Below, in pieces: positions 1 through 64,000 of a DNA stretch of 64,000 nucleotides. The translations under genes were made by a program, and so were the position numbers. The DNA is taken from contig VXNJ01000006.1 in assembly GCA_009840625.1 (NCBI GenBank), forward strand, positions 1 through 64,000, in the 5' to 3' direction. The notes below the pieces were generated by a model, which was not told the DNA's origin, did no database searches, and saw only the letters and a program-made list of their open reading frames with translations. The stretch is from Chloroflexota bacterium (GTDB taxonomy: Bacteria; Chloroflexota; UBA11872; VXNJ01). The stretch's first letter is position 1. Every line of letters begins with the position of its first letter.

Positions 1-110
1 CCCCCCCCCCCCCCCCCCCCCCCGCCAACCCCCGCCCCCCCCCCCATTTTTTAAACCCCCACCCCCCCCCGCGGGGGCCGCCGGGGGGGGCGGGCCCCGG
101 CGCCGGGCCG
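1..110. other. Homopolymer-rich contig-end sequence
   Basis: The stretch is almost entirely C runs, then G runs, with one short A/T patch. Read in the secA frame it gives Gly/Pro-rich nonsense rather than a SecA tail. It looks like a low-quality contig end or assembly artefact, not biology. Confidence 0.7.
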
Positions 111-2613
111 CCCGGCGCTGAGACCGGTTGGGGCCGGGCTGCCGCGCCTGCGCTTGGCCACGGCCGGCCGGCGCGGCCGCACGGCCGGCTTTGAGCGCCT
201 GGTTGGTCAGCACGCTTTCGCGCTCCACCTGCGCCGCCGGCTGCAGCCGAAAGAACCGCTGCAGGCTCTCGCGCCGCAGGGTGTCCTGCAACTGGCCGAA
301 CATCGCGAACGCGTGGCGCCGGAACTCCACCAGCGGGTTCTGCTGCCCGATCGAGACCAGGCCGATTCCCTGGCGCAGCTCTTCTATGCCGGTCAGGTGC
401 TCCACCCAGAGCAGGTCCAGGGTCTGGACCATGATCCAGCGCAGCGCCGGCGGCAGCAATTCGGGGTTGATTTCGGCGAATTTGGCCCGGTGGGCCGCGT
501 CGGCCGCCGACTCGAAAGCGGAAGTGATCGCGGACCGATCCTGGTCGATCAGATTGTTCCAATCGAAGGGTTCGGGAAGATTCAGCAGCATCGTCAGGTT
601 GCGGGCCGCGGCGGCGATGTCGTCCGGATCGGACTCGGCGTCGAGCTCGTGGCTTTCCACCAATTCGGCGATCTCATCGGCGAGCATCGCGCCTATCTGG
701 GCCTCGGGGTCAAGGTCCCGGTCAAGGTAACCGCCGCGCTGGCGATAAACGACCTGGCGCTGACGATTGATCACGTCATCGAACTCGACCACGTGGCGCC
801 GGATGTCAAAGTTTTGCGATTCCACCCGGCTTTGCGCCGATTCAATCGACCGGGTGATGATCTTGTTCTCGATCGGCACGTCCTCGGATATGCCAAGGCG
901 CTCCATCACGCCGGCGACCCGGTCGGAGCGGAACCTGAGCATGAGGTCGTCCTCGAGCGAGACGAAGAAGCGAGATTCGCCGGGGTCGCCCTGGCGTCCG
1001 GAGCGGCCGCGCAACTGGTTGTCGATCCGCCTTGACTCGTGGCGCTCGGTACCCAGCACGAACAGTCCGCCCAGTTCGGCGACGTCCGGCCCGAGTTTGA
1101 TGTCCGTGCCGCGGCCGGCCATGTTGGTGGCGATCGTTACCGCCCCCGGCTGGCCGGCTTCGGCCACGATTTCCGCTTCCTGGGCGTGGAAGCGGGCGTT
1201 GAGCAGCTGATGCGGAATTTTTTCGACGCGCAGCATCCGCCCCAGGTGCTCCGAGGACTCGATCGACGTCGTCCCGACCAGGACCGGTCGGTTTTGCCGG
1301 TTCAGCCGGGCGATCTCGGCGACCACGGCCCGGTTCTTGGCCGCCTTGGTCTTGTAGACCAGATCGGTGTGGTCGCGCCGGACCATCGGGGCGTTGGTGG
1401 GGATTTCGCGAACCCGCAGCCCGTAGATCTTGTGCAGTTCCTCTTCCTCGGTCTTGGCGGTTCCGGTCATGCCGGCCAGCTTCGCGTAGGCGCGGAACAG
1501 GTTCTGGAAGGTGATCGTGGCCATGGTGCGGGTCTCGGCCTGAATCTGCACGTGCTCCTTGGCCTCAATCGCCTGGTGCAGGCCCTCTCCGAACCGGCGG
1601 CCGTGCATCATCCGCCCGGTGAATTCGTCGACTATGACGATCTCGGCCCGAACGTCGCGGGCATCGACCACCGCGCCGTCGCGGTAAAGAACGTAGTCGC
1701 GACCGCGGTGATACAGTGCCTTGGCCCGCAGCGCCTGCTGCAGGTAGTGCAGCAGCTGGTAGTTGCCCTCGGCGTAGATGTTCTTGATGCGCAGACGCCG
1801 TTCGACCTTGTCGATGGCCTCATCGGTCGGATAGACGGCCCGCTGCTTGTGATCTATCTCGTAGTCGCGGTCTTCCCGGAACGGGCTCACGATCGCGGCG
1901 AAGTTCTGATACAGCGCGGTCGACTCGGCGATCTGCCCGGAAATGATCAACGGGGTCCGCGCCTCGTCGATCAGGATGTTGTCGACTTCATCAACAATGG
2001 CGAAATTGAGTCCCCGCTGGACGCGGTCCTCGAGCCGCTGGACCATGTTGTCGCGCAGGTAGTCGAATCCGATCTCGTTGTTGGTCCCGTAGGTGACGTC
2101 GCTGGCGTAGGCCTGGCGGCGGAGACTAACTTCCATGTCGGCGGCGATCACCCCCACCGTCATTCCCAGGCGCTCCAGGACCGGCCCCATCCAATCGCGG
2201 TCGCGGCGGGCCAGGTAGTCGTTGACGGTAACCACGTGCACGCCCTCGCCGGGCAGCGCGTTCAGATAGGCCGCCAGCGGGGCGACGTACGTCTTGCCCT
2301 CGCCCGTCTTCATCTCCGCCACCGCGCCCTCGTGGAGGACCGCGGCACCGACTATCTGCACGTCGAACTGGCGGTCGCCGATCGTGCGCTCGGTCGACTC
2401 GCGCACCGCGGCGAACGCCTCGGCGCGCAGATCGTCCAGCGACCGCCCCCGTTGCAGCTGCTCGCGCAGCCGCCCGGTCACGCCGGCCAGCCCGGCGTCG
2501 TCGAGCCGGCGGAACTCGCCAGCCAGCGCGTTGGCGCGCTCGACCAGGCGGGAGTGGCGGCGCATGGTCCGGGCCGGACTATCACGTAGCAGGCCGGTTA
2601 ATTTATTCAGCAT
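1..2613 (-). CDS. secA: Preprotein translocase ATPase SecA, C-terminus cut by window edge
   Basis: SecA is the motor ATPase that pushes unfolded preproteins through SecYEG at the cytoplasmic face of the membrane. The ATG at 2613 begins MLNKLTGLL. Walker A MKTGEGKT lies at residues 101-108, the helicase motif DEVD at 208-211 is followed by ILIDEARTPL, and the second nucleotide-binding domain has MAGRGTD at about 498-504. Recognisable SecA sequence (helical wing and scaffold) continues to about residue 828. Past that the frame enters a basic linker and then the homopolymer artefact, so the real C-terminus, including any zinc-binding SEC-C tail, is not visible. The usual Ser after DEVD is Asn here, a minor change. 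The gene lies downstream of rho-rplI-dnaB on the same strand, 111 bases after dnaB. Confidence 0.95.
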   Translation of the reverse strand, partial: MLNKLTGLLRDSPARTMRRHSRLVERANALAGEFRRLDDAGLAGVTGRLREQLQRGRSLDDLRAEAFAAVRESTERTIGDRQFDVQIVGAAVLHEGAVAEMKTGEGKTYVAPLAAYLNALPGEGVHVVTVNDYLARRDRDWMGPVLERLGMTVGVIAADMEVSLRRQAYASDVTYGTNNEIGFDYLRDNMVQRLEDRVQRGLNFAIVDEVDNILIDEARTPLIISGQIAESTALYQNFAAIVSPFREDRDYEIDHKQRAVYPTDEAIDKVERRLRIKNIYAEGNYQLLHYLQQALRAKALYHRGRDYVLYRDGAVVDARDVRAEIVIVDEFTGRMMHGRRFGEGLHQAIEAKEHVQIQAETRTMATITFQNLFRAYAKLAGMTGTAKTEEEELHKIYGLRVREIPTNAPMVRRDHTDLVYKTKAAKNRAVVAEIARLNRQNRPVLVGTTSIESSEHLGRMLRVEKIPHQLLNARFHAQEAEIVAEAGQPGAVTIATNMAGRGTDIKLGPDVAELGGLFVLGTERHESRRIDNQLRGRSGRQGDPGESRFFVSLEDDLMLRFRSDRVAGVMERLGISEDVPIENKIITRSIESAQSRVESQNFDIRRHVVEFDDVINRQRQVVYRQRGGYLDRDLDPEAQIGAMLADEIAELVESHELDAESDPDDIAAAARNLTMLLNLPEPFDWNNLIDQDRSAITSAFESAADAAHRAKFAEINPELLPPALRWIMVQTLDLLWVEHLTGIEELRQGIGLVSIGQQNPLVEFRRHAFAMFGQLQDTLRRESLQRFFRLQPAAQVERESVLTNQALKAGRAAAPAGRGQAQARQPGPNRSQRRAARRRGPPPPAAPAGGGGGLKNGGGGGGWRGGGGGGG

Positions 2614-2724
2614 GTTCGGTGCGGCGGGCAGATTGGTCCCGGTGCAGGATCCCGGCGGCCGAAGCCGTCGCCACGATTCTCCAACGCGACCGGCCGGATA
2701 CGCCCCGGGCGCCAAGTCGCCGCC

Positions 2725-4059
2725 CTAGTACTGCGGGGCCGGTTCGCGAGCCAGGAAGTGGCCGAATTCGCGCACGAAGATCGCATCCACGATCCCAGTC
2801 TGGCCGTGGCGGTGCTTGGCGACCTCGATGGTCAGCTCAACCGGGCCGCTGTGCGGAAGGTCGCCGCCTTCCGGATAAAGGAATATGACGACGTCCGAGT
2901 CCTGTTCGATCGATCCGCTTTCGCGCAGGTCGGACAGCCGCGGGCGCTGCTGGGTTCGCATCTCGATCGCGCGTGAAAGCTGCGCCCCGGCGATGACCGG
3001 CACGTCCAGCTCGCGCGCCAGCTGCTTCAAAGCCCGGGTAATCTGCGAGATCTGCTGGACCCGGTTTTCCTGTTCGCGGTGCGGGCGCATCAACTGCAGG
3101 TAGTCGATGATCACCAGACCAATGTGATGGTCCAGCTTCAGGCGGCGGGCCTTTGAACGCAGTTGCAATTCGGTCAGCGCCGGAGTGTCGTCGAGGTAAA
3201 TCGGAACCTCGCTCAAGTTGCCGGCTTCGATGCCCACGATTCCGAATTCTTCGTCGGTGAGGTCGGCGTCGCGCAGCTTGGTCGAGTCGATTCGGGTCTG
3301 CATGCTTAGCAGCCGTTGCGTCAACTGCTTGGGCGAGACCTCCAGCGTAAAGATTGCCACCGGAACGTCGTGCAGGCTGGCCGCGCGCCAGGCGATGTTG
3401 AGCAAAAACGAAGTCTTGCCTATCCCGGTCCGGGCCGCGACCGTAATCAAGTCTGACGCCTGGAATCCCCCCAGGATTTCGTCCAGGCGGGTGAACCCGG
3501 TGTGAACCCCGGCCAGCAGTTGGCCCTCCTCGCGCCGCTTCAACAGATCGTCGACGAAGGGGCCCAGCAGGTCGCGGACGTGCTGGTAGTTGCCCGAATC
3601 GGTATTGGCGGCCAGTTGAAAGAGCAGTTCCTGGGCGCGGGAGACCACCGCATCGGCGTCCGCCCCCCGGGCGTAGGCGAGGTCGGACAGTGCTTGGGCG
3701 CCGTCGATTACCTGGCGCAGGGTCGCGTTGCGCTTGACGATTTCGGCGTAATAGCGGACGTTGACCGATGTGGGGACCTCGTGGCCCAGCATGCCCAGAT
3801 ATCCCGCGCCGCCGACCGCGTCGAGGTTTTCGGACCGCTCCAGCTCGTCGATGACGAGCATCAGGTCGGCAGGCTGGTTGCGCGCCGCCAGGCTCTCGAT
3901 CGCCCGGTAAATGAGTCGGTGCGGTTGCCGGTAGAAGTCCGACTCGGAAAGGAAATCGGCGATCTTGGTGATGCCCTGCGGGTCGAGCAGGAGCGAGCCC
4001 AGTACGGAGCGCTCGGCATCCTCGCTGTGCGGAGGAACGCGCAGGTCGTTGGTGCTCAT
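2725..4059 (-). CDS. dnaB: Replicative DNA helicase DnaB
   Basis: The hexameric 5'-3' helicase at the replication fork. The 444-residue length is normal for an intein-free DnaB. The N-terminal primase-interacting domain spans about residues 8-110 (SEDAERSVLGSLL). The RecA-like ATPase domain carries Walker A ARTGIGKTS near 209-217, where many DnaB proteins read ARPSMGKT, and Walker B VIIDYLQLM. The DnaB-typical E(S/R)GSIEQDSDVV segment is close to the C-terminus. It is preceded by rplI by 64 bases on the same strand, the rplI-dnaB neighbourhood common in bacteria, and followed by secA. Confidence 0.96.
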   Translation of the reverse strand: MSTNDLRVPPHSEDAERSVLGSLLLDPQGITKIADFLSESDFYRQPHRLIYRAIESLAARNQPADLMLVIDELERSENLDAVGGAGYLGMLGHEVPTSVNVRYYAEIVKRNATLRQVIDGAQALSDLAYARGADADAVVSRAQELLFQLAANTDSGNYQHVRDLLGPFVDDLLKRREEGQLLAGVHTGFTRLDEILGGFQASDLITVAARTGIGKTSFLLNIAWRAASLHDVPVAIFTLEVSPKQLTQRLLSMQTRIDSTKLRDADLTDEEFGIVGIEAGNLSEVPIYLDDTPALTELQLRSKARRLKLDHHIGLVIIDYLQLMRPHREQENRVQQISQITRALKQLARELDVPVIAGAQLSRAIEMRTQQRPRLSDLRESGSIEQDSDVVIFLYPEGGDLPHSGPVELTIEVAKHRHGQTGIVDAIFVREFGHFLAREPAPQY

Positions 4060-4123
4060 CGGGGCGCTTCCGGACTGCGCCGGTTACACGCCAGGGCCGG
4101 CGCCGGCTGGGGCGCGGCCGCGG

Positions 4124-4642
4124 TCACTCGCTCGCCGCCGCCTGTTGCTGCTTGAGCTGCTCGCGGGCCAGGGCCTCGGCCTCGGCGGCCAGCTCGTCAA
4201 GGTCCATCACCTCGACGGTTATCGACGCCTCCAGCCCCGCGACAACCCGGACCGGAAGCGTGTAAATCCCCAGCGATCGGATCGGGTCGTGGATCGTGAT
4301 CCGGTGGCGGTCGATTTCAATACCGATCTGTTCGTTGAGCGCCTCAGCCACCTGCTGATTGGTAATCCGGCCGTGGATGCGGCCTTCAGAGCCGACCCGG
4401 GCCGGAATGATCACCGACGCGCCCTGCAGCTTGGAGGCCATTTCCTGGGCCTTCACCATCTCCTGCTGGGCGCGGTGGCTGGCGATCGCATGCTGGGTGC
4501 GCTGGTCTCGCAACACCCCCGGGGTCGCCGGGCGGGCCAGTTGCTTGGGGATCAGGTGGTTGCGGGCGAACCCGGGCGCAACCTCCGTGATTTCGCCGAC
4601 CCGGCCAAGGTTCGGCACGTCGGTTAGGAGTATCACTTTCAT
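4124..4642 (-). CDS. rplI: 50S ribosomal protein L9
   Basis: L9 is a two-domain protein of the large ribosomal subunit that binds 23S rRNA near the L1 stalk. The 172 residues start with the classic MKVILLTDVPNLG. The signature G.....V..GFARNHLIP follows, then the long connecting helix and a C-terminal domain from about residue 80. A Glu/Gln/Ala-rich tail (residues 148-172) is longer than in short L9 proteins. Its ATG overlaps the rho stop as ATGA (4639-4642), which indicates translational coupling to rho. Confidence 0.95.
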   Translation of the reverse strand: MKVILLTDVPNLGRVGEITEVAPGFARNHLIPKQLARPATPGVLRDQRTQHAIASHRAQQEMVKAQEMASKLQGASVIIPARVGSEGRIHGRITNQQVAEALNEQIGIEIDRHRITIHDPIRSLGIYTLPVRVVAGLEASITVEVMDLDELAAEAEALAREQLKQQQAAASE

Positions 4643-6015
4643 AGCGATTGCTTCTGGATTGTGCTCATGAAGTCGGCGTTGTCCCGGGTCTTCTTGAGCT
4701 GGTCGAGCATGAGTTCGATTGCGTCCTCGTCGCCAACCGCGATCAGCATTCGACGCAGCAACCAGCTCATCCGGGTCTTTTCATCGTCGAGCAGCAGCTC
4801 GATGCGGCGGGTACCAGATTTAATCACATCCACTGATGGGAATGTGCCGCGTTCGGCCAGGCGCCGATTCAGGATCAACTCCCAGTTGCCGGTGCCCTTG
4901 AACTCCTCGTAGATGACCTCGTCCATCCGCGAGCCGGTGTCAATGAGGCACGAGGCCAGGACGGTTAGCGAACCACCGTTTTCGATGTTGCGGCCGGACC
5001 CGAAGAATGTCTTCGGCGGTACCAGCGCGGCCGGGTCCACGCCTCCAGACAGGGTCTTGCCGGATGACGGGACCTGCAGGTTGTAGGCGCGCGCCAGGCG
5101 CGTGATCGAGTCCAGGAACAGGACCACGTTTGCGCCGTTTTCAACCAGCCGGCGGGCGCGTTGCATGGTCAGTTCGGCCACCCGGCAGTGGCTGTCGGGA
5201 TGCTCGTCGAATGTCGAGCTGATAACTTCGGCCTTGACGTTGCGCTGCCAGTCGGTGACTTCCTCGGGGCGCTCCCCGATCAGGGCTACCAACAGCTGCA
5301 GATCGTCGTAGTTGGCGCTGACCGACTTGGCGATGCGCTTCATCACTTCCGTCTTGCCGGCCTTCGGCGGCGAGACGATCAGGCCGCGCTGTCCGCGGCC
5401 GATGGGCGCGACCAGGTCGATGACGCGCGTGGTCAGGTCGGCACGCTCGTGTTCCAGCAGTATCTGGTCGGTCGGGAAAATCGGGACCAGGTTCCGGAAC
5501 CGCGGTCGCCGCGGCGCCTGCTTGGGATCGGCGTTGTTGATCGCCACTACGCGAACCAGGCCGCGGTACTTCTCGTTGTCCTTGGGGCGGCGGACCTGGC
5601 CGGTCACGAAATCGCCGGTCCGCATTCCGGTGCGCCGAATCTGGGCCTGCGATACGTATATGTCGGCCGGATCGGGCAGCCAGCGCTGGTTTCCGCGCAG
5701 GACTCCGAATCCCTCGGGTGTTATCTCAAGGACTCCGTGCACCAGCGAATTGGCCAAGCTCTCGTCGCTCTTGGCAATGATCAGGTCGACCAACGACCGC
5801 TTGTCGATCGGTTCCGGATCCCCGTTTTCTTCAACTCCGAGACGCTCGGCCAGCGAACGCAGCTCGTCGAAATCGCGGGCCATGAAATCGCGGGTCGAAA
5901 AAACGCCCAACAGCTCGGGGGCGCCGTTGATGGTTTCAATGTCGATGCTGCGCACGTTAGCGCCCCAATTGCCGCCCCGGCCGCGGTCACGGTAGGGTCT
6001 TCGGCGTCCGCTCAC
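4639..6015 (-). CDS. rho: Transcription termination factor Rho
   Basis: Rho is a hexameric RNA-dependent ATPase that ends transcription. The 458 residues contain an N-terminal helical domain (about 40-85), a cold-shock-like RNA-binding domain (about 93-165, with GFGVLR and the RNA-contacting DIYVS.AQIRR) and a RecA-like domain with Walker A SPPKAGKT at 215-222. The conserved sequence GGVDPAALVPPKTFFGSGRN and a C-terminal R-loop region are also present. A short basic Gly/Arg-rich leader (residues 3-17) precedes the fold. GTG at 6015 is chosen because GGAG lies 9 bases upstream. The gene appears to head a rho-rplI-dnaB-secA transcript. Confidence 0.96.
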   Translation of the reverse strand: MSGRRRPYRDRGRGGNWGANVRSIDIETINGAPELLGVFSTRDFMARDFDELRSLAERLGVEENGDPEPIDKRSLVDLIIAKSDESLANSLVHGVLEITPEGFGVLRGNQRWLPDPADIYVSQAQIRRTGMRTGDFVTGQVRRPKDNEKYRGLVRVVAINNADPKQAPRRPRFRNLVPIFPTDQILLEHERADLTTRVIDLVAPIGRGQRGLIVSPPKAGKTEVMKRIAKSVSANYDDLQLLVALIGERPEEVTDWQRNVKAEVISSTFDEHPDSHCRVAELTMQRARRLVENGANVVLFLDSITRLARAYNLQVPSSGKTLSGGVDPAALVPPKTFFGSGRNIENGGSLTVLASCLIDTGSRMDEVIYEEFKGTGNWELILNRRLAERGTFPSVDVIKSGTRRIELLLDDEKTRMSWLLRRMLIAVGDEDAIELMLDQLKKTRDNADFMSTIQKQSL

Positions 6016-6284
6016 TTGGAAAACTCCAGCCTGTTTGGCAAACGCGCTATCTCATCCGGCGGTGGTCGCGTGCCAAAAGTCTTGGCCGCCGCAACGGATG
6101 CGCTGGCGAAATGCCTGGTAAGGGTAAAGAACTACGGCGCAGGTCAATCGTCGCGAAAGGACTGGCTGTGGCACCGCCCAGGAGGCCGCCCGGGCGTGAA
6201 ATGAAAATCGTCCCGTCGGCTCGCAAAATAATACACCCTTCTGATAACACTTGGCTGCCGCGGCTCAAAAATCCGGGAGGCATA

Positions 6285-6887
6285 TTGGCCGAACCGACGC
6301 GACTCGGAGTCATCGGCGGCTCATTTGATCCCATCCACAACGGCCATCTCGCGCTGGCCCGGGTTTGCCTGGACACCGGCGCGGTGGGGCGGATCCTGCT
6401 CGTGCCGGCGGCCCAGGCCCCCCTGCGCGCGGCGCCGGCGGCGTCGCCGCAGCGGCGCCTGGAAATGTGCCGATTGGCAGCCGACGATGACGACCGGCTG
6501 GAGGTCTGCGACCTCGAAGTCCACCAGCGACGCGCCTATACGGTGGACACTCTGGCCCGGTTGGCGCAAATATTTCCCGACCGGCGGCTGGCGTTGGTTA
6601 TCGGCACCGATCTTCTGGCCGAACTGTCGCAGTGGCGCGACGTTCCCGGAATCCTGGCGCGGGCCGAGATCCTGGCGGTCACCCGCGGCGGCGGCCGGCA
6701 GGTCAAGATACCGGAGTGGATAAACCGACACCGCGGAGAAATGCGACACATCCTGGCCGACACCCCGCCAATCTCCTCGACCTTGGTTCGCTCGACCCTG
6801 GCCGCCGGCGATCCGATCGATGAATTCGTACCCGCCGCGGTCGCCGACTACATCCGGCGCAATCGGCTCTATTCGGGCCCCCAATGA
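6285..6887 (+). CDS. nadD: Nicotinate-nucleotide adenylyltransferase
   Basis: NadD converts nicotinate mononucleotide and ATP to deamido-NAD in NAD biosynthesis. The nucleotidyltransferase signature GSFDPIHNGH is at residues 12-21, and a C-terminal ISSTLVRS motif is present. The frame opens further upstream, but TTG at 6285 is preferred: GGGAGG (6275-6280) lies just upstream and this gives 200 residues, the normal family length. Upstream in-frame sequence is not NadD-like. nadE and its amidase partner lie at 25.2-26.9 kb in the same window. rsfS follows 26 bases after the nadD stop. Confidence 0.93.
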   Translation: MAEPTRLGVIGGSFDPIHNGHLALARVCLDTGAVGRILLVPAAQAPLRAAPAASPQRRLEMCRLAADDDDRLEVCDLEVHQRRAYTVDTLARLAQIFPDRRLALVIGTDLLAELSQWRDVPGILARAEILAVTRGGGRQVKIPEWINRHRGEMRHILADTPPISSTLVRSTLAAGDPIDEFVPAAVADYIRRNRLYSGPQ

Positions 6888-6912
6888 CGCTTGCCAGGAA
6901 ACGCGGCCGGGT

Positions 6913-7272
6913 GTGGTGAACGGACCCGAAGGCGACGCGATCCGGCGCCTGGCTCACGAACTGGCCCGGGAACTGGCGGCCAAGTCCGCCGACGACGTGC
7001 GCCTCATGGAAATCGCACCGATTTCGCCGATCGCCGATTATTTCGTTCTGGCGACCGCCAACACGCGGCTTCACATGCGGGGACTGGTGGACACGTGCCG
7101 CGACCTGGCGCCGAAGGGTGTTCACCCGCGGGTGGAAGGTCGTGCCGACGACGGGTGGGTCCTGGTCGACTGCGGAGACTTGATCGTGCACCTGTTCCTG
7201 GCCGACCCGCGCCGCTACTACGGCATCGACGAACTCTGGGGCGACGCACGCACGCTGTTGCATCTGGTGTGA
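6913..7272 (+). CDS. rsfS: Ribosomal silencing factor RsfS
   Basis: RsfS (Iojap/YbeB family) binds L14 on the 50S subunit and blocks subunit joining under starvation. With the GTG at 6913 the product is 119 residues, the usual size. Family motifs visible are D.....DYFVLATANTRLHMRG, then the EG.ADDGWVLVDCGD.IVHLF block and a terminal Y.I.ELW segment. Start codons at 6913 and 6916 are equivalent candidates; AGGAA at 6896-6900 is somewhat distant. nadD-rsfS adjacency is widespread in bacteria. Confidence 0.92.
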   Translation: MVNGPEGDAIRRLAHELARELAAKSADDVRLMEIAPISPIADYFVLATANTRLHMRGLVDTCRDLAPKGVHPRVEGRADDGWVLVDCGDLIVHLFLADPRRYYGIDELWGDARTLLHLV

Positions 7273-7360
7273 TCCTGCGCCCCACGGTGGCACTACCGCT
7301 TGGGGCAGATTTAAAATCTGGAGAGTGGAGTCCCGCGCGAAGAACCGTGGAGGGATTGAA

Positions 7361-7531
7361 TTGGCACGTCAGAAACCGGCCGTGAGCGTCCTCGAACTGG
7401 CCTTCGTGCTCGGAATGGGGATCGGGATCGGCGTGCTGCTTGGTTCGCACCGCTCGCTGCGCAAATTCGTGGGCGGTCTGGGACCGCTGGCGCGGCGACG
7501 CCAGGTCGACTACCAGGTCCTGAGGCAGTAG
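7361..7531 (+). CDS. Small single-span membrane protein, function unknown
   Basis: A 56-residue product starts at TTG 7361, chosen because GGAGGG (7349-7354) lies 6 bases upstream. A hydrophobic segment spans about residues 8-28 (LELAFVLGMGIGIGVLLG) and is followed by a short basic cytoplasmic-type tail rich in Arg. This resembles YtxH-like or stress-associated small membrane proteins only in general form. It lies 88 bases after rsfS and just before a strong hairpin, so it is probably the last gene of the nadD-rsfS unit. Confidence 0.6.
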   Translation: MARQKPAVSVLELAFVLGMGIGIGVLLGSHRSLRKFVGGLGPLARRRQVDYQVLRQ

Positions 7532-7549
7532 CGACCGGACCGAATCCGG

Positions 7550-7575
7550 GGACCGGCCGCTTTCAGCGCCGGTCC
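7550..7575 (+). terminator. Hairpin between convergent genes
   Basis: The perfect 8-bp inverted repeat GGACCGGC / GCCGGTCC encloses a 10-base loop and is followed by TTTAG on the plus strand. It lies between the convergent stops of the small membrane protein (7531) and mutS2 (7577), so it could stop transcription from the plus side and perhaps from both sides. Confidence 0.5.
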
Positions 7576-7576
7576 T

Positions 7577-9943
7577 TTAGCGCAAATCGACGACGGTGAC
7601 CCCGTCTCCGCCCTCCGACGGCGGTCCCATCGCATAGTCCTTGACCAGCGGGTGATTGCGCAGGTGCCCGCGCACCGCGTCGCGCAGGGCGCCCGAGCCC
7701 AGTCCGTGGACCAGGACCACGCTGCGGCGGTTCATGGCGATCGCGCGGTCCAGGTGGCGATCGACCTCGACGCCGGCGTTGTCGGGGAAGACGCCGTGCA
7801 GATCGACCCGGTAAGGCACCGGATTGGTCGGCGTCCGCGGGGGCCTTCGCGACGTCGGGGCGTCCGGTCCACGACCGGTGACGCGCAGGATCGCATCCGC
7901 CGGCACGCGCTGCCGCAGGCCACCCACGACGACCAGGAATTCAGCGCCGCCGCGGTGCACCGAGAGGATGCGTCCGGACTGCTGATGTCCGACTAGCTCC
8001 ACCCGATCCCCGGGTTTGGCGCTCGCGCGGGGGGCCCGCCGCAGGCGCGGCGTGGAATCGGCGGGCTGCGCGGGCGCGGAGACTTCATCGTGTTCGGCTT
8101 GGCGCCGGCGCGCCTCGCGGGCGATGCCACGGACCGATTCCAGGTTGCCGCCGGCGGCCGCGCGGGCCTGGCGCCGGGCCAGCGCCTCCATTTCCCGCAG
8201 CAACCTTCGCGAGGCGGCCCGCTGACGGCTCAGTTCGTCTTCGAACCGGCGCTGGCGCTCGGCGATCTCGCGCTCGGTCCCGGCCAGTTGCGATTGCGCC
8301 TCGCGGCGGGCCGCGTCCGCCTCGGAACGGGCCATTGCCGATTCCTCACGCTGCCGGCGCATATCGGACAGGAGTGCGTCCAGATCTCGCTGCTCCGACG
8401 CAATTCCGGAGCTGGCGCGATCACAGACGCTCGCGGGAATTCCGCTCCGGCGGGCGATTTCCAGCGCGTGCGATGAACCGGCCACCCCGATGTGCAGCCG
8501 GTATTTGGGAAGCAGGGTCTCAGGATCAAATTCCACGCTCGCCGTCTGCGACCGGGCGTGGGATATGGCGTAGTGCTTTAAATCGCCGAAGTGGGTCGTG
8601 GCCACGACCGCGGTGCCCCGCCCGGTGAGTTCGTCGATGATCGCGGCGGCCAGCGCCGCCCCCTCGGCCGGGTCGGTGCCGGCGCCGATTTCATCGGCCA
8701 AGACCAGTGAACGCGGACCGGCCCGGCGCAGGGCGTCGGCCAAGCTACGCATGTGCGAGCTGAAGGTGCTCAGGTTCTGGGTGATGCTCTGCTGATCTCC
8801 GATATCGGCGAAGACGCGGTCGAAAACCGTCACCACGGACCCGGGCGCGGCCGGCAGCTGCAAACCGCAGGCAGCCATCAGGTGGAGCAGGCCGACGGTC
8901 TTGAGCGCGACCGTTTTGCCGCCCGCGTTGGAGCCGGTGATAACCAGCGCGCGGAAGCCCTCACGCTCCCCCAGGCGCACGTCGATCGGCACCGCTTCGT
9001 CCCCCAGCAGGGGGTGGCGGGCGGCTTTCAGGTCGAACCGGTTGGAATCGACGATGCCCGGCCTGACCGCCTGTTGCAGCAGCGCGAGCTTGCCGCGGGC
9101 GAGGATCAGGTCCAGCGCGCTGGCCAGCCGCCAGTTCGCGGCCACGGCATCAGCGCTCTCGCGCACCCTTTCCGAGAGCCTGGCCAGCACCCGGCGCTCT
9201 TCGCTGCGGGCGCCAGATTGCAGGGAGCGTAGCTGATTGTTGGTCTCGACCATATCCAACGGCTCCACGTAGGCGGTTGCTCCGCTGGCGGAAAGGTCAT
9301 GCACAACTCCCGGGACCTGGCGCTGCGATTCGCGCCGCAGCGGTATCACGTAACGACCGCCGCGCACCGTGAAAATCGTCTCCGACAGCACTCCCTGCGG
9401 GCCCAGGCGGGCGACCAGCTTGCCGAATCCGGTCTCGAGGTCCGCCCGCCGGACGCGGATCTGGGCACGCAGACTGGCAAGTTCGTCGGACGCCTGGTCG
9501 CGCACCCGGCCGTGCTGATCGATTACCCGGTCGATGGCGCCGGCCAGCGATTGCAGCGGGTCAATGCGGCCGGCGCGCCGCGCCAAATCCGGCGCCTGGC
9601 CGCACTCCGCCAGCGCCCGCCCGAACCGGTGAAACGCCGAGATCGAACCGCGCAGCTGCAGCAATTCGGCCTGGTCCAGGACCGCGCCGATCCTGGCGCG
9701 CTCCAGGACGGGCTCGATTTCTTCCGGGCCGCTGCAGGCCAGACCGGGAACCTTGGCCAGCACCGCCACCGCCTCGGCGGTCTCCTGCTGGAGGCGTTCG
9801 ACGTCTACGGCGGACCCGGCCGGTTCTAGGGCCAGGGCCAGGGCGACCGAGCCACCGAAACCGCAGCATTCGGCCAGCGCCGAGAGCACGGCCGGCAATT
9901 CGAGCGCCACGGCGCTCGGGACGGGGCCGGCCGGCTCTGTCAC
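7577..9943 (-). CDS. mutS2: Endonuclease MutS2 with C-terminal Smr domain
   Basis: The MutS2 family acts in suppression of recombination and, in Firmicutes, in rescue of collided ribosomes. The 788 residues contain helical clamp and lever regions, an ABC-type ATPase with Walker A GSNAGGKT at 337-344, the signature region STFSSHM, Walker B LVLADEIGAGTDP and the switch histidine in ATTHFGDLK. A coiled-coil follows (about 510-620). The last ~80 residues form an Smr nuclease domain with VDLHG and HGLGSGALR. No mismatch-recognition domain I is present, which separates it from MutS1. The GTG at 9943 lies 2 bases after the M23 gene stop, so the two are co-transcribed. Confidence 0.94.
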   Translation of the reverse strand: MTEPAGPVPSAVALELPAVLSALAECCGFGGSVALALALEPAGSAVDVERLQQETAEAVAVLAKVPGLACSGPEEIEPVLERARIGAVLDQAELLQLRGSISAFHRFGRALAECGQAPDLARRAGRIDPLQSLAGAIDRVIDQHGRVRDQASDELASLRAQIRVRRADLETGFGKLVARLGPQGVLSETIFTVRGGRYVIPLRRESQRQVPGVVHDLSASGATAYVEPLDMVETNNQLRSLQSGARSEERRVLARLSERVRESADAVAANWRLASALDLILARGKLALLQQAVRPGIVDSNRFDLKAARHPLLGDEAVPIDVRLGEREGFRALVITGSNAGGKTVALKTVGLLHLMAACGLQLPAAPGSVVTVFDRVFADIGDQQSITQNLSTFSSHMRSLADALRRAGPRSLVLADEIGAGTDPAEGAALAAAIIDELTGRGTAVVATTHFGDLKHYAISHARSQTASVEFDPETLLPKYRLHIGVAGSSHALEIARRSGIPASVCDRASSGIASEQRDLDALLSDMRRQREESAMARSEADAARREAQSQLAGTEREIAERQRRFEDELSRQRAASRRLLREMEALARRQARAAAGGNLESVRGIAREARRRQAEHDEVSAPAQPADSTPRLRRAPRASAKPGDRVELVGHQQSGRILSVHRGGAEFLVVVGGLRQRVPADAILRVTGRGPDAPTSRRPPRTPTNPVPYRVDLHGVFPDNAGVEVDRHLDRAIAMNRRSVVLVHGLGSGALRDAVRGHLRNHPLVKDYAMGPPSEGGDGVTVVDLR

Positions 9944-9945
9944 CG

Positions 9946-11604
9946 CTATCCCACCGTGGCGGGCGGCTGCGGATCCGCGGGTTCGTCTTCCAGTTCCGCG
10001 TCCCGGTCCGCGAGCGGAACCCCGAATTTGAGCGAATCGGGGTCCAGGAAGGAATTCGGGTCGACGGGAATCCCGAAGACGTGGACTTCCCAGTGCAGGT
10101 GCGGTCCGGTGGAACGTCCGGTTGATCCCACGGTCCCGATCTCGTCGCCGGCCGCCACCCGGTCACCGGGCTCGACCGAGAAATCTTCCAAGTGCGCCAG
10201 CACCGAGAACACGCCCAGTCCGTGATCGATGACCACGGTGCGGCCGTAAATCACAAGGTCCAAAGTACCGGCCACCGTCCCCGGCGCCGGGGCCAGGATC
10301 GGGTCATCCAAATCGCCCGCGTAATCGATGCCGAGGTGCAGGAGCATTTCTTCGCGGAGGGCGACGGTGCGCCGATCGCCGAACCCCGCGGTCACCCGGC
10401 CGGGCACCGGGGCTTGGAAAGGCTCTGCAAAAAGCGGCCGGAGGGTTACCGGAGCCACCGTCTCTTGCAGCGCGGCCTTGTCGGCGGCCTCCACTTCAGG
10501 GTCGAATAGCAGTTCGAGATCTCCGGTCACCCCAACCAGTTCGTAAGTTTCATATTCCAATTCCTCGATCTCCACCCGCACCGACTCGGCGAGGACCGGT
10601 CCGGCCCCGATGGTTTCCAGGTCCAGCGTTGTCGCCCCCGGCTCCTGGTCTACCGGGATCGGGACCAGCAAGTGCTGGGAGTCCCCGATGCAGAAGGAGA
10701 CCGTTGGGTTCCCGGCCGCCCGAACCTGGGCGGCCGTGCCGCTGACTTCCACCAGCGTCGGCGATCCTGCCCTGGCCGGCAGGGCGGCGGCGTGCAGAGC
10801 GTCGCCGGGGCGTACCGGCGGCGAAATTGGATCCGTCGCCGATTCCGGCAACAGTCCGAACTCCTTGGCAATGTCGCCGGTGTTGGCCAGGACCGCCTGG
10901 CCCACCGGACCGCCGATTCCGGGTACGTTCCACACCTGGATGATTTGCCGCTGGCTGCGCAGCACCCGGACCGGGCCGAAGTCCTCGTAGCTGACCGGCA
11001 GTCCGTATAGTTCGAGCCATCGTGGTTCCTTGAGGAAGAACTCCCTGATCACCTCGTCGACGGCCAGAAGTTGCAGGTGGTTCTGGACGATGTGGGCGAA
11101 ATCTTCGGGATCGGCCGGGTCCAGTCCGCGGTCGGCGGCGAGCGGGAAATAGAAGGGAACCTGGCGCTGCGCGTACAGGTCGGTGTCGGCCCCGATCCGG
11201 CCCAGCCAGTCGACCGTATTGGCATAGTTGGCTCGGTCGCCGCCGATCGGCCACTGCAGGATTGCTTTCTGAAATGCCTGGTAGATGAACCCGTCCTGCA
11301 GGAATCGCCGCGAAACCGGATAACCGAGCGCGTGCTCGCCGCCACCGGCGCGGAAGGCGCTCAGGAACCGCGCGTCGGCATCGTCACGAACAAAAAACCC
11401 CAGCCCGGTGTCCGACCCGGTTTGGGCGAAGAAGTGTTCGTCGGCGGCGGCGTATTCGAGCGACGGCAGGCAACCGGTGGAGAGCGCCGCGGCCGGCTGC
11501 GGGATCAGCAGCAGCGCGGCGGCCAGCAGCGCCACGGGCGCCAGCAGGTGAATGCGCCGGCGCCGGCAGCGGCCCCGGCCGCAAAGGCCAAAGTGCAAGT
11601 TCAA
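9946..11604 (-). CDS. Secreted M23 metallopeptidase with N-terminal LGYP-type repeat region
   Basis: A cell-wall or envelope endopeptidase of the LytM/M23 fold. An Arg-rich N-terminus and hydrophobic segment (about residues 19-40, ending AAA) form a signal peptide. Residues ~45-220 hold an extracellular repeat region with the pattern HFFAQTG, GGEHALGYPVSRRF and YQAFQKAILQW, a style common in Chloroflexota surface proteins (recalled, not searched). The catalytic M23 domain is C-terminal (about 400-525) with the zinc ligands in HLGIDYAG and HLHWE, preceded by GR.TAGFGDRR. An acidic, Pro-rich tail ends the protein. Its ATG overlaps the stop of the PASTA gene as ATGA. Confidence 0.88.
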   Translation of the reverse strand: MNLHFGLCGRGRCRRRRIHLLAPVALLAAALLLIPQPAAALSTGCLPSLEYAAADEHFFAQTGSDTGLGFFVRDDADARFLSAFRAGGGEHALGYPVSRRFLQDGFIYQAFQKAILQWPIGGDRANYANTVDWLGRIGADTDLYAQRQVPFYFPLAADRGLDPADPEDFAHIVQNHLQLLAVDEVIREFFLKEPRWLELYGLPVSYEDFGPVRVLRSQRQIIQVWNVPGIGGPVGQAVLANTGDIAKEFGLLPESATDPISPPVRPGDALHAAALPARAGSPTLVEVSGTAAQVRAAGNPTVSFCIGDSQHLLVPIPVDQEPGATTLDLETIGAGPVLAESVRVEIEELEYETYELVGVTGDLELLFDPEVEAADKAALQETVAPVTLRPLFAEPFQAPVPGRVTAGFGDRRTVALREEMLLHLGIDYAGDLDDPILAPAPGTVAGTLDLVIYGRTVVIDHGLGVFSVLAHLEDFSVEPGDRVAAGDEIGTVGSTGRSTGPHLHWEVHVFGIPVDPNSFLDPDSLKFGVPLADRDAELEDEPADPQPPATVG

Positions 11605-12764
11605 CCCTCGGCGCGGTATCCGACGACCAGCAGGACGCTCGCGCCCAGTTGAACCCGTCGTCCGGCCGGCACCGATTGGGCGCGGACCACCAGTTCGCGA
11701 TCGGGAATGGGTTCCGGGCTGACGATGCGTTCGATTGCAATGCCGGCCGCCCGACCGATTTCGCGCGCCCGCTCAAGCGGCAGGTCAACGAGGTCCGGGA
11801 CCTCCACCATGGGCCTCTGGTTGGCCCGGAGGAGCAGTTCTTCGCCAACCGGCAGGATCGTCCCCGGGGCCGGCGATTGCTCAAGCACGATGCCCAACGG
11901 CAGGCCGGCAACGTAGCTTTCACCGTCGGCGACTGCCTCGAATCCGTAGGCGGCCGCGCGCCGCAACGCCAGTTCCACGTCGAGCCCGGCAAGGTCGGGC
12001 ACGGCCTGCAGGCGCAGACCGGCGTTGTAGGTAAGCGTCACCCGGGCGCCCGGTTCGATTTCGGCCCCCGGCTCCGGGAATTGTTCGGATACGACCCCGA
12101 CCGGGAGGTCGGGATGGTGGATAGGAACGGTTTCGGCCACGTAACCGGCCTCGGTGAGCTGGCTTTGGGCCGCCTCGACGTTCTGGCCGATCACCGATCC
12201 GAGAGCGATGCTCTCGGCCCCGGCGGCGACCCGCACCAGGACGCTCTCGCCGGGGGCCAGCAGGACTCCGGCGGCCGGATCCTGGCCAAGCACCCGGTTC
12301 GGTTCGGCGCCCTCGTCGGTCACCGGCTCAACCACCAGCTCCAGGCCCAGCGCATCGATCGCGCCGCGGGCTTCGATCAGCGACCTCCCGGTCAGCAGCG
12401 GCGCGGAGACTTCCGCTCCGGGACCGCTGTCGACCAGCGGCTCGAACGCATAACCGAGCTCGTCGGCCAATCGCGTCAACGGGCCGGCCGGATTGAGATC
12501 GAGCGAGTAGATGAATCCAAAGGTCAGAATCGCGCAGGCCAGCGAAACCGCGACCATCCAGCCGTTTATGCGGTAGTTGCGGGATTCGTGGCGCGGGCGC
12601 TGCGGCAGGCCGATCCGGCGGGCGCGCAGCTGATCGAGGACACGCCGACTGGCCCGATCCGACCTGGCCGACCCCATCCGCCTGAGGCGGAATCTCCGGT
12701 CCCTTTCCCGCCGGGGGGAATCTAGGGGGTGCGATCTGGCCAACTGCGGCAAGCCCCAAGGCAT
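11601..12764 (-). CDS. Membrane-anchored PASTA-domain protein without a kinase domain
   Basis: The 387 residues comprise a basic cytoplasmic N-terminus, one transmembrane segment (about 69-88, VAVSLACAILTFGFIYSL) and about four PASTA repeats in the outside part. The repeats are recognisable by G....A...L...GL and a Q.P.AG..L.PG..V.V pattern repeated from about residue 115 to the end. PASTA repeats bind peptidoglycan stem peptides or beta-lactams and usually occur on Ser/Thr kinases or PBPs; neither domain is present here. The start is uncertain: ATG 12764 or ATG 12677. It lies between rnc and the M23 peptidase, with ATGA coupling to the peptidase, and suggests a wall-sensing or scaffolding partner. 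Confidence 0.82.
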   Translation of the reverse strand: MPWGLPQLARSHPLDSPRRERDRRFRLRRMGSARSDRASRRVLDQLRARRIGLPQRPRHESRNYRINGWMVAVSLACAILTFGFIYSLDLNPAGPLTRLADELGYAFEPLVDSGPGAEVSAPLLTGRSLIEARGAIDALGLELVVEPVTDEGAEPNRVLGQDPAAGVLLAPGESVLVRVAAGAESIALGSVIGQNVEAAQSQLTEAGYVAETVPIHHPDLPVGVVSEQFPEPGAEIEPGARVTLTYNAGLRLQAVPDLAGLDVELALRRAAAYGFEAVADGESYVAGLPLGIVLEQSPAPGTILPVGEELLLRANQRPMVEVPDLVDLPLERAREIGRAAGIAIERIVSPEPIPDRELVVRAQSVPAGRRVQLGASVLLVVGYRAEG

Positions 12765-12824
12765 CGAATCGGCACCGCCAAGCCGGTGCCCGTATTCCGG
12801 TGGCCGCGCCCTGGCACGGCCCCG

Positions 12825-13640
12825 CTAGCGCGCCGAGCGGCTGCGGCGAAGTTCCTTCTCCAGGACCCGGATCGCACGACCGGCCGCCGTTTGCTCGGCG
12901 CCGCGCACGGTCTTTCCGGAGGCCGAGGAGAGGTCGCGCCCATCGAGGACGACCGCCACTGAAAACGTTGGCGCGTGCGCCGGTCCGCGGGTGTTGATCA
13001 GTTCGTAACGCGGTTGCTGGCGGAACTCCGACTGGGTCAATTGCTGGAGGCGCGACTTGTTGTCGGTCGGCAGTTGCCGCCCGCGCTCGACGGACGTCCC
13101 GGACTGGCCGTTTCGTCCCGGAATCTGCAGCGGTGGTCCGCCGGCAACATGGTGGTTGACCCGCAGCAGTTCCTCGAAAAACGGCTGCAGCACCCGCTTG
13201 ACCTGGCCCAGTCCGTAATCCGAATCCAGGTAAATCGCCCCGATGATTGCTTCGAAACTGCGGCCGGCGACGCCTTTCTGGTTTCGTTTCTTGGACAAGT
13301 CAAGGCCCGATCCGACCACCACGTAGCGGTAGAGCCCGATTTTTTCGGCCATCGCGGCCAGGGCGGTGAGGCTGACCAGGTCCTTGCGGACGTTGGTCAT
13401 TTCGCCTTCGTCCATTTGCGGAAAGCGGGCGTACAGGTCATCGGTCGCGGCCAGATTCAGGGCCGAATCGCCGAGGAATTCCATCCGTTCGTAGGAATCG
13501 AGGCTGCTCAGATGACGGTCTTCGTTGATCGCCGAGCGATGGGTGACGGCGCGCCGCAGCAGGCTAATGTCCTGGAACCGATATCCCAGCTTGCGTTCCA
13601 GGGTCCCGAGTTCGCCGCCGTTCTCCGATTCGCCCTCCAC
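12825..13640 (-). CDS. rnc: Ribonuclease III (conserved core; true start probably upstream)
   Basis: RNase III cleaves double-stranded RNA in rRNA maturation and mRNA decay. From the first conventional start, GTG 13640, the product is 271 residues. The signature ERMEFLGDSAL puts E54 and D58 at two catalytic metal positions. The second acidic block is RSFEAIIGAIYLD, giving E130. By eye against E. coli Rnc, the Asp normally three residues before that Glu is Arg127 here. A double-stranded-RNA-binding domain occupies about 192-262. The gap before the dsRBD (about 155-190) is Gly/Asn-rich. The reading frame stays open for another 97 codons upstream; see the separate extension entry. Downstream is the PASTA gene. 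Confidence 0.93.
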   Translation of the reverse strand: MEGESENGGELGTLERKLGYRFQDISLLRRAVTHRSAINEDRHLSSLDSYERMEFLGDSALNLAATDDLYARFPQMDEGEMTNVRKDLVSLTALAAMAEKIGLYRYVVVGSGLDLSKKRNQKGVAGRSFEAIIGAIYLDSDYGLGQVKRVLQPFFEELLRVNHHVAGGPPLQIPGRNGQSGTSVERGRQLPTDNKSRLQQLTQSEFRQQPRYELINTRGPAHAPTFSVAVVLDGRDLSSASGKTVRGAEQTAAGRAIRVLEKELRRSRSAR

Positions 13641-13931
13641 CCGCGACGGGCGGCGCGGGCGTCCCGGGGAGCGATCGCGATCGCGGGCGGAGCGTACCTG
13701 CGACGTTCCGTTTCGGCCCGCCTGGCCCCGCGAACCGCGCCGCGAACTGGCGCGGGTGCTGCCACGCGAACTGCCGCGCGAGCCGCCGTTGCTGCGCGAG
13801 CTTGTACGGGGACGCCTGCCGCGCCGGCTCGGGGGTCGCGACCGGCTGGGTTTTAGGGGAGCCGCCGGCTCCGGTGCCGGGTCCGCTTTGGCGGGACCGG
13901 CCAGACCGATTGAGCGGAGCAGGTTTTTCAG
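13641..13931 (-). other. In-frame Arg/Ser/Gly-rich N-terminal extension of RNase III with CTG start
   Basis: The rnc frame is open from a stop just inside the end of ilvE down to GTG 13640 and contains no ATG, GTG or TTG. The CTG at 13931-13929 overlaps the ilvE stop as CTGA. Reading from it gives KNLLRSIGLAGPAKADP, then an Ala/Pro stretch. A disordered basic segment follows with 24 Arg and 18 Ser in 97 codons (SSR, GSR, GSSR and SRR repeats), joining directly to the RNase III core. The result would be a 368-residue protein. The GC-rich, stop-free frame, the protein-like first 25 residues and the CTGA overlap support translation. No strong Shine-Dalgarno is visible. It could instead be an untranslated spacer. 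Confidence 0.55.
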
Positions 13932-14896
13932 AGTCTCGTCGCCACCCGATCAGGTGTGGCGGGCGTCAGCCAGTGCCGGTAAGCCTGGTTGCGCCCCTTA
14001 ACCACGTCGAAGTAGATGTTCTGCATCTGGCGCGTTATGGGTCCGACATCGCCGTTGCCGATCGATCGGCCGTCGAGGTGGGAAACGGCCGAGATCTGGG
14101 CGCCGGTTCCGCACAGGAACAGCTCGTCACAGCTGTAGAGTTCGGTCCTGTCAATCGGCCGTTCGACCGTGTCCAAGCCGAGTTCCCGGGCGGCCAGCTC
14201 GATGACGGTTGCGCGGGTTATTCCCTCGAGGATGTTTTCGGATACAGCCGGCGTGACCAGGTGGCCGTCGCGAACGATGAACAGGTTTTCGCCGGTTCCC
14301 TCGCTGACGTGGCCGGCGGCGGTGAGCATGATCGCCTCGTCGTACCCGTTTTGCTCGGCCTCGGTCTTGGCCAATGCCGAATTTATGTAAAGACCGGTGG
14401 CCTTCGAACGTGCCGGGATCATGTTGTCGTCGATCCGGACCCAGGCCGAAATGCAGCATCTGATGGGCGCATTGACGTCCAGGTAGTCGCCGAAGGGGGC
14501 GGCGAACAGGCAAAAATCGTCTTCGAGATTGGATACCTGCCCGTTGGCGTCGCGCCGCACCATGCTCAGACCGATGGTGGTGGAGGCCTTGTACACGATC
14601 GGCCGGACGTACACGTCGGTGGTGAACCCGCAGCGCTGAATGATCTGCTGGGTGATTTCACAGAGTTCGTCGACCGTGTATTCGAGCGTGAGCAGAAGCA
14701 TCCGCGCCGAGCGGTGCAAACGTTCGAAATGCTCGGGCAGCCGGAACAGATAGACCTGTTTTTCTTCCTCGCTCCAGTAGCCGCGTATCCCCTCGAAGCA
14801 ACCGGTGCCGTAGTTGAAGGCGTGGGTCCCGATGCTCACGCGGGCATCTTCCAACGGTACAAACTCGCCCTTGAAAAAGGCCCAACTGTCAGCCAA
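13928..14896 (-). CDS. ilvE: Branched-chain amino acid aminotransferase
   Basis: A PLP enzyme of fold type IV that carries out the last step of Leu, Ile and Val synthesis with glutamate. The 322 residues contain the N-terminal GTHAFNYGTGCFEGIRGY block, the PLP-lysine K165 in ARSKATGLY, then YDEAIML and SEGTGENLFIV. The phosphate-binding GTGAQISAV region is near residue 270. The length and the GDVGPITRQMQ.IYFDVVKG end match IlvE rather than D-amino acid aminotransferase. It is physically apart from the ilv-leu block at 38.7-48.5 kb. Its stop overlaps the proposed CTG start of the rnc extension. Confidence 0.94.
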   Translation of the reverse strand: MADSWAFFKGEFVPLEDARVSIGTHAFNYGTGCFEGIRGYWSEEEKQVYLFRLPEHFERLHRSARMLLLTLEYTVDELCEITQQIIQRCGFTTDVYVRPIVYKASTTIGLSMVRRDANGQVSNLEDDFCLFAAPFGDYLDVNAPIRCCISAWVRIDDNMIPARSKATGLYINSALAKTEAEQNGYDEAIMLTAAGHVSEGTGENLFIVRDGHLVTPAVSENILEGITRATVIELAARELGLDTVERPIDRTELYSCDELFLCGTGAQISAVSHLDGRSIGNGDVGPITRQMQNIYFDVVKGRNQAYRHWLTPATPDRVATRL

Positions 14897-14963
14897 AGTG
14901 AACTCGCCCGGTTAGCGGTGAAGGGTCGGCGGCGGCGATCTCATGAAAAAGACGGCGCGGTTT

Positions 14964-15506
14964 CTAGCTGAAAAATTCTATATGGGTTTTGTCAATCAGG
15001 CGCCGGGCCTCTTCGGGGCCGAAGACCGCCCTGCTCATCAGGATCAGATCGCCGCGCAGGTCGACCAGGTGGGCAAACTGGGCAAACCCCCACTTTCCGT
15101 ACAGCGTCCGAGCGTAGCGGTTGGGTTGATCTACGGCGATGACAAGTTCGCTGCGGCCTTGCTCGCGGGCCAACCGGGATGCCCCCAGGACCAGGGCGAG
15201 TCCCATTCCCCGGCGCCGGTTGTCGGGGTGCACGAAGAGGGTGTGTAGGTAGCACTGGATGCGGTCGTCGGAGAACTTGGGATCGCTGCCCCGGAACCGG
15301 ATCCAGATCTGGCCCTTGATCCGTCCGTCGACTTCACCGACCAGCGTTTTTTGGACTCCGCCGGCCACGTCGTCGAAGTAGCGCCGCAGCAGGAATTGAC
15401 CGTCCGGCTGGGTTGTCGACTCCCACAGTTTGGCCAGCTCCGGCAAATCGGCACGGGAACCGGGCCGGATCACCGCGCAGGCGGTCTCCGATTCGGCTTC
15501 CGGCAT
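14964..15506 (-). CDS. GNAT-family N-acetyltransferase
   Basis: The 180-residue product has a GNAT fold. The acetyl-CoA-binding motif A segment reads LFVHPDNRRRGMGLALVLGASRLARE, containing R-R-x-G-M-G, and motif B is DQPNRYARTLYGKWGF. The acceptor substrate cannot be read from sequence. Its ATG (15506) overlaps the stop of the upstream DUF6062-like gene as TAATG, so the two are translationally coupled. Confidence 0.85.
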   Translation of the reverse strand: MPEAESETACAVIRPGSRADLPELAKLWESTTQPDGQFLLRRYFDDVAGGVQKTLVGEVDGRIKGQIWIRFRGSDPKFSDDRIQCYLHTLFVHPDNRRRGMGLALVLGASRLAREQGRSELVIAVDQPNRYARTLYGKWGFAQFAHLVDLRGDLILMSRAVFGPEEARRLIDKTHIEFFS

Positions 15507-16390
15507 TAGTCCCCCGGTCGCCAGGCCGAAAGACCCTTGCCGCCGCTGACGATGGCCAGGACCCTGGTGAGCGCGGCGCGCTCCTCCGGCGTGATCGCCT
15601 CCTGGCTAAAGCGATAGTCGGCCTTGCGGACGATTTCATCGAGCAGATCGTAGAGTTCGCGCCAGCGCTCGACTTCGCCGCCGGCGACCAGCTTGGCCGC
15701 CGCGTCGTCGGCGGCCGAGGCGATCACCAGTTGCAAGTGGGGCAGGCACAATCCGTCGCAGTCGCGGTAGCGCTCGATAAGCATCTCATCGCCCGCGTAG
15801 TCGGCAAACGTGGCCGCGTAGCGTCGTTCGGCCCTGAATTGCTCCACGCAGACCGGGCACGGCTGCGGAGTCCTGAAAGCCCCGCCGCGCCGCAGCCGAC
15901 CGCGCCAGTCGCGCAGCAGCCGGAAAAGCCAGCCCGGCAGGCGTCGGTTTGGCGAATCGGGATCGTACGCGTCCAGCTGCCGACCCAGGTTCTTGATGAT
16001 GTCGGCGTAGGTGATCGCCAGTCCGAGGGCATCGCGCTGATCGGGCAGCCGCCAGGCGTGGGTGTTGCAGAAGCCGTTGGCTTCGCGTACGGTCGCGCGG
16101 ATGTCGACGTCGGTCACGTTGTCGGAGCAGTAGACGGTCAGGTAATGGTCAGCGATCCGCAGCCCCAGCCGGCAGATGGGGCAACCGTCTTCCAGCATTG
16201 CCTCGTAGAGTTCGGCGAAGCTGGGTTCTCGGCTGCTGAAGCGCGGATCGGACCAGTCGATCTCGGGACGCTCCGGTCGGCGACGCCCGGAGTAGTCGGT
16301 GAAGTAGGAGCGCGCTGCGATTGCGGTTGCTCCGATCGTTGAATGCTGGCGACGGGCGGCCGCCGGCCGGGCTCGAATGGCCAATTTCAT
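15506..16390 (-). CDS. DUF6062-like Cys/His-rich protein
   Basis: From ATG 16390 the product is 294 residues; a TTG at 16420 would add ten. Two similar half-sites each pair a CPxC with a CxxH: CPICRLGLRIADHYL then FCNTHAWRL, and later CPVCVEQFRAE then LCLPHLQL. This layout suggests a duplicated zinc-binding or thiol module. It resembles DUF6062 proteins often seen in Chloroflexota (recalled, not searched). No signal peptide or catalytic motif is recognised. It starts a minus-strand unit with the GNAT gene and diverges from the Lon-like gene 77 bases away. Confidence 0.6.
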   Translation of the reverse strand: MKLAIRARPAAARRQHSTIGATAIAARSYFTDYSGRRRPERPEIDWSDPRFSSREPSFAELYEAMLEDGCPICRLGLRIADHYLTVYCSDNVTDVDIRATVREANGFCNTHAWRLPDQRDALGLAITYADIIKNLGRQLDAYDPDSPNRRLPGWLFRLLRDWRGRLRRGGAFRTPQPCPVCVEQFRAERRYAATFADYAGDEMLIERYRDCDGLCLPHLQLVIASAADDAAAKLVAGGEVERWRELYDLLDEIVRKADYRFSQEAITPEERAALTRVLAIVSGGKGLSAWRPGD

Positions 16391-16467
16391 AGACTGCGAT
16401 TGATTTTCCCAAGTCGCCAAGACAGCGCGCCGACAGGCCCCGGGCTAACCGACCGCAGGATCAATTG

Positions 16468-18030
16468 ATGGACAACGCCGCGCTGATGGACCAGATTGCC
16501 GCCGCCGATCTCTCCGAGGAGGCGCGCGCCGTAGCTGTCGAGGTCGCCCGTGTGCTGGAGCAACCGGAGGCGGCCGCGGCCGAATCTTTCCAGGCGCACG
16601 AATACCTGGAAAACCTGCTCGCCCTGCCCTGGGCGGAGCCCGGCCCGCCGCCAAGCGCCGATCCCGAGGCGATCGCCGCCGAAGTAGACATCGGCCAGTA
16701 CGCGCCGCCATTCAACCGCAGGCTGCTGGTCGACTGGATGCTTTCGGCGCATCGGGCCGAATCCCCCGGCGCGGCCCTTTTGTGCGGCCCTCCCGGCGGC
16801 GGGCGCCGCAGTCTGGCCCGGCGGGTCGCTGCTGCGCTGGACCTGCCGGCGGCGACCATTGACCTGGTGGGTACCGCGGGCGAATCCGACGTACTTGGCG
16901 CGGGGTCATCGCAGACCCGCGGTGCGATCGGTTCGCTGGCCCGAGCACTGGCCGAAATCGGGAACCGGCGCGGGGTGATTGTGTTGGCCAACGTGCAGTG
17001 GGCGGTGGCAAACTGGCCCGATCGCGGAGCCCGGCTGCTGGCCCTGCTGGACGACGTCGAAGCCCGACGGAATTGGCGCGACCAGTACTTGGATGTCGGA
17101 TTTGACCTGACCTCCACCCTGTTCGTACTCACTGCCGACGGCAGCGGCGCCCTGCCGCCCGAAATCATCGACCGCATGCTCCTGGTCGACTGTCCCGGCT
17201 ACACCCGGAGCGAACGGTCCCGGATCGTACAGACGCACCTGTGGGAAGAGATCAAGGCCCGTTACGACATCACCAGCCCGGTCGCCCTGGGCGAGGACGC
17301 CGCCGAGGCATTGGTGACCGAGTACACCCCGGAAGCGGGCCTGGCCGCCACCAGCATCGCTCTCTCGGAAATGGCGCGCCGCGTGGCCGCCGCCCCCGAT
17401 GGATCGGCGCCGCCGTTGATCGATGCCGCCGGGCTAAGCCTGATGCTGGGCAAACCGCGCCGCTACTACCGCGACGAGGCCGGCTACGCCCGGCCCGGAG
17501 CCTGCCGCACCCTCCTGCTCGGACCGCACGGATCCAGCGTGCAGCTGGTCGAGGCCGTGCCCGTGCCGGGCGGTCGCTACTATTTGACGCCCGAAGGGAC
17601 CTCGGCGCCGGTCAACAAGGCCTGCGACACCGCCTACTACTACGTGCGCTCGCGGATGACCGAACTTGACATCTCGGCGCGCCAGCTATTCGAATACGGC
17701 TACAAGATCAATCACAACCTGGGCGCCTCCGACCACGATGCCGAGACCCTTTCGCTGGCAGTGCTGGTGTCGCTGATCTCGGCGCTGAGGGATCGGCCGA
17801 TCGATCCGGAGACCGCGGTCGTGGGCGAGATGAACCAGAACGGAGTGCTGATGGGCGGACCGGGTCTGGCGCACCGCCTGCTGGCCGCCCAGCGCGCCGG
17901 AATCCGCCGGATACTGCTGCCCCGCGCCAACGCTCCCGACATTGAGGAGTTGCCGCCCGGTCTGGAGAGCGATCTGACCCTGGTCATGGTCTCCGACGCC
18001 GATCAGGCAATCCGGGTGGCCCTGAGTTGA
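16468..18030 (+). CDS. Degenerate Lon homologue (pseudo-ATPase, pseudo-protease)
   Basis: The 520 residues align by eye along the AAA+ and proteolytic domains of E. coli Lon. Shared landmarks are GPPGxG, DQYLDVGFDLTSTLFVLT (Lon DHYLEVDYDLSDVMFVAT), the LPPEIIDRM and GYTRSE region, and a C-terminal RPIDPETAVVGEM...LLAAQRAGIRRILLP. Catalytic positions are changed throughout: Walker A GKTS is GRRS (R113, R114), Walker B LLDEID is VLANVQ (A174, N175), sensor-1 Asn is lost, the GPSAG serine is Thr427 in AETLS, and the dyad lysine is Arg470. ATG 16468 is chosen for AGGA at 16457-16460. The frame is intact and shows no decay, so a structural or adaptor role is inferred. The TatB-like gene follows after 30 bases. 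Confidence 0.85.
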   Translation: MDNAALMDQIAAADLSEEARAVAVEVARVLEQPEAAAAESFQAHEYLENLLALPWAEPGPPPSADPEAIAAEVDIGQYAPPFNRRLLVDWMLSAHRAESPGAALLCGPPGGGRRSLARRVAAALDLPAATIDLVGTAGESDVLGAGSSQTRGAIGSLARALAEIGNRRGVIVLANVQWAVANWPDRGARLLALLDDVEARRNWRDQYLDVGFDLTSTLFVLTADGSGALPPEIIDRMLLVDCPGYTRSERSRIVQTHLWEEIKARYDITSPVALGEDAAEALVTEYTPEAGLAATSIALSEMARRVAAAPDGSAPPLIDAAGLSLMLGKPRRYYRDEAGYARPGACRTLLLGPHGSSVQLVEAVPVPGGRYYLTPEGTSAPVNKACDTAYYYVRSRMTELDISARQLFEYGYKINHNLGASDHDAETLSLAVLVSLISALRDRPIDPETAVVGEMNQNGVLMGGPGLAHRLLAAQRAGIRRILLPRANAPDIEELPPGLESDLTLVMVSDADQAIRVALS

Positions 18031-18060
18031 TCCCCTGCGCCGGACCCGGCTGAGGCGGCA

Positions 18061-19155
18061 ATGTTCGGCGTCGGAATAACCGAATTCCTGTTCATCCTGG
18101 CGATCGCGATGATCGTGCTCGGTCCGGACCGTCTGCCGGAGGCGATGGGGCAGCTCGGGAGGCTGGTGCGCAAGGTCCGCGCCTGGGCCTACGAGTTCAG
18201 GGCCGAATTCGACGAGGAAATCCAGCTGCTGCGCGGCGAGGTGGAAGCGCTGCAGCGCGAGGCCGAACTGACCCGCCAGGAACTGCAGGAGATCCACGCC
18301 GAAGTCGCCGCGACCGTCGGCGAGGCGCAGGACGACCTGGACAGCGCCGCCCAGGACATTGCCAGCGAATTGGGTTCGGCCAGCCAGGTGGCTGACGCTC
18401 AGTTGGGCGACGCCGCCAAGACCCTTACGAATCCGGTAGCGGCGGCTTCCGCGGCCCCCGCACCCAGGCCGGCTGCGGCCCCGGCGCAACCCGCACCGAC
18501 CCCGGCGGCGGCGCCTGCGGCAAGTCTTCCGTTCGCCGACCGGTCCCCGGGCGATGCGATGGCGAGCGCGATTTCGCAGGCGTTCTCGGCTGCCAACGGC
18601 GGCGCGCAGGATCAAACGGCGCAGGTGCCGCCCGCAGCACGCTGGCAGAGCCCGGTTGAAGGCCAGCCGGCCATACCGCAAGAGGGAGCGACCATGGCCC
18701 GGTTCTCACCCGAGGGCGGCCAGTACGCGGCGCTGCTGCGAGCCGTCGCCGGGGCCGGCCCCGATTCTCTTGAGGCCGGACGCGAAGCCCTGAGTCGCCA
18801 GGGACGTCTCGACGCGGGCGAGTTGGAGGACTACGCCGGCAAGGGGCCGATGGCCGCGGCTCTGCTCTGGACCGCAAGCATGCAGGCGCACGTGGACGGC
18901 GACTCCATCGAGGTGGACCGCCGCGACGCGGATGGCCAGATCCGGGTCACCGTTTCCCTCACCCGGGATCCGTTCGGCCTGGATCGCCCCATCGACGCCC
19001 CGGCGGCCCGCCTGGCCCGGCATTACGACCGCGCGTTTTTCGAGGGCCTGGGCGTGGCCATGGAAGATGGAACTCTGTTGGCCGAGGGCGCCGAGCAAAC
19101 CCGATTCGATTTGACCGAACTGCCGGCGAGCGAAATCGAAGGCGATTCCGCGTAG
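18061..19155 (+). CDS. TatA/TatB-like protein with long C-terminal domain
   Basis: Residues 1-40 match the TatB-type twin-arginine translocase component: a transmembrane helix (5-20), the hinge GPDRLPEA, then an amphipathic helix. A charged coiled-coil follows (about 45-105), then an Ala/Pro linker (125-155). A separate globular region of about 150 residues (210-360) contains no motif I recognise. Ordinary TatA/B proteins are 60-180 residues, so 364 is unusual. No tatC is in the window. The stretch from the coiled coil onward might make it a scaffold rather than a canonical Tat subunit. It probably shares a transcript with the Lon-like gene upstream. Confidence 0.75.
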   Translation: MFGVGITEFLFILAIAMIVLGPDRLPEAMGQLGRLVRKVRAWAYEFRAEFDEEIQLLRGEVEALQREAELTRQELQEIHAEVAATVGEAQDDLDSAAQDIASELGSASQVADAQLGDAAKTLTNPVAAASAAPAPRPAAAPAQPAPTPAAAPAASLPFADRSPGDAMASAISQAFSAANGGAQDQTAQVPPAARWQSPVEGQPAIPQEGATMARFSPEGGQYAALLRAVAGAGPDSLEAGREALSRQGRLDAGELEDYAGKGPMAAALLWTASMQAHVDGDSIEVDRRDADGQIRVTVSLTRDPFGLDRPIDAPAARLARHYDRAFFEGLGVAMEDGTLLAEGAEQTRFDLTELPASEIEGDSA

Positions 19156-19161
19156 TTGGCG

Positions 19162-19183
19162 GGTCCGCTGATTCAGGCGGACC
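19162..19183 (+). terminator. Hairpin after the TatB-like gene
   Basis: The 7-bp inverted repeat GGTCCGC / GCGGACC with an 8-base loop begins 7 bases after the stop at 19155. No T-tract follows, so it may be an RNA-stabilising hairpin or part of a Rho-dependent end rather than a classic intrinsic terminator. Confidence 0.35.
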
Positions 19184-19337
19184 GGCGGGTTGCCGCATCC
19201 CGGTCGAGATCCCCGGCCGCGGGGCCGTCAATCGCCGCTGAATCCGGCCGAGAATGCCGGAGTCTCCCCCAGCGAGAGGGCCTATCCTTGCCGGAGCCGA
19301 TTTGGCGGCGGCTGACGGATGCCGCCGGAGCGCGTCC

Positions 19338-20207
19338 ATGACCCAATTGCAAGATCGCTGCCTGGCGGCCGAAGAATTGATCCTCCGCCACGACGTTCGC
19401 GGGATTTCGGCCCTGGCCGACCTGCTCGATCCCGGCTATCTGGCCAGGGTGGCGGGCACGCTCACCCGCCCCGAGACCCGGCTGCTGCTTGGCACCGGCT
19501 TCCTGGTCATCGGGTCCGGTCGGGCGGAAACCGACGGGCCGCTCGGCGCCCGGGCGATCTGCGACGCGGTTCGACTTTCCGGCGGCCGGGTGTGCGTCGT
19601 CTGCGACGAACCGACGGTGGAGGTGGTCGGCGCCGCAATCGGCGATGCGGCCGAGATCGCGGTGATGCCGATCGGGGACGATGATCAGGCGCGGATCTGG
19701 TCGAATGTGCAGCGAACCCGTTTTCGCGCCAACGCGGTCGGTTTCATCGAGCGTTGCGGACGCGACGCCGACGGCGTATTTCATTCCATGCACGGGGCCG
19801 ATATCAGCGCGGTGACGGCCCGAACCGATTACCTGATATCTCCGTCGGTTGCCAGCTTTTCGATCGGCGACGGCGGAAACGAGGTGGGATTCGGGCGGTT
19901 TGAGCAGGCTCTGCGCGAGCGTGGAATCACCCGTTGGCCCTCGGGCTCGGCGGTGGGGGAATTGATCATCGCCTCGGTTTCGAACTGGGGTGGTTACGCG
20001 TTGGCGGCGGCGATTGCCTGGACCGCAGGGCTGCCCCTTGACCGCGTCCTCCCGGATTCGGACCAGTTCACCCGTCGGGTCGAGCGGCTTTTGGATGCCG
20101 GCGCGGTGGACGGGATGTCGGGACTCAGCGAGAGAAAAGTCGACGGCCGCGAGCTGGACGCAGAGTTCGCCGTGCTCGAAGAGCTGCGCCGGATCGGCTC
20201 CGGCTGA
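19338..20207 (+). CDS. DUF4392 / D-glutamate cyclase-like protein
   Basis: The 289-residue product resembles the DUF4392 domain found in D-glutamate cyclases, which convert D-glutamate to 5-oxo-D-proline. Visible features are an early GTGFLVIGSGRAETDGPLGA block, a V.DEPT segment, HSMHGADIS, and the glycine-rich GDGGNEVGFG near residue 177. A late NWGGYALAAAI block closes the core. ATG 19338 has GGAG 8 bases upstream. The family assignment is from recalled motif style. It is followed 24 bases later by an aldo/keto reductase. Confidence 0.72.
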   Translation: MTQLQDRCLAAEELILRHDVRGISALADLLDPGYLARVAGTLTRPETRLLLGTGFLVIGSGRAETDGPLGARAICDAVRLSGGRVCVVCDEPTVEVVGAAIGDAAEIAVMPIGDDDQARIWSNVQRTRFRANAVGFIERCGRDADGVFHSMHGADISAVTARTDYLISPSVASFSIGDGGNEVGFGRFEQALRERGITRWPSGSAVGELIIASVSNWGGYALAAAIAWTAGLPLDRVLPDSDQFTRRVERLLDAGAVDGMSGLSERKVDGRELDAEFAVLEELRRIGSG

Positions 20208-20231
20208 CGGCAGCGGCGGAGTAGACGGCAG

Positions 20232-21254
20232 ATGCGCAAGGTACGTCTCGGTCGAACCGAGGCGCTCGTGTCCAGACTCGGCTCCGGCACTATGTGGTTC
20301 CGGCGCATGAGCCAGGGCGAAGCTGACGCCGCCGTCACGCATGCGCTGGACCGGGGAATCAACTATTTCGACTGCGCCCGCATGTACGGCGACGCCGAGA
20401 TAAAGCTGGGACGGGCCCTGGGGCAACGGCGCGACGAGGCGTTCATCGCCACCAAGACGCGCGCCCTCGACGCCGCCGGGGCGCTGGCCGGGATCGAGGA
20501 GAGCCGGACCCGCCTGGGCGTCGACCGCATCGACCTGATGCAGTTGCACTATGTCAATTTCCAGCACGAATTCGATCAGGCGACCGCCTCCGGCGGGGCC
20601 CTCGAGGGAGCGCTGCAGGCACAGGCCCAGGGCCGCATCGATCACATCGGCATTACCGGACACCGGCCCGAGAAGCTGGCCGAATGGCTCGGCGGGGGAC
20701 AGTTCGCGACCGTCCTGTTCCACCTCTCGCCGGTCCAGCCGCACGCCGCCACCGACCTGCTGCCGGCGGCCCGGGCACTGGATGTTGGCACCATGGCGAT
20801 GCGTCCGACCGGGTCGGGGTTGACCAACCAGTACCGCCAATTCCTGCGCTACGTGCAAAGTCACAACCCGGACGTGATCGTATCGGGACTTACCACCCCG
20901 GCGATCATCGACGCCAACATTGACGCGATCTCGCGGGAGCCGGATCCTCCGGAAACCCGCCGACTGCAGCGCCTGGCCGACACCTACGGCGCCAACTTCT
21001 GCCGGCGTTGCAGCTACTGCGAGTGCCCGATCGGGATCGATATTCCCGAGGCGATGCTGGCCGAACACGTCTGGCGCGCCGGGAAGCTTTCGGTCGACGG
21101 CACCCGGACTTGGGACGAGGCGGTCGCCAGCATCGGCGGCTGCCAGGATCACGCACCCTGCACATCGGCTCCCATTTGCGAGCCGATGTGTCCCTACGAG
21201 CTGCCGATCCGGCGGACCATGATGGGGATCTCCGACGCCCTGGACCCGGAGTAG
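20232..21254 (+). CDS. Aldo/keto reductase with C-terminal Cys cluster
   Basis: A TIM-barrel NAD(P)H oxidoreductase. The AKR tetrad is visible: D and Y in FDCARMYGDAE, K in ATKTRA and H in MQLHYVN. Unlike short AKRs, residues ~255-340 form a cysteine-rich extension, CRRCSYCECPIGIDIP, followed by further cysteines (CQDHAPC, ICEPMCPYELP). This suggests bound 4Fe-4S clusters, as in the AKR/ferredoxin-like fusions of anaerobes and some Chloroflexota. The substrate is unknown. It lies between the DUF4392 gene and a membrane protein whose GTG start is 2 bases after this stop. Confidence 0.85.
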   Translation: MRKVRLGRTEALVSRLGSGTMWFRRMSQGEADAAVTHALDRGINYFDCARMYGDAEIKLGRALGQRRDEAFIATKTRALDAAGALAGIEESRTRLGVDRIDLMQLHYVNFQHEFDQATASGGALEGALQAQAQGRIDHIGITGHRPEKLAEWLGGGQFATVLFHLSPVQPHAATDLLPAARALDVGTMAMRPTGSGLTNQYRQFLRYVQSHNPDVIVSGLTTPAIIDANIDAISREPDPPETRRLQRLADTYGANFCRRCSYCECPIGIDIPEAMLAEHVWRAGKLSVDGTRTWDEAVASIGGCQDHAPCTSAPICEPMCPYELPIRRTMMGISDALDPE

Positions 21255-21256
21255 TC

Positions 21257-21817
21257 GTGCAGAACCTGGCCCAGAGCTTCCCGGTTCTCCTGCTGCGGAT
21301 GGCGTTCATGTCGCCGGGGGCTTGGCGGCTCCTGCTGGCCGACCCGAAGTTTCTGCGCATCGGACTGACCCTGGCGGCCGGGGCCGGTCTCTGCGGGACT
21401 CTGGGCCTGAGCATCGGGCGCCCGCTGGATTGGAGCGAACTGGCGATCAACGCCGTCGTCGCGGTCTTGGGAACAACTGCCGGCTGCGCGTTCACCGGCG
21501 CGTGCGCGCACCTGTTGGTGAACCGGATTGGATCGGGTCGGGCCACCCTGGCGGCGACCGTCGGGGCGGTGGGCTGCGCGCACGTTATCGGTTTCCTGCA
21601 ATTGCTGATGATCCTGCCGGCCTGGACGTTCGGCGTCTGGGCCATCGCCATGGTGTGGACGGTGCTGGCGGCCGGTGCCGGGGTGGCGATGGCGTCACGC
21701 GCATCCCTGGCCGTCTGCCTGCCGGCGTTAGTGGTGCCGTGGGCGGTCTGGGCGGTCCTGCAGCTGTCGATCTGGATCGTCCTGGGCGGGACCGCGTTCG
21801 CCCAGATCGGCGGCTAG
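21257..21817 (+). CDS. Multi-pass membrane protein, Yip1-like
   Basis: From GTG 21257, supported by GGAG at 21248-21251, the product is 186 residues. About five hydrophobic segments occur, near residues 25-48, 55-85, 95-118, 122-145 and 150-180. The overall pattern (small Ala/Gly/Val-rich helices, FTGACAHLL motif) resembles Yip1-domain proteins; the function is unknown. Its end overlaps by 4 bases the convergent DCC-family gene. Confidence 0.6.
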   Translation: MQNLAQSFPVLLLRMAFMSPGAWRLLLADPKFLRIGLTLAAGAGLCGTLGLSIGRPLDWSELAINAVVAVLGTTAGCAFTGACAHLLVNRIGSGRATLAATVGAVGCAHVIGFLQLLMILPAWTFGVWAIAMVWTVLAAGAGVAMASRASLAVCLPALVVPWAVWAVLQLSIWIVLGGTAFAQIGG

Positions 21818-22191
21818 CGGCGGGTTACCCGATCGGTGGAAAGGATCTGGGCCGCCCGTCCGCGGCGCGGCGCGAATCCGCGATAGGCCATTTCCAATAC
21901 CGGCAGCAACCCCGACAGATCCACCGCCAGGGCCAAGTGGGCCAGACAGGGGATCCGGCGGGCGATCTCGACCAGCGCCGTGGCCCCGCCCAGCAGATCC
22001 CCGTCGACCGACAGCCGGATCGAGCCCGGTTCGGTTCCGATGGCGGAACTGAATCCCATTTCGGCGGCCGGCCGGAATCCAAGGGTTTGGTCGTTGTCGA
22101 GGCGCGCCATCAGCGCGGCCGCAAAGCGGCAGAACCCGCACGTGGCGTCGTAGACGACGATCGGACGTTCGTGGGATTCGTTGCCTTGCAT
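21814..22191 (-). CDS. DCC-family thiol-disulfide protein (DUF393)
   Basis: A 125-residue product from ATG 22191; an in-frame TTG at 22233 would add 14 residues. The N-terminus has VVYDATCGFCRFAA, the DUF393 signature in which the usual DGxCxxC reads DATCGFC, leaving a CxxC redox pair. The C-terminal YRGFAPRRGR matches the family end. The physiological role is not known. It converges on the membrane protein gene and faces away from the tRNA-Ser genes. Confidence 0.75.
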   Translation of the reverse strand: MQGNESHERPIVVYDATCGFCRFAAALMARLDNDQTLGFRPAAEMGFSSAIGTEPGSIRLSVDGDLLGGATALVEIARRIPCLAHLALAVDLSGLLPVLEMAYRGFAPRRGRAAQILSTDRVTRR

Positions 22192-22350
22192 CTGGCCGAT
22201 CGCTTGGGGAGTGGCGCCGGGGCGCGGCGGCAATGGCGGTCAAGGGCCGCCGCGGGGAAGATTCTGGCACGCGGCGACCGCCGCGCCCGATCCGGGCACG
22301 GGCCGCCGGGGCCATAAAATCCCCCTTGGAGCGGGCTACCCGTAAACCGG

Positions 22351-22444
22351 GGAGAGGTGCCCGAGTGGTCATAAGGGGTCCGTCTCGAAAACGGATAGGC
22401 GTGGATGAAGCGCCACGTGGGTTCGAATCCCACCCTCTCCGCCA
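22351..22444 (+). tRNA. tRNA-Ser (anticodon CGA)
   Basis: The acceptor stem GGAGAGG pairs with CCTCTCC. The anticodon arm TCCGT / ACGGA encloses the loop CTCGAAA, giving anticodon CGA for UCG codons. A long variable arm typical of tRNA-Ser and a GTTCGAATCC T-loop follow. CCA is encoded at 22442-22444. Confidence 0.93.
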
Positions 22445-22497
22445 CCGGCCGCTGCAGACTGCGATCCCGCAGGTCGGACCGGCCCGCTCCGAACCAG

Positions 22498-22581
22498 GGA
22501 GAGGTCGCATAGTGGACTAGTGCGCACGCCTGGAAAGTGTGTAGGGTAATACCCTCGTGGGTTCGAATCCCACCCTCTCCG
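22498..22581 (+). tRNA. tRNA-Ser (anticodon GGA)
   Basis: The acceptor stem GGAGAGG / CCTCTCC is the same as in the upstream tRNA-Ser. The anticodon stem CACGC / GTGTG encloses CTGGAAA, giving anticodon GGA for UCC and UCU. A long variable arm (TAGGGTAATACCCTCG) is present. Discriminator G is followed by CCG, so CCA is not encoded. Confidence 0.92.
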
Positions 22582-22645
22582 CCGCGGCGCCGGCGCCGCC
22601 CCGGACCCGGCCCGTCGTCTCAGTCAGCCCCGAAAGACGATCGCG

Positions 22646-23497
22646 ATGGAACTGGTCGACAGCCACCATCATCTCTGGTTCATTGACGACTCCAACCTGA
22701 ACTGGCTCAGCGACGATATGCGCGCGGCCGGCGGGGCCCCAATCGCCGATTTCGGACTGCCGCAGCTGGAGGAAACCTTCGCCGCAGTCGGGGTGAACCG
22801 GTCGGTCCTGATCGAGGCCTGGCACGCCGAGGAGGACCAGATCCAATGGCTCGAGGCAACCGCCGAGCACCTGGTCGTGGGAGCGGTGATAGCCTGGGCG
22901 CCGCTCGAATCGCCTGACCTGGGGTCCCGGCTCGACCGCTTCGCCGCGTATCCGAAATTTCGCGGCTTGCGGATCAACGCCCAGGATGAACCAGACCCCG
23001 ATTACCTGCAGCGGCCCGACATCCGCGCCGGCATCGCCCAGCTGGCCGAACGCGAGGGCATGACCCTGGACCTGCTGATAAAGCTGGGCGACCTGAAGGA
23101 CGTGCCGGACCTGTGCGCCAACTTTCCCGATTTGCCGATGGTGCTGGACCACCTGGCCAAACCGCAGACCTACCAGGACGGCTATTTCGAGCCCTGGCGC
23201 GATCTGATGCGGCCCCTGGTCGACATCCCCAATCTGCAGTTCAAGCTTTCCGGGATGCTCACCGAAGCCGGACCCGCGCCGACCGCGCCGCAGCTGGCCC
23301 GCCCGGTCCGGTTCATGCTGGAAGAGTTCGGTCCGTCGAGGTTGATGTGGGGCAGCGATTGGCCGGTCTGTCTTTACGCCGCCGGCTACCGCGAGAATTT
23401 CGCCCTCATGCAGGCTGCGATCGGTCCGCTGCCGGCCCACGACCGGGCGGCGGTTTTCGGGAAAAACGCCGCCGCCCACTACCGCCTGGCCGACTAG
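22646..23497 (+). CDS. Amidohydrolase, COG3618 fuconolactonase-like
   Basis: A 283-residue TIM-barrel metallohydrolase. The N-terminal metal motif VDSHHHLW, the middle MVLDHLAKP and the late MWGSDWPVC are characteristic of the L-fuconolactonase/4-sulfomuconolactonase group, which opens lactone rings in sugar or aromatic-acid catabolism. The exact substrate is unknown. It sits upstream of an unrelated-length amidohydrolase plus Rieske pair on the same strand and may feed the same pathway. Confidence 0.85.
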   Translation: MELVDSHHHLWFIDDSNLNWLSDDMRAAGGAPIADFGLPQLEETFAAVGVNRSVLIEAWHAEEDQIQWLEATAEHLVVGAVIAWAPLESPDLGSRLDRFAAYPKFRGLRINAQDEPDPDYLQRPDIRAGIAQLAEREGMTLDLLIKLGDLKDVPDLCANFPDLPMVLDHLAKPQTYQDGYFEPWRDLMRPLVDIPNLQFKLSGMLTEAGPAPTAPQLARPVRFMLEEFGPSRLMWGSDWPVCLYAAGYRENFALMQAAIGPLPAHDRAAVFGKNAAAHYRLAD

Positions 23498-23594
23498 TCC
23501 CGGCCCCAGTTGCAACCGATAATCGCTGCGACGCATTCGCTCCACGCTGGACGCAGACCGCAGCGGAGCCCGGCGGCACAGGGGGTGGCACGGA

Positions 23595-24722
23595 ATGGCG
23601 GTAACTAGCCCGGGCAGGGACCAAGCAAGTCGGCGCAAACTGGTCTCCCAGATAGTCGACACCGACATTCACCACGGGTTCGAGGAAGCGCAGGAAATCC
23701 TCGACTACGTGCCGTCCGAATACCGCGAGCGCACGTCCTGGTACGGGTTGCCGGTGGATTTCAATCCGGTCCAGAACAACGGCGGCATGCGCGGCGGTCG
23801 CAGCGACCTGGCGTTCGACTATCCCGAAATCCCGGTGTCCACCCGCGAGTCGTCGCTGCTGCGCTGCCGCGAGACCCTGCTGGACCGCTACGACATCGAT
23901 TTGGGAATACTTACCGGCGGCCAGATGTACGGTCAGACCGGGGCCATGGACTCGCAGTACGCATCGATCATGGCGCGGGCGTTCAACGACTGGACGCTCA
24001 AACGTTGGCTCGACGAAGACGACCGCCTGCGGTACGCGATGGCGGTCATCCCCCTGGATCCGCAGGGGGCGGTGGCCGAGATCGAGCGGTTGGCCGGCGA
24101 TCCGCGCGTGGTCGCGGTGCACCTGAACACCGGCGCCATGCGGCCATTCGGCAACCCCATGTATCACCCGATCTGGGAGGCCGCCGCCAAGCATGACCTG
24201 ACCCTGCAGCTGCATCTGGGCGGGGAGGGAACCGGAGTTCACCCGCCGATGACCTCGGCCGGTTTCCCCACCCATTACGTAGAACGGCGCATGGCCGAAC
24301 CGGGCCTGTACCTCCCGCACGTGGCGAGCTTCATCTTCGAAGGGGTCTTCGGCAAGTACCCGAACCTGAAGCTGGTGCTGGCCGAATCGGGGTTCACCTG
24401 CCTTCCGCACTATCTCTGGCGCATGGACGCGTGCTGGAAGGGGCTTCGCCACCAGGTCCCCTGGATCAAGGAACTTCCCAGCGAGATCTTCTACCGGCAC
24501 GTCTGGGTCGGCACCCAGCCGATGTACGAATACAACGAGGACCACGCCAACCTGATGAAGATGGTCGAGTGGCTGCGCGGCGACGAGCGCTTCGTCTACG
24601 CCAGCGACTACCCGCACTGGGACTGGGACGACCCCAACGACGCGGCCCGCACTTTCCCGTCCGAGATGCGCGAGCGCGTCTTCAACCGGAACGCCCGTAA
24701 AGCCTATCCGCGACTGCAGTGA
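23595..24722 (+). CDS. ACMSD-like amidohydrolase, copy A
   Basis: A 375-residue TIM-barrel hydrolase or decarboxylase of the amidohydrolase-2 family. Metal-site landmarks are VDTDIHH near residue 20, LQLHLGGEG in the middle and ASDYPHWDWDDP near the end. It is clearly paralogous to the gene at 36533-37636: both have WRxDxxWKGLRxxVPW, TQPM and DYPHWD. It overlaps the next gene, a Rieske ferredoxin, as GTGA. Family members act on 2-pyrone, aromatic-ring-cleavage or similar carboxylates; the substrate here is unknown. Confidence 0.85.
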   Translation: MAVTSPGRDQASRRKLVSQIVDTDIHHGFEEAQEILDYVPSEYRERTSWYGLPVDFNPVQNNGGMRGGRSDLAFDYPEIPVSTRESSLLRCRETLLDRYDIDLGILTGGQMYGQTGAMDSQYASIMARAFNDWTLKRWLDEDDRLRYAMAVIPLDPQGAVAEIERLAGDPRVVAVHLNTGAMRPFGNPMYHPIWEAAAKHDLTLQLHLGGEGTGVHPPMTSAGFPTHYVERRMAEPGLYLPHVASFIFEGVFGKYPNLKLVLAESGFTCLPHYLWRMDACWKGLRHQVPWIKELPSEIFYRHVWVGTQPMYEYNEDHANLMKMVEWLRGDERFVYASDYPHWDWDDPNDAARTFPSEMRERVFNRNARKAYPRLQ

Positions 24723-25147
24723 ACACTCGCGGGCGCCGCGCGCACGTAGTCTGCCGGGCCGACGAGCTGGGTCCCGGCCAACGGTTAATCGCCGCCTGCG
24801 GAGCGGTCGAGGTGGGGGTGTTCAACCTTGGGGGCGAGTACTTTGCTTTGCTCAACCGCTGCCCCCATAAATCGGCTCCGCTGTGCAAGGGGGTCCAGCG
24901 CGGCTACCTGACCGCCGACGAACCGCGCCAGATCAGTATCTCGGCGTCCAAGGAAGTGATCGGCTGTCCCTGGCACGGCTGGGAATTCGAAATCCGCACC
25001 GGGCGGTCATACTTCAACCCACACCGCGTCCGCGCCCGTTCCTACGACGCCGCCCGCGTCAGCGGGCAGGAGATCGCCGAGGAGGATCCGTCGGTGCCGA
25101 CTTTCCGGGTGCAGCGCGAAGACGATTACATCGTCGTCTATGTCTGA
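24719..25147 (+). CDS. Rieske [2Fe-2S] ferredoxin, copy A
   Basis: A 142-residue soluble Rieske protein. Cluster ligands are C48/H50 (RCPHK) and C83/H86 (CPWHGWEF), the Rieske CxH and CxxH pairs. No oxygenase catalytic domain is attached, so it should be an electron carrier for a partner enzyme. The GTG start lies in a GTGA overlap with the amidohydrolase stop, so the two are made together. The same arrangement recurs at 36533-37979. Confidence 0.9.
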   Translation: MNTRGRRAHVVCRADELGPGQRLIAACGAVEVGVFNLGGEYFALLNRCPHKSAPLCKGVQRGYLTADEPRQISISASKEVIGCPWHGWEFEIRTGRSYFNPHRVRARSYDAARVSGQEIAEEDPSVPTFRVQREDDYIVVYV

Positions 25148-25199
25148 GCAAATCTTCCGGAGTCATGCCGCCCTAGACCGGGGCCGATAGGAGGCACCG

Positions 25200-26054
25200 G
25201 TGCGCGATTTCCGAGTGGGCGTGGCCCAGATGAATCCGGCCCTGGGAGACCTGGACCGCAACCTGGGGCTGCACCTGGAATGGGTCGAACGGGCCCGCCG
25301 GGACAGGTGCGACCTGGTGGTCTTTCCCGAGCTCTCGCTGACCGGCTACGTCCTGGAGGATCTGGCCTACGGCGTCGGCATGCGGCTCGATGATCCGCGC
25401 CTGGCGGTCCTGATCGAGCAGTCCAAGTCGATTTCAATCATCGTCGGGTTCGTCGAACACACGCCCGACCACCAGTACCGGATCGCCAGCGCCTACCTTG
25501 AGGACGGCGAAATCCGTTACGTGCACCACAAGGTCTACCTGGTCACCTACGGGCTGTTCGACGAGGGGCGCTATCTGGCCGCTGGCGAGCGCGTGCGGGC
25601 GTTCGACACCAAGTTCGGTCGCCAGGCGATCCTGATCTGCGAAGACCTTTGGCACCCCTCGGCGCTGGTGATCGCGGCCGCCGACGGGGCCGACGTCATC
25701 CATGCGCCGGCCGCCAGTCCGGGACGCGGCATATCCGGTGCGGCCGAAGTGCTTGGTTCGGCCCGCACCTGGCATGACCTTACCCGCGTCTATTCACAGA
25801 TGCTGGTCAACTTCACGGTGTTTGCCAACCGCACCGGCTACGAGGACGGGATCAACTTCTACGGCGCTTCGCGCATCCTGGGGCCGGACGGACAGGTGCT
25901 GGCCGACGCCGGCGGGGACCCAGCGCTGATTAGCGCCGACCTGAGCGACGGCGCGCTGCGGCGCGCGCGCATCGCATCGCCGCTGCGGCGCGACGAGAAA
26001 CTGAACGTCACGCTGAACGAACTGGCGCGGATCCGCCAGGTGCGCATCCGGTGA
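25200..26054 (+). CDS. Nitrilase-fold amidase, glutaminase half of NAD+ synthetase
   Basis: A 284-residue CN-hydrolase. The Glu-Lys-Cys triad is visible: [23 protein letters not shown] and LICEDLW. The [10 protein letters not shown] segment is typical of the glutaminase domain of glutamine-dependent NAD+ synthetase. GTG 25200 has a perfect AGGAGG 5 bases upstream. It overlaps the next gene, the ammonia-dependent synthetase, as GTGA. The pair therefore looks like a split form of the usual single-chain NadE that supplies ammonia from glutamine in trans. Confidence 0.85.
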
Positions 26055-26917
26055 ACCCGTTCGCGCGGGCGCGGCCCGAGCTGATCGAGGAGCTGGACCG
26101 CTGGCTTACCCTCGACCACGAACTGGCCGCCCAGATGTTGATCGGGTTCGTGCGCAACCAGGTCGGCAAGGTCGGGTTCGAAAGGGCCGTGATCGCGCTT
26201 TCCGGCGGAATTGATTCGGCCCTGTCGGCGGTGCTGACGGCACGCGCGCTGGGGCCGGAAAACGTAACCGCCGTGATGATGCCGTACCGCGAAAGCAACC
26301 CCGACAGCCTGAGCCACGCCAGACTCCTGGCCGAGGGGCTGGGAATCGATTCCCGGGTCATTGAGATAACCGATCTGGTGGAGCCCTACTTCTCGCGCAA
26401 CCCGGCCATGAGCAACCTGCGGCGCGGCAACGTGATGGCGCGAACCCGGATGACGCTGGTCTACGACATGTCGGCGCGCAACGATGCGCTGGTGATCGGT
26501 ACCTCCAACAAGACCGAGCTGCTGCTCGGGTACGGGACCCTGCACGGCGACATGGCCTCGGCGGTGAACCCGCTTGGCGACATCTACAAGACCCAGGTGT
26601 TCATGCTGGCCGCGGCGGTCGGTGTCCCCGATCCGATCCTGCAAAAGCCGCCCAGCGCCGACCTCTGGGAGGGCCAGACCGACGAGGAGGAGCTGGGCCT
26701 GACTTACCGCGACGTCGACCGGCTGCTGGTGCTGCTGGTCGATCGCCGATTCAACCTGCAGGAAGCGGCGGCGGCAGGCGTGGACCGCAACTACATCGCC
26801 CAGATCCTGGGCAAGGTGCGCACGAACCAATTCAAACGCCGCCCCCCGGTCATCGCCAAGCTCTCAGACCGCACGATCGAACGCGAATTCCGCTATCCGC
26901 GCGACTGGGGAGTGTGA
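26051..26917 (+). CDS. nadE: NAD+ synthetase, synthetase half
   Basis: An N-type ATP pyrophosphatase that amidates deamido-NAD with ammonia. The 288 residues include the P-loop SGGIDSA at 51-57, [20 protein letters not shown] and the [17 protein letters not shown] block that defines NadE. The GTG start overlaps the amidase stop (GTGA at 26051-26054). Together with nadD at 6.3 kb it covers the last two steps of NAD synthesis. Confidence 0.93.
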
Positions 26918-26947
26918 CCGACTAAGGGCGCGGCCGGAACGCTAGCT

Positions 26948-27024
26948 TGGTCGGGGCGGCCGGATTTGAACCGGCGACCTCCTGAACCCCATTCAGGTGC
27001 GCTTCCAGACTACGCCACGCCCCG
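26948..27024 (-). tRNA. tRNA-Pro (anticodon GGG)
   Basis: On the minus strand CGGGGCG pairs with CGCCCCG. The anticodon arm CCTGA / TCAGG encloses ATGGGGT, giving GGG. The T-arm has GGTTCAAATCC and CCA is encoded (26948-26950). The 3' third is identical to the tRNA-Pro at 34539-34615. Confidence 0.93.
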
Positions 27025-27074
27025 CGACACGGCGATTATCCCTACCTGCAACGGCGGCGGCGCGCCGCCGGGGC

Positions 27075-27425
27075 CTATCCCCCGAACGCCTGGTTCCGGC
27101 GTTCCAGGTAATCGCTGCGCGGCGGCACGAAAATGTCCAGGGCCACCGCGGGGCCGTCGATGGCGATCGCCGAATGGATTTCGTTGGGCGGGATCATGAA
27201 GAAGTCGCCCGCTTCGACGACGTGCTCTTCGCCGGCGATCGTAAAGCGGATGCGGCCGCTGATTACGATCCCGCACTGTTCATTGGGATGGCGGTGCTCG
27301 GGGACTTGGCAGCCTTCGTCGAATTCAACGTGCGAGAGCATGATGTTCTCGGAACTGGCGATCCGGGCGCTAACCCCGGCGATCAATTCCAGCGGTTCCA
27401 AGTCGCTCAATCGGACAGATGGCAC
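27075..27425 (-). CDS. Cupin-domain protein
   Basis: A 116-residue single-domain cupin. Metal-binding motif 1 is PEHRHPNEQCGIVISG and motif 2 includes GDFFMIPPNEIHSA, giving two early His, a Gln in place of the usual Glu, and a late His. It could be a small sugar-binding or dioxygenase-like protein. It lies 15 bases downstream of the PhyH gene on the same strand, so the two are probably co-transcribed. Confidence 0.8.
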   Translation of the reverse strand: MPSVRLSDLEPLELIAGVSARIASSENIMLSHVEFDEGCQVPEHRHPNEQCGIVISGRIRFTIAGEEHVVEAGDFFMIPPNEIHSAIAIDGPAVALDIFVPPRSDYLERRNQAFGG

Positions 27426-27440
27426 GAACGTAGCTCCTTG

Positions 27441-28178
27441 CTAGTTGGCTGTGGCGATGAATTCGCCGTTGCGAAGAACTTCAATATCGTTGCCCCAGCG
27501 TTCTCCGGTCTCCGGGTTGATCGCGTCGGTCGGGCTGTACTGAACCACGTAGGCGCGGCGCGGGCTGTCGGTCGTGTTGGGACCCGAACGGTGCAGGCAG
27601 AGCGAAGACATAACCGCGATCGCCCCTTTTGGCATTTCGCAGGGAATTCCCTCCTCTTCGCCGCGGTAGCCGACCTTGTCGCCGCTGTCCTGATCGACTA
27701 GGTGCTCCTGGAGTCCCCAGCGGTGCGATCCCGGAATAAGGAATATGGTGCCGTTGGCCACGCTGGCGTCTTCGAGCGGGATCCACAGGGTCAGGTACTC
27801 AAGCGGCTCGATCGGAACGTAGCCGCTGTCCTGGTGCCAGGAGAAAGAGCCGCCGGTCCGCGGGGCCTTGGTGACCGCCTGATTCCAGTAGAGGCGCACA
27901 TCGGGGCCCAGCAGGGATCCGGCCAACTCGGCCAGTTCGCGCGATAACGCCAGTTGGCCACCGGCTTCGGAACGGGCATGGATGCCGGCGATGAAATTCC
28001 GGCCCTCGTGGCTGATTCCGACCCGATCGCCGGCCGAGCGCAGCTCGGAATCCTGCTCAGCGCGCAAACGCTCGAAATCGGCCGCGATGCGGTCCAGCAG
28101 GTCGTGGTCGAGCACCGGAGCGGTGATGAAGTAACCCTGCTGGTTGAACTGATCTAATTGTTCGGCGGAAGGTATCAA
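27441..28178 (-). CDS. Phytanoyl-CoA dioxygenase (PhyH) family protein
   Basis: An Fe(II)/2-oxoglutarate oxygenase fold of 245 residues. The iron ligands are the H and D in SWHQDSGY and a distal H in LCLHRSGPNT, with Arg in DSPRRAYV available for 2-oxoglutarate. TTG 28178 is chosen because GGGGAG lies 8 bases upstream; the frame remains open beyond it. Such proteins hydroxylate small molecules and are expanded in some marine Chloroflexota. The substrate is unknown; the cupin gene follows. Confidence 0.83.
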   Translation of the reverse strand: MIPSAEQLDQFNQQGYFITAPVLDHDLLDRIAADFERLRAEQDSELRSAGDRVGISHEGRNFIAGIHARSEAGGQLALSRELAELAGSLLGPDVRLYWNQAVTKAPRTGGSFSWHQDSGYVPIEPLEYLTLWIPLEDASVANGTIFLIPGSHRWGLQEHLVDQDSGDKVGYRGEEEGIPCEMPKGAIAVMSSLCLHRSGPNTTDSPRRAYVVQYSPTDAINPETGERWGNDIEVLRNGEFIATAN

Positions 28179-28340
28179 CGCGGAATCTCCCCAGGCGGAC
28201 TCGGGCGCGCGGCGATGATGCCGGCGGGCGGGCCGGATGGGCCCAAGCATCCAATTCTGCCTAGGCCGGTCCCGAACGCCCGGTTCTGGCTAGACTGCGC
28301 CGAATCTCCTTTCCAAAGTCCCCCGCTCCGGAGCCGGCCG

Positions 28341-29318
28341 ATGCCTACCGCTCTCATGGGCCGGCCGATGGCCGAGTCCTGGCTCAAGCAGATCCAACTC
28401 GATCGCCTGCGGGCGGCCGGGTGGCGGGTCGTGGTGTCGGAGGCCGAACCCCCGCTTACCGAAGGAGACTTGCTCTCCGAGATCGGCGGCGTCGAATACC
28501 TGTTCGCCAACGGCCGCGATGACGTCAGCGCGAAGGTCATCGCCGCGGCGCCGAAGCTGAAGGGGATATTCAGGACCGGCGTGGGGGTCGACATGGTCGA
28601 CCTGAAAGCTGCCGCCGCCCGCGGGATTCCGGTCTGCAACACCCCGGGCAGCAACAGCGAAACCGTCGCCGACATGGCGCTGGCGATGATGCTGATGCTC
28701 CTTCGGCGGGTTCCTGAACTGGACGCCGACATGCGATCCGGCAGTTGGCTGCCAAAGTTCGCCAACAACCTGCACGGCAAGACGATCGGCATCTTCGGGC
28801 TGGGCCGAATCGGGCGGGCGGTGGCCCGCCGCGCACGGGCATTCCAGATGCCGATTCTGGGGTTTGATCCTTACGTGACCCAGGAAAGCGTGGCCGACGA
28901 AGGGATCAGGGTGGTAGGGACCGCGGACGAGCTGTTCGCCAACGCCGACGTCGTCACCCTGCACGCACCGGCCACCGGAGGAACCCGGGAAATCGTCAAC
29001 ACGCACACCCTCTCCCTGATGCGCTCCAGCGCCATCGTGATAAACGCGGCCCGCGGCGACCTGGTCGACGAGGCCGCCCTGCTGGCGGCGTTGCGCGAGG
29101 GCAGGATCGCCGGAGCCGGGCTCGACGTTTTCAAGAACGAACCCGCTTTCGACAATGCGTTCGGCGAGCTGCCCAACGTCGTGCTGACCCCGCACGTGGC
29201 CGGCAACACGGTCGAGACCACCGCTTCAACCGCCCACGCCTGCGTCGACAACGCGCTGGCGGTCGAATCAGGCCGCTGGCCGCGCGAAGTGGTGGCAAAC
29301 GGCGTGTATTCCGACTAA
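28341..29318 (+). CDS. D-2-hydroxyacid dehydrogenase (PGDH-like)
   Basis: A 325-residue NAD-dependent dehydrogenase. The Rossmann motif GIFGLGRIGRAVA is near 150-165, the substrate-binding NTPGSNSETVADMALAMML is upstream, and the catalytic Arg/Glu/His are in NAARGDLVDEAAL, AGLDVFKNEP and TPHVAGNT. ATG 28341 has CGGAG 7 bases upstream. It lacks an ACT domain, so it is more like a glyoxylate/hydroxypyruvate or phosphonate-type dehydrogenase than the long SerA. rsmI follows after 15 bases. Confidence 0.87.
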   Translation: MPTALMGRPMAESWLKQIQLDRLRAAGWRVVVSEAEPPLTEGDLLSEIGGVEYLFANGRDDVSAKVIAAAPKLKGIFRTGVGVDMVDLKAAAARGIPVCNTPGSNSETVADMALAMMLMLLRRVPELDADMRSGSWLPKFANNLHGKTIGIFGLGRIGRAVARRARAFQMPILGFDPYVTQESVADEGIRVVGTADELFANADVVTLHAPATGGTREIVNTHTLSLMRSSAIVINAARGDLVDEAALLAALREGRIAGAGLDVFKNEPAFDNAFGELPNVVLTPHVAGNTVETTASTAHACVDNALAVESGRWPREVVANGVYSD

Positions 29319-29333
29319 CGGGAAAAGCAGGCC

Positions 29334-30164
29334 ATGGGGACCCTTTTCGTGGTCGCCACCCCGATCGGCAATCTGGAAGACATTTCGCCGCGTTCGCAGG
29401 CGGTTCTCGAATCGGCCGCCGTCATATACGCCGAGGACACCCGCCGCACCCGCAAGCTTCTTACGCACCTGGGCATCCGCAACCGGCCGCTCAGCCTGCA
29501 CGGCGATTCGGCCGACTCGGCCTGGCGGGACGCCGCCGCGGCACTCGCCGACGGTGACGTGGCCTACGTGACCGACGGGGGAACCCCGGCGGTCGCCGAT
29601 CCCGGCGCCCGTCTGGTACGACTGGCCCACGAGCGCGGCCATCCGGTCAGGACCGTGCCCGGACCCTCGGCAGTCACCGCCGCGCTGGCGGTGGCCGGTC
29701 TGGAGAGCGGGGGACACGTTTTTCTGGGCTTTCTACCGCCGCGCCGGTCGCGGCGAATGCAGCTGCTTGAATCGGCGATCGCGACCAATCTGCCGATGGT
29801 TGTATTCGCCGGACCCCACGACCTTTCCGAACTGCTTGCCGAACTGGCCGATCTGCTGGGCCCCCAAGCCGGTGTGGTCGTCTGCCACGAGCTGACCAAG
29901 CTGCACGAAAGCGTGGTGCGCACCACGCTGGGCCAGGCTCCGGGCCTGGACGTGGTATCCCAGGGCCGGGGCGAAAAAACCCTGGTGCTGGATCCGCCGC
30001 AAAAGCCGGCCGCGCCCCCGCCCGAATCCCAGTTGCGGCTAGAGCTGGCCCAGCTGCAGGACTCGGGCTTCTCACCCAGCCGGGCGGCGCGCGAACTCGC
30101 CGCGCGTCACCGATTGCCCAAGGACGTGATCTACCGGCTGGTCGTGGATTCGGACCGCAATTGA
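29334..30164 (+). CDS. rsmI: 16S rRNA 2'-O-ribose C1402 methyltransferase
   Basis: RsmI methylates C1402 in the ribosomal P site. The 276 residues begin MGTLFVVATPIGNLEDISPR and include AEDTRRTRKLL and YVTDGGTPAVADPGARLV, all tetrapyrrole-methylase-fold RsmI signatures, and HELTKLHES. A C-terminal helix-turn-helix-like segment (SPSRAARELAARHRLPKDV) matches longer RsmI proteins. Its stop overlaps the next start as TTGA. Confidence 0.94.
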   Translation: MGTLFVVATPIGNLEDISPRSQAVLESAAVIYAEDTRRTRKLLTHLGIRNRPLSLHGDSADSAWRDAAAALADGDVAYVTDGGTPAVADPGARLVRLAHERGHPVRTVPGPSAVTAALAVAGLESGGHVFLGFLPPRRSRRMQLLESAIATNLPMVVFAGPHDLSELLAELADLLGPQAGVVVCHELTKLHESVVRTTLGQAPGLDVVSQGRGEKTLVLDPPQKPAAPPPESQLRLELAQLQDSGFSPSRAARELAARHRLPKDVIYRLVVDSDRN

Positions 30165-31156
30165 CCGCCCTCCGGCCGGACAGCACCGCCGCCCTGGCGG
30201 AGATGATCGGCGGCGGCAGCCAGGGGATTGGGATCCTGGCCGGCTGGTCTTCGCACTGGACTCGAAAGCCCCCGCGAGTCGAATTCACCGGGCTGGACCT
30301 GAGCGCTCTCGACCGGCTGCTCGACCTTTCCGCGGGGGACCTGACCTGCCGGGTGGAGGCCGGGATTAGCCTTGGGTCTTTAACCGCGCACCTGGACCCG
30401 GTCGGGTTGGAATGGCCGGTGCAGCCGCTGCCGGGGCAGACCCGGTTGGCGCAGACCTTCCTTTCGGGGGCCGCGTACGCGACGAGCGCGCTGTTCCCCA
30501 ACCCGCGCGATTGGATCCTGGGCGGAACGCTAGTCAGCGGGCGCGGCGAGATAGTGACCACCGGCGGGGCCACGGTAAAGAACTCGGCCGGTTACGACCT
30601 GGTACGAAGCTGTTTTGGCAGCATGGGCGTCCTGGCCGTCCCGGCCCAGCTCCAACTCCGCCTGCGGCCGCGACCGCAGGCGCGCCTGCGGTTGACGGCG
30701 CCGGGGTTGGGGCCGGAACCGTACCTGACGCTCCTGGCCGCGGCCCGCCGGCAAATGGACGTGATCGAGACTTTCCAGATCGCCGGGGGCACGGCCCGTC
30801 TGGGGATCGCCGGGCCCGACGATCGGGTCGAGGAGGCCGCCGCCGCTTTGACGGAAGCCCTGCCCGGGCTTTTGAGGGCCGAGTCCGAACCCGCCAGCGG
30901 ATCGGCCGACTGGAACGGCGATCGCTATCAAATGGCCCTGCCGGCCAACAGGATGGCCGGCTTCCTGGCCGATCGGGAACCGGCCCGGTACTGGGCGTTT
31001 CCGTTCCAGCGCCTGGCCTTCAGCCAGGGTTCGCCCGGGCGATCGTTCCCGGAAGTCCGGTCGACGCGGCTTCTGCCGCTGCCCGATGCCCGGTCGCTGC
31101 GCGCGGGGCTGGCGCTGCTGTGCCGGGGGCTTGATCCTGACCGGAGGTTCGTCTGA
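30161..31156 (+). CDS. FAD-binding oxidoreductase, glycolate oxidase GlcE-like
   Basis: The 331-residue product has a PCMH-type FAD domain. Visible are CRVEAGISLGSL, GGTLVSGRGEIVTTGG and TVKNSAGYDLVRSCFGSMGVL, the GlcE pattern. The C-terminal part is variable. GlcE normally works with GlcD and the iron-sulfur GlcF; neither is in the window, so partners must be elsewhere or this is an independent member. The TTG start overlaps the rsmI stop. The upstream 2-hydroxyacid dehydrogenase suggests a 2-hydroxy/2-oxoacid theme. Confidence 0.75.
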   Translation: MTALRPDSTAALAEMIGGGSQGIGILAGWSSHWTRKPPRVEFTGLDLSALDRLLDLSAGDLTCRVEAGISLGSLTAHLDPVGLEWPVQPLPGQTRLAQTFLSGAAYATSALFPNPRDWILGGTLVSGRGEIVTTGGATVKNSAGYDLVRSCFGSMGVLAVPAQLQLRLRPRPQARLRLTAPGLGPEPYLTLLAAARRQMDVIETFQIAGGTARLGIAGPDDRVEEAAAALTEALPGLLRAESEPASGSADWNGDRYQMALPANRMAGFLADREPARYWAFPFQRLAFSQGSPGRSFPEVRSTRLLPLPDARSLRAGLALLCRGLDPDRRFV

Positions 31157-31266
31157 AGCCGCCCAACGGCAATTCGCGGTGCCGGCCCAATCAGAATAGA
31201 CCCGGCCCCGGACCGGTCCGAAACGCTTGCACCAAACCCGGGCACGCGCCCTGAAAGGCTTACAGC

Positions 31267-33003
31267 TTGGCAGCGACTACAACGAACGAGAACGTAAGGT
31301 ACGAACCCGGCGAGATCCCGCCGGCCCCGATCGCAATTGGCGCCGGCATCCAGTCGGCGATGGTGATCGTGGCTCCGGTCGTGCTGACCGTGGTAATCGT
31401 GTCCCGGATCGCCGACCAACCGGACGGATATCTTTCCTGGGCCGTGTTTGCGGCGCTGCTGGTCTGCGGGTTCACCACCGTGGTGCAGGCCGTGCGCGTG
31501 GGCCCCATTGGCGCCGGACACATCCTGATCATGGGCACGTCGGGCGCCTTCATAGCCGTGTGCGTGGCCGCGCTGGTCGAAGGCGGACCGGCGCTGATGG
31601 CGTCCCTGATCGTTGTGTCCTCGCTGATACAGTTTCTGCTGGCCTCGCGCCTGGCGCTGCTGCGCCGAATCTTCACGCCGGTCATCGCCGGCACCGTGAT
31701 CATGCTGATCGCTGTCACCGTGATGCCGCTGGTATTCGACGCGGTCGGCGACGTCCCCGACGGATCGCCCGCCCAGGCTGCTCCAGTCACGGCGCTGGCT
31801 ACGCTGGGAGTGATCGTGCTGATGATCCTGCGAGCGCCTCCGGCGCTGCGCCTCTGGTCGCCGATCATCGGAATCGCGGTCGGCTGTGCGGTCGCGGCTT
31901 CATTCGGTATTTATGACGCCGACCAGATCCTGGACGCTGACTGGGTTGGCGTGCCGCTGGGATCCTGGCCGGGATTCGACTTCTCGTTCGGCCAGGAGTT
32001 CTGGGTCCTGCTGCCGGCGTTCGTGGTCGTGACGCTGGTCGGGGCCATTGAGACGCTCGGGGACGGCGTCGCCATCCAGCGCGTGTCGCGGCGCCGCACG
32101 CGCGCCACCGATTTCCGGGTCGTTCAGGGGGCCCTGAATGCCGACGGGCTCGGCAACCTGCTCTCCGGCCTGGCCGGGACGCTGCCCAATACGACCTATT
32201 CGACCAGCATCTCCCTGGCCGAGGTCACCGGAATAGGAGCCCGCCGGGTCGGCGTCGTGATCGGGGTTACCCTGGCGCTGGGTGCCTTCCTGCCCAAGGT
32301 CGCGGCGGTCCTGATAGCCATACCGAACCCGGTCGCGGCCGCCTACCTGATCGTCTTGATCGGGCTGCTGTTCGTGCAGGGGATGCGCATCATAGTCCAG
32401 GACGGGGTCGATCACCGCAAGGCGATCGTAGTCGGGGTCTCGTTCTGGCTGGCGGCCGGTTTTCAAAGCGGGGTGATATTCCCCGATTACCTGGGCGAGG
32501 GATTCCTGGCAGCGCTGTTCGGCAACGGGATGACATCGGGCGCGATCGTGGCGATCCTGATGGTTCTCTTTATCGAACTGACCGGATCGCGCCGCCGCCG
32601 CCTGCGCACCAACCTGGACGAATCCTGTCTACCCGAACTCGAAAAATTCCTGCGCGGGTTCGCCGACCGCGGCGGCTGGGACCAGGGCGCGGCCGAACGC
32701 CTGCTATCGGCCGGGGAGGAGACGCTGGCAATCCTGCTGCAGGCAGCCGAGCAGGCCGGCGAAGAACCGCGTCGCCTGACAGTTGCGGCGCGGATGGATG
32801 GCAAGCGTGCCGAAGTCGAGTTCGTGACCGCCAGCGAGACCGAAAACGTCGAGGACCGGATCGCCTACCTGAGCGAATTGCCGCCGGTCCCCGACGAACA
32901 CGAGATCTCGTTCCGCCTGCTCTGGCACTACGCGGACTCGGTTCGCCACCAGAAGTACCACGGGCTGGACGTGATTTCGATCGAGGTTTCTCGGTCCGGC
33001 TGA
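31267..33003 (+). CDS. NCS2-family nucleobase permease with C-terminal soluble domain
   Basis: A secondary transporter of the uracil/xanthine permease family. Roughly 12-14 hydrophobic segments lie between residues 20 and 440, with the NCS2-like GSSGAF-type region (GTSGAFIAV), a conserved ETLGDGVA and NTTYSTSI. From about 445 a soluble region of ~130 residues follows. It begins LPELEKFLRGFADRGGW, contains an AGEETLAILLQ helix and ends ISFRLLWHYADSV with beta-type strands. This looks like an RsbW-type HATPase fold without clear ATP motifs. TTG 31267 has AAAGG 8 bases upstream. Confidence 0.82.
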   Translation: MAATTTNENVRYEPGEIPPAPIAIGAGIQSAMVIVAPVVLTVVIVSRIADQPDGYLSWAVFAALLVCGFTTVVQAVRVGPIGAGHILIMGTSGAFIAVCVAALVEGGPALMASLIVVSSLIQFLLASRLALLRRIFTPVIAGTVIMLIAVTVMPLVFDAVGDVPDGSPAQAAPVTALATLGVIVLMILRAPPALRLWSPIIGIAVGCAVAASFGIYDADQILDADWVGVPLGSWPGFDFSFGQEFWVLLPAFVVVTLVGAIETLGDGVAIQRVSRRRTRATDFRVVQGALNADGLGNLLSGLAGTLPNTTYSTSISLAEVTGIGARRVGVVIGVTLALGAFLPKVAAVLIAIPNPVAAAYLIVLIGLLFVQGMRIIVQDGVDHRKAIVVGVSFWLAAGFQSGVIFPDYLGEGFLAALFGNGMTSGAIVAILMVLFIELTGSRRRRLRTNLDESCLPELEKFLRGFADRGGWDQGAAERLLSAGEETLAILLQAAEQAGEEPRRLTVAARMDGKRAEVEFVTASETENVEDRIAYLSELPPVPDEHEISFRLLWHYADSVRHQKYHGLDVISIEVSRSG

Positions 33004-33049
33004 CCGCCGATCCCAAATCGGAGCCCGATTGCCGAGCGGAGCGGGCCGC

Positions 33050-34483
33050 TCAGCCGGTAGCCTGGGCTGCCGATGCTCCCGGCTTGTGCAGATTCCAGTA
33101 CGAGACCACGGCGGCGGCCAGCATCAGCAAGCCCGCGATGTAAAAGCCGACCGCAAATCCCTGGGCCTGCAATTCGGTCGGCGCATCTATCGCGCGCCCG
33201 CCGGCAAATTGCAGTAGGACCAAAAACGCGAATAATCCGCCCCAGGCCGATTGGCCGGCCCCGAATCCAAAGGTCCGCGTCGCCGAGATGAATGCGCTGG
33301 CGGCACCCAGTTGCCGGCGCGGAACCGATCCCATGATGATCGAATTGTTGGTGGTCTGGGTAAGGCCGGTTCCCATGCCGATCAGTACCAGCGAAACGGC
33401 CGCAACGATGGTCGGTGTTTCGGGGCCCAGCTGGGCGAAAACCGTATATCCCAGCGCGCCGATGGCAAATCCCAGGGTGCGCGGGATGCCGGCGCCGACG
33501 CGGTCAGCCCAGACCCCCACGGTCGGCGAAAGGAGGGCGCCGACGCCCGGGTAGATCGCCATGTAGAGGCCGATTTCAAAGACCGGTACCCCCATTACCC
33601 GCTCCAAGACAAACGGCCCGTTGAGCATCATCGCGGCCATGCATGCAAATCCGGTCAGTCCGATCGATACCCCGACCGAAAAATCGCGCCGCCTGAAGAG
33701 GTTCAGGTCCAGCAGCGGATTCGGCGCGGTCGCCGTTCGGTAGGCGAAACCGGCCGCCATCACCACGAATACCAATAGCGCCAAGAGCAGCTCCGGGGTT
33801 ACGCCGAGGGCGAATCCGCGGTTGATCGAATAGACCAACGGCACGATCCAGCCCATGAGCAGGATCGACGAGATGTAGTCGAAATTACCCTCGCCGGTGC
33901 CCGGCATCGGCGGGACCGAAACGAGCGCCAGGAAGAACGATAGCAGCGCCACCGGCGTCAGGGCGATGAACATCCAGCGCCAGTCCAGGTACTCGATCAT
34001 GGTTCCGGCCAGCGGCGGGCCCAGCGCCAGTCCGCCGGCCGCCAGCGTGAACCACAGTCCGAGCGCGCGCGAGCGCTGCGAGGCGGGAAACACCGCCACC
34101 AGGATTGCGGTCCCGTTCGATTGCAACAGCGCGGCCCCGATCGCAACCACGACCCGCGCCGCGATCAGCCAGCCGAGCCCCGGCGCCAGTCCGCAGGCCA
34201 GGGAGGCCAGCGCAAAGAGCAGGCAACCGAACGCGAACGCACCGCGGCGGCCGTATATGTCGCCGTAGCGGCCGGTGGTCAGGTGCAGGCTGGAGACGAT
34301 CACGAAGAAGATCAGCGCTACCCACTGGACGGTGGTTATGTCGGCGCGGAACTCCTCGGCCAGGGTCGGCAGGGCGACGTTCACCATCGAAGCGGTGATT
34401 GTGGTGATCATGCTGGAAACACCGACCGCCACCAGGACCGCGTAACGTCGCGTGGCGGAGTATTCGACCTGCGGGGTGTTCAA
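33050..34483 (-). CDS. MFS transporter, DHA2-like
   Basis: A 477-residue multidrug-type major facilitator with around 14 hydrophobic segments. The MFS motif A-like loop reads GRYGDIYGRRGAF and motif C-like GGLALGPPLAG. N-terminal VNVALPTLAEEF is the EmrB/QacA hallmark. The substrate is not predictable. The start (TTG 34483) has no clear ribosome-binding site. It converges on the NCS2 gene with a 46-base gap. Confidence 0.85.
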   Translation of the reverse strand: MNTPQVEYSATRRYAVLVAVGVSSMITTITASMVNVALPTLAEEFRADITTVQWVALIFFVIVSSLHLTTGRYGDIYGRRGAFAFGCLLFALASLACGLAPGLGWLIAARVVVAIGAALLQSNGTAILVAVFPASQRSRALGLWFTLAAGGLALGPPLAGTMIEYLDWRWMFIALTPVALLSFFLALVSVPPMPGTGEGNFDYISSILLMGWIVPLVYSINRGFALGVTPELLLALLVFVVMAAGFAYRTATAPNPLLDLNLFRRRDFSVGVSIGLTGFACMAAMMLNGPFVLERVMGVPVFEIGLYMAIYPGVGALLSPTVGVWADRVGAGIPRTLGFAIGALGYTVFAQLGPETPTIVAAVSLVLIGMGTGLTQTTNNSIIMGSVPRRQLGAASAFISATRTFGFGAGQSAWGGLFAFLVLLQFAGGRAIDAPTELQAQGFAVGFYIAGLLMLAAAVVSYWNLHKPGASAAQATG

Positions 34484-34538
34484 GCGGCGCCGATCACGCG
34501 GGGAAGCAATGGAACGTGTTGCCGCGGAGTTCCGGATC

Positions 34539-34615
34539 TGGTCGGGGCGGCCGGATTTGAACCGGCGACCTCATCGTCCCGAACGATGCGCGCTACCAAA
34601 CTGCGCTACGCCCCG
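34539..34615 (-). tRNA. tRNA-Pro (anticodon CGG)
   Basis: On the minus strand CGGGGCG / CGCCCCG forms the acceptor. The anticodon stem CATCG / CGATG encloses TTCGGGA, giving CGG. The T-arm and the encoded CCA (34539-34541) are identical to the tRNA-Pro at 26948-27024. Confidence 0.93.
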
Positions 34616-34707
34616 TACCCGCCGGATCGGGCCCAGATATTCCCTGTCGGGAGCGGCCCGAACCGCGCGCAATCATTATCCGCCATTTGCCGGCTCGGGT
34701 CGGACGG

Positions 34708-36345
34708 TCAGTCCATTTCCAGTGGACGCCGCGGATTCAACGGAACGTGAATCAGGGCCGGACCGCCCTCGGCGATGGCGCGGCCGACGGTGGCCGCGAG
34801 TTCCTCGGGACGGCAGCGCTGCGCGCGCACGCCGAACGAACGGGCGTAGGCCACATAGTCCGGATTGGCCAGATCCACCTCGAACGATTCGCCGTAGAGA
34901 TTCTGCATCCCCTGCTTGATAACGCCGTAGGCCGAATCGTCAAACACGACCGCAACCACCGCCAGGTCGTGGCGTACCGCGGTCGCCAGCTCCTGACCGG
35001 TGAACAGGAATCCGCCGTCTCCGGCCAGCGCCACCACCGGTACGTCCGGCATCACCGCCTTGGCGCCCAGCGCCACCGGATACGAGTAGCCCAGGGCACA
35101 GCCGGTCATTCCATAAATCCACTTGCGCGGTTTCGAAAATGGCATGAACGGACGGCACCAGTAACCCACGATGTGCGGGTCGCCGACTACGATCGCGTCC
35201 TCGGGAATGCCGGCCCGCAGTTCGCGCACCAGGTCCATTTCGAATGCGGCGTGATCGTTCATGTAGGCATAAACCTGGGCGCGTTCGTTCCTGGCCCGCG
35301 CGACCCAGGCGTCGTTTTGCCCGTCGCCGGGTCCCAGCGCGTCCAGGATCGACTCCAATGCCGGTCCCGCGTCGGCGCAGACGCCCAATTCGACCGGGTA
35401 GTTCTTGCCGGGCTGCCTGGGATCGATGTCGATCTGGATCAGCTTCTGGCCGACCGGCATCGACCACTTGCGGGTCGGGGAAGCCCCGAACGCGCTGCCC
35501 ACCGCCAGCATCACGTCGCTGTCGGCCATCAGGCGCTGGATCGGGCCGAAGTTGAACAGCGATCCGATGTGCAGGCGGTGGTCGTGCGGCATGACCCCTT
35601 TGGCGGTGGTGGAGGTCAACACCGGGGCATCCAGCCGTTCGGCAAGGCGCTGGAAAGGCTCCCAGGCCGCCCCGGTCATCACCCCGCCTCCGGCCCAGAG
35701 CAGGGGTCGTTCGGCTTCAGCCAGCATCCGCGCCGCCCGTTCCAGGTCCTGCTGGTCGCCGCCGGGGGGTCGGGGCACGGAGGGACCGGCAGCTTCGACG
35801 TGCCCGTCGGCCAGGTGCACGTCGTGCGGGACTTCGATCGCCACCGGGCGGGGACGCCGCTCGCGCATCAGCCTGAATCCCTCGCGGATCGCCGGGGGGA
35901 TCGCGGCCGGCGACTGCACCTGGGTATTCCACTGGGTCAACCCGGAAAACAGCTGCTGCTGGTGCTTGATTTCATGCAGGAAGCCGACATCGCGGTAGAG
36001 CAGCGGCCGTTCTTCCTCGGCCATGATCAACATGATGGGCGTTGAGTCGGCGTGGGCCTGGGCCAGCGGCGTCGCGGCGTTCAATGCCCCGGGGCCCGGC
36101 GTCGTCAGCAGCACGCCCGGTTGCCCGCTGGCCCGGGCCGCGCCGATGGCGGCGAATCCGGCGCCCTGCTCGTGACGGACCAGGATGTGCCGCAGGCTGC
36201 CGTCGCGCGGCAGTGAGGCGTAAAGATGCTGGGTGTGGACGCCGGGAATGCCGAAAACGGTCCTGACGCCCTGAGACCGCAGCCCGGCCACGACCGCTTC
36301 CGAGCCGTTCATGCGCTCTGCGCCAACGGCGGTTAAGGTGTCCAA
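34708..36345 (-). CDS. Thiamine-diphosphate-dependent enzyme, acetolactate-synthase superfamily
   Basis: A 545-residue ThDP enzyme with three domains. The N-terminal PYR domain has the cofactor Glu in RHEQGAGFAAIG, the central domain has PLLWAGGGVM, and the C-terminal PP domain has the Mg-ThDP motif GDGGFLFTGQEL ending near FDDSAYG. It is distinct from ilvB in this window and has no small-subunit neighbour. It is likely a benzoylformate-decarboxylase, oxalyl-CoA or sulfo-type decarboxylase relative rather than anabolic acetolactate synthase. It diverges from the second amidohydrolase-Rieske pair. Confidence 0.85.
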   Translation of the reverse strand: MDTLTAVGAERMNGSEAVVAGLRSQGVRTVFGIPGVHTQHLYASLPRDGSLRHILVRHEQGAGFAAIGAARASGQPGVLLTTPGPGALNAATPLAQAHADSTPIMLIMAEEERPLLYRDVGFLHEIKHQQQLFSGLTQWNTQVQSPAAIPPAIREGFRLMRERRPRPVAIEVPHDVHLADGHVEAAGPSVPRPPGGDQQDLERAARMLAEAERPLLWAGGGVMTGAAWEPFQRLAERLDAPVLTSTTAKGVMPHDHRLHIGSLFNFGPIQRLMADSDVMLAVGSAFGASPTRKWSMPVGQKLIQIDIDPRQPGKNYPVELGVCADAGPALESILDALGPGDGQNDAWVARARNERAQVYAYMNDHAAFEMDLVRELRAGIPEDAIVVGDPHIVGYWCRPFMPFSKPRKWIYGMTGCALGYSYPVALGAKAVMPDVPVVALAGDGGFLFTGQELATAVRHDLAVVAVVFDDSAYGVIKQGMQNLYGESFEVDLANPDYVAYARSFGVRAQRCRPEELAATVGRAIAEGGPALIHVPLNPRRPLEMD

Positions 36346-36532
36346 CGCTTCGGCTCCAAAAAATCAGGGACGGATGCTTCGCCGCCTAATTCTTGCCAAA
36401 GTCGTCCAAGAGTTGCTCAGCATGCCCGGGTAGGCCATGCGCCGCATGGCGTGCGGCGTTCAATTGCGGACGGGTGCATCGGATAACTGTTAAATTTTTT
36501 AAATGCATTTTCCGCCCGCATCGGAGACGGCT
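36346..36532. promoter_or_regulatory. AT-rich divergent intergenic region
   Basis: This 187-base gap separates the divergent ThDP enzyme and amidohydrolase B. It contains the most AT-rich patch in the window (36486-36510, TTAAATTTTTTAAAT). That patch is suited to promoters for one or both genes, but no convincing -35/-10 pair can be fixed. Confidence 0.35.
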
Positions 36533-37636
36533 ATGGCGATTGCGCCAGAAGTCAGACCGGCTGGAACCCGCGAACAACCGGCTGCCATCAACCTCGTCGA
36601 CACCGACGTCCACAACTACATCGGCAGTTCACGCAACCTGCTCGAGTACCTGCCCGAGCGCTGGGTGCATTACCTGGAGCACACCGGTTTCGAACAGCCG
36701 CCGCGCGATTTCTACCCGCGCTTCTACCGCCACGCCGCCCGCCGCGACGCCTATCCCCCGTCGGGGATTCCCGGCAGCGACCCGCAGTTCGCGGCCGAAC
36801 AGCTGCTGGACGGCTACGGGATCGACATCGGCATCCTCAATTGCCTCTATCCGGCCTTCAAGATGTTCAACATCGATCTGGCCAACGCGCTGACCCGGGC
36901 CGCCAATGACTGGCAGATCGACAAGTGGCTGGACGCCGACCCGCGCTGGCGCGCCTCGATCCTGGTCAACGTCCGCGATCCCCAGTTCTCTGCCGAGGAG
37001 ATCCGCCGCTGCGCCCGCCACCCCGGCTACGTCCAGGTATTGCTGCTGGCGCGCAATCACGCCCCGCTCGGCAAGCGCGAATTCTGGCCGATCTACGAGG
37101 CGGCCCAGGACTGCGGGCTTCCCATCGGGGTCCACTTCGGCGGAGGGCACGACGTGCCGATCACCAGTTCCGGCTGGCCTTCCTACTACATCGAAGACCA
37201 CACCGGCATGGCCCAGTCGTTCCAATCACAGGTCCTGAGCCTGGTCTGCGAGGGAGTTTTCGTCGAGTACCCGAAAACCAAGGTGGTGCTGATTGAGGGC
37301 GGGTTCGCCTGGATGCCGCCGCTGATGTGGCGCCTGGACAAGAACTGGAAAGGGCTGCGCGGCGAGGTTCCGTGGCTGACCAAGCCGCCGAGCGATTACA
37401 TCCGCGAACACATTCGTTGCTCTACCCAGCCGATGGAGGAGCCCGAAGACCCGCGGCACCTGGCGCAGATCATCGAAATGCTCGGGTCGGACGAGTTCCT
37501 GCTCTTTGCCACCGACTATCCGCACTGGGACTTCGACTCCCCCGAACGCGCCCTTCCTGCGGTGATCGGCAAGGAACTCCGCGAGAAGATCTTCTCCAAG
37601 AACGCCCTCAAGATCTACGACTTTGCCCGCGGTTGA
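36533..37636 (+). CDS. ACMSD-like amidohydrolase, copy B
   Basis: A 367-residue paralogue of the gene at 23595. Metal-site landmarks are VDTDVHNYIG near residue 24, IGVHFGGGHD and FATDYPHWDFDSPERAL. ATG 36533 has GGAG 6 bases upstream. Compared with copy A, the second position of the first metal motif reads DVHN rather than DIHH, so substrate or metal use may differ. Its end overlaps the TTG start of a Rieske ferredoxin. Confidence 0.85.
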   Translation: MAIAPEVRPAGTREQPAAINLVDTDVHNYIGSSRNLLEYLPERWVHYLEHTGFEQPPRDFYPRFYRHAARRDAYPPSGIPGSDPQFAAEQLLDGYGIDIGILNCLYPAFKMFNIDLANALTRAANDWQIDKWLDADPRWRASILVNVRDPQFSAEEIRRCARHPGYVQVLLLARNHAPLGKREFWPIYEAAQDCGLPIGVHFGGGHDVPITSSGWPSYYIEDHTGMAQSFQSQVLSLVCEGVFVEYPKTKVVLIEGGFAWMPPLMWRLDKNWKGLRGEVPWLTKPPSDYIREHIRCSTQPMEEPEDPRHLAQIIEMLGSDEFLLFATDYPHWDFDSPERALPAVIGKELREKIFSKNALKIYDFARG

Positions 37637-37979
37637 CGTAGGGCCGGTCGAAGACTTCCCCCTCGGGGAGATTCGGCCGGCGAAATTGAATGGACGTGGA
37701 ATCGCGGTAGTCCGCAACGGCAACAGCGTCTACGCGGTGCGCGACATCTGCCCCCACCAGGGGGCCAAGCTCACCGCGGGGACCCTGACTGGCGAACCCG
37801 TCTACTGCGGGCCCGGCAACATCGAGTTCCGCCGCTTCGGGCATGTCCTCAAATGCCCCTGGCACGGCTGGGACTATTCGCTGGCCGACGGACAAGCGGT
37901 CGGCGGCAACCGCAAGGCCCGCATCCGGTCCTACCGCGCCCGGGTTGAAAACGGTCGCGTCCTGGTCGAATCCGACTAG
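37623..37979 (+). CDS. Rieske [2Fe-2S] ferredoxin, copy B
   Basis: A 118-residue Rieske protein with ligands C43/H45 (ICPHQ) and C78/H81 (CPWHGWDY). TTG 37623 overlaps the preceding amidohydrolase by 14 bases, indicating coupled translation. It is shorter at the N-terminus than copy A at 24719. No oxygenase component lies beside it. Confidence 0.88.
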   Translation: MPAVDVGPVEDFPLGEIRPAKLNGRGIAVVRNGNSVYAVRDICPHQGAKLTAGTLTGEPVYCGPGNIEFRRFGHVLKCPWHGWDYSLADGQAVGGNRKARIRSYRARVENGRVLVESD

Positions 37980-38017
37980 GGGCCGGCGAGCAAGTCGGGT
38001 CTGAAATAATTGCTTGA

Positions 38018-38031
38018 CGACCGATCGGTCG
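38018..38031. promoter_or_regulatory. Perfect 14-bp palindrome, possible TetR-type operator
   Basis: CGACCGATCGGTCG is fully palindromic and starts inside a TTGACG -35-like hexamer (38014-38019) about 50 bases before nuoB. TetR-family operators often have this form and position (established knowledge). No TetR gene is in the window. The -10 box is weak (CCCTAA at 38037). Confidence 0.4.
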
Positions 38032-38083
38032 GCGCCCCCTAAGCCCTCGGGCGCTGGGGAGTACGGTTAGGAACGGCCCGGAC

Positions 38084-38722
38084 TTGGCGATAGAGAAACC
38101 CGCGGAACCAAAAATCCGCGATCCGCTGCTGGTGCGCCTGGGCGAGAAGAACGGCGCCCTGGACATACTCACCACCACCACCGACAAGCTCTTTTCCTGG
38201 TGCATGGCCAATTCGCTCTGGCCGATGACGTTCGGTCTGGCCTGCTGCGCAATGGAATTTATGGCCTCGGCGGCGCCGATGTACGACACCGACCGATTCG
38301 GCGTGATCCTGCGTTCTTCGCCGCGCCAGTCGGACGTGATGGTGGTGGCCGGGACCGTGACCAACAAGATGGCTCCGGTGGTCCGGACGCTCTACGAGCA
38401 GATGCCGGACCCCAAGTACGTCATAGCCATGGGGATCTGCACGATCGCCGGCGGTCCGTTCCGCACCTACAACACCCTGCAGGGCGTGGACCGGATCGTG
38501 CCGGTCGACATCCACGTGCCTGGCTGCCCGCCGCGGCCCGAAGCGTTCATCGACTCGATCCTGTTGCTGCAGGAAAAGATCAAGCGGGAAGGCGTCCTGC
38601 GCTGGAAGCCGCCGCCACTGCCTCCGGCTCCGTCCGGAATAGGGCATTCCCTGGAACCCCCGCGGCCGGGCGAGAGCGTATCGCCGGTGCCGGAAGGAAT
38701 GCTGCCGCCGCACCGCAGCTGA
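38084..38722 (+). CDS. nuoB: NADH-quinone oxidoreductase subunit B, solitary
   Basis: NuoB carries the terminal N2 [4Fe-4S] cluster of respiratory complex I. The 212-residue product has the cluster cysteines in LACCAMEF, a later Cys in [11 protein letters not shown] where most NuoB read GxCAxSGG, and [12 protein letters not shown] Pro-rich tail (about 175-212) is extra. No other nuo gene is adjacent, which is unusual since nuoB normally sits between nuoA and nuoC. It might supply complex I in trans or belong to a related hydrogenase-like complex. Confidence 0.9.
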
Positions 38723-38738
38723 TCGCGGCGCAACCGTA

Positions 38739-38755
38739 GTCGGCGATTAGCCGAC
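38739..38755. terminator. Short hairpin between convergent nuoB and cimA
   Basis: GTCGGC / GCCGAC with a 5-base loop lies between the two convergent stops and overlaps the cimA stop codon. No T-tract is present, so any terminator role is weak. Confidence 0.3.
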
Positions 38756-40309
38756 GGGGCCCTTCCGGAGCGAATACTCGTAGCCGTCGATTAGCGCCAC
38801 CCACGAGGCCTCGACGATGTTGGCCGAGCTGCCGACCGTGCTCCACTCCCGTTCGCCGTCGGACATTGTGATCAGCACTCGCGTAAAGGCGCCGGTGCCC
38901 GAATCCGGATCCAGGATCCGGACCTTGTAGTCGATCAGTTGGACCGTGGCCAGCTCCGGATAGGCGGGCAAGATCGCCTTGCGGAATGCCCCGTCCAGGG
39001 CCGAGACCGGACCGTTGCCGTCGGCGGCGGTGTGCGACTGGTCGCCGTTGACTTGGAGCTTTACTACCGCTTCAGAGACGACCGGCTGCGAGCCGCGAGT
39101 CTCGGTCAGGGCCAGGAAGTCGATCAGTTCAAACGGGGCCCGGTAACCGGGCTGGCGGCGCAAGAGCAGCAATTCGAATGAGGCCTCGGCGCCTTCGAAG
39201 TGATATCCCTCTGCCTCCAGGAGCTTTACTGCCTCCAGCGTCTCGGCGGCGGTTTCGGCGGTCTGCGAAATCCCCAGCCGCTGGGCAGTGCTGGCGATGT
39301 TCTTGGATCCAGACAATTCGGAAATCAGAATCCGCTGACGGTTGCCGACCAGGGCCGGGTCGATGTGTTGGTAGGCGTGTTCGAATTTCGAAGACGCCGA
39401 TGCGTGGTAGCCGGCCTTGTGCGCGAATGCCGAGTTGCCGACGAAGGGCTGGTGCTGATTGGGCGTGAGATTGGCTAGTTCCGACGCCAGGTGCGATAGC
39501 TCGGTGAGCCGGGCGAGGTTCCCATCGACCCCGCTTGAGTAGTCCATCTTCAGCGCCAGGGTGGGGATTACCGAGCAGAGGTTGGCGTTGCCGGTGCGCT
39601 CGCCGATGCCGTTGATCGTCCCGTGCACCTGGGCCGCGCCGGCTGCGACGGCGGCCACCGAGACCGCAACCCCCATTTCGAGGTCGTTGTGGGCGTGGAT
39701 CGCCACCGGGGTTTCCAGCTCGGCGACCACTCGCGCAGTTATCTCGGCAGCTTCCTGAGGAAGCGATCCGCCGTTGGTATCGCAGAGCGCCAGCCAGCTG
39801 GCTCCGGCGTCCTGGGCCGCCCGCAGGGCCGCGAGTGTGAATTCGCTGTCCTGCTTGAACCCGTCGAAGAAGTGCTCGGCGTCCAGGATCACTTCTTTGC
39901 CGGCCGCGACCAGGTAGGCGACGGTGTCGCTGATCATCGCCAGGCCCTCGCGGGGGGTGGTTTCGAGGATCTCCTCGACCTGGAACAGCGAGCTTTTGGC
40001 CACGATCGCACAGGCCGGTGCCTTCGAACGGGCAACCGCCTGCACGGCGGGGTCGCGCTCGCAGGTCGAGCCCTTGTAGCGCGTTGCTCCGAAAGCGGTG
40101 AGCTTGGCGTGCTGCCAGGTGATGTTCTCGGCCTGGCGAAAGAACTCCTCGTCCTTGGGGTTGGCGCCAGGGAAGCCGCCTTCGATGTAATCGATGCCGA
40201 AGCGGTCCAGGGCGCGGGCGATATTGAGTTTGTCGGAGACCGAGAACGAAACGCCCTCGGTCTGCGCGCCGTCGCGCAGGGTCGTGTCCAGATATGAGAT
40301 GCGGGCCAT
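38747..40309 (-). CDS. cimA: Citramalate synthase
   Basis: CimA condenses pyruvate and acetyl-CoA to (R)-citramalate, the threonine-independent entry to isoleucine. The 520 residues start MARISYLDTTLRDGAQTEG with the HMGL-like catalytic Arg-Asp pair, then HAHNDLEMGVA (metal His-x-His) and a glycine-rich GTINGIGERTGNANL. The spacing GxGERTGN with long C-terminal LeuA-like regulatory domain (from about 390) separates it from LeuA proper. It is the last gene of the minus-strand ilv-leu block, 85 bases from leuB. Confidence 0.9.
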   Translation of the reverse strand: MARISYLDTTLRDGAQTEGVSFSVSDKLNIARALDRFGIDYIEGGFPGANPKDEEFFRQAENITWQHAKLTAFGATRYKGSTCERDPAVQAVARSKAPACAIVAKSSLFQVEEILETTPREGLAMISDTVAYLVAAGKEVILDAEHFFDGFKQDSEFTLAALRAAQDAGASWLALCDTNGGSLPQEAAEITARVVAELETPVAIHAHNDLEMGVAVSVAAVAAGAAQVHGTINGIGERTGNANLCSVIPTLALKMDYSSGVDGNLARLTELSHLASELANLTPNQHQPFVGNSAFAHKAGYHASASSKFEHAYQHIDPALVGNRQRILISELSGSKNIASTAQRLGISQTAETAAETLEAVKLLEAEGYHFEGAEASFELLLLRRQPGYRAPFELIDFLALTETRGSQPVVSEAVVKLQVNGDQSHTAADGNGPVSALDGAFRKAILPAYPELATVQLIDYKVRILDPDSGTGAFTRVLITMSDGEREWSTVGSSANIVEASWVALIDGYEYSLRKGPVG

Positions 40310-40393
40310 GTTGGTTTCAATCGCTGTAGGAGGAAGTTGGAAAGGCGGAAATCGGGATCCGCCACACCCGGTGCCCGGGCCGCGACCGTTAGC

Positions 40394-41482
40394 TTAGGCG
40401 GCCGCCGGCACCCCGATGCGGGCAATGATGGCTTCGCCCATGTCGGATGTACCGACATGCGACGAACCTGCCTCCTTGATATCTGCCGTCCGGTAGCCGG
40501 CATCGAGCGCCGCCGAGACTGCATCCTCGATCGCCTGGGCCTCGGTTTCGAGGTCAAACGACAACCGCAGCATCATGGCCGCCGATAGGATTGCGCCGAT
40601 CGGATTGGCCAGCCCCTGGCCGGCGATGTCCGGCGCCGCGCCGTGGATCGGCTCATACAACCCCCGCGACGAATCGCCGAGGCTGGCCGAGGGCATCATT
40701 CCAAGCGATGCCGACAGGACCGCCATTTCGTCAGTGATGATGTCGCCGAACATGTTGGTGGTAACCACCACGTCGAAGTCGCGCGGGCTCAGGATCAGCC
40801 GCATCGCGAACGCGTCCACCAGAATCTGGTCCATTTCAACGTCCGGATACTGCGCGGCAACCTCGGTCATCACTTCGTGCCAGTAGGCCGAGGATTCGAG
40901 CACGTTCTGCTTGTCGACCGAAGTGACCTTGCCGCGGCGGCGGCGCGCCATCTGGAACGCGCGGTGGCCGATACGTTCCACTTCGGAACGCCGATAAAGC
41001 ATGGTGTCGCGGGCGGCCGGTTCGCCGTCCACGGTCAGGCGCCCGCGCGGTTCGGCGTAGTAGACGCCGCCGGTCAATTCGCGCAGCACGACCATGTCCA
41101 CGCCGCGCAGGATCTCGGGTTTGATGGGCGAGGAGTCGATGATCGGCTCAAATATCTGCACCGGGCGAATGTTGGTCCAAAGCGCCAGTTCGGTGCGGAG
41201 CCGCAGAACTGCCCGCTCGGGGTGGCGGCCATTGATCGCCGCGCCCCCGGCCACGCCGCAGGCGCCGAGCAGCACCGCGTCGCAGGAGCGGGCGCGATCG
41301 ACCACCTCGTCGGTGATTTCGATCCCCTCGGCCGCGATCGCGGCCGCGCCGACCAATGCGGATTCGAATGCGAACTCGTGCCCAAAGCGCTCGCCGACGG
41401 CCTCCAGGACCCGGCGGGTCTGGCCGACTACCTCGGGACCGATTCCGTCGCCGGGCGCAAGCAGGATGTTATGTGTTGCCAT
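40394..41482 (-). CDS. leuB: 3-isopropylmalate dehydrogenase
   Basis: Oxidative decarboxylation step of leucine synthesis. The 362 residues begin MATHNILLAPGDGIGPEVV. The substrate site includes RTELALWTNIRP, R..TGGVYYAEPRG, the DKQNVLESSAYW segment and VTTNMFGDIITDEMA. GLYEPIHGAAPDIAGQG is the family signature near the C-terminus. It can also act on citramalate-derived intermediates in the isoleucine branch. It lies 11 bases downstream of leuD. Confidence 0.95.
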   Translation of the reverse strand: MATHNILLAPGDGIGPEVVGQTRRVLEAVGERFGHEFAFESALVGAAAIAAEGIEITDEVVDRARSCDAVLLGACGVAGGAAINGRHPERAVLRLRTELALWTNIRPVQIFEPIIDSSPIKPEILRGVDMVVLRELTGGVYYAEPRGRLTVDGEPAARDTMLYRRSEVERIGHRAFQMARRRRGKVTSVDKQNVLESSAYWHEVMTEVAAQYPDVEMDQILVDAFAMRLILSPRDFDVVVTTNMFGDIITDEMAVLSASLGMMPSASLGDSSRGLYEPIHGAAPDIAGQGLANPIGAILSAAMMLRLSFDLETEAQAIEDAVSAALDAGYRTADIKEAGSSHVGTSDMGEAIIARIGVPAAA

Positions 41483-41493
41483 GACGAAGCCGA

Positions 41494-42102
41494 TTATCCA
41501 GCAAATCCGGAGACGTAAGGCAGTCTGCCGTGCACCTGCCGAACCGAATCCATGTTTTGCCGCAACTCGCCCAACGCGTCCCAGCGCCCCGACAACAGCG
41601 CCTCGCGGGTCGGAGCCGGCAGCGAAACCGGGTACTCGTGCTCGCCGGCGGTCAGTCGCAACCCGCTGACGTCTAGATCGAATTCGAGGCCCGGATCCGT
41701 CTCAACCAGAGCCTGCAGCTCGGCCGCCTCTTTGGCGGGAAGCGTCACCAGCGGCAGGCCCAGGGTGGTCGAGTTGCCGAAGAAGATCTCGGCGAAGCTC
41801 TCGCCTACGATCGCTTCGATCCCCCAGCGCGCCAGCGCCTGGGGAGCGTGCTCGCGCGATGAACCGGATCCGAAGTTGTCGTTTACGAACAGGATTCTGG
41901 AACCGGCAAAGCGCTCGTCGTCGAACGGGTGCGCGCCACCGGCGGCCTTGCGTTCGTCTTCGAAAACGTGCCGGCCAAGACCGTCGAAGGTGACCATGCG
42001 CAGGTAGCGGGCAGGGATGATCTGGTCGGTGTCCACGTTGTTCCCGCGCAACACGATCCCGCGGCCGCGGACCGTGGTGACGGGCGTACCGGGCACGTTC
42101 AT
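41494..42102 (-). CDS. leuD: 3-isopropylmalate dehydratase small subunit
   Basis: The 202-residue swivelling subunit of isopropylmalate isomerase. Landmarks are [13 protein letters not shown], the [15 protein letters not shown] active-site loop and [18 protein letters not shown] 42102 is chosen because it overlaps the leuC stop as ATGA. The open frame continues further upstream but that part is the leuC overlap. It works with LeuC. Confidence 0.95.
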
Positions 42103-43502
42103 CGGGCCACTCCGCGAACGTCGGCAACCGAACCCGCCAGCGCGGCGGCGGCGACCATCGCCGGACTCATCAGCAGGGTGCGGCCGGTAGGTGATCCCTG
42201 GCGGCCGATGAAATTGCGGTTCGACGAAGAAGCCGAAACCTGGCGGCCTTCCAGCTTGTCCGGATTCATGCCTAGGCACATCGAACAGCCGGCGTCGCGC
42301 CATTCGAAACCGGCGTCCAGGAACACCTCGTGCAAGCCTTCGGACTCGGCCTGGACGCGGACCTGCTGCGATCCGGGCACCACTATGGCCTTCACCGATC
42401 CCTCCACGCGGTTGCCCTTCACCACCGCGGCGGCTTCGCGCAGATCCGAGATCCGGCTGTTGGTGCAGGACCCGATGAACGCCACGTCGATCGGGAAACC
42501 GGCGATCGGCTGGCCGGGCTCAAGTCCCATGAAATCAAGCGCGGAGGCAACCGCATCGGATTCGGCCGGGTGCACCGAACGCGGGTCCGGCACGGCCTGG
42601 TCCACTCCCACGACCTGACCCGGGTTGGTGCCCCAGGTGACCATCGGCTCGATCGCCGACCCGTCGAATTCGACCACGTCGTCATAGTCGGCGCCGGATT
42701 CGCTGGCCTGGCTCGACCACCATTCGACGGCGCGCTCGAAATCTGAATCGGTCGGCGCGAAGCGACGCCCACGAAGGTATTCGAATGTAGTCCGGTCAGG
42801 ATTCACGTAACCGACCCGGGCACCGCCCTCAATCGACATGTTGCAGACCGTCATGCGGCCCTCCATCGACATGGCGTCGAAAACGGGGCCGCCGTACTCG
42901 TAGGCGAATCCGGTCCCGCCCTGGACTCCAAGCCGGCCGATGATGTTTAGGATCACGTCCTTGGGATAGACGCCGCGGCCGAGCGAACCGTTAACTTCGA
43001 TGCGGCGCAGCTTCGGCTTGGAGACCGCCATGGTCTGGGTGGCCAGGATGTCGCGGACCTGCGAGGTCCCGATCCCGAACGCCACCGCCCCCAGAGCCCC
43101 ATGGGTGGAGGTATGCGAATCGCCGCAGGCAATCGTCATCCCGGGTTGCGAGATGCCGAGTTCGGGGCCGATCACGTGCACGATGCCTTGGGCCCCGGAT
43201 GCCTCGTCGAAGAACGTGATTCCGGTCTTTGCGACGTTGCGCTCGATCGCCTGAAACATCTCTTCGGCCATCGAGTCGGCGTAGGGGCGGGCGGCGCCGT
43301 CGGTCGGAATTATGTGATCGACAGTGGCGAACGTGCGGTCGCGGAATGCAACTTCAAGACCCAGTTCGGAGAGCATGTCGAACGCCTGCGGGCTGGTTAC
43401 CTCGTGGATCAGATGCAGTCCGATGAATAGCTGCGACTGACCCGAGGCCAGCTTGGCCACCTCATGGTTTTCCCAGACTTTGTCAAGCAGTGTTTCAGCC
43501 AC
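42099..43502 (-). CDS. leuC: 3-isopropylmalate dehydratase large subunit
   Basis: An aconitase-family [4Fe-4S] subunit. The 467 residues start [15 protein letters not shown] (GTG). Key features are [15 protein letters not shown], the cluster cysteines in FIGSCTNSR and the [10 protein letters not shown] block, and [17 protein letters not shown]. It partners LeuD, whose start overlaps this stop. It lies 6 bases from leuA. Confidence 0.96.
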
Positions 43503-43508
43503 CGGACA

Positions 43509-45050
43509 TCACACCGAGTGCTGGAGGGGGATGCGGCCGACCGAAACGTCGGCGGTGAGTCGGTTGAGGCCGCTGACGAATGCGTGCGCACTGGCAACCA
43601 GGATATCGGTGTCGACTCCGTGACCGGTGGCGGCGCGACCGCCCTGTTCGACCCTGATGACGACTTCGCCGAGCGCGTCCGGAGATTCAGACACCGCCGA
43701 AATTGAAAAGTCGGTCAACTCCACGTCCATTCCGGTAGCGGACATGATCGCCTTATAGACGGCGTCGACCGGGCCGTCGCCCATTGCCGCTACCTGGACC
43801 GGTTCGTCATCTACCTGGATCCGCACGGTGGCGGTGGGAACGCCGAACGTCCCGCAGGAAACCTGTACTAGTTCCAGCTTGAACCGTTGCTGGCGTTGCA
43901 GGCGCATGCGCGCCCCGACGATCGCCTCCAGCTCCTGGTCAGTAATCTCTTTCTTGCGGTCGGCGACCCGCTTGAATTCGTCGAACACGTCCTGGAAATC
44001 CTCGTCCGGGATGTCGACGCCCATCATGCGCAGGTGATTGCGAAAGGCGTGCCGGCCGGAGAACTTGCCCAAAACGATCCGCGAGGAGTGGTGCCCGACA
44101 TCCTCGGGCCGCATGATCTCGTAGTTGACCGAGTTCTTCAGCATCCCGTCCTGGTGCAGTCCCGAGGAGTGGGCAAACGCGTTGGCGCCCACGATCGCCT
44201 TGTTGGGCGGCACCGGCATTCCCATCAGGTTGGAGACCAGCCGGGAGGTTCGATAGAACTCGCGCGCGTCGATTGCGGTATCGGCCGCGTAGAAGTCGCT
44301 GCGGGTGCGCAGGGCCATGACGATCTCTTCCAACGAAGCGTTGCCGGCCCGTTCGCCGACCCCGTTGATCGTGCATTCGACCTGGGCGACTCCCTGCATC
44401 ACGCCGGCCAGCGAATTGGCGACCGCATGGCCCAGGTCGTCATGGCAGTGCACCGAAACGATGACCTCGTCGATGCCAGGAACGTTTTCCATGCAATAGG
44501 CCACCAGCGACCCGAATTCGCCCGGCATAGAGTAGCCGACCGTGTCGGGGATATTCACCACCGTCGCCCCGGCCGCGATCGCGGTGGCCAGCACCTGCAC
44601 CAGATAGTCCGGATCGGTGCGGGTGGCGTCCATGGTGGAGAACTCGACGTGCGGGCAGCGCCGGCGTGCCAGTTCGACCGTATTTCGGGTCAGCTCCACG
44701 ACCTCTTCACGGGTCATGTTCAGCTGGTTCTGGAGATGAACGTCGGAGGTTGAGATCACCGTGTGCAGCAGTGGCCGCTCGGCGTCTTGCAGCGCTTCCC
44801 AGGTGCGTTCGATCTGATAGTCGCGGAACCCGGAGAGCGCCGCGATCTCGACGTCGCGCAACTCGCGCGACATCCTGGTTACGGCTTCGAAATCGCCGGG
44901 CGAGGTAGACGGGAATCCGGCTTCGATGACCGTGACCCCGAGCCGCTCCAGTTGGCGGCCGACCTCCATTTTTTCTTCCAGCGTCAGCGCGCCGCCGGCT
45001 GCCTGCTCGCCGTCGCGCAATGTCGTGTCGAAGATGCGAATTGTGCGCAT
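43509..45050 (-). CDS. leuA: 2-isopropylmalate synthase
   Basis: First committed step of leucine synthesis. The 513 residues begin MRTIRIFDTTLRDGEQAAGG. SVHCHDDLGHAVANSLAG holds the metal histidines and CTINGVGERAGNASLEEIVMAL is the family motif. HSSGLHQDGMLKN precedes the C-terminal LeuA allosteric domain (about 385-510) that normally senses leucine. It is distinguished from cimA by GERAGN and the longer regulatory region. It sits 218 bases after ilvC, with a hairpin in between. Confidence 0.95.
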   Translation of the reverse strand: MRTIRIFDTTLRDGEQAAGGALTLEEKMEVGRQLERLGVTVIEAGFPSTSPGDFEAVTRMSRELRDVEIAALSGFRDYQIERTWEALQDAERPLLHTVISTSDVHLQNQLNMTREEVVELTRNTVELARRRCPHVEFSTMDATRTDPDYLVQVLATAIAAGATVVNIPDTVGYSMPGEFGSLVAYCMENVPGIDEVIVSVHCHDDLGHAVANSLAGVMQGVAQVECTINGVGERAGNASLEEIVMALRTRSDFYAADTAIDAREFYRTSRLVSNLMGMPVPPNKAIVGANAFAHSSGLHQDGMLKNSVNYEIMRPEDVGHHSSRIVLGKFSGRHAFRNHLRMMGVDIPDEDFQDVFDEFKRVADRKKEITDQELEAIVGARMRLQRQQRFKLELVQVSCGTFGVPTATVRIQVDDEPVQVAAMGDGPVDAVYKAIMSATGMDVELTDFSISAVSESPDALGEVVIRVEQGGRAATGHGVDTDILVASAHAFVSGLNRLTADVSVGRIPLQHSV

Positions 45051-45150
45051 CTGCAGCTTCCTATCTCGTTCTCAGTCGGGTGTTTGGAGTTCCGCCGCTT
45101 TGGCTCCGGCTGTCCGGACCGCGTGCGGCGGCGACGCTTGCGGGTTCAGA

Positions 45151-45179
45151 CCCCTCTGCCGGACCGGTCCGGCGAGGGG
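45151..45179 (-). promoter_or_regulatory. Large hairpin between ilvC and leuA
   Basis: The 218-base spacer between ilvC and leuA contains a nested inverted repeat. CCCCTC / GAGGGG encloses a 16-bp perfect palindrome built on CCGGACCGGTCCGG (45158-45173). No T-tract follows in either direction. It may be an attenuation or processing hairpin for the leu half of the block. The rest of the spacer shows no other feature. Confidence 0.4.
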
Positions 45180-45268
45180 CCGCTAAGCGCGAGCAGTAGA
45201 GATAGGTGCGCTGGTGCAAGCGGCGTTCGGAAAAGCTGCATGTGGAATTGTAAGACCGCTGCGTATTG

Positions 45269-46270
45269 CTAGTCGCGACGGCCTTGCAGGTGCGGCATCA
45301 TCCCGCGCAGCCGGGCGCCGACTTCTTCGAGCTGGCTTTCCTTGTCCTTCTGCCGCAGGGCCGAGTAGGCCGGCCGGCCGGCAACGTTTTCCAGGATCCA
45401 GCGGTTGGCAAACGTCCCATCCTGGATGTCGGCCAGGATTTCGCGCATCGCCTTGCGCGACTCCTCGGAAATCACCCGCGGACCGGAGACCAGGTCGCCG
45501 TATTCAGCCGTATCGGACACCGAGTAACGCATGTAGTCGATGCCGCCCTGGTACATCAGGTCCACGATCAGTTTCAGCTCGTGCAGGCACTCGAAGTAGG
45601 CCAGTTCGGGAGCATAGCCGGCTTCCACCAGCGTCTCGAACCCGGCCTTGACCAGGGCGGTGGTTCCGCCGCACAAGACTGCCTGTTCGCCGAAAAGGTC
45701 GGTTTCGGTCTCATCGCGGAACGTCGTCTCGATCAGGCCCGCTTTGGTGGCCCCGACGCCCTTGGCGTAGGCCATCGCCAGCTCGCGGGCGCGGCCGGTC
45801 GCGTCCTGGTGAATTGCAAAAAGCGCCGGCACGCCCACGCCGTCCTCGAACATGTCGCGGACGATGTGGCCGGGACCCTTGGGGGCGACCATTGCAACGT
45901 CCACGTTCTCGGGCGGGCGGACCTGGCCGTAGTGGATGTTGAACCCGTGCGCGAACATGAGCATGTCGCCGTCGGCCAGGTTGGGCTCGATCTCTTCGGC
46001 ATATGCTTCGGGCGCGTTCTGGTCCGGCACCAGCACCATCGAGATGTCCGATGCGGCCACCGCCTCGGCGGTCGGCAGCACCAGCAGGTCGGCGCTTTCG
46101 GCCCGACCCCAGGACGAAGAGCCTTCGCGCAGGCCGATGACCACGTCCAGCCCCGAGTCCTTCAGGTTCAGCGAGTGGGCATGACCCTGGCTTCCATAGC
46201 CGATGACGGCAATCTTCTTGCCGGTCAATTCGCCCAGATCGGCATCGTCGTCGTAGTAAACATCAACCAT
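45269..46270 (-). CDS. ilvC: Ketol-acid reductoisomerase, class I
   Basis: Second common step of valine and isoleucine synthesis. The 333 residues are the class I length. The NADPH motif [17 protein letters not shown], the catalytic E/D/H positions in [10 protein letters not shown] and the [17 protein letters not shown] segment are visible. The stop is followed by the leuA spacer and ilvN is 2 bases upstream. Confidence 0.95.
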
Positions 46271-46272
46271 AG

Positions 46273-46830
46273 TCAGTAACTCGTCCCTTGTCCGTTGTGG
46301 GATTTTTGGGCTTCCTCAACCGGCGCCGAGATGATCTTCTCGCCGCGCGACATCGCCACCGCTCCGGTCCGGGCCAGTTCCATTACGCCGAAATCATTTG
46401 CGACCCGCAGGAACCGGTCGATCGAATACGGTGACGCGGTCAATTCGATCATCACGTAATTGCGGCCGACGTCGTCTACCCGGCCGCCGAATACCTGGGC
46501 CAAGCCGATCACCTCGGCGCGATTCGAGCTGTTGGTGGCGATGCGGATGAGCGCCACCTCTTTGAGCACCGCGCTGCCCGCGGCCAGATCGAAGACCTTC
46601 AAGACCTCGATCACCTTGTAGAGCTGCTTTTCTACCTGCTTGACTTCGCGGGCGTCGCCCTCGACGACGATGGTCATCCGCGAGACTCCGGGCCGCTCCG
46701 AGTGTCCAACGACCAGCGAGGCGATGTTGAAGTTGCGGCGCCGCAACACCATCGAGACCTTGGCCAGGACGCCGGGGCGGTCCTGGACATATGCCACGAC
46801 GGTGGTCAGCCGTTTCGACTTCTCTTCCAT
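46273..46830 (-). CDS. ilvN: Acetolactate synthase small (regulatory) subunit
   Basis: The 185-residue subunit mediates valine feedback on IlvB. An N-terminal ACT domain (about 8-80, [22 protein letters not shown]) is followed by the conserved C-terminal domain with VALIRIATN and FGGRVDDVG. It lies 5 bases after ilvB and 2 bases before ilvC. Confidence 0.94.
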
Positions 46831-46835
46831 CGGGA

Positions 46836-48515
46836 TCAGGCCTCCACGGTCTCGCCGAGCGACGCGCCGGGAACGACCATCGGCATGCAGTCCTCGAATT
46901 CATCCACCAGGAAATCGATCACGACCGGGCCGTCGATCGAGCGCGCTTCGGCGATGGCGTCGTCGGCTTCGGCCTGGGTGGCGGCCCGCAGGCCGGTAAT
47001 GCCGTAGGCCTCGGCGACTTTCTCGAAGGGCGGGTTGGCAAGCCGCGCGCCCAGCAGGCGGCCGTCGTAAAAGCGGTTCTGCCATTGCCTGATCATGCCC
47101 AGGTGGCCGTTGTTCATCACCCCGACCTTGACCGGGATCTGGTACTCGGCCAGGGTCGCAAATTCCTGGATGTTTATCTGCAGCCCGCCGTCGCCGGTGA
47201 CGCACCAGACTTCGTCTTCGGGGCACGCCACCGCCACTCCCAGGGCCGCCGGCAGGGCGTACCCCATCGGTCCGGTTCCGCCCGCCGAGAAGAAGTGCAG
47301 CGGGTGGTCGTAGAAGAAGTTCTGCGAGGCCCACATCTGGTTCTGCCCGACGTCGGCTATCACCTTGGCCTTCCCGCCGGAATGCTCGTAGATCTTGCGG
47401 ACCATGTGCTGGGGCAGCAGGTTTTCCGACTGCGGCGGGTCGTGGGACGGATGGTCGGCTTTCAGTTGGGCCAGGTGCTTGAGCCAGAGTCCGTGCTCGG
47501 GCGGGCGGGCGTTCTGGTTCAGCAGCGCCAAGGTGGCCTTGGCGTCGCCCACGATCGGGACCTCGGTCGGGACGATCTTGCCGATCTCGGCCGGATCGAC
47601 GTCGATGTGGATGATCTTGGCCTGGGGTGCGAAATCCGCGACCCGTCCAGTGACGCGGTCGTCGAAGCGACAGCCGATGCCGATGATCAGGTCGCAGTCG
47701 TGGACGGCCATGTTGGCGTAGTACATCCCGTGCATGCCCATCATTCCCAGCGACAGCTCGTGCCGCTCGGGGAAGCAGCCGACCCCGTGCAGGGTGGTGA
47801 TGACCGGAAGCCGGTTCTTGGTCGCCAGTTCGAACAACTCGTCCCAGGCGCCGGAGATGGCCACGCCGTGCCCGGCCATGATCACCGGTCGCTTGGACGC
47901 GGCGATCAGGTCCGCCGCGCGCCGGACCATCATCTTGTGTCCGGCCCCGGCGGGACGATACCCGGCGACCTTGACCGATTCGGGGGTCGGCGCCTTGGTC
48001 TCGGCCAGGAACACGTCCTTGGGAATATCGATATGCACCGGGCCCGGGCGTCCCGAGCGCGCCAGGTAGAACGCCTCTTTCATGATGTACGGCAGTTCGT
48101 CCGGATCGGTGACCAGGTAGTTCTGCTTGGTGACCGGAATCGAGCAGCCGGTGGCGTCGGTCTCCTGGAACGCATCGGTTCCGATGAACTCGCGCGCGAC
48201 CTGGCCGGTAATGAAGACGACCGGCACCGAGTCCATCTGCGCGGAGGCCATCGAGGTGACGAAATTGGTCGCGCCGGGACCGGAGGTCGAGGTCGCAACC
48301 CCCACCTGGTTGCGGGCCCGCGCATATCCGTCGGCGGCAAAGCCGGCGCCTTGTTCGTGGCGCATCAGGTAATGGCGGATCTGGGGGTAGTGGTAAAGGG
48401 CGTCGTAGAAAGGCAGGCTGGCGCCGCCCGGCATGCCGAAGATGGCATCGACGCCTTCCTCGACCATCACGTCGCACACGACCTGGCCGCCGGTGCGAGA
48501 TTGCGTCGATTTCAT
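46836..48515 (-). CDS. ilvB: Acetolactate synthase large subunit
   Basis: A ThDP/FAD enzyme that makes acetolactate or acetohydroxybutyrate. The 559 residues have the cofactor Glu in RHEQGAGFAADGYAR, the biosynthetic signature STSGPGATNFVT, the FAD/quinone region, and the ThDP-Mg motif GDGGLQINIQEFATL with GVMNNGHLGMI. A stop-proximal VPGASL.E segment ends it. It heads the ilv-leu block, and a 317-base leader with a candidate regulatory peptide lies upstream. Confidence 0.95.
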   Translation of the reverse strand: MKSTQSRTGGQVVCDVMVEEGVDAIFGMPGGASLPFYDALYHYPQIRHYLMRHEQGAGFAADGYARARNQVGVATSTSGPGATNFVTSMASAQMDSVPVVFITGQVAREFIGTDAFQETDATGCSIPVTKQNYLVTDPDELPYIMKEAFYLARSGRPGPVHIDIPKDVFLAETKAPTPESVKVAGYRPAGAGHKMMVRRAADLIAASKRPVIMAGHGVAISGAWDELFELATKNRLPVITTLHGVGCFPERHELSLGMMGMHGMYYANMAVHDCDLIIGIGCRFDDRVTGRVADFAPQAKIIHIDVDPAEIGKIVPTEVPIVGDAKATLALLNQNARPPEHGLWLKHLAQLKADHPSHDPPQSENLLPQHMVRKIYEHSGGKAKVIADVGQNQMWASQNFFYDHPLHFFSAGGTGPMGYALPAALGVAVACPEDEVWCVTGDGGLQINIQEFATLAEYQIPVKVGVMNNGHLGMIRQWQNRFYDGRLLGARLANPPFEKVAEAYGITGLRAATQAEADDAIAEARSIDGPVVIDFLVDEFEDCMPMVVPGASLGETVEA

Positions 48516-48590
48516 CGCTGGAAAGTCCTTATCGGGTCTGAATAGAGATTGGGGGAGGGGTTGCGCGGAAGCGCGGGTTTTCTGGTTTTC

Positions 48591-48623
48591 GAGAGCTGCC
48601 GGCTAGATTGCCAGGGCGCTCTC
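48591..48623 (-). promoter_or_regulatory. Hairpin spanning the leader-peptide stop
   Basis: GAGAGC and GCTCTC pair with inner CTGG / CCGG complementarity, placing the last leader codons and stop inside the stem. A second small stem (48563-48574, GCGC-tetraloop-GCGC) follows before ilvB. No T-tract is present, so a classical intrinsic attenuator is not proven. Confidence 0.4.
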
Positions 48624-48725
48624 GCCCCGTACCGCTACCACTACCGACCACCCCGCAATGAGCGTGCGGGTGCGGATTTGGGCGAGTTCACCGATCGGGA
48701 ACCGCGTATGGCAGGTTGCGCGCAC
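48603..48725 (-). promoter_or_regulatory. Candidate ilvB leader peptide (attenuator-type)
   Basis: A GTG-started 40-codon frame lies 88-210 bases upstream of ilvB on the same strand. Codons 28-30 and 32 are valine (VVVAV followed by Arg-Gly), and Leu38 and Ile40 immediately precede the stop. Leu and Ile also cluster at 22-23. The VVVxxR shape resembles ilvB leader peptides of actinobacteria such as Corynebacterium (recalled). A hairpin overlaps the stop codon. A GGAA about 9 bases before the GTG is a weak ribosome site. It was not tested against the chance background. Confidence 0.5.
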
Positions 48726-48812
48726 GGCGCTGCTTCCGGTCAATTTGATCCTGATAAGGGGATGATCCGCGAACTATCGCGGCGCCCAAATTTTAATTGC
48801 CAGGAAGAAATC

Positions 48813-48827
48813 GGGGCGGGCCGCCCC
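48813..48827 (-). terminator. Intrinsic terminator after the UPF0173 gene
   Basis: On the minus strand GGGGCG / CGCCCC with a 3-base loop begins 6 bases after the stop and is followed by GATTTCTT. It separates the UPF0173 gene from the ilvB leader. Confidence 0.5.
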
Positions 48828-48832
48828 AAAAT

Positions 48833-49555
48833 TCAGGACGGCAGCTCGATTTCCTGGCCGGGCTCGAGTTCCAGGACCTTGGGTTTGGATGCTCCACCCA
48901 GGCCTTCGACCAAGGCATCGGCGTCCTGGGCCAGCAGCGGAAAGGTGCGGTAGTGGCAGGGGACAACGTAGCCGCAGCCGAGCATGCGCGCCGCTCGCGC
49001 GGCGTGACGGCCGTCCATCGTGAAGTGCCCGCCTATCGGCAACACCGCCAGCTGCGGACGGTAGAGTTCGCCGATCAGCGTCATGTCGCCGAACAACGCG
49101 GTATCGCCGGCAAAGTAGACCGATCGCCCGTCCTCCAGGACGATCACGTATCCCACCGGGATGCCGGCGTTTTCAATACGGTCGCCCACACGCAGCGAGG
49201 TCGTGTGCTTGGCCTCCACCATGCTGACCGACACTCCGCCCACCGCGACCGTACCGCCGAGATTCATTCCGACCGCACGCTCTTCCGGCAGTCCCAACTC
49301 GGCTAGCGCCCAGACGGCTTCGAGCACCGCCACAACCCTGGCCCCGGGGTTGGCGGCGGCGGTGGAGAGCAGATCGGCGACGTGATCGTCGTGTCCATGC
49401 GTGATGAGGATCGCGTCGATTCCTTCCTGGACGTGCTCGTCGGCCGGGCAGGTGGGATTGCCGGCCAGCCAGGGGTCGATCAGGATCGACCGGCCCTCGG
49501 GCGAAGTGAGACGAAACGTTCCGTGGCCAAGCCACTTCAAACGTGCAGAGTCCAT
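48833..49555 (-). CDS. UPF0173 metallo-beta-lactamase-fold hydrolase
   Basis: A 240-residue MBL-fold protein. The opening LKWLGHGTFRL, LIDPWLAGNP, the metal motif ITHGHDDHVAD, FAGDTALFGDM, and LPIGGHFTMD are all UPF0173 markers. The biological substrate of this family is not established. It is followed by a terminator and then the ilvB leader on the same strand, so it is likely a separate transcript. Confidence 0.9.
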   Translation of the reverse strand: MDSARLKWLGHGTFRLTSPEGRSILIDPWLAGNPTCPADEHVQEGIDAILITHGHDDHVADLLSTAAANPGARVVAVLEAVWALAELGLPEERAVGMNLGGTVAVGGVSVSMVEAKHTTSLRVGDRIENAGIPVGYVIVLEDGRSVYFAGDTALFGDMTLIGELYRPQLAVLPIGGHFTMDGRHAARAARMLGCGYVVPCHYRTFPLLAQDADALVEGLGGASKPKVLELEPGQEIELPS

Positions 49556-49658
49556 GTTGCTAGTCCGGCGCCAATCGGGGAACGCGCACCAATACCATTA
49601 GAAAGTAGCCGTTTCCAGCAGAACCAAGCTCGATTCTTCCCGGCCGCCGGGGAACGCC

Positions 49659-50357
49659 ATGCACACCTGGCTTGAATCAGAACACCGCATGCACTTGACC
49701 GGCGGTGACTCCAACCGCCGCGTGCAGGTGCTGGTGGCGTTGGCGATGGCCCTGCTGGTGGCGCTGCAGGCCCAGGAACTGAACATCTTCACGGTGACCC
49801 TTGTTGGCGGTTTCGTTGTCTGGATCCTCACCCTGGTGATCCGGCGCAACGTCGAAGTGGTTTTCGACCGCCAGTTCAAGATCGTCGTCATCCGCCAACA
49901 CGACCTTTTCGGTTGGTTTTCGTTTCGCGACGAGGTCTTTGAGTTCTCGCAGCTGGAGGCGATTCCGGTGGTCTCGCGGCGGCGCTACGTGGCATTCGGG
50001 GCCGAGACCCTGTGGTTGCTGGGAATCAAATTCTTCGCTGAGGATTTCATCGCGGTCGGCACCGTGCACGGCGAGGCGCGGCAGATCGAAGACGTGCTGG
50101 CCGAAATCGGTCAGTTCCTCAACCAGCCGCTGGCCCAGGATTCTTTCGAAGCCGGATCGCGGCTGAATTCAGGACCGCAGAGCCTGGTTGCCGAGATTCT
50201 TGATTCGGAAGCTACCGTTCGGCTCGGTCAGGCCGCCTGCCTGGCGATGATCCTGCTCTCGCTCTACGCCGCCCCAGGAATGGCCATTTACTACCTGATC
50301 GCACTGGTGCTGGGGACCTGGTTCGACTGGTTGGCGCGGCGCTCCGATCGAGCCTGA
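49659..50357 (+). CDS. Hypothetical membrane protein
   Basis: A 232-residue product with a hydrophobic pair near residues 22-60 and another near 190-225, enclosing a soluble region of about 130 residues with alternating beta-like hydrophobics (VVFDRQFKIVVIRQHD). It has a bPH-like feel but no identifiable motif. GGGGA lies about 12 bases before the ATG. A 221-base gap follows, with no gene I can support. Confidence 0.55.
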   Translation: MHTWLESEHRMHLTGGDSNRRVQVLVALAMALLVALQAQELNIFTVTLVGGFVVWILTLVIRRNVEVVFDRQFKIVVIRQHDLFGWFSFRDEVFEFSQLEAIPVVSRRRYVAFGAETLWLLGIKFFAEDFIAVGTVHGEARQIEDVLAEIGQFLNQPLAQDSFEAGSRLNSGPQSLVAEILDSEATVRLGQAACLAMILLSLYAAPGMAIYYLIALVLGTWFDWLARRSDRA

Positions 50358-50578
50358 GCAAGGCAAATTAGAAACGATTCGTTGACCGGCCCGATCGCCG
50401 TTCAGGGCCCGCATTGCGATGCGGGTGCTGGCGACAACCGCTTTCGCCCGCACTCAAAGTTCTACCGCAGCGGCTCACTCGGAGCGGACAGTGAGAGGGG
50501 TTTGAATCGCCGCTGGATCGACCCAATCGCTGGATCTCGCCGAATCGGCAGAATTCCCAGCCAAATGGTTCTCGACAA

Positions 50579-51937
50579 GTGAGTCCAAAGCTCGGACGCT
50601 GGACGGGGGTCGGCGTAGTCGTAGCACTTATCCTGGTTACCACCGCTCTCACCACGCTGGTCAATCAGGCCTTCTTCGCGCCAACCGATGCCGGTGCGGC
50701 CGCACCCCCACAGGTCGATTCGCTTCCCGATTCCGGGCATGCCGAAGACGATCCCCGAGCGGTTGAAGCAGCGGCGGACCCGGTTGCGACTGAACCAAGC
50801 GCCCCGACAGCTGCTTCGGGCTTGACCGCCGCGGCGGATGCGACGGCAGACTCCGGTGAATCCGGAATCGCCATGGGGGCAGCCGGTGATGAGGAGTCCG
50901 ACGCAATGGAACCGGAGCCGGGCGCCGGTGAGATTGCACCCAGCATCGGGACGGCCGATGCCGGTCGCTCCCACCCCTCCCATACCGAATCGCCGGAACC
51001 TGCGCCGACGCTGTGCGTGGTCGCCGACGGGGATCCAGAAAAGCTGTATTGGAAATTCGTCGAGTTTCACGCCGAACGGGCAGCCGATATCGTCGGCGTG
51101 CATCTGGATTACGCGACCCACCCTGAAGCCGCCGCAAGGGTTCAGGCGATTGAGGAGTGCGTCCGGAGCGGCGCGCCGATGATCCTGGCCACCCTGGCCG
51201 ACCCCCAAGAAATCGTTCCGGCGATGCGCGCGGCGGCCGAACTGGGCGTGCGGATCGCCAGTTTCGGCGCGGGGGCCGAGCACGCGGACGATGCCGGTTC
51301 GCTAATCCACGTCTCGATTGACGACGCGGCGGCCGCTCGCCGCGCGGCCGATCAATTCACCTCCGCCGGAGTGTCCGGTGCAGTGCTCTGCTTGATCCCC
51401 AACGGCGTCGAAGAGTCTCGCCGTCACATCTGCGATGAACTCCGATTGACTTTCACGGGCGGAGCAGTCGATGCGCATCAGCTCGCCGCAACCGATCCGG
51501 GCAGGCAGATTGAGGATTTGTTGGCGGCCGCGCCGCAAACTGCCGGACTGCTGGTGCTTGAGGCCGATCTTCTGCCGCACGCAATTGAGGCGATGGCCAA
51601 CGCCCAAATCGCGCCCGTGCTGGGTTCGATCGGCGAATTCCCGTTAAACAAGCTCCCGTTTGACCAGCGCGATCAGATAGCTTTCACGGTGATGGACCTA
51701 GCCCGATTCGAGATTTTGTTGGCCGCCGCCGCACTGCGGCTGATGCACACCTACCACCCGAACGCTAGGTTTTTCGAAGGGGCCATGATTTTCGAAGGCC
51801 AACCGAACGTCCACACCGGCGGGCCGCGCGGTGGCCACGAAAGACCAGCCAGCGGCGTGGAACCCGCACCAGGAAGCGACGGCCACGACCACAGCCACGA
51901 CCACGTTGACGGGGAGGGTGGCGAAGACCACCACTGA
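50579..51937 (+). CDS. Membrane-anchored periplasmic-binding-fold protein with His-rich tail
   Basis: A 452-residue product. An N-terminal anchor or signal segment (9-28) is followed by an Ala/Asp/Glu/Pro-rich linker to about 145. A type-1 periplasmic binding-protein fold (about 148-410) is suggested by TLCVVADGDPEKLYW, GAPMILATLADPQ, ISFGAGAEHADDAGSLIHVSIDDAAAARRAADQF and GLLVLEADLLPHA. This is the sugar-binding/LacI style. The tail (about 430-452) is His/Asp-rich (HDHSHDHVDGE), which suggests metal binding. No permease or ATPase is adjacent. The start is GTG 50579 with no strong Shine-Dalgarno. Confidence 0.65.
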   Translation: MSPKLGRWTGVGVVVALILVTTALTTLVNQAFFAPTDAGAAAPPQVDSLPDSGHAEDDPRAVEAAADPVATEPSAPTAASGLTAAADATADSGESGIAMGAAGDEESDAMEPEPGAGEIAPSIGTADAGRSHPSHTESPEPAPTLCVVADGDPEKLYWKFVEFHAERAADIVGVHLDYATHPEAAARVQAIEECVRSGAPMILATLADPQEIVPAMRAAAELGVRIASFGAGAEHADDAGSLIHVSIDDAAAARRAADQFTSAGVSGAVLCLIPNGVEESRRHICDELRLTFTGGAVDAHQLAATDPGRQIEDLLAAAPQTAGLLVLEADLLPHAIEAMANAQIAPVLGSIGEFPLNKLPFDQRDQIAFTVMDLARFEILLAAAALRLMHTYHPNARFFEGAMIFEGQPNVHTGGPRGGHERPASGVEPAPGSDGHDHSHDHVDGEGGEDHH

Positions 51938-52009
51938 ACCGCAACCCCGGCTCTTGAGAAACGGTGGCGGCGGTCGCTTGAGTTCCGGCCTGAGCCGGGG
52001 ATGGGCTGG

Positions 52010-54304
52010 CTAGCCGGGCCGGCGCAGCGCGGAAACAACCCTGGGTGGCGATATCGGCAAATCGCGGAGCCGCTTTCCGGTCGCGCGCGCGACCGCATCG
52101 GCCGCGGCTGCCGGCGCGGCCACGATCGGCGCCTCGCCGACACCGCGCACCCCGAACGGGTGCGCTGGGTTTGGGACCTCGACGATGATGGCCTCGATAA
52201 GGGGAAGGTCCAGCGCGGTCGGCGTGCGGTAGTCGAGCAATGAATCGTTGGCCATCACGCCTGAATCGTCGTACCAGTACTCCTCCAGCAGGGCCCAACC
52301 GGCACCCTGGGCGACTGCGCCCTGCATCTGCCCTTCCACGTATGGCGGGTAAATCGCCCGACCGGCGTCCTGGGCCACCGTCCAACGCAGCACGTCGCAC
52401 TTGCCGGTCTCCAGATCCACCTCGACGTCACAGGCATGGATCGCGTACGAGGGCGCTTTCACCGTGGGGGCCACCGTGGCGGTGGCGGTCGGCAACTGGC
52501 CGGCGGCGGCCAGTTGGGCGGCCGCGTCGGAAAATTCAATTCGCCGGTCGGACTCTGAAAACACCCCGTCGGAAAATTCGACATTCTCCGGGTCGGCGCC
52601 CCAGAGTTCGGCCAGTCTTTCTCTCATTTCGGCGACCAGGTTCCGTCCGGCCAGGATGGCCGCTTGCCCGGTCACGTTGGTGGTCCGCGAACCACCGGTC
52701 GAGTGGTTGAATCCCACCGAGTCGGTGTCGACGACCACCGGCTGGATGGTACTGACGTCGACCCCCAGTACTTCGGCCAGCTGCAAAGCGATCGAAGTCC
52801 GCGAACCGCCGATATCCACCGAACCCTCGGTCAACGTGACTGAGCCGTCGGCGTGCAGGCGCAGGTCAAGCGAGGACTCGAAGGTGTTGTTGCGCCACAT
52901 GCCGCTGGCAAACCCGCGCCCGCGGGCCTTGCCCGGACCGCTCGGCTCGCCAAGGGGGCTCTGCCAGTGGTCGCTCTGCTCGATCGCATCAAGGCATTCG
53001 ACATTGCCCGAAATCGGCAGCGCGGTGCCGTCGGCGCGCCAGGCGCCGGCCACGGCGGCGTTGCGGCGCCGCAATTCGAGCGGGTCGATGCCGAGCGCGT
53101 CCCCGATCTCGTTCATCAGCGTTTCGACCGCAAAGCTCGTCAGCGGGGCGCCGGGGGCGCGGTAGGCGTGGACGTGCGGCTTGTTCACCAGCACCTCCCA
53201 GCCCTCGATTTCCACGTTCTCCAGCCAGTAGGGCCCGAAGGCCATCAGCATCGCCTGGAAGAGCGGCGATCCGGGGTGCATCCCGGACTCGAGCACCACT
53301 TCGGCGCGGGCCGCGGTTATCACTCCCTGGTCGTCGACCCCGACCTTCACCTTCGTGCGGCTGGCCGAGGTCGGACCGGTGGCCCGCAGGACGTCCGAAC
53401 GGCTCATCGTCATCTTCACCGGACGGGCGCACTTGCGCGCCAGCAAAGCCGCCGGCAGCTCGAGGTAGGAGGTAAGTTTTCCGCCGAAACCGCCGCCGAT
53501 CTCCATGGGGTGGACCCGGATGCGGGCCGGCGAAAGATCCAGCAGCTCGGCTAGCTCGGCGCGGATCGCGAACGCCCCCTGCGACGAGCACCAGACTTCC
53601 AGTTGACCGTCTTCAAGCCAACGCGCGGTGGCGTTGTGCGGTTCGATGTAACCCTGATGGACGGTGGCGGTCGAGTACTCGCGCTCCAAGACCAGGCTGG
53701 CGGCATCGAAACCGGCTTCCGGGTCGCCCTGGCCAACCAACGAATGGACCGCCAAGTTGGAGGGTTGTTCGTCCTGGCGGCCGTCGTGGTCGGTGTAGAC
53801 GTCTGGCTGAATCAACGGCGCCCCCGGAGCCATTGCCTCTGCCGCCGACATCAGCGGCGGCAGCAATTCGAATTCGACGTTTATCAGGCGTGTCGCAAAC
53901 TCGGCGGTGTGCGGATCAGTGGCCGCCACGGCCGCGATTGCGTGCCCGTCGTAGAGAACCTTTTCGCGCGCCAGCATGTTCTGCGACTTGTAGGAAATGC
54001 GGGCGTCGATCCCTTCCCCCAGTTCGGCCAGGTGGTCGTCGATCTGAGGGAGGTCGGAGGCCGAGGCGACCGCCAGCACGCCGGGCAGGGACAACGCCTC
54101 GGAGAAATCTATCGACACGATCCGGGCGTGGGCGTGCGGGGAGCGCAACATTGCCCCGTAGGCCAGGTTGCCGGGAAATACGTCCGCGCCGTAGCAGGCG
54201 CGACCGGTCACCTTGTCGACGCCGTCGTGGCGTACCGGACTGGTCCCGATCGACTTGAATCCGGTCGTCGCTCCTTCTTTCGGTCGTCCCGTGACCACTG
54301 CCAT
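52010..54304 (-). CDS. Xanthine-dehydrogenase-family molybdenum-binding subunit, solitary
   Basis: A 764-residue large subunit of the Mo-hydroxylase family. The N-terminal a/b hammerhead has DKVTGRACYGAD, then YIEPHNATARW, GGGFGGKL, GGSRTTNVTG and the active-site Glu in GVRGVGEAP near the C-terminus. ATG 54304 is preferred over TTG 54310, with AGGGGA upstream. The usual FAD-binding and 2Fe-2S subunits are absent from the neighbourhood. The CO-dehydrogenase signature is not evident. Substrate class (purine, aldehyde, nicotinate) is undetermined. Confidence 0.88.
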   Translation of the reverse strand: MAVVTGRPKEGATTGFKSIGTSPVRHDGVDKVTGRACYGADVFPGNLAYGAMLRSPHAHARIVSIDFSEALSLPGVLAVASASDLPQIDDHLAELGEGIDARISYKSQNMLAREKVLYDGHAIAAVAATDPHTAEFATRLINVEFELLPPLMSAAEAMAPGAPLIQPDVYTDHDGRQDEQPSNLAVHSLVGQGDPEAGFDAASLVLEREYSTATVHQGYIEPHNATARWLEDGQLEVWCSSQGAFAIRAELAELLDLSPARIRVHPMEIGGGFGGKLTSYLELPAALLARKCARPVKMTMSRSDVLRATGPTSASRTKVKVGVDDQGVITAARAEVVLESGMHPGSPLFQAMLMAFGPYWLENVEIEGWEVLVNKPHVHAYRAPGAPLTSFAVETLMNEIGDALGIDPLELRRRNAAVAGAWRADGTALPISGNVECLDAIEQSDHWQSPLGEPSGPGKARGRGFASGMWRNNTFESSLDLRLHADGSVTLTEGSVDIGGSRTSIALQLAEVLGVDVSTIQPVVVDTDSVGFNHSTGGSRTTNVTGQAAILAGRNLVAEMRERLAELWGADPENVEFSDGVFSESDRRIEFSDAAAQLAAAGQLPTATATVAPTVKAPSYAIHACDVEVDLETGKCDVLRWTVAQDAGRAIYPPYVEGQMQGAVAQGAGWALLEEYWYDDSGVMANDSLLDYRTPTALDLPLIEAIIVEVPNPAHPFGVRGVGEAPIVAAPAAAADAVARATGKRLRDLPISPPRVVSALRRPG

Positions 54305-54427
54305 TGACAATTTCCCCTGAATTCGATCGCGGCCCGGCCGCGCGGGTCTATGCTGACCAATTTTGCTGTCCGACGGTACCGGTTCGCCCGGCCCTATCGC
54401 ATTCGCCGGATCAGTCTCCGGTAACGA

Positions 54428-55237
54428 CTACTGGCTCGCGGACTCCGTCAACCTGCGCACAACTTCATCGTGGAGCCGACCATTGGTGGCAATCTGGGGG
54501 CCCGCCGCACGGTCGCCGGTCCCATCCGCATCGGTGAATCGGCCACCCGATTCCTCGACTATCGGGATCAGCGCGGCCACGTCCCACGGGCTCAGGTCGG
54601 CGCCATCGATCATCACGTCCGCCGAACCCTCCGCCACGAGGCAGAACCCCCAGAAATCGCCGAACGCCCGCACCCGCCAGGCAACGTCGAGCAGGCCCCG
54701 CGCACCGGGCCAGCAATCGAGCGTCGCGACAATGTCGCCGCAGGAGACCTGTGCCTCGGCGAGGTTGTCAACCGAAGACACTTGGATTTGCTCAATTTCG
54801 TCATGGATCTGCCCGCCGGCAGAACCGCGGAAGGCGCCCAATCCGCGGCCCGCCCACCACCGCGTTCCCAGCGCCGGCGCAGAGACTACGCCGACCTCTT
54901 TGGTTCCGCCCCGTTCAAAAGCGATCAGGGTAGCCCAGACCGGGATTCCGCGCATGTAGCTGTGGGTGCCGTCGATCGGATCCAGAATCCACCGCGCCGA
55001 CGAATCCCGGGCCGCGGAATCGTCACCTTCTTCTTCCCCTAGGACGGCGTGCTCCGGGAAACGCTCGGCAATGCGGGCGCGCATCACCGCTTCGGCCTCC
55101 ACGTCGGCGGGCGTCACGAAGCTGCCGTCCGACTTGCGCGCAATTTCCTGATCGCCGCGGTAGGTCCGCATTGCGATCGCGTCGGCGCAATCGGCAAGTT
55201 CGAGCGCGAATGCAAGGATTTCGGCGGTCGAAGTCAT
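54428..55237 (-). CDS. Inositol-monophosphatase-family phosphatase, HisN-like
   Basis: A 269-residue Mg-dependent phosphatase. Motif A Glu is in LGEEEGD, the core is WILDPIDGTHSYMRGIP, and motif B is DLSPWDVAALIPIVEESGG. Histidinol-phosphatase-type members (HisN) share this length and the SPWD segment, but inositol phosphate or PAP phosphatase cannot be excluded. It lies 76 bases from the DUF3604 gene on the same strand. Confidence 0.83.
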   Translation of the reverse strand: MTSTAEILAFALELADCADAIAMRTYRGDQEIARKSDGSFVTPADVEAEAVMRARIAERFPEHAVLGEEEGDDSAARDSSARWILDPIDGTHSYMRGIPVWATLIAFERGGTKEVGVVSAPALGTRWWAGRGLGAFRGSAGGQIHDEIEQIQVSSVDNLAEAQVSCGDIVATLDCWPGARGLLDVAWRVRAFGDFWGFCLVAEGSADVMIDGADLSPWDVAALIPIVEESGGRFTDADGTGDRAAGPQIATNGRLHDEVVRRLTESASQ

Positions 55238-55313
55238 TTATCGGGGAAGAGCTCCTGGCGGTCGGCGCCGCAGTAAGCCGCGGCTCCCGAATTCCGGAAA
55301 GTCGAGCGCGCCG

Positions 55314-57578
55314 TCAATCGCCGACGCCGGTCACGTAGAAAGGACTGGTCCAGGCGCAGTTGCAGTCGGACTGGACGATCCGCAGATGGTAGCCGCCGTC
55401 GCAAAGATCGGCCGGATCGATCTCCCAGTCGAATTCGACCAGCTCGGGGCCGCCGGACGTGACCCTTTCGATCTGCACCCGACGCTCTATCTCCCCGACC
55501 GCGTGGGTATGAACGCAATCTCCCATCCGGTCCAGGTCCAATTCGAATTGGACGCCGCCGGCATCGAATTCGAGCAGGCCGCCGGTATCGGCAAGTTCGA
55601 GTTCGACCCCGTCCATGTCGCCCTCGGTGACCGAGGTCCACCTGACCTGGTTTCCGTCGCTGCAATCGATGCCCTCAGCCGGGTGGTCGAAACCCACCCC
55701 TTCCACCGAAAGGATCCGGTTCGCCGCCACGCGGGCGCGGCCCGACCAAAGCACCGAGCGGCGGCGGCCGCGGCTGGCGGCGCCGCACCAGGTGACGCGC
55801 AGCCGTTTCGAATCGGCGCTGCGGCGCGGCCGCAGCGACTCGAGCGGCTCCCAGTCGCGCAAGAGATCAATGCGCTGGATCGGCGCGGTGCCGTCCACGA
55901 ACCCGGCAATCGACAAAGGAACGCCCGGAGCCAGCGGCACGTCGGCACCGATCGGGTGGCTATTGGCGTCGGCCGAAACCAGGATTCTGACCCCGGTCGT
56001 GCCGTAGCAGCGGCGCTCGCGCAGGGCCTCAAAAATCGCCTCGCGCGATAGCTCGTCGGTCACCACCGCGGCCAGTCCGCCGGTGACGCCGAGCCCGTCC
56101 TCGCCGGCTTTCACCGCCGGTCGCGCCGCCCCGGGACGACCGACGTGCACGTCGCTGCCGCACAGATAACCGACTTTGAGCCCGCGCGCGCGGGCGTCGC
56201 GGCCCAGCCATTCAAACGTGCCGTGCGCCGAGTGCAGCTCGACGACCGGCTCCAGCGACGGGTCGTGAAAGTCCAGATTGGCGTAGCGCCCGCCGACGTG
56301 GGGGACCAGCAGCACGTCCCTTCGCCCGGCGAGCAGTTCGTGCAGTTCGCTGACCGGGCAGGCATCGCCGGCGGCGTCGTCGACTTCGCGCAGCAGGGCG
56401 TGCGAGGACCGGTGCAGGGGGCCGGAATCGGCCAGGAAATGGACGTTGCGGTCGCCGCCGGTGGTGGTGTTGCCCGACCACTCCCAGCCGAAGAACGGCA
56501 CGAAGCGTCCGGGCTGGTGCAGCGCCGCGGTCAGCTGGCCCAGCCGGGCCAGGAACTCGTTGGTTATCTGGAAGTCGTTGGCCTGGTGGCCGACGAATTC
56601 GACAAAGGCGTCATCGCGCGCAAACCGGAAGTAATCGGCCGCATCCAGGGTGCCCACCGATTCGCGGCTCTGCCCGTGCATGTCGCCCCAGCGGACCCGC
56701 CGACCCCGCGGAAGGCTCTCCAGGACGTGCACCGGGTTCGAGCGCGCCGGGGGCAGCCCGGGCGAACTGGCGCGGAACCTGAGCGTCCCGGCGGCAGGCA
56801 CCGAGATGCCGCTGACCACCTTCGCGCCCGCGTCGGCGGGGGTGAATTCGATCTCGGCGGGAAGTCCCCGGACCGGCGAATCGGCGGCAATTTCGACCCT
56901 GGCGCTGGCCTGCTCGTCGCTGTTGCCCCACTTGTCCACCAGCCGCACGTGCAAAGCGATTGCTTCGCCGCACAGGAACTGCGATCCGCAGCGCAATTCG
57001 ATCGCGCTGGCGAGATCGCCGAAGACGCCCAGGTAGGGGTGATCGGCGACCGGGAAATAGCGCTGGGCGCCGAAGGGGTCGGCCAGAACCTGGAACTCGG
57101 ATTGGGGTTCGCGGAAAGTCTGTGCGCGCCGGCCCGGTCCTCCGCCCGAGCGGTCGCCGTAGGTGACCACCACCCGTTCGCCGGGCCGCAGCGAGCCGTT
57201 GGCGATCGTCACCTGCAGGGTGCGGCGGAACGGGCGCTCATTCAAGGTCTCAAACCAGGCCAGTTCGACCTCCGCGTCCCCGTCGGTCTCGGCGGTGGTG
57301 TACCCCGAGTCGGCGGGACGATCGAATTGCGGCCGCTCCCAGTCGCACACCTGGCGCTCGCAGATCCGGATGTGGGCGCCGTCGTCCATTCCCGCCCTGC
57401 CGCAGACGAACGTGACGCGCCAGGTGCCGAACGTGCCGGCGGCCACCGGTTCGCGGGGATCTATCCAGGCGCGGCCCAGCAATTCGCTGTCGAACGGGGC
57501 GATGATTCCGGAGAACGGGCGCGAGGCCGCGTCTGCCGGTCGAAGCTGGGGTGGGGGACGCCTAGAATCTGAATTCAT
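55314..57578 (-). CDS. DUF3604-family protein (PHP-like metallohydrolase)
   Basis: A 754-residue product. An N-terminal beta-rich region (about 25-290) precedes a PHP-like catalytic region starting RWGDMHGQSRES near 305. GWEWSGNTTTGGDRNVHF, LLVPHVGGRYANLDFHDP and CGSDVHVGRP carry likely metal ligands. A C-terminal beta domain follows. DUF3604 members are predicted hydrolases of unknown substrate. No signal peptide is clear. The ATG lacks a good ribosome site. Confidence 0.78.
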   Translation of the reverse strand: MNSDSRRPPPQLRPADAASRPFSGIIAPFDSELLGRAWIDPREPVAAGTFGTWRVTFVCGRAGMDDGAHIRICERQVCDWERPQFDRPADSGYTTAETDGDAEVELAWFETLNERPFRRTLQVTIANGSLRPGERVVVTYGDRSGGGPGRRAQTFREPQSEFQVLADPFGAQRYFPVADHPYLGVFGDLASAIELRCGSQFLCGEAIALHVRLVDKWGNSDEQASARVEIAADSPVRGLPAEIEFTPADAGAKVVSGISVPAAGTLRFRASSPGLPPARSNPVHVLESLPRGRRVRWGDMHGQSRESVGTLDAADYFRFARDDAFVEFVGHQANDFQITNEFLARLGQLTAALHQPGRFVPFFGWEWSGNTTTGGDRNVHFLADSGPLHRSSHALLREVDDAAGDACPVSELHELLAGRRDVLLVPHVGGRYANLDFHDPSLEPVVELHSAHGTFEWLGRDARARGLKVGYLCGSDVHVGRPGAARPAVKAGEDGLGVTGGLAAVVTDELSREAIFEALRERRCYGTTGVRILVSADANSHPIGADVPLAPGVPLSIAGFVDGTAPIQRIDLLRDWEPLESLRPRRSADSKRLRVTWCGAASRGRRRSVLWSGRARVAANRILSVEGVGFDHPAEGIDCSDGNQVRWTSVTEGDMDGVELELADTGGLLEFDAGGVQFELDLDRMGDCVHTHAVGEIERRVQIERVTSGGPELVEFDWEIDPADLCDGGYHLRIVQSDCNCAWTSPFYVTGVGD

Positions 57579-57606
57579 AGGGGAATCACTCGATTAGCAG
57601 ACGGCC

Positions 57607-57915
57607 ATGATCCAAGAAGTTGACCTGCAGCGCGCCAAGGAGCTCATCGGCGAGGGGATTCCGATCGTCGACGTGCGCGAACAGCGTGACTACGATTCGG
57701 CACACGTCCCGGGCGCCGTGCACATCCCATTAAACGACATCCTGATGGACACCTCGATCCTGCCCGAGGGCGACATTCTGTTCGTCTGCAACGTCGGCGT
57801 GACCAGCCGGGTAGCCTCGGAAATGGCGCTGGCCGCGGGCCGGGCGAACGTTTACAACATGTCAGACGGCACCAAGGGCTGGGTGGCCGAAGGCAACCCC
57901 GTCGACTCCGCCTGA
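57607..57915 (+). CDS. Single-domain rhodanese
   Basis: A 102-residue sulfurtransferase. IVDVREQRDYDSAHVPGAVHIPL is the N-terminal rhodanese motif, and the active-site loop is CNVGVTSR (Cys-x5-Arg type). It probably carries persulfide sulfur. The next gene is a MoeB/ThiF-like E1 enzyme; in many bacteria these two domains are fused (MoeZ-like), so the pair looks like the split version. Confidence 0.88.
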   Translation: MIQEVDLQRAKELIGEGIPIVDVREQRDYDSAHVPGAVHIPLNDILMDTSILPEGDILFVCNVGVTSRVASEMALAAGRANVYNMSDGTKGWVAEGNPVDSA

Positions 57916-57990
57916 GAGGCGCTGATTCGCCCCAAGGCCGGTTCCTCCAACTCCAAATTCGCTCAACCGCCGCGAAAGAAGGCCACTAAA

Positions 57991-58827
57991 GTGTTCACCC
58001 CCGATCAGGTACGCCGCTACAGCCGCCACATGCTCCTGCCCGAAGTGGGGCCGCTGGGCCAGAAAAAGCTGCTGGAAGCTTCGGTGGTCCTCATCGGCGC
58101 CGGCGGTCTCGGGTCACCGGCTGCCTATTACCTGGCCGCCGCCGGGGTCGGCAAGCTCGGACTGGTCGATCACGACGTGGTCGAGGATTCCAACCTGCAG
58201 CGACAGATCGTGCACGATACCGCCCGCGTCGGCGTGCCCAAGGTCGATTCGGCCCGCCAGACGCTGACCGGACTCAACCCGGACATCGAGGTGATCACCC
58301 ACGACGAGGTGATCAACTCGGAGAACGCGATGCGGATCATCGCCGACTACGACTACGTCGTAAACGGCTGCGACAACTTCCCTACCCGCTACCTAGTCAA
58401 CGACGCCTGCGTGCTCCTGGGCAAGACCATGATCGACGGTTCGGTCCTCAAATTCGAGGGCATGGTGTCGGTGTTCGCACCCGGTTGCGGCTGCTACCGC
58501 TGCATGTATCCGACTCCGCCACCCCCGGAACTGGCCCCCTCCTGCGCCGAAGCCGGGGTTCTGGGCGTAGTGCCCGGCGTTATCGGCTGCCTGCAGGCGG
58601 CCGAGACCATCAAGCTGATCCTGGGCTTGGGCGAATCACTTGAAGGTCGTCTGCTGACCTGGGACGCGCTCGAGATGGAATTTATCGCCTTCAAGACCAA
58701 ACGCCGGACCGACTGCCCGGTGTGTGGCGACGATCCCGAAATCAAGGAGCTCATCGACTACGAGGAGTTCTGCGGCCTGCCGGCGCCACGCCAGGAGCGG
58801 GAGATAGCCGCGGTCGGAGCCGTCTAG
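57991..58827 (+). CDS. MoeB/ThiF-like adenylyltransferase (E1-like)
   Basis: Activates the C-terminus of small sulfur-carrier proteins by adenylation. The 278 residues have the nucleotide motif IGAGGLGSPAAYYLAAAG, the adenylation Arg in SNLQRQIV, zinc pairs CYRC and CPVC, and the SCAEAGVLG.VPG segment containing the candidate catalytic Cys. Upstream is a rhodanese and downstream cysE, so it may serve molybdopterin, thiamine or a CysO-type cysteine route. The start is GTG 57991. Confidence 0.9.
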   Translation: MFTPDQVRRYSRHMLLPEVGPLGQKKLLEASVVLIGAGGLGSPAAYYLAAAGVGKLGLVDHDVVEDSNLQRQIVHDTARVGVPKVDSARQTLTGLNPDIEVITHDEVINSENAMRIIADYDYVVNGCDNFPTRYLVNDACVLLGKTMIDGSVLKFEGMVSVFAPGCGCYRCMYPTPPPPELAPSCAEAGVLGVVPGVIGCLQAAETIKLILGLGESLEGRLLTWDALEMEFIAFKTKRRTDCPVCGDDPEIKELIDYEEFCGLPAPRQEREIAAVGAV

Positions 58828-58833
58828 CCAGCC

Positions 58834-59580
58834 GTGATCGAACTGCGCGGGGCCGCCGCGCTGGTTACCGGCGGCGGCACCGGATCGGGCAAAGCCTGCG
58901 CCGAGGCATTGGCGGCGGCGGGCGTTTCGGTATGCGTGAACTACTCGCGCTCGGCCGATGACGCCGAAGCCACCGCTGCCGGGATTCGCGACCGCGGCGG
59001 AAACGCCTTCGCCCACCGCGCCTCGGTCGCCGACGAGGACCAGGTGCGGGGAATGGTCGAGCGCACGGTGGCCGAATTCGGGCGCCTGGACATCGTCGTC
59101 AATTGCGCCGGAATCACCTACTTCGCGCCCCACGATCAGCTGGAGGCGCTTTCCGACGCGCAGTGGGACGAAGTCCTGAAGGTGAACCTGAGCGGCTCGC
59201 TTTACGCGATCCGCTGCGCGATCGAACACCTCAAGGCTTCGCCCTGCGGCTGCGTGGTCTCGCTCTCCTCGATCGCCGCGATATCCGGTAGCGGGAGTTC
59301 GATCCCCTACGCCGTCTCCAAGGCCGGCCAGATCACGATCACCAAGTCGCTGGCGCGGGCATTCGCGCCGGTCCGCTTCAACGCCATCGCGCCCGGGGTG
59401 ATCCTGACCCGCTGGGTCGACGGCAAAGACGATTTCGTCGCCAATTACGTCGATCGCACCCTGCTGGGCCGGGCCTGCACCGCCGAGGACATCGGCCACG
59501 CCTGCCTGTTCCTGTGCCAGGCGCCCTCGATTACCGGGCAGACGCTCGTTATAGATTCCGGGTTCCTGCTGGGCCAGTAA
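58834..59580 (+). CDS. Short-chain dehydrogenase/reductase
   Basis: A 248-residue classical SDR. The cofactor motif is TGGGTGSGKA, followed by NCAGITYF. The catalytic Ser is in SSIAAISGS and Tyr-Lys in YAVSKAG. LGRACTAEDIGHACLFLC and a terminal DSGFLLG fit FabG-like enzymes. The substrate is not evident. It begins 6 bases after the MoeB-like stop. Confidence 0.88.
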   Translation: MIELRGAAALVTGGGTGSGKACAEALAAAGVSVCVNYSRSADDAEATAAGIRDRGGNAFAHRASVADEDQVRGMVERTVAEFGRLDIVVNCAGITYFAPHDQLEALSDAQWDEVLKVNLSGSLYAIRCAIEHLKASPCGCVVSLSSIAAISGSGSSIPYAVSKAGQITITKSLARAFAPVRFNAIAPGVILTRWVDGKDDFVANYVDRTLLGRACTAEDIGHACLFLCQAPSITGQTLVIDSGFLLGQ

Positions 59581-59739
59581 CCAAACTGCTTGACAATCGG
59601 CGAATATTTACTCAAGGACCGCCCCCGCGAGATTCGGAACAGCGAATTGGCCATCGCCACCAACGAAACTTCTGAGTGCGACGACCTGGCGTTCGCCGAT
59701 TCGCGGCGCGCCGAACCGGCCGGTCGGGTCAGGTCCTCC

Positions 59740-60342
59740 GTGCAACGGCGCGGAATCCGGTGGCCATCCGACATCCAGGTTGTTTTCGACAAGGACCCGG
59801 CGGCCCGCAACATATTTGAGGTGCTGCTCTACCAGGGCCTGCACGCGCTGCTTCTGCACCGCCTGGCGCACGCCCTCTACCGACGCGGGATCCCGATCCT
59901 GCCGCGGTTGATTTCTCAGATCGCGCGGGTGATCACCGGCGGAATTGAAATCCACCCCGGCGCCAGGATCGGACGGCGGTTCTTCATCGACCACGGGTCC
60001 GGCGTGGTGATCGGGGCGACGGCCGAGATCGGGGACGACGTGATGCTCTACCACCAGGTCACCCTCGGGGCCACCGGCTGGTGGAAGGACGTGGGCAACG
60101 CGCACGGGCGCCGCCACCCCAAGATCGGTAACTGCGTCACGATTGGATCCGGCGCTTCGGTCCTTGGCCCGGTAACCATCGGCCACAACACCAAGATCGG
60201 GGCGATGGCGCTGGTAGTCGAGGACGTGCCGCCGCGCTCGGTGGTGGTGGCCCCGTCGGCCACCTACCTGGTCAAAGAGGGCCTGCGCACCTACGGACTG
60301 CGGATGCGTTCGTCCGACGTGCCGCCCGAATACCAGATCTGA
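59740..60342 (+). CDS. cysE: Serine O-acetyltransferase, EpsC type
   Basis: Makes O-acetylserine for cysteine synthesis. From GTG 59740 the 200-residue product starts nine residues before [14 protein letters not shown], exactly where Bacillus CysE begins (recalled). The left-handed beta-helix repeats, [25 protein letters not shown] and [10 protein letters not shown], hold the catalytic His. The frame is open back to TTG 59590, but those 50 residues are not family-like, and a TTGACA (59590-59595) there could instead be a -35 box. Confidence 0.88.
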
Positions 60343-60387
60343 GACCTTTCGGCCCCCCGCCGACGATCCTGGCCAAGCGGCACTGAA

Positions 60388-62139
60388 ATGTTGATGTCCA
60401 AGCTGTTTGGGCGGACCCTGCGCGAGGATCCCGCCGGGGCGACCTCGGCCTCGCACCGCCTGCTGGTCCGTTCGGCCATGATCCAGCAGCTGGGGACCGG
60501 CATCTACTCCTATCTGCCGATCGGCTGGCGCGCGCTGGCCCGCATTGAAGCGATCATCGCCGAGGAGATGGACCGGATCGGCGGACAGCGGATTGAGATG
60601 CCGGTGGTCCATCCGGCCGACCTCTGGAAGCAGAGTCGGCGCTGGCACGACGTGGGCCCGGAGATGGTCCGGTTCCGCGACCGCATGGACCATGACATGG
60701 TGCTGGCGATGACCCACGAGGAGATAGTCGCCGACCTGGCCGCCGCACACGTTTCCTCCTACCGCGATCTACCCCAGCTCGTATACCAGATCCATACGAA
60801 GTTCCGCGACGAACCTCGGTCGCGGGCGGGGTTGATCAGGGTGCGCGAATTTGCGATGAAGGACGCATACAGCCTGCACTGCGACGAGGACGAGATGCGC
60901 GCCCTCTACCAGCGGGTAGTTGACGCATACGTGCGGGTGTTCAGGCGCTGCGGAATGGAAACGGTGGTGACCGAATCATCGACCGGCATGATGGGCGGAT
61001 CAACGGCCCACGAATTCATGCTGCTCGACCCCAGCGGCGAGGACACGATCCTGATCTGCCCCGAATGCCGCTACACCGCCAACCAGGAAGTTGCAATATC
61101 GCGTCGGCAGTCCCCCGGCGACGCGGATCCGGAACCGCTGGAGGAAGTCTCGACCCCTGGGACCACCACCATCGAGCAGGTCGCAGACCTATTGGGCGTT
61201 GGCGCCGAATCTACCGCCAAGGCGGTCTTCTACGAAGCCGGCGACGAGCTTGTCTTCGCTGTGATCCGGGGTGACCGCGACGTCAACGAGGCCAAACTGG
61301 CGGGTCTGCTCAAGTCCCCGGTGGAGCCGGCCAGTCCCGAGACCCTGGAGAAAGCGGGCATCGTTGCCGGCTACGCGTCGCCGGTCGGTGTGACCGGGGT
61401 GCGGGTCGTGGTGGACCATTCCGTCGCCGACAGCCGCAACCTGGTTGGCGGGGCCAACAAGGCCGGTTTCCATCTCCGGAACACCAACTATCCGCGCGAC
61501 TACCAGGGACTGGAAGCCGACGTCGGGACGGCCCGGGAGGGCGACGGGTGTCCGCACTGCGAGGGCGCGTTGCGCGAGGCCCGCGGCATCGAACTGGGCA
61601 ACACCTTCCAGCTCGGCTACGACTATTCGAAAAAGCGCGGCGCTCTGTACCTTGACCCCGACGGCGAACCGCAACCGTTCTTCATGTGCTCGTACGGCAT
61701 CGGGGTCGGCCGCATCCTGGGCGCGGCGGTGGAACGCTGGCACGATAAGAACGGAATGATCCTTCCCCCGGGGATCGCCCCCTGGGACGTACACATCGTG
61801 CAGTTGGGCGCCAATGAGGAGATCGAGGCGGCGGCGGCCGAACTCGTCGCCGGGTTGACCGACCGCGGACTCCAGGTCCTGCACGACGAACGCAACGTCA
61901 GCGCCGGGGTCAAGTTCAACGACGCGGACCTGCTGGGTCTCCCGCTGCGGGTCACGGTTTCGGCACGCAACCTGCGGGCGGAGCAGATTGAAATCAAACC
62001 GCGCGCTGCCGAAGCCGCCCAGATGGTCGGGCTGGACGACGCGGTGGCGTCCATTGCCGACCTGTGCGGTGAACTCCGGGGCCAGCACCGACCGGATCGG
62101 CCGATCTGGGACCCGGTCAGCGAGCTGGACGGGAACTGA
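60388..62139 (+). CDS. proS: Prolyl-tRNA synthetase, bacterial type
   Basis: A class II aminoacyl-tRNA synthetase. The 583 residues have HEEIVADLAA and a motif 2-like RDLPQLVYQIHTKFRDEPR, a YbaK-like editing insertion (about 265-390, with STAKAVFYEAGD) and motif 3 CSYGIGVGRILGA. A C-terminal anticodon-binding domain (HIVQLGANEEIE onward) completes it. The stop codon overlaps the CTG proposed as start of the next gene (CTGA). ATG 60388 or 60394 may be used. Confidence 0.95.
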   Translation: MLMSKLFGRTLREDPAGATSASHRLLVRSAMIQQLGTGIYSYLPIGWRALARIEAIIAEEMDRIGGQRIEMPVVHPADLWKQSRRWHDVGPEMVRFRDRMDHDMVLAMTHEEIVADLAAAHVSSYRDLPQLVYQIHTKFRDEPRSRAGLIRVREFAMKDAYSLHCDEDEMRALYQRVVDAYVRVFRRCGMETVVTESSTGMMGGSTAHEFMLLDPSGEDTILICPECRYTANQEVAISRRQSPGDADPEPLEEVSTPGTTTIEQVADLLGVGAESTAKAVFYEAGDELVFAVIRGDRDVNEAKLAGLLKSPVEPASPETLEKAGIVAGYASPVGVTGVRVVVDHSVADSRNLVGGANKAGFHLRNTNYPRDYQGLEADVGTAREGDGCPHCEGALREARGIELGNTFQLGYDYSKKRGALYLDPDGEPQPFFMCSYGIGVGRILGAAVERWHDKNGMILPPGIAPWDVHIVQLGANEEIEAAAAELVAGLTDRGLQVLHDERNVSAGVKFNDADLLGLPLRVTVSARNLRAEQIEIKPRAAEAAQMVGLDDAVASIADLCGELRGQHRPDRPIWDPVSELDGN

Positions 62140-63233
62140 AGCTGGAGTTCCGGTGCCTGCAGTGCGGGCCCGCGGCCCCCGACCAACTGGCGCTCTGCCC
62201 CGCCTGCCGCGGCCTGCTGGAGCCCGCCCCGCGGCCGATCGCGTCGGTCGGCGAAGTGGTTCCGCGATCCGATCCCGGAATCTGGGCCTGGGGTCACCTT
62301 CTGGGGCTGGATCCCGATGAGTGTCAGTTGACCCTCGGCGAGGCCGGCGTCCCGCTGCTCGATCTGCATCGCTGGGGCGCCCGGTTCGGATTCGGAAGCT
62401 GCCAGACGATGCTCGAATACCGCTCGCCTAGCGGGAGCTTCAAGGACCGCGGCGCCCTTCTCACGGCGTGGCGATTGCGCCGATCCGGATTCGCAGGTTT
62501 GGTCGAGGATTCGTCCGGCAACGCCGGCGCCGCGCTGGCCGCCTACTGCGCCGCGGCGGGCTTGGAATGCCACATATTTGCGCCCGGACGGGCCGATCCC
62601 CCCAAGCTGGCCCAGATTCAGGCCTACGGCGCCCGGGTCACGGTGGTGCCCGGCCCGCGCGAGGCCGCCCGCGACCGAGCCATCGCGGCGGCCGGCGCGC
62701 CGGGGTCGGTGTACGCCTCGCACGTGCGCGACCCGGGGTTCCTGCTGGGGATGAAAACCTTCGCCTATGATCTCGTCTGGCGCCGCGGCGGGGAGTTTCC
62801 CGATCACATCGTGTTCCCGACCGGCAACGGCGGACTGCTGCTGGGTACGTTCCTGGCGCTGGTCGACATGTCGGGCCTACCGGGGGCCGAATCGGTCCGG
62901 TTGCACGCCGCGCAGGCCGAAGTCTGCGCCCCGCTGGCCGGCCACGACGCGGCGGGAACGGCCGGCACCATCGCGAGCGGGATTGCTGTGGCGGCGCCGG
63001 AGCGGATTGGTCAGATCAAAGCGGCGCTGGCCGCCCGGGGCGGCGACGTGGTTACCGTTTCTGATAATGAAATCAAGCAAGCGCGCGCCGACCTGGCCGT
63101 TCACGAAGGCGTCTACGTGGAACCCACTGCCGCCGCCGGATTTGCCGCCGCGGTCCAGATGGTGCGGGCGGGCTTGATCGGGCCGGGTGAGTCGGTTGTG
63201 ATACCGGCAACGGGAACTGGATTGAAGGCATGA
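62136..63233 (+). CDS. Threonine-synthase-like PLP enzyme, CTG start inferred
   Basis: A fold-type II PLP enzyme. The phosphate/PLP-lysine motif is SGSFKDRG (Lys103 from CTG), then SSGNAGAALAAY and PATGTG at the end, the ThrC pattern. The first standard start, GTG 62256, would remove the N-terminal zinc ribbon (CxxC at 7-10 and 21-24) that belongs to many ThrC proteins. No ATG/GTG/TTG precedes it in frame. CTG 62136 overlaps the proS stop as CTGA and gives 365 residues. Whether it is ThrC or a relative such as a diaminopropionate-type enzyme is not certain. Confidence 0.8.
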   Translation: MKLEFRCLQCGPAAPDQLALCPACRGLLEPAPRPIASVGEVVPRSDPGIWAWGHLLGLDPDECQLTLGEAGVPLLDLHRWGARFGFGSCQTMLEYRSPSGSFKDRGALLTAWRLRRSGFAGLVEDSSGNAGAALAAYCAAAGLECHIFAPGRADPPKLAQIQAYGARVTVVPGPREAARDRAIAAAGAPGSVYASHVRDPGFLLGMKTFAYDLVWRRGGEFPDHIVFPTGNGGLLLGTFLALVDMSGLPGAESVRLHAAQAEVCAPLAGHDAAGTAGTIASGIAVAAPERIGQIKAALAARGGDVVTVSDNEIKQARADLAVHEGVYVEPTAAAGFAAAVQMVRAGLIGPGESVVIPATGTGLKA

Positions 63234-64000
63234 TGACCAAATTTGCGCGCCTGACGCTGCTGGTGCTGTTGGCAATGACCCTGTCGTTGGCCGCCTGCGG
63301 GGACCCCGAACCGGAACCCGAACCCCGGGAACCGGCAACCGCGGCGGCGCCGGCAGCAGCGGCGCCGGCTCCCGCCCCGGCCGCCGCGACGCCCGAACCG
63401 ACTCCGGAACCGACGCCCGAACCGACTCCCGAACCCACGCCCGAACCCTTCTCCGCCGCCAGCTACATCGCCAGGGTCGAGGCGAACCCGCCCAGTTCGG
63501 TCCGCATGTTCTCGGTTGTGGAGGAGTTCGAGGGTCTTCCCGAGGGGATCTCGTTTACGGTCGAAACGATCTCGGTACCCGAACACGGCGGCCGCCAGAC
63601 CCTGGGTCTGGACGTCCTGCTGGACGGTGAGCCAAAAGCCCGCATCGATCTTCTGCTGGACGGCGGCTTCATCTACATCAACCCGCCCGGCACCAACAAA
63701 TGGCTGCGCACCAAGCGCGACGATGATGAAACCGCGGCCGAGGTGCTGCCGATCACCGATCAAACGACCGGATTCTTCGGTGCCCTGCCCGATCCGGACA
63801 CGCTCGAATACCTGGGCGAAAGTGATTGCGACGGGGTACCCTGCCACGTCCTGGAAGGTGAGAAGATCACCCTCGAGGTGGCGGTCGAAGACGAAAAACC
63901 GATCCGCTTCCTGACCAGCTTCGAGGACGGAACGCCGGTGGAGATTGAAATCACCGGCTGGGACGAGGGCCACGAGATCGACCTGCCCGACGATGCCCGC
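63230..64000 (+). CDS. Lipoprotein, LppX/LprG-like, cut by window edge
   Basis: The frame is open to the window end (257 codons). A signal peptide with lipobox LSLAAC gives a lipidated Cys near residue 22. A Pro/Ala/Glu-rich linker with PEPT repeats follows (about 55-75). The mature domain contains SYIARVEANPPSSVRM, DVLLDGEPKARIDLLLDGGFIYINPPG and CDGVPCHVLEG, the outline of LppX/LprG-type lipid-binding lipoproteins. The ATG overlaps the previous stop as ATGA; a second ATG at 63233 is equivalent. Confidence 0.75.
   Translation, partial: MMTKFARLTLLVLLAMTLSLAACGDPEPEPEPREPATAAAPAAAAPAPAPAAATPEPTPEPTPEPTPEPTPEPFSAASYIARVEANPPSSVRMFSVVEEFEGLPEGISFTVETISVPEHGGRQTLGLDVLLDGEPKARIDLLLDGGFIYINPPGTNKWLRTKRDDDETAAEVLPITDQTTGFFGALPDPDTLEYLGESDCDGVPCHVLEGEKITLEVAVEDEKPIRFLTSFEDGTPVEIEITGWDEGHEIDLPDDAR
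63392..63447 (+). repeat. PEPT-encoding tandem repeat in lipoprotein linker
   Basis: A 12-base unit like CCCGAACCGACK is repeated about four and a half times, encoding Pro-Glu-Pro-Thr. It is a low-complexity linker within the lipoprotein, prone to length variation. Confidence 0.75.

Follow-up and report, generated by a model that had tools for sequence, protein, structure and literature searches.

A putative Arg/Ser-rich N-terminal extension of RNase III in a Chloroflexota bacterium, with candidate CTG starts at the end of ilvE

The usual picture of RNase III in bacteria is of a compact enzyme with two domains. It consists of a catalytic domain and a double-stranded RNA-binding domain (dsRBD) (review, PMC8708148). 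Longer N-terminal parts are found in yeast Rnt1p and Pac1p, and in Rnt1p this part stabilises the homodimer; the N-terminus of Drosha contains Pro-rich and RS-rich regions before the RNase III domains (PMC8708148). We analysed a window of 64,000 nucleotides from a Chloroflexota bacterium (positions 1 to 64,000 of contig VXNJ01000006.1), in which the RNase III gene, rnc, is preceded by a long open frame rich in Arg and Ser codons. Our search of the open-access literature, outside which most subscription papers fell, found no papers on such tails in bacterial RNase III.

All sequence features tested place the window protein in class I of the RNase III enzymes: it has a single RNase III domain, the catalytic motifs and a C-terminal dsRBD (Table 1). 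Arg149, Glu151, Gly154, Asp155, Glu175 and Glu227 are invariant across 62 aligned RNase III sequences, and the dsRBD fold is predicted with pLDDT >90. An apparent loss of a catalytic residue at the position equivalent to D114, which is Arg here, was dropped as a candidate, given that 21 of the 62 relatives also have Arg there. The window protein thus shares with class I bacterial enzymes the one catalytic domain, the one dsRBD and the intact motifs, and differs from them in a putative 97-residue Arg/Ser-rich head and a 23-residue insertion between the two domains. The insertion is missing in most of the aligned relatives. Because this disordered segment lies in sequence that is certainly coding, disorder appears to be being gained in rnc.

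Rnt1p and Pac1p would resemble an extended window protein in having an extra N-terminal segment ahead of an otherwise bacterial-type enzyme, a likeness of layout for which we claim no sequence similarity. The Rnt1p segment aids homodimer stability. The window head is predicted to be disordered. Drosha, like the putative extended protein of the window, has a Pro-rich part and an Arg/Ser part ahead of RNase III; in Drosha, the N-terminus functions in nuclear localisation and in the targeting of pri-miRNA. The first-pass annotation had likened the head to RS/RGG RNA-binding tails such as that of Drosha, and the likeness to Drosha is one of composition only. Drosha has two RNase III domains and the window protein one. 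A Drosha identity suggested by the top PDB match was rejected because both Drosha domains score against the single domain of the window protein.

Table 1. Features of the ilvE–rnc junction and of the RNase III frame (positions in the window)
Feature	Position	Strand	Basis
ilvE, branched-chain amino acid transaminase	13928..14896	-	NCBIfam NF005146 E=1e-109, TIGR01122 E=2e-97
Candidate start CTG	13929..13931	-	sequence; shares CTGA with ilvE stop
Alternative in-frame candidate start CTG	13920..13922	-	preceded by A-rich CTGAAAAAC
GTG, start expected from gene caller; matches start position in relatives	13638..13640	-	distance to LExxLGxxF
Putative RNase III head of 97 residues (25% Arg, 19% Ser), N-terminal	13641..13931	-	open frame, synonymous codon bias, R+S, predicted disorder
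Candidate short basic amphipathic helix (M)KNLLRSIGLAG	13896..13931	-	AlphaFold helix residues 2-7, pLDDT ~66
Pro/Ala-rich linker PAKADPAPEPAAPLKP	13848..13895	-	translation; pLDDT ~50
Arg/Ser/Gly-rich disordered segment	13641..13847	-	translation; pLDDT mostly <50
Degenerate 12-nt tandem repeat, 4.8 copies, coding SRGS-like units	13725..13781	-	score of 51 in Tandem Repeats Finder, with 68% matches
RNase III catalytic domain; ERMEFLGDS, E175, E227 motifs kept	13221..13571	-	PF14622 E=3e-25, TIGR02191 E=1e-54
23-residue insertion VAGGPPLQIPGRNGQSGTSVERG, linker between catalytic domain and dsRBD	13080..13148	-	alignment; low pLDDT
Double-stranded RNA-binding domain	12861..13058	-	PF00035 E=7e-11

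Upstream of GTG 13640, the rnc frame stays open for 97 codons and for six more within the end of ilvE, where it is bounded by a TGA. The stretch contains no ATG, GTG or TTG. The ilvE stop occupies 13930-13928, and the CTG at 13931-13929 overlaps it. The 97-codon open frame and the overlapping CTG are exactly as the first-pass annotation described them, and so are its residue counts: the head holds 24 Arg and 18 Ser, together with 12 Gly and 12 Pro. RS and SR dipeptides are present, and the units are SRGS-like, mixed with Gly and Pro. In the AlphaFold prediction, the N-terminal helix is of low confidence, the chain is disordered as far as about residue 98 and the core is confidently modelled, in agreement with the short helix-like start and the disordered segment read from the translation. 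The helix candidate has a hydrophobic moment of 0.51, a value that 8% of random frames reach. A search of the same genome for a second Arg/Ser-rich homologue gave only one weak match, with stops.

The openness of the frame is weak evidence of coding and not remarkable, because 42% of dinucleotide shuffles keep the stretch open. The synonymous part of the codon score is independent of amino-acid composition. For the rnc frame of the head it amounts to 0.085 bits per codon, the highest value in any of the six frames (dinucleotide shuffles, p=0.002), which places the head at the 13th percentile of real coding windows; about 9% of the noncoding spacer frames in the window attain the same score. 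The head has an unusual amino-acid composition, and its full codon score is therefore below zero (-0.2 bits per codon). A combined count of at least 42 Arg and Ser occurred in 0.1% of shuffles (p=0.001) and in 0.7% of those 97-codon stretches of the window that are open but off-frame or noncoding. The Arg+Ser content of the head is thus unusual, though not unique. The tandem repeat, whose period of 12 nt is a multiple of three, adds to the excess. The ilvE–rnc spacer as a structured RNA was rejected on an unexceptional fold (z=-0.78) and the lack of a credible Rfam match.

Non-AUG starts are rare. Shine-Dalgarno sites are seldom used by this genome and cannot serve to choose the start, so start context and local structure were taken as criteria instead. 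GTG 13640 scores poorly on both: with 90% GC upstream, its context score lies under those of all 47 other gene starts in the window, and its surroundings form a very stable stem (MFE, -20.2 kcal/mol), equalled by about 2% of gene starts. If translation began at this GTG, the N-terminus of RNase III would read MEGESENGGELG. CTG 13931 lies in a region (-20 to +20) with an MFE of -5.9 kcal/mol; 92% of random positions fold more stably. The start features of CTG 13922 are better still: it has the best start context among the candidates (97th percentile of random positions), an MFE of -3.7 kcal/mol and an unpaired value of 0.745, which exceeds that of every gene start in the window. A search for a sigma-70-like promoter between 13500 and 15000 gave none. 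We infer that translation more probably begins near the ilvE stop, in coupling with the termination of ilvE, than at GTG 13640.

The two genes adjoin in nearly all genomes of the order; in G003 they lie on different contigs. Order relatives with a readable junction have an ilvE–rnc spacer of 100-190 nt with in-frame stops, and their RNase III begins 10-20 residues before the LExxLGxxF motif, as it would here from GTG 13640. The extension is absent from all of them, with the possible exception of G006, where a similarly laid-out head, independent in origin and started by ATG, may occupy the same place. The extension, if real, is therefore lineage-specific. Stops or frameshifts in close relatives had been named as evidence against it. 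In-frame stops are indeed present in the order-level spacers, but these relatives are at most ~45% identical to the window protein in RNase III, so their stops show absence in the relatives and not decay within the genus. The genomes compared included no congener; a search of genome contigs for congeners returned one unrelated Acidobacteria locus, and a search of viral contigs returned none. In family f2, the spacer opens with a conserved block, CGGGAGGCGAAAGGAGGC..CGCGCTGA.CGCGA..GCCTCC, which is missing from the window spacer, as is the hairpin-like element. That element (L005-L022, L025, L027), conserved in f2, follows ilvE directly, has an AAGGAGG core and a possible hairpin, and lies ~100 nt before the rnc start; it might be an rnc leader for autoregulation.

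Our survey of the phylum covered 99 RNase III loci, with sampling biased to long open frames. Families f18 and f70 (L078, L080, L089, L091, L092, L088, L093) have heads that start at ATG and hold a basic amphipathic segment close to the N-terminus; a Pro/Ser/Ala linker comes next, as in MTRGLTETLRSRLTRLRSRPLSDPPSPAPAP and MGILRSRMGRLLENLPGWRREPSPSP. These heads differ from the window head in being shorter (~35-55 residues), in starting at a canonical ATG and in having no Arg/Ser repeats. Family f9 (L150-L170) has a C-terminal tail that is conserved across many of its genera. It consists, in order, of EPARVRRRVAEVAADRGA, a helix with the sequence RRGLLsALRsAAEALVGR, a Pro/Ala linker and RRGRRGGRGRG, and it has a second conserved motif, ARVRRRVAEVAADRGA. 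The f9 tail and the window head share an LLxxLRS helix and a linker (Pro/Ala/Glu in f9) that leads into an Arg-rich segment (RRGRRGGRGRG in f9), in the same order; the counterparts in the window are LKNLLRSIGLAG, PAKADPAPEPAAPLKP and SRSRPPSRRGRRPRTSS. The f9 segment is C-terminal and the window segment N-terminal, and we take the two to be a probable case of convergent architecture. The earlier statement that bacterial RNase III normally has no such segments was too strong, given that heads or tails occur in several lineages of this phylum.

Other rnc loci of the phylum have unusual features of their own. Long open frames 5' of rnc in L024 and L071-L074 were discarded as heads, being mostly overlaps with neighbouring genes. 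In two of these loci (L072, L073; G221, G207; family f39), the open frame joins a protein that reads as SelD-like (selenophosphate-synthase-like) to RNase III, possibly as a gene fusion. L023 and L075 (G042, G054) have ~165 extra C-terminal residues in the RNase III frame that do not look of low complexity and possibly represent a domain fusion. In family f19 (L131-L149; G056, G132, G188, G202, G209, G216, G305-G316), rnc comes after acpP and lacks a canonical start that is conserved. Twelve of its 19 loci have no ATG, GTG or TTG from 39-48 codons 5' of the core to at least 47 codons within it, and the first GTG falls within the catalytic motif. The rnc frame of f19 is +1 relative to acpP and open through the acpP stop (usually ACC TGA GCC), so that a +1 frameshift fusion of ACP and RNase III, or a very unusual start, is possible.

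We estimate a probability of about 0.6 that the product of rnc in the window is a class I RNase III extended at its N-terminus, from a CTG start, by ~94-97 disordered residues specific to this lineage. Codon bias, the Arg+Ser excess, the accessibility of the CTG starts and the poor context of GTG 13640 argue for the hidden non-AUG extension that the first-pass annotation had proposed. The lack of a sigma-70-like promoter, the unexceptional spacer fold, the repeat period divisible by three, the disordered insertion elsewhere in the gene and the comparable heads and tails of the phylum count in the same direction. The order relatives without it, the rarity of non-AUG starts, the negative full codon score, the noncoding spacer frames that equal its synonymous score and the position of GTG 13640 where relatives start argue against; the proposal is the better supported of the readings, short of proof. 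That the extension is translated by one route or another, counting also the hidden canonical start and the fusion considered below, seems to us likely. An alternative that we find doubtful, yet consistent with several of the observations, treats the 287 nt from ilvE to GTG 13640 as noncoding, either a GC-rich spacer or a leader of rnc, and has RNase III start at this GTG with no extension. The open frame and the Arg/Ser bias would then be products of high GC content and of the 12-nt repeat, which is rich in CG. A GTG can legally start translation, and this one lies at the distance from LExxLGxxF used by the relatives, whose sequence at the same place is noncoding and, in f2, well conserved; shuffling often leaves the frame open, and a few open stretches elsewhere in the window reach the same Arg+Ser count by chance. 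This explanation would place initiation in the worst start context of the window and inside a very stable stem. The ordinary fold of the window spacer and the missing hairpin-like element also count against it, and the synonymous codon bias favours the rnc frame.

Two further explanations would have the extension translated by other means. The start may be canonical, for example an ATG or GTG at 13931 masked by an error or a strain mixture in the metagenome-assembled sequence. The CTG is one base away from either codon and overlaps the ilvE stop in the manner of ATGA and GTGA junctions, and the first residues resemble a natural N-terminus; we nevertheless consider such masking improbable. Less credible still is a frameshift in which ribosomes leave the ilvE frame close to its stop and continue in that of rnc, giving an IlvE-RNase III fusion. 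The six open rnc codons within ilvE would permit it, and the f19 genes beside acpP suggest unusual rnc expression in the phylum. A -1 shift would be needed, however, with no good slippery heptamer ahead of the ilvE stop, and a fusion to a full-length transaminase would be an odd product.

Three other places in the window stood out. The protein at 4639-6015 (minus strand), a Rho-like ATPase by reading of its translation, has a short RG-rich N-terminal segment, SGRRRPYRDRGRGGNWG. The called N-terminus of a PASTA protein (12680-12764, minus strand) is Arg-rich, and a later ATG (MGSARSDRASRR) may be its real start; GC-rich junctions here can therefore look Arg-rich. The gene at 30161-31156 (plus strand) is preceded by 130 open codons 5' of its called start with no earlier canonical start, a longer stretch than at rnc, which is possibly another hidden extension or chance.

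If the window RNase III is extended from CTG, translation would start at CTG 13922 or 13931 beside the ilvE stop, coupled to ilvE termination. The product would comprise the basic amphipathic helix, the Pro/Ala linker and the Arg/Ser/Gly segment, followed by an ordinary catalytic domain and dsRBD. The Arg-rich segment would raise the non-specific affinity for structured RNA, such as pre-rRNA or ribosomes, and the helix may touch a partner or the membrane. The tail would thus tether the enzyme and leave its chemistry unchanged. A polybasic disordered head on a dsRNA endonuclease would most simply serve to tether it to RNA or ribosomes. A wider and more speculative proposal, which we think unlikely to hold in full, is that RNA-tethering tails, disordered, rich in Arg and joined to a short LLxxLR helix, have arisen repeatedly in bacterial RNase III, N-terminal here and C-terminal in f9, and that here the tail is made through an ilvE-coupled CUG start, which would make the dose or targeting of the enzyme depend on ilvE translation. 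Because the f9 tail is conserved over many genera, the question can be tested beyond a single genome. If disordered Arg-rich tails prove common across the phylum, gene callers that halt at the earliest canonical codon would overlook them, and bacterial RNase III could have its substrate choice and localisation tuned in the way known from RNase E or DEAD-box helicases.

Follow-up and report, generated by a model that had tools for sequence, protein, structure and literature searches.

A probable dinuclear oxygenase of the amidohydrolase fold and its Rieske ferredoxin, encoded by an overlapping gene pair in a Chloroflexota genome

Two overlapping cassettes in the window

The window, that is, the whole stretch of 64,000 nucleotides of a Chloroflexota genome analyzed here, carries at 36533-37979 a pair of genes on the forward strand, hereafter pair 2. 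The first (36533..37636, +) encodes a PF04909 protein of 367 aa with the amidohydrolase fold; we call it ARO2 and, from Pfam, PDB sequence matches, ligand mapping and a structure model, read it as a probable amidohydrolase-related dinuclear oxygenase (ARO). The second (37623..37979, +) encodes a Rieske [2Fe-2S] ferredoxin of 118 aa with a TTG start, assigned by Pfam, alignment, motif spacing and a model. The ATG at 36533 is backed by the nearest orthologue, from genome G001, whose MAVAPKP aligns to the MAIAPEV of the window, and the TTG at 37623 is the first start codon past the upstream stop of the Rieske reading frame. Because the Rieske gene starts at this TTG and ARO2 stops at 37636, the two genes overlap by 14 bases (37623..37636, +); the ORF coordinates thus bear out the first-pass annotation, which had placed an amidohydrolase gene and a Rieske gene here with an overlap of that length. 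Such an overlap, of about 11-32 bases, recurs in 28 of 29 pair-2-type stretches, the lengths being approximate (starts were taken from alignments) and two of the 29 stretches, L028 and L145, being one contig; the remaining stretch has an 18-base gap.

A second cassette of the same gene order, pair 1, lies 12.9 kb away. It consists of ARO1 (375 aa; 23595..24722, +), assigned by its closest solved structure, SfbO, and by ligand mapping, and of a Rieske ferredoxin of 142 aa (24719..25147, +), recognized by sequence comparison and motif spacing; here the genes overlap by 4 bases. The earlier claim that both genes of pair 2 are paralogues of this pair is confirmed, with 37% identity over 376 columns for ARO1 and ARO2 (E 8e-72) and 30% over 92 columns for the two Rieske proteins (E 5e-16). 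When the whole genome (2.27 Mb) was searched with ARO2, just ARO1 and ARO2 were recovered, among six PF04909 matches.

Two further genes adjoin the cassettes. Directly downstream of the pair-2 Rieske gene is a NuoB-like gene (PF01058, 38084-38722), and the gene of a third PF04909 protein (283 aa; 22646-23497) precedes ARO1 by 97 bases in the same orientation. As the latter was missed by the whole-genome search with ARO2, it falls outside the ARO subfamily, and the neighborhoods of the other AROs fetched gave no homologue of it at E 1e-12.

Identity of the large protein

ARO2 matched 37 PDB sequences, of which the best eight were all chains of the AibH1/AibH2/SfbO type (AibH1, AibH2, SfbO and three other AROs), at E 6e-66 or better. 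The best match was the 8SM7 protein (E 3e-93), and AibH2 aligned over nearly the whole length (E 1e-90); PtmU3, the next after the ARO/AibH chains, came 49 orders of magnitude later at E 9e-17. The best PDB match of ARO1 was SfbO (8sm6, E 3e-89). A structure model of ARO2 (mean pLDDT 85.8, below 50 at residues 210-220, close in sequence to the predicted ligand H201) gave the same picture, in that ten ARO/AibH entries were retrieved at Z 39.4-43.0, the highest being 8sm7, followed by PtmU3 at Z 33.3 and by the other listed entries at Z 32.0 or less.

The dimetal site of AibH2 is formed by Asp25, His27, His211, Glu265, Asp337 and His340, and the dinuclear members are said to be recognizable by an acidic residue at position 342 (PMC7782822); the D342A replacement in AibH2 reduces activity (PMC10401708). 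In the alignment, ARO2 carries counterparts of all six ligands (D25, H27, H201, E255, D328 and H331) together with that of Asp342, the putative second-sphere residue D333. The corresponding set in ARO1 would be D24, H26, H207, E264, D338, H341 and D343. Among 294 collected AROs the full set of seven residues occurs in 199, and in many of the others the seventh residue is Gln or His, the latter being that of AibH1.

The larger gene had been labelled a hydrolase, and an ordinary enzyme of that kind, a mononuclear metal hydrolase or decarboxylase beside a Rieske protein that serves some other enzyme, has to be weighed first. Other characterized PF04909 enzymes do contain no cofactor or one metal (PMC10811679), and ACMSD and 5-carboxyvanillate decarboxylase are further matches to the fold of ARO2, at Z 30-31. 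Against this stand the complete dinuclear set in ARO2, with its six ligands and diagnostic Asp, the nearest structures, all of ARO/AibH types by a wide margin, and the Rieske partner, which co-diverges with its ARO (see below). On the ligands and the nearest structures we reject the hydrolase or decarboxylase reading as very unlikely, and the earlier label with it. On this evidence the "amidohydrolase" is most plausibly an oxygenase, and we consider it highly probable that the genes at 36533-37979 encode the terminal oxygenase and the ferredoxin of an ARO system. In annotations such genes appear under the names "amidohydrolase family protein" and "Rieske protein", and hydrolysis is what they are taken to indicate; the oxygenase reading changes the supposed capability of the organism, giving one Chloroflexota genome two putative O2-activating dinuclear enzymes.

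Neighborhood and descent of the cassettes

The first-pass annotation had also seen in pair 2 and the adjoining gene a small catabolic module, with a ThDP-dependent decarboxylase, the hydrolase and the electron carrier arranged around an AT-rich shared promoter region. One part of this stands: the protein encoded at 34708..36345 (-; 545 aa) has all three ThDP-enzyme domains (Pfam PF02775, PF02776 and PF00205), its gene diverges from ARO2, and the 187-bp gap between them (36346..36532) is AT-richer than the window, if mildly so (GC 0.551 vs 0.663). A scan for sigma-70-like sites over 36250-38100 found none, and since the genes diverge, co-transcription of the ThDP gene with ARO2 and its Rieske gene is not to be expected. 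The module itself fails in the relatives. No ThDP homologue (E 1e-15) lay beside ARO2 orthologues in any of 20 regions, some of them short or ending at contig ends; ThDP orthologues with 50-52% identity, present in all but one of the 19 genomes of family f2, also occur in two genomes without an ARO match (G002 and G004); in G006, a single contig, the ARO and ThDP genes are 1.41 Mb apart; and G001, which has the closest ARO2 (59%), yielded one ThDP match at E 1e-60, of 31% identity. With the ThDP gene unlinked to ARO2 orthologues in relatives, we reject the module, which is very unlikely indeed, and take the ThDP enzyme as a neighbor by position only. No pathway emerged from the neighbors common to the ARO2 orthologues. 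The window holds a second ThDP-type enzyme (46917-48497, -), 31% identical to that at 34708-36345.

A small Rieske gene on the same strand within 1.5 kb of the ARO was found in 66 of 79, 30 of 41 and 63 of 82 clusters in three sets of ARO loci, which overlap in some contigs (e.g., L028 and L145). Ends of stretches account for 6, 5 and 9 of the misses; for 7/79, 6/41 and 10/82 ARO clusters no nearby Rieske was present although the stretch was long enough. At five loci (L162, L167, L170, L185 and L214) a small Rieske was not found in nearly 5 kb downstream of the ARO, and the electron donor of these AROs may be encoded elsewhere. In five genomes of one genus (L114-L118), a divergent ARO has no small Rieske on its strand, and the neighboring gene that converges on it, about 0.2 kb away (L115), is that of a Rieske protein of some 576 aa. 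At loci of a related family, f3 (L080-L086), two tandem AROs stand behind a Rieske; the ARO L080:3162, from the first of these loci, is without the Asp342 counterpart and is similar to AibH1, which suggests an AibH1H2-like heteromer.

For the descent of the two proteins, a duplication as a two-gene unit had been proposed earlier, together with a functional link between them. Trees were built by a quick method with SH-aLRT support from pairs in which the ARO had at least 300 aa and Asp at the 342 place, with one ARO per Rieske; thinning by ARO identity left 55 of 131 pairs (<88%) or 78 of 161 (<85%). AROs and their Rieske proteins co-diverge. Distances in the two trees were correlated over 78 pairs (Mantel, Spearman 0.672), a value reached by none of 999 shuffles, the highest of which gave 0.24; the same nearest neighbor outside the genome appeared in both trees for 34 of the 78 pairs (0.97 on average and 5 at most in the shuffles). 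Agreement was weak, at 106 of 181 quartets, in a generic within-genome swap test. Copies assembled independently were not found. The pairing of enzyme and ferredoxin is, from this co-divergence, old and specific.

The group of pair 2 comprises the same 11 members, from Chloroflexota, Gemmatimonadota, Latescibacterota and Verrucomicrobiota, in the ARO and the Rieske trees, with Rieske support of 99 (55 pairs) and 83 (78 pairs). For pair 1 the picture is less sharp. ARO1-type AROs form an 11-member group (support 99, 78 pairs), and in the first Rieske tree (55 pairs) the pair-1 Rieske stood apart from the Rieskes of ARO1's relatives. This conflict weakened with 78 pairs, where eight of the 11 ARO1-type Rieskes fell into one group (support 94) and the pair-1 Rieske of the window was placed with L251 and L252 at a support of 14; when all 11 were constrained together the likelihood was 3.5 lnL units higher, and the arrangement was not rejected (p-AU 0.554).

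Identical gene order, the overlap in both and the short distance of 12.9 kb might suggest that one cassette arose from the other by a recent duplication in this lineage. The AU test on the AROs rules this out, as ARO1 and ARO2 are not sisters (dlnL 90.5, p-AU 0.0011); sisterhood of the two Rieskes of the window is disfavored as well (dlnL 35), though not rejected at 5% (p-AU 0.105). ARO2 is 55-59% identical to proteins of Gemmatimonadota, Latescibacterota and Verrucomicrobiota, vs 37% to ARO1, and both AROs have closer relatives in other genomes than they have in one another. A recent duplication, tandem or otherwise, is hardly credible on these grounds. What survives of the proposal is the behavior of the two genes as a unit. 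The cassettes themselves seem old and distinct, and neither looks like a copy of the other that arose in this lineage.

The Rieske partner and known oxygenase systems

The cluster ligands of the pair-2 Rieske are, by alignment, C43-P-H45 and C78-P-W-H81, with 32 residues between the motifs. The pair-1 Rieske has 32 as well, vs 15-19 in the other five Rieskes of this genome. All 78 ARO-linked Rieskes of the tree pairs have a spacing of 32-37 residues; one of them (L331) first read 9, from a pattern match elsewhere in the protein, and reads 33 for the same gene. These proteins had been found with ARO-linked Rieske queries, which favors long loops. As an unbiased check, every PF00355 match (E 0.001) in eight genomes was read, giving 51 rows for 49 distinct places: all 15 Rieskes within 1.5 kb of an ARO had a spacing of 32-34, vs 14-25 in 32 of 34 unlinked ones, the other two being without a readable motif. 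One of the unlinked (L302, spacing 16) is the large Rieske protein whose gene converges on the divergent ARO of L115 some 0.2 kb away; it was counted so because the limit was 1.5 kb and its Rieske domain lies 1,740 bp away from the ARO match.

Plasmids gave the same pattern in a hand-chosen sample (7 of 25 listed ARO records and 12 of 30 listed Rieske records), the AROs being judged by tblastn alone. A long-loop Rieske was present in all seven ARO-anchored stretches, four of them haloarchaeal. From the Rieske side, eight of 12 stretches had the long loop, all eight with an ARO match no more than two genes away, vs none of the four with the short loop. At three loci (L343, L345 and L346) a small gene lies between the Rieske and the ARO. 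On a Sulfitobacter plasmid (L334), a long-loop Rieske (32) is joined by a short-loop ferredoxin (16) within 0.5 kb of the ARO. An FAD-dependent oxidoreductase gene follows this ferredoxin, and the locus perhaps holds a full electron chain.

The additional residues, at about positions 59-72 of the profile, have no counterpart in three ferredoxin alignments. In a model of the pair-2 Rieske (pLDDT 92.3), DSSP assigned strands at 54-63 and 66-77, and the insert is likely a beta-hairpin, whose codons (residues 54-77, between the cluster motifs) would be those at 37782..37853 (+). Pro, Gly, Gly and Glu are nearly invariant at insert positions 64, 65, 73 and 74 in an alignment of 28 sequences, with exceptions in the window itself, namely position 74, which is His in the pair-2 Rieske, and positions 65 and 73, both different in the pair-1 Rieske.

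In the samples taken, every long-loop Rieske that was read adjoined an ARO, and the long loop was present in every ARO-Rieske pair of the catalytic type; the departures are the AROs without a nearby small Rieske, the five divergent AROs beside a large Rieske protein, and L334. This gave rise to the thought that AROs use a Rieske subtype of their own, recognizable in bacteria and archaea alike by the insert, which docks on the oxygenase and whose presence alone predicts an ARO partner, a proposal that we advance tentatively, as a possibility to be weighed and somewhat short of an expectation. A long-loop Rieske would then offer an easy way to test for ARO partners from sequence, independent of gene order, and the loop would mark the part of the ferredoxin to mutate. 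The literature searched yielded no mention of a long Rieske loop, and it may already be in print in the supplements.

How such a pair might work can be outlined from the AibH system. Three His and three carboxylates in the TIM barrel of ARO2 would hold a pair of metals (Fe/Fe or Mn/Fe), and single electrons delivered by the Rieske protein would reduce this dimetal site, which would then bind O2 and hydroxylate a small organic compound at a C-H bond, with AibH2 and 2-aminoisobutyrate as the model. Translational coupling through the gene overlap may keep enzyme and ferredoxin together, and the longer ferredoxin loop is likely part of the fit to the oxygenase. Elsewhere, the ARO and long-loop Rieske genes of Sinorhizobium meliloti pSymA (L340) adjoin those of a betaine-aldehyde dehydrogenase and a substrate-binding protein, and two haloarchaeal plasmid loci (L333 and L338) carry glycine-betaine transporter genes; these neighbors hint at quaternary-ammonium substrates.

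The pairing of AROs with Rieske proteins is already published. A small Rieske co-occurs with 90% of 555 AibH2-like proteins that have all six ligands (Powell et al. 2023, PMC10401708), and Liu et al. (2024, PMC10811679) defined the AROs and used the Rieske pairing to find four of them; in that paper no native substrate was known for SfbO or the others. The kind is therefore known, and ARO2 with its Rieske is a new example.

The reference system for ARO2 is AibH1H2-AibG-AibF, the 2-aminoisobutyrate monooxygenase of Rhodococcus wratislaviensis (6M1W, 6M2I, 8FUL-8FUO). AibH2 and ARO2 have in common the six ligands, Asp342 and an E-x-HTG-xx-QSFQSQ stretch, and ARO2 also has a Rieske gene next door. 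That ARO2 might instead be a non-catalytic structural subunit like AibH1, which has the same fold and aligns well with it (E 4.5e-70), is scarcely conceivable and was rejected, given that the residue equivalent to Asp342 is Asp in ARO2 and His in AibH1, itself considered non-catalytic, and that pair-2-type stretches hold one ARO per Rieske and so no catalytic partner alongside. Unlike the AibH1H2 system, ARO2 has no adjoining AibH1-like partner or AibF-like reductase, and its gene overlaps that of the Rieske: the cassette has one ARO, the one other member found in the genome (ARO1) has the full dinuclear set, and the gene after the pair-2 Rieske is the NuoB-like one. A search of the genome for reductase domains gave one weak match to PF00970 and none to PF14759.

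SfbO of Litorilinea aerophila and the 8SM7-8SM9 proteins are ARO-type oxygenases that were located via an adjoining Rieske gene. The sulfate-site residues Arg232, Arg235 and Trp341 of SfbO correspond to His, Met and Trp in ARO2 and to Arg, Glu and Trp in ARO1, and SfbO Asn67 falls in a gap in both alignments, while for Tyr280 the mapping gave no position. With Arg232 and Arg235 replaced by His and Met, the surrogate chemistry of SfbO is not transferable to ARO2. PtmU3, the diiron hydroxylase of platensimycin biosynthesis, has the fold and dimetal class predicted for ARO2, with 23% identity in the structural alignment, and is distant in sequence. Finally, the Rieske ferredoxins of aromatic dioxygenases (2QPZ, 5BOK and 1VCK) have the fold of the pair-2 Rieske (Z 17.2 to 2QPZ) and its C-x-H...C-x2-H ligands, the motifs being closer together by about 14-16 residues in the three alignments.
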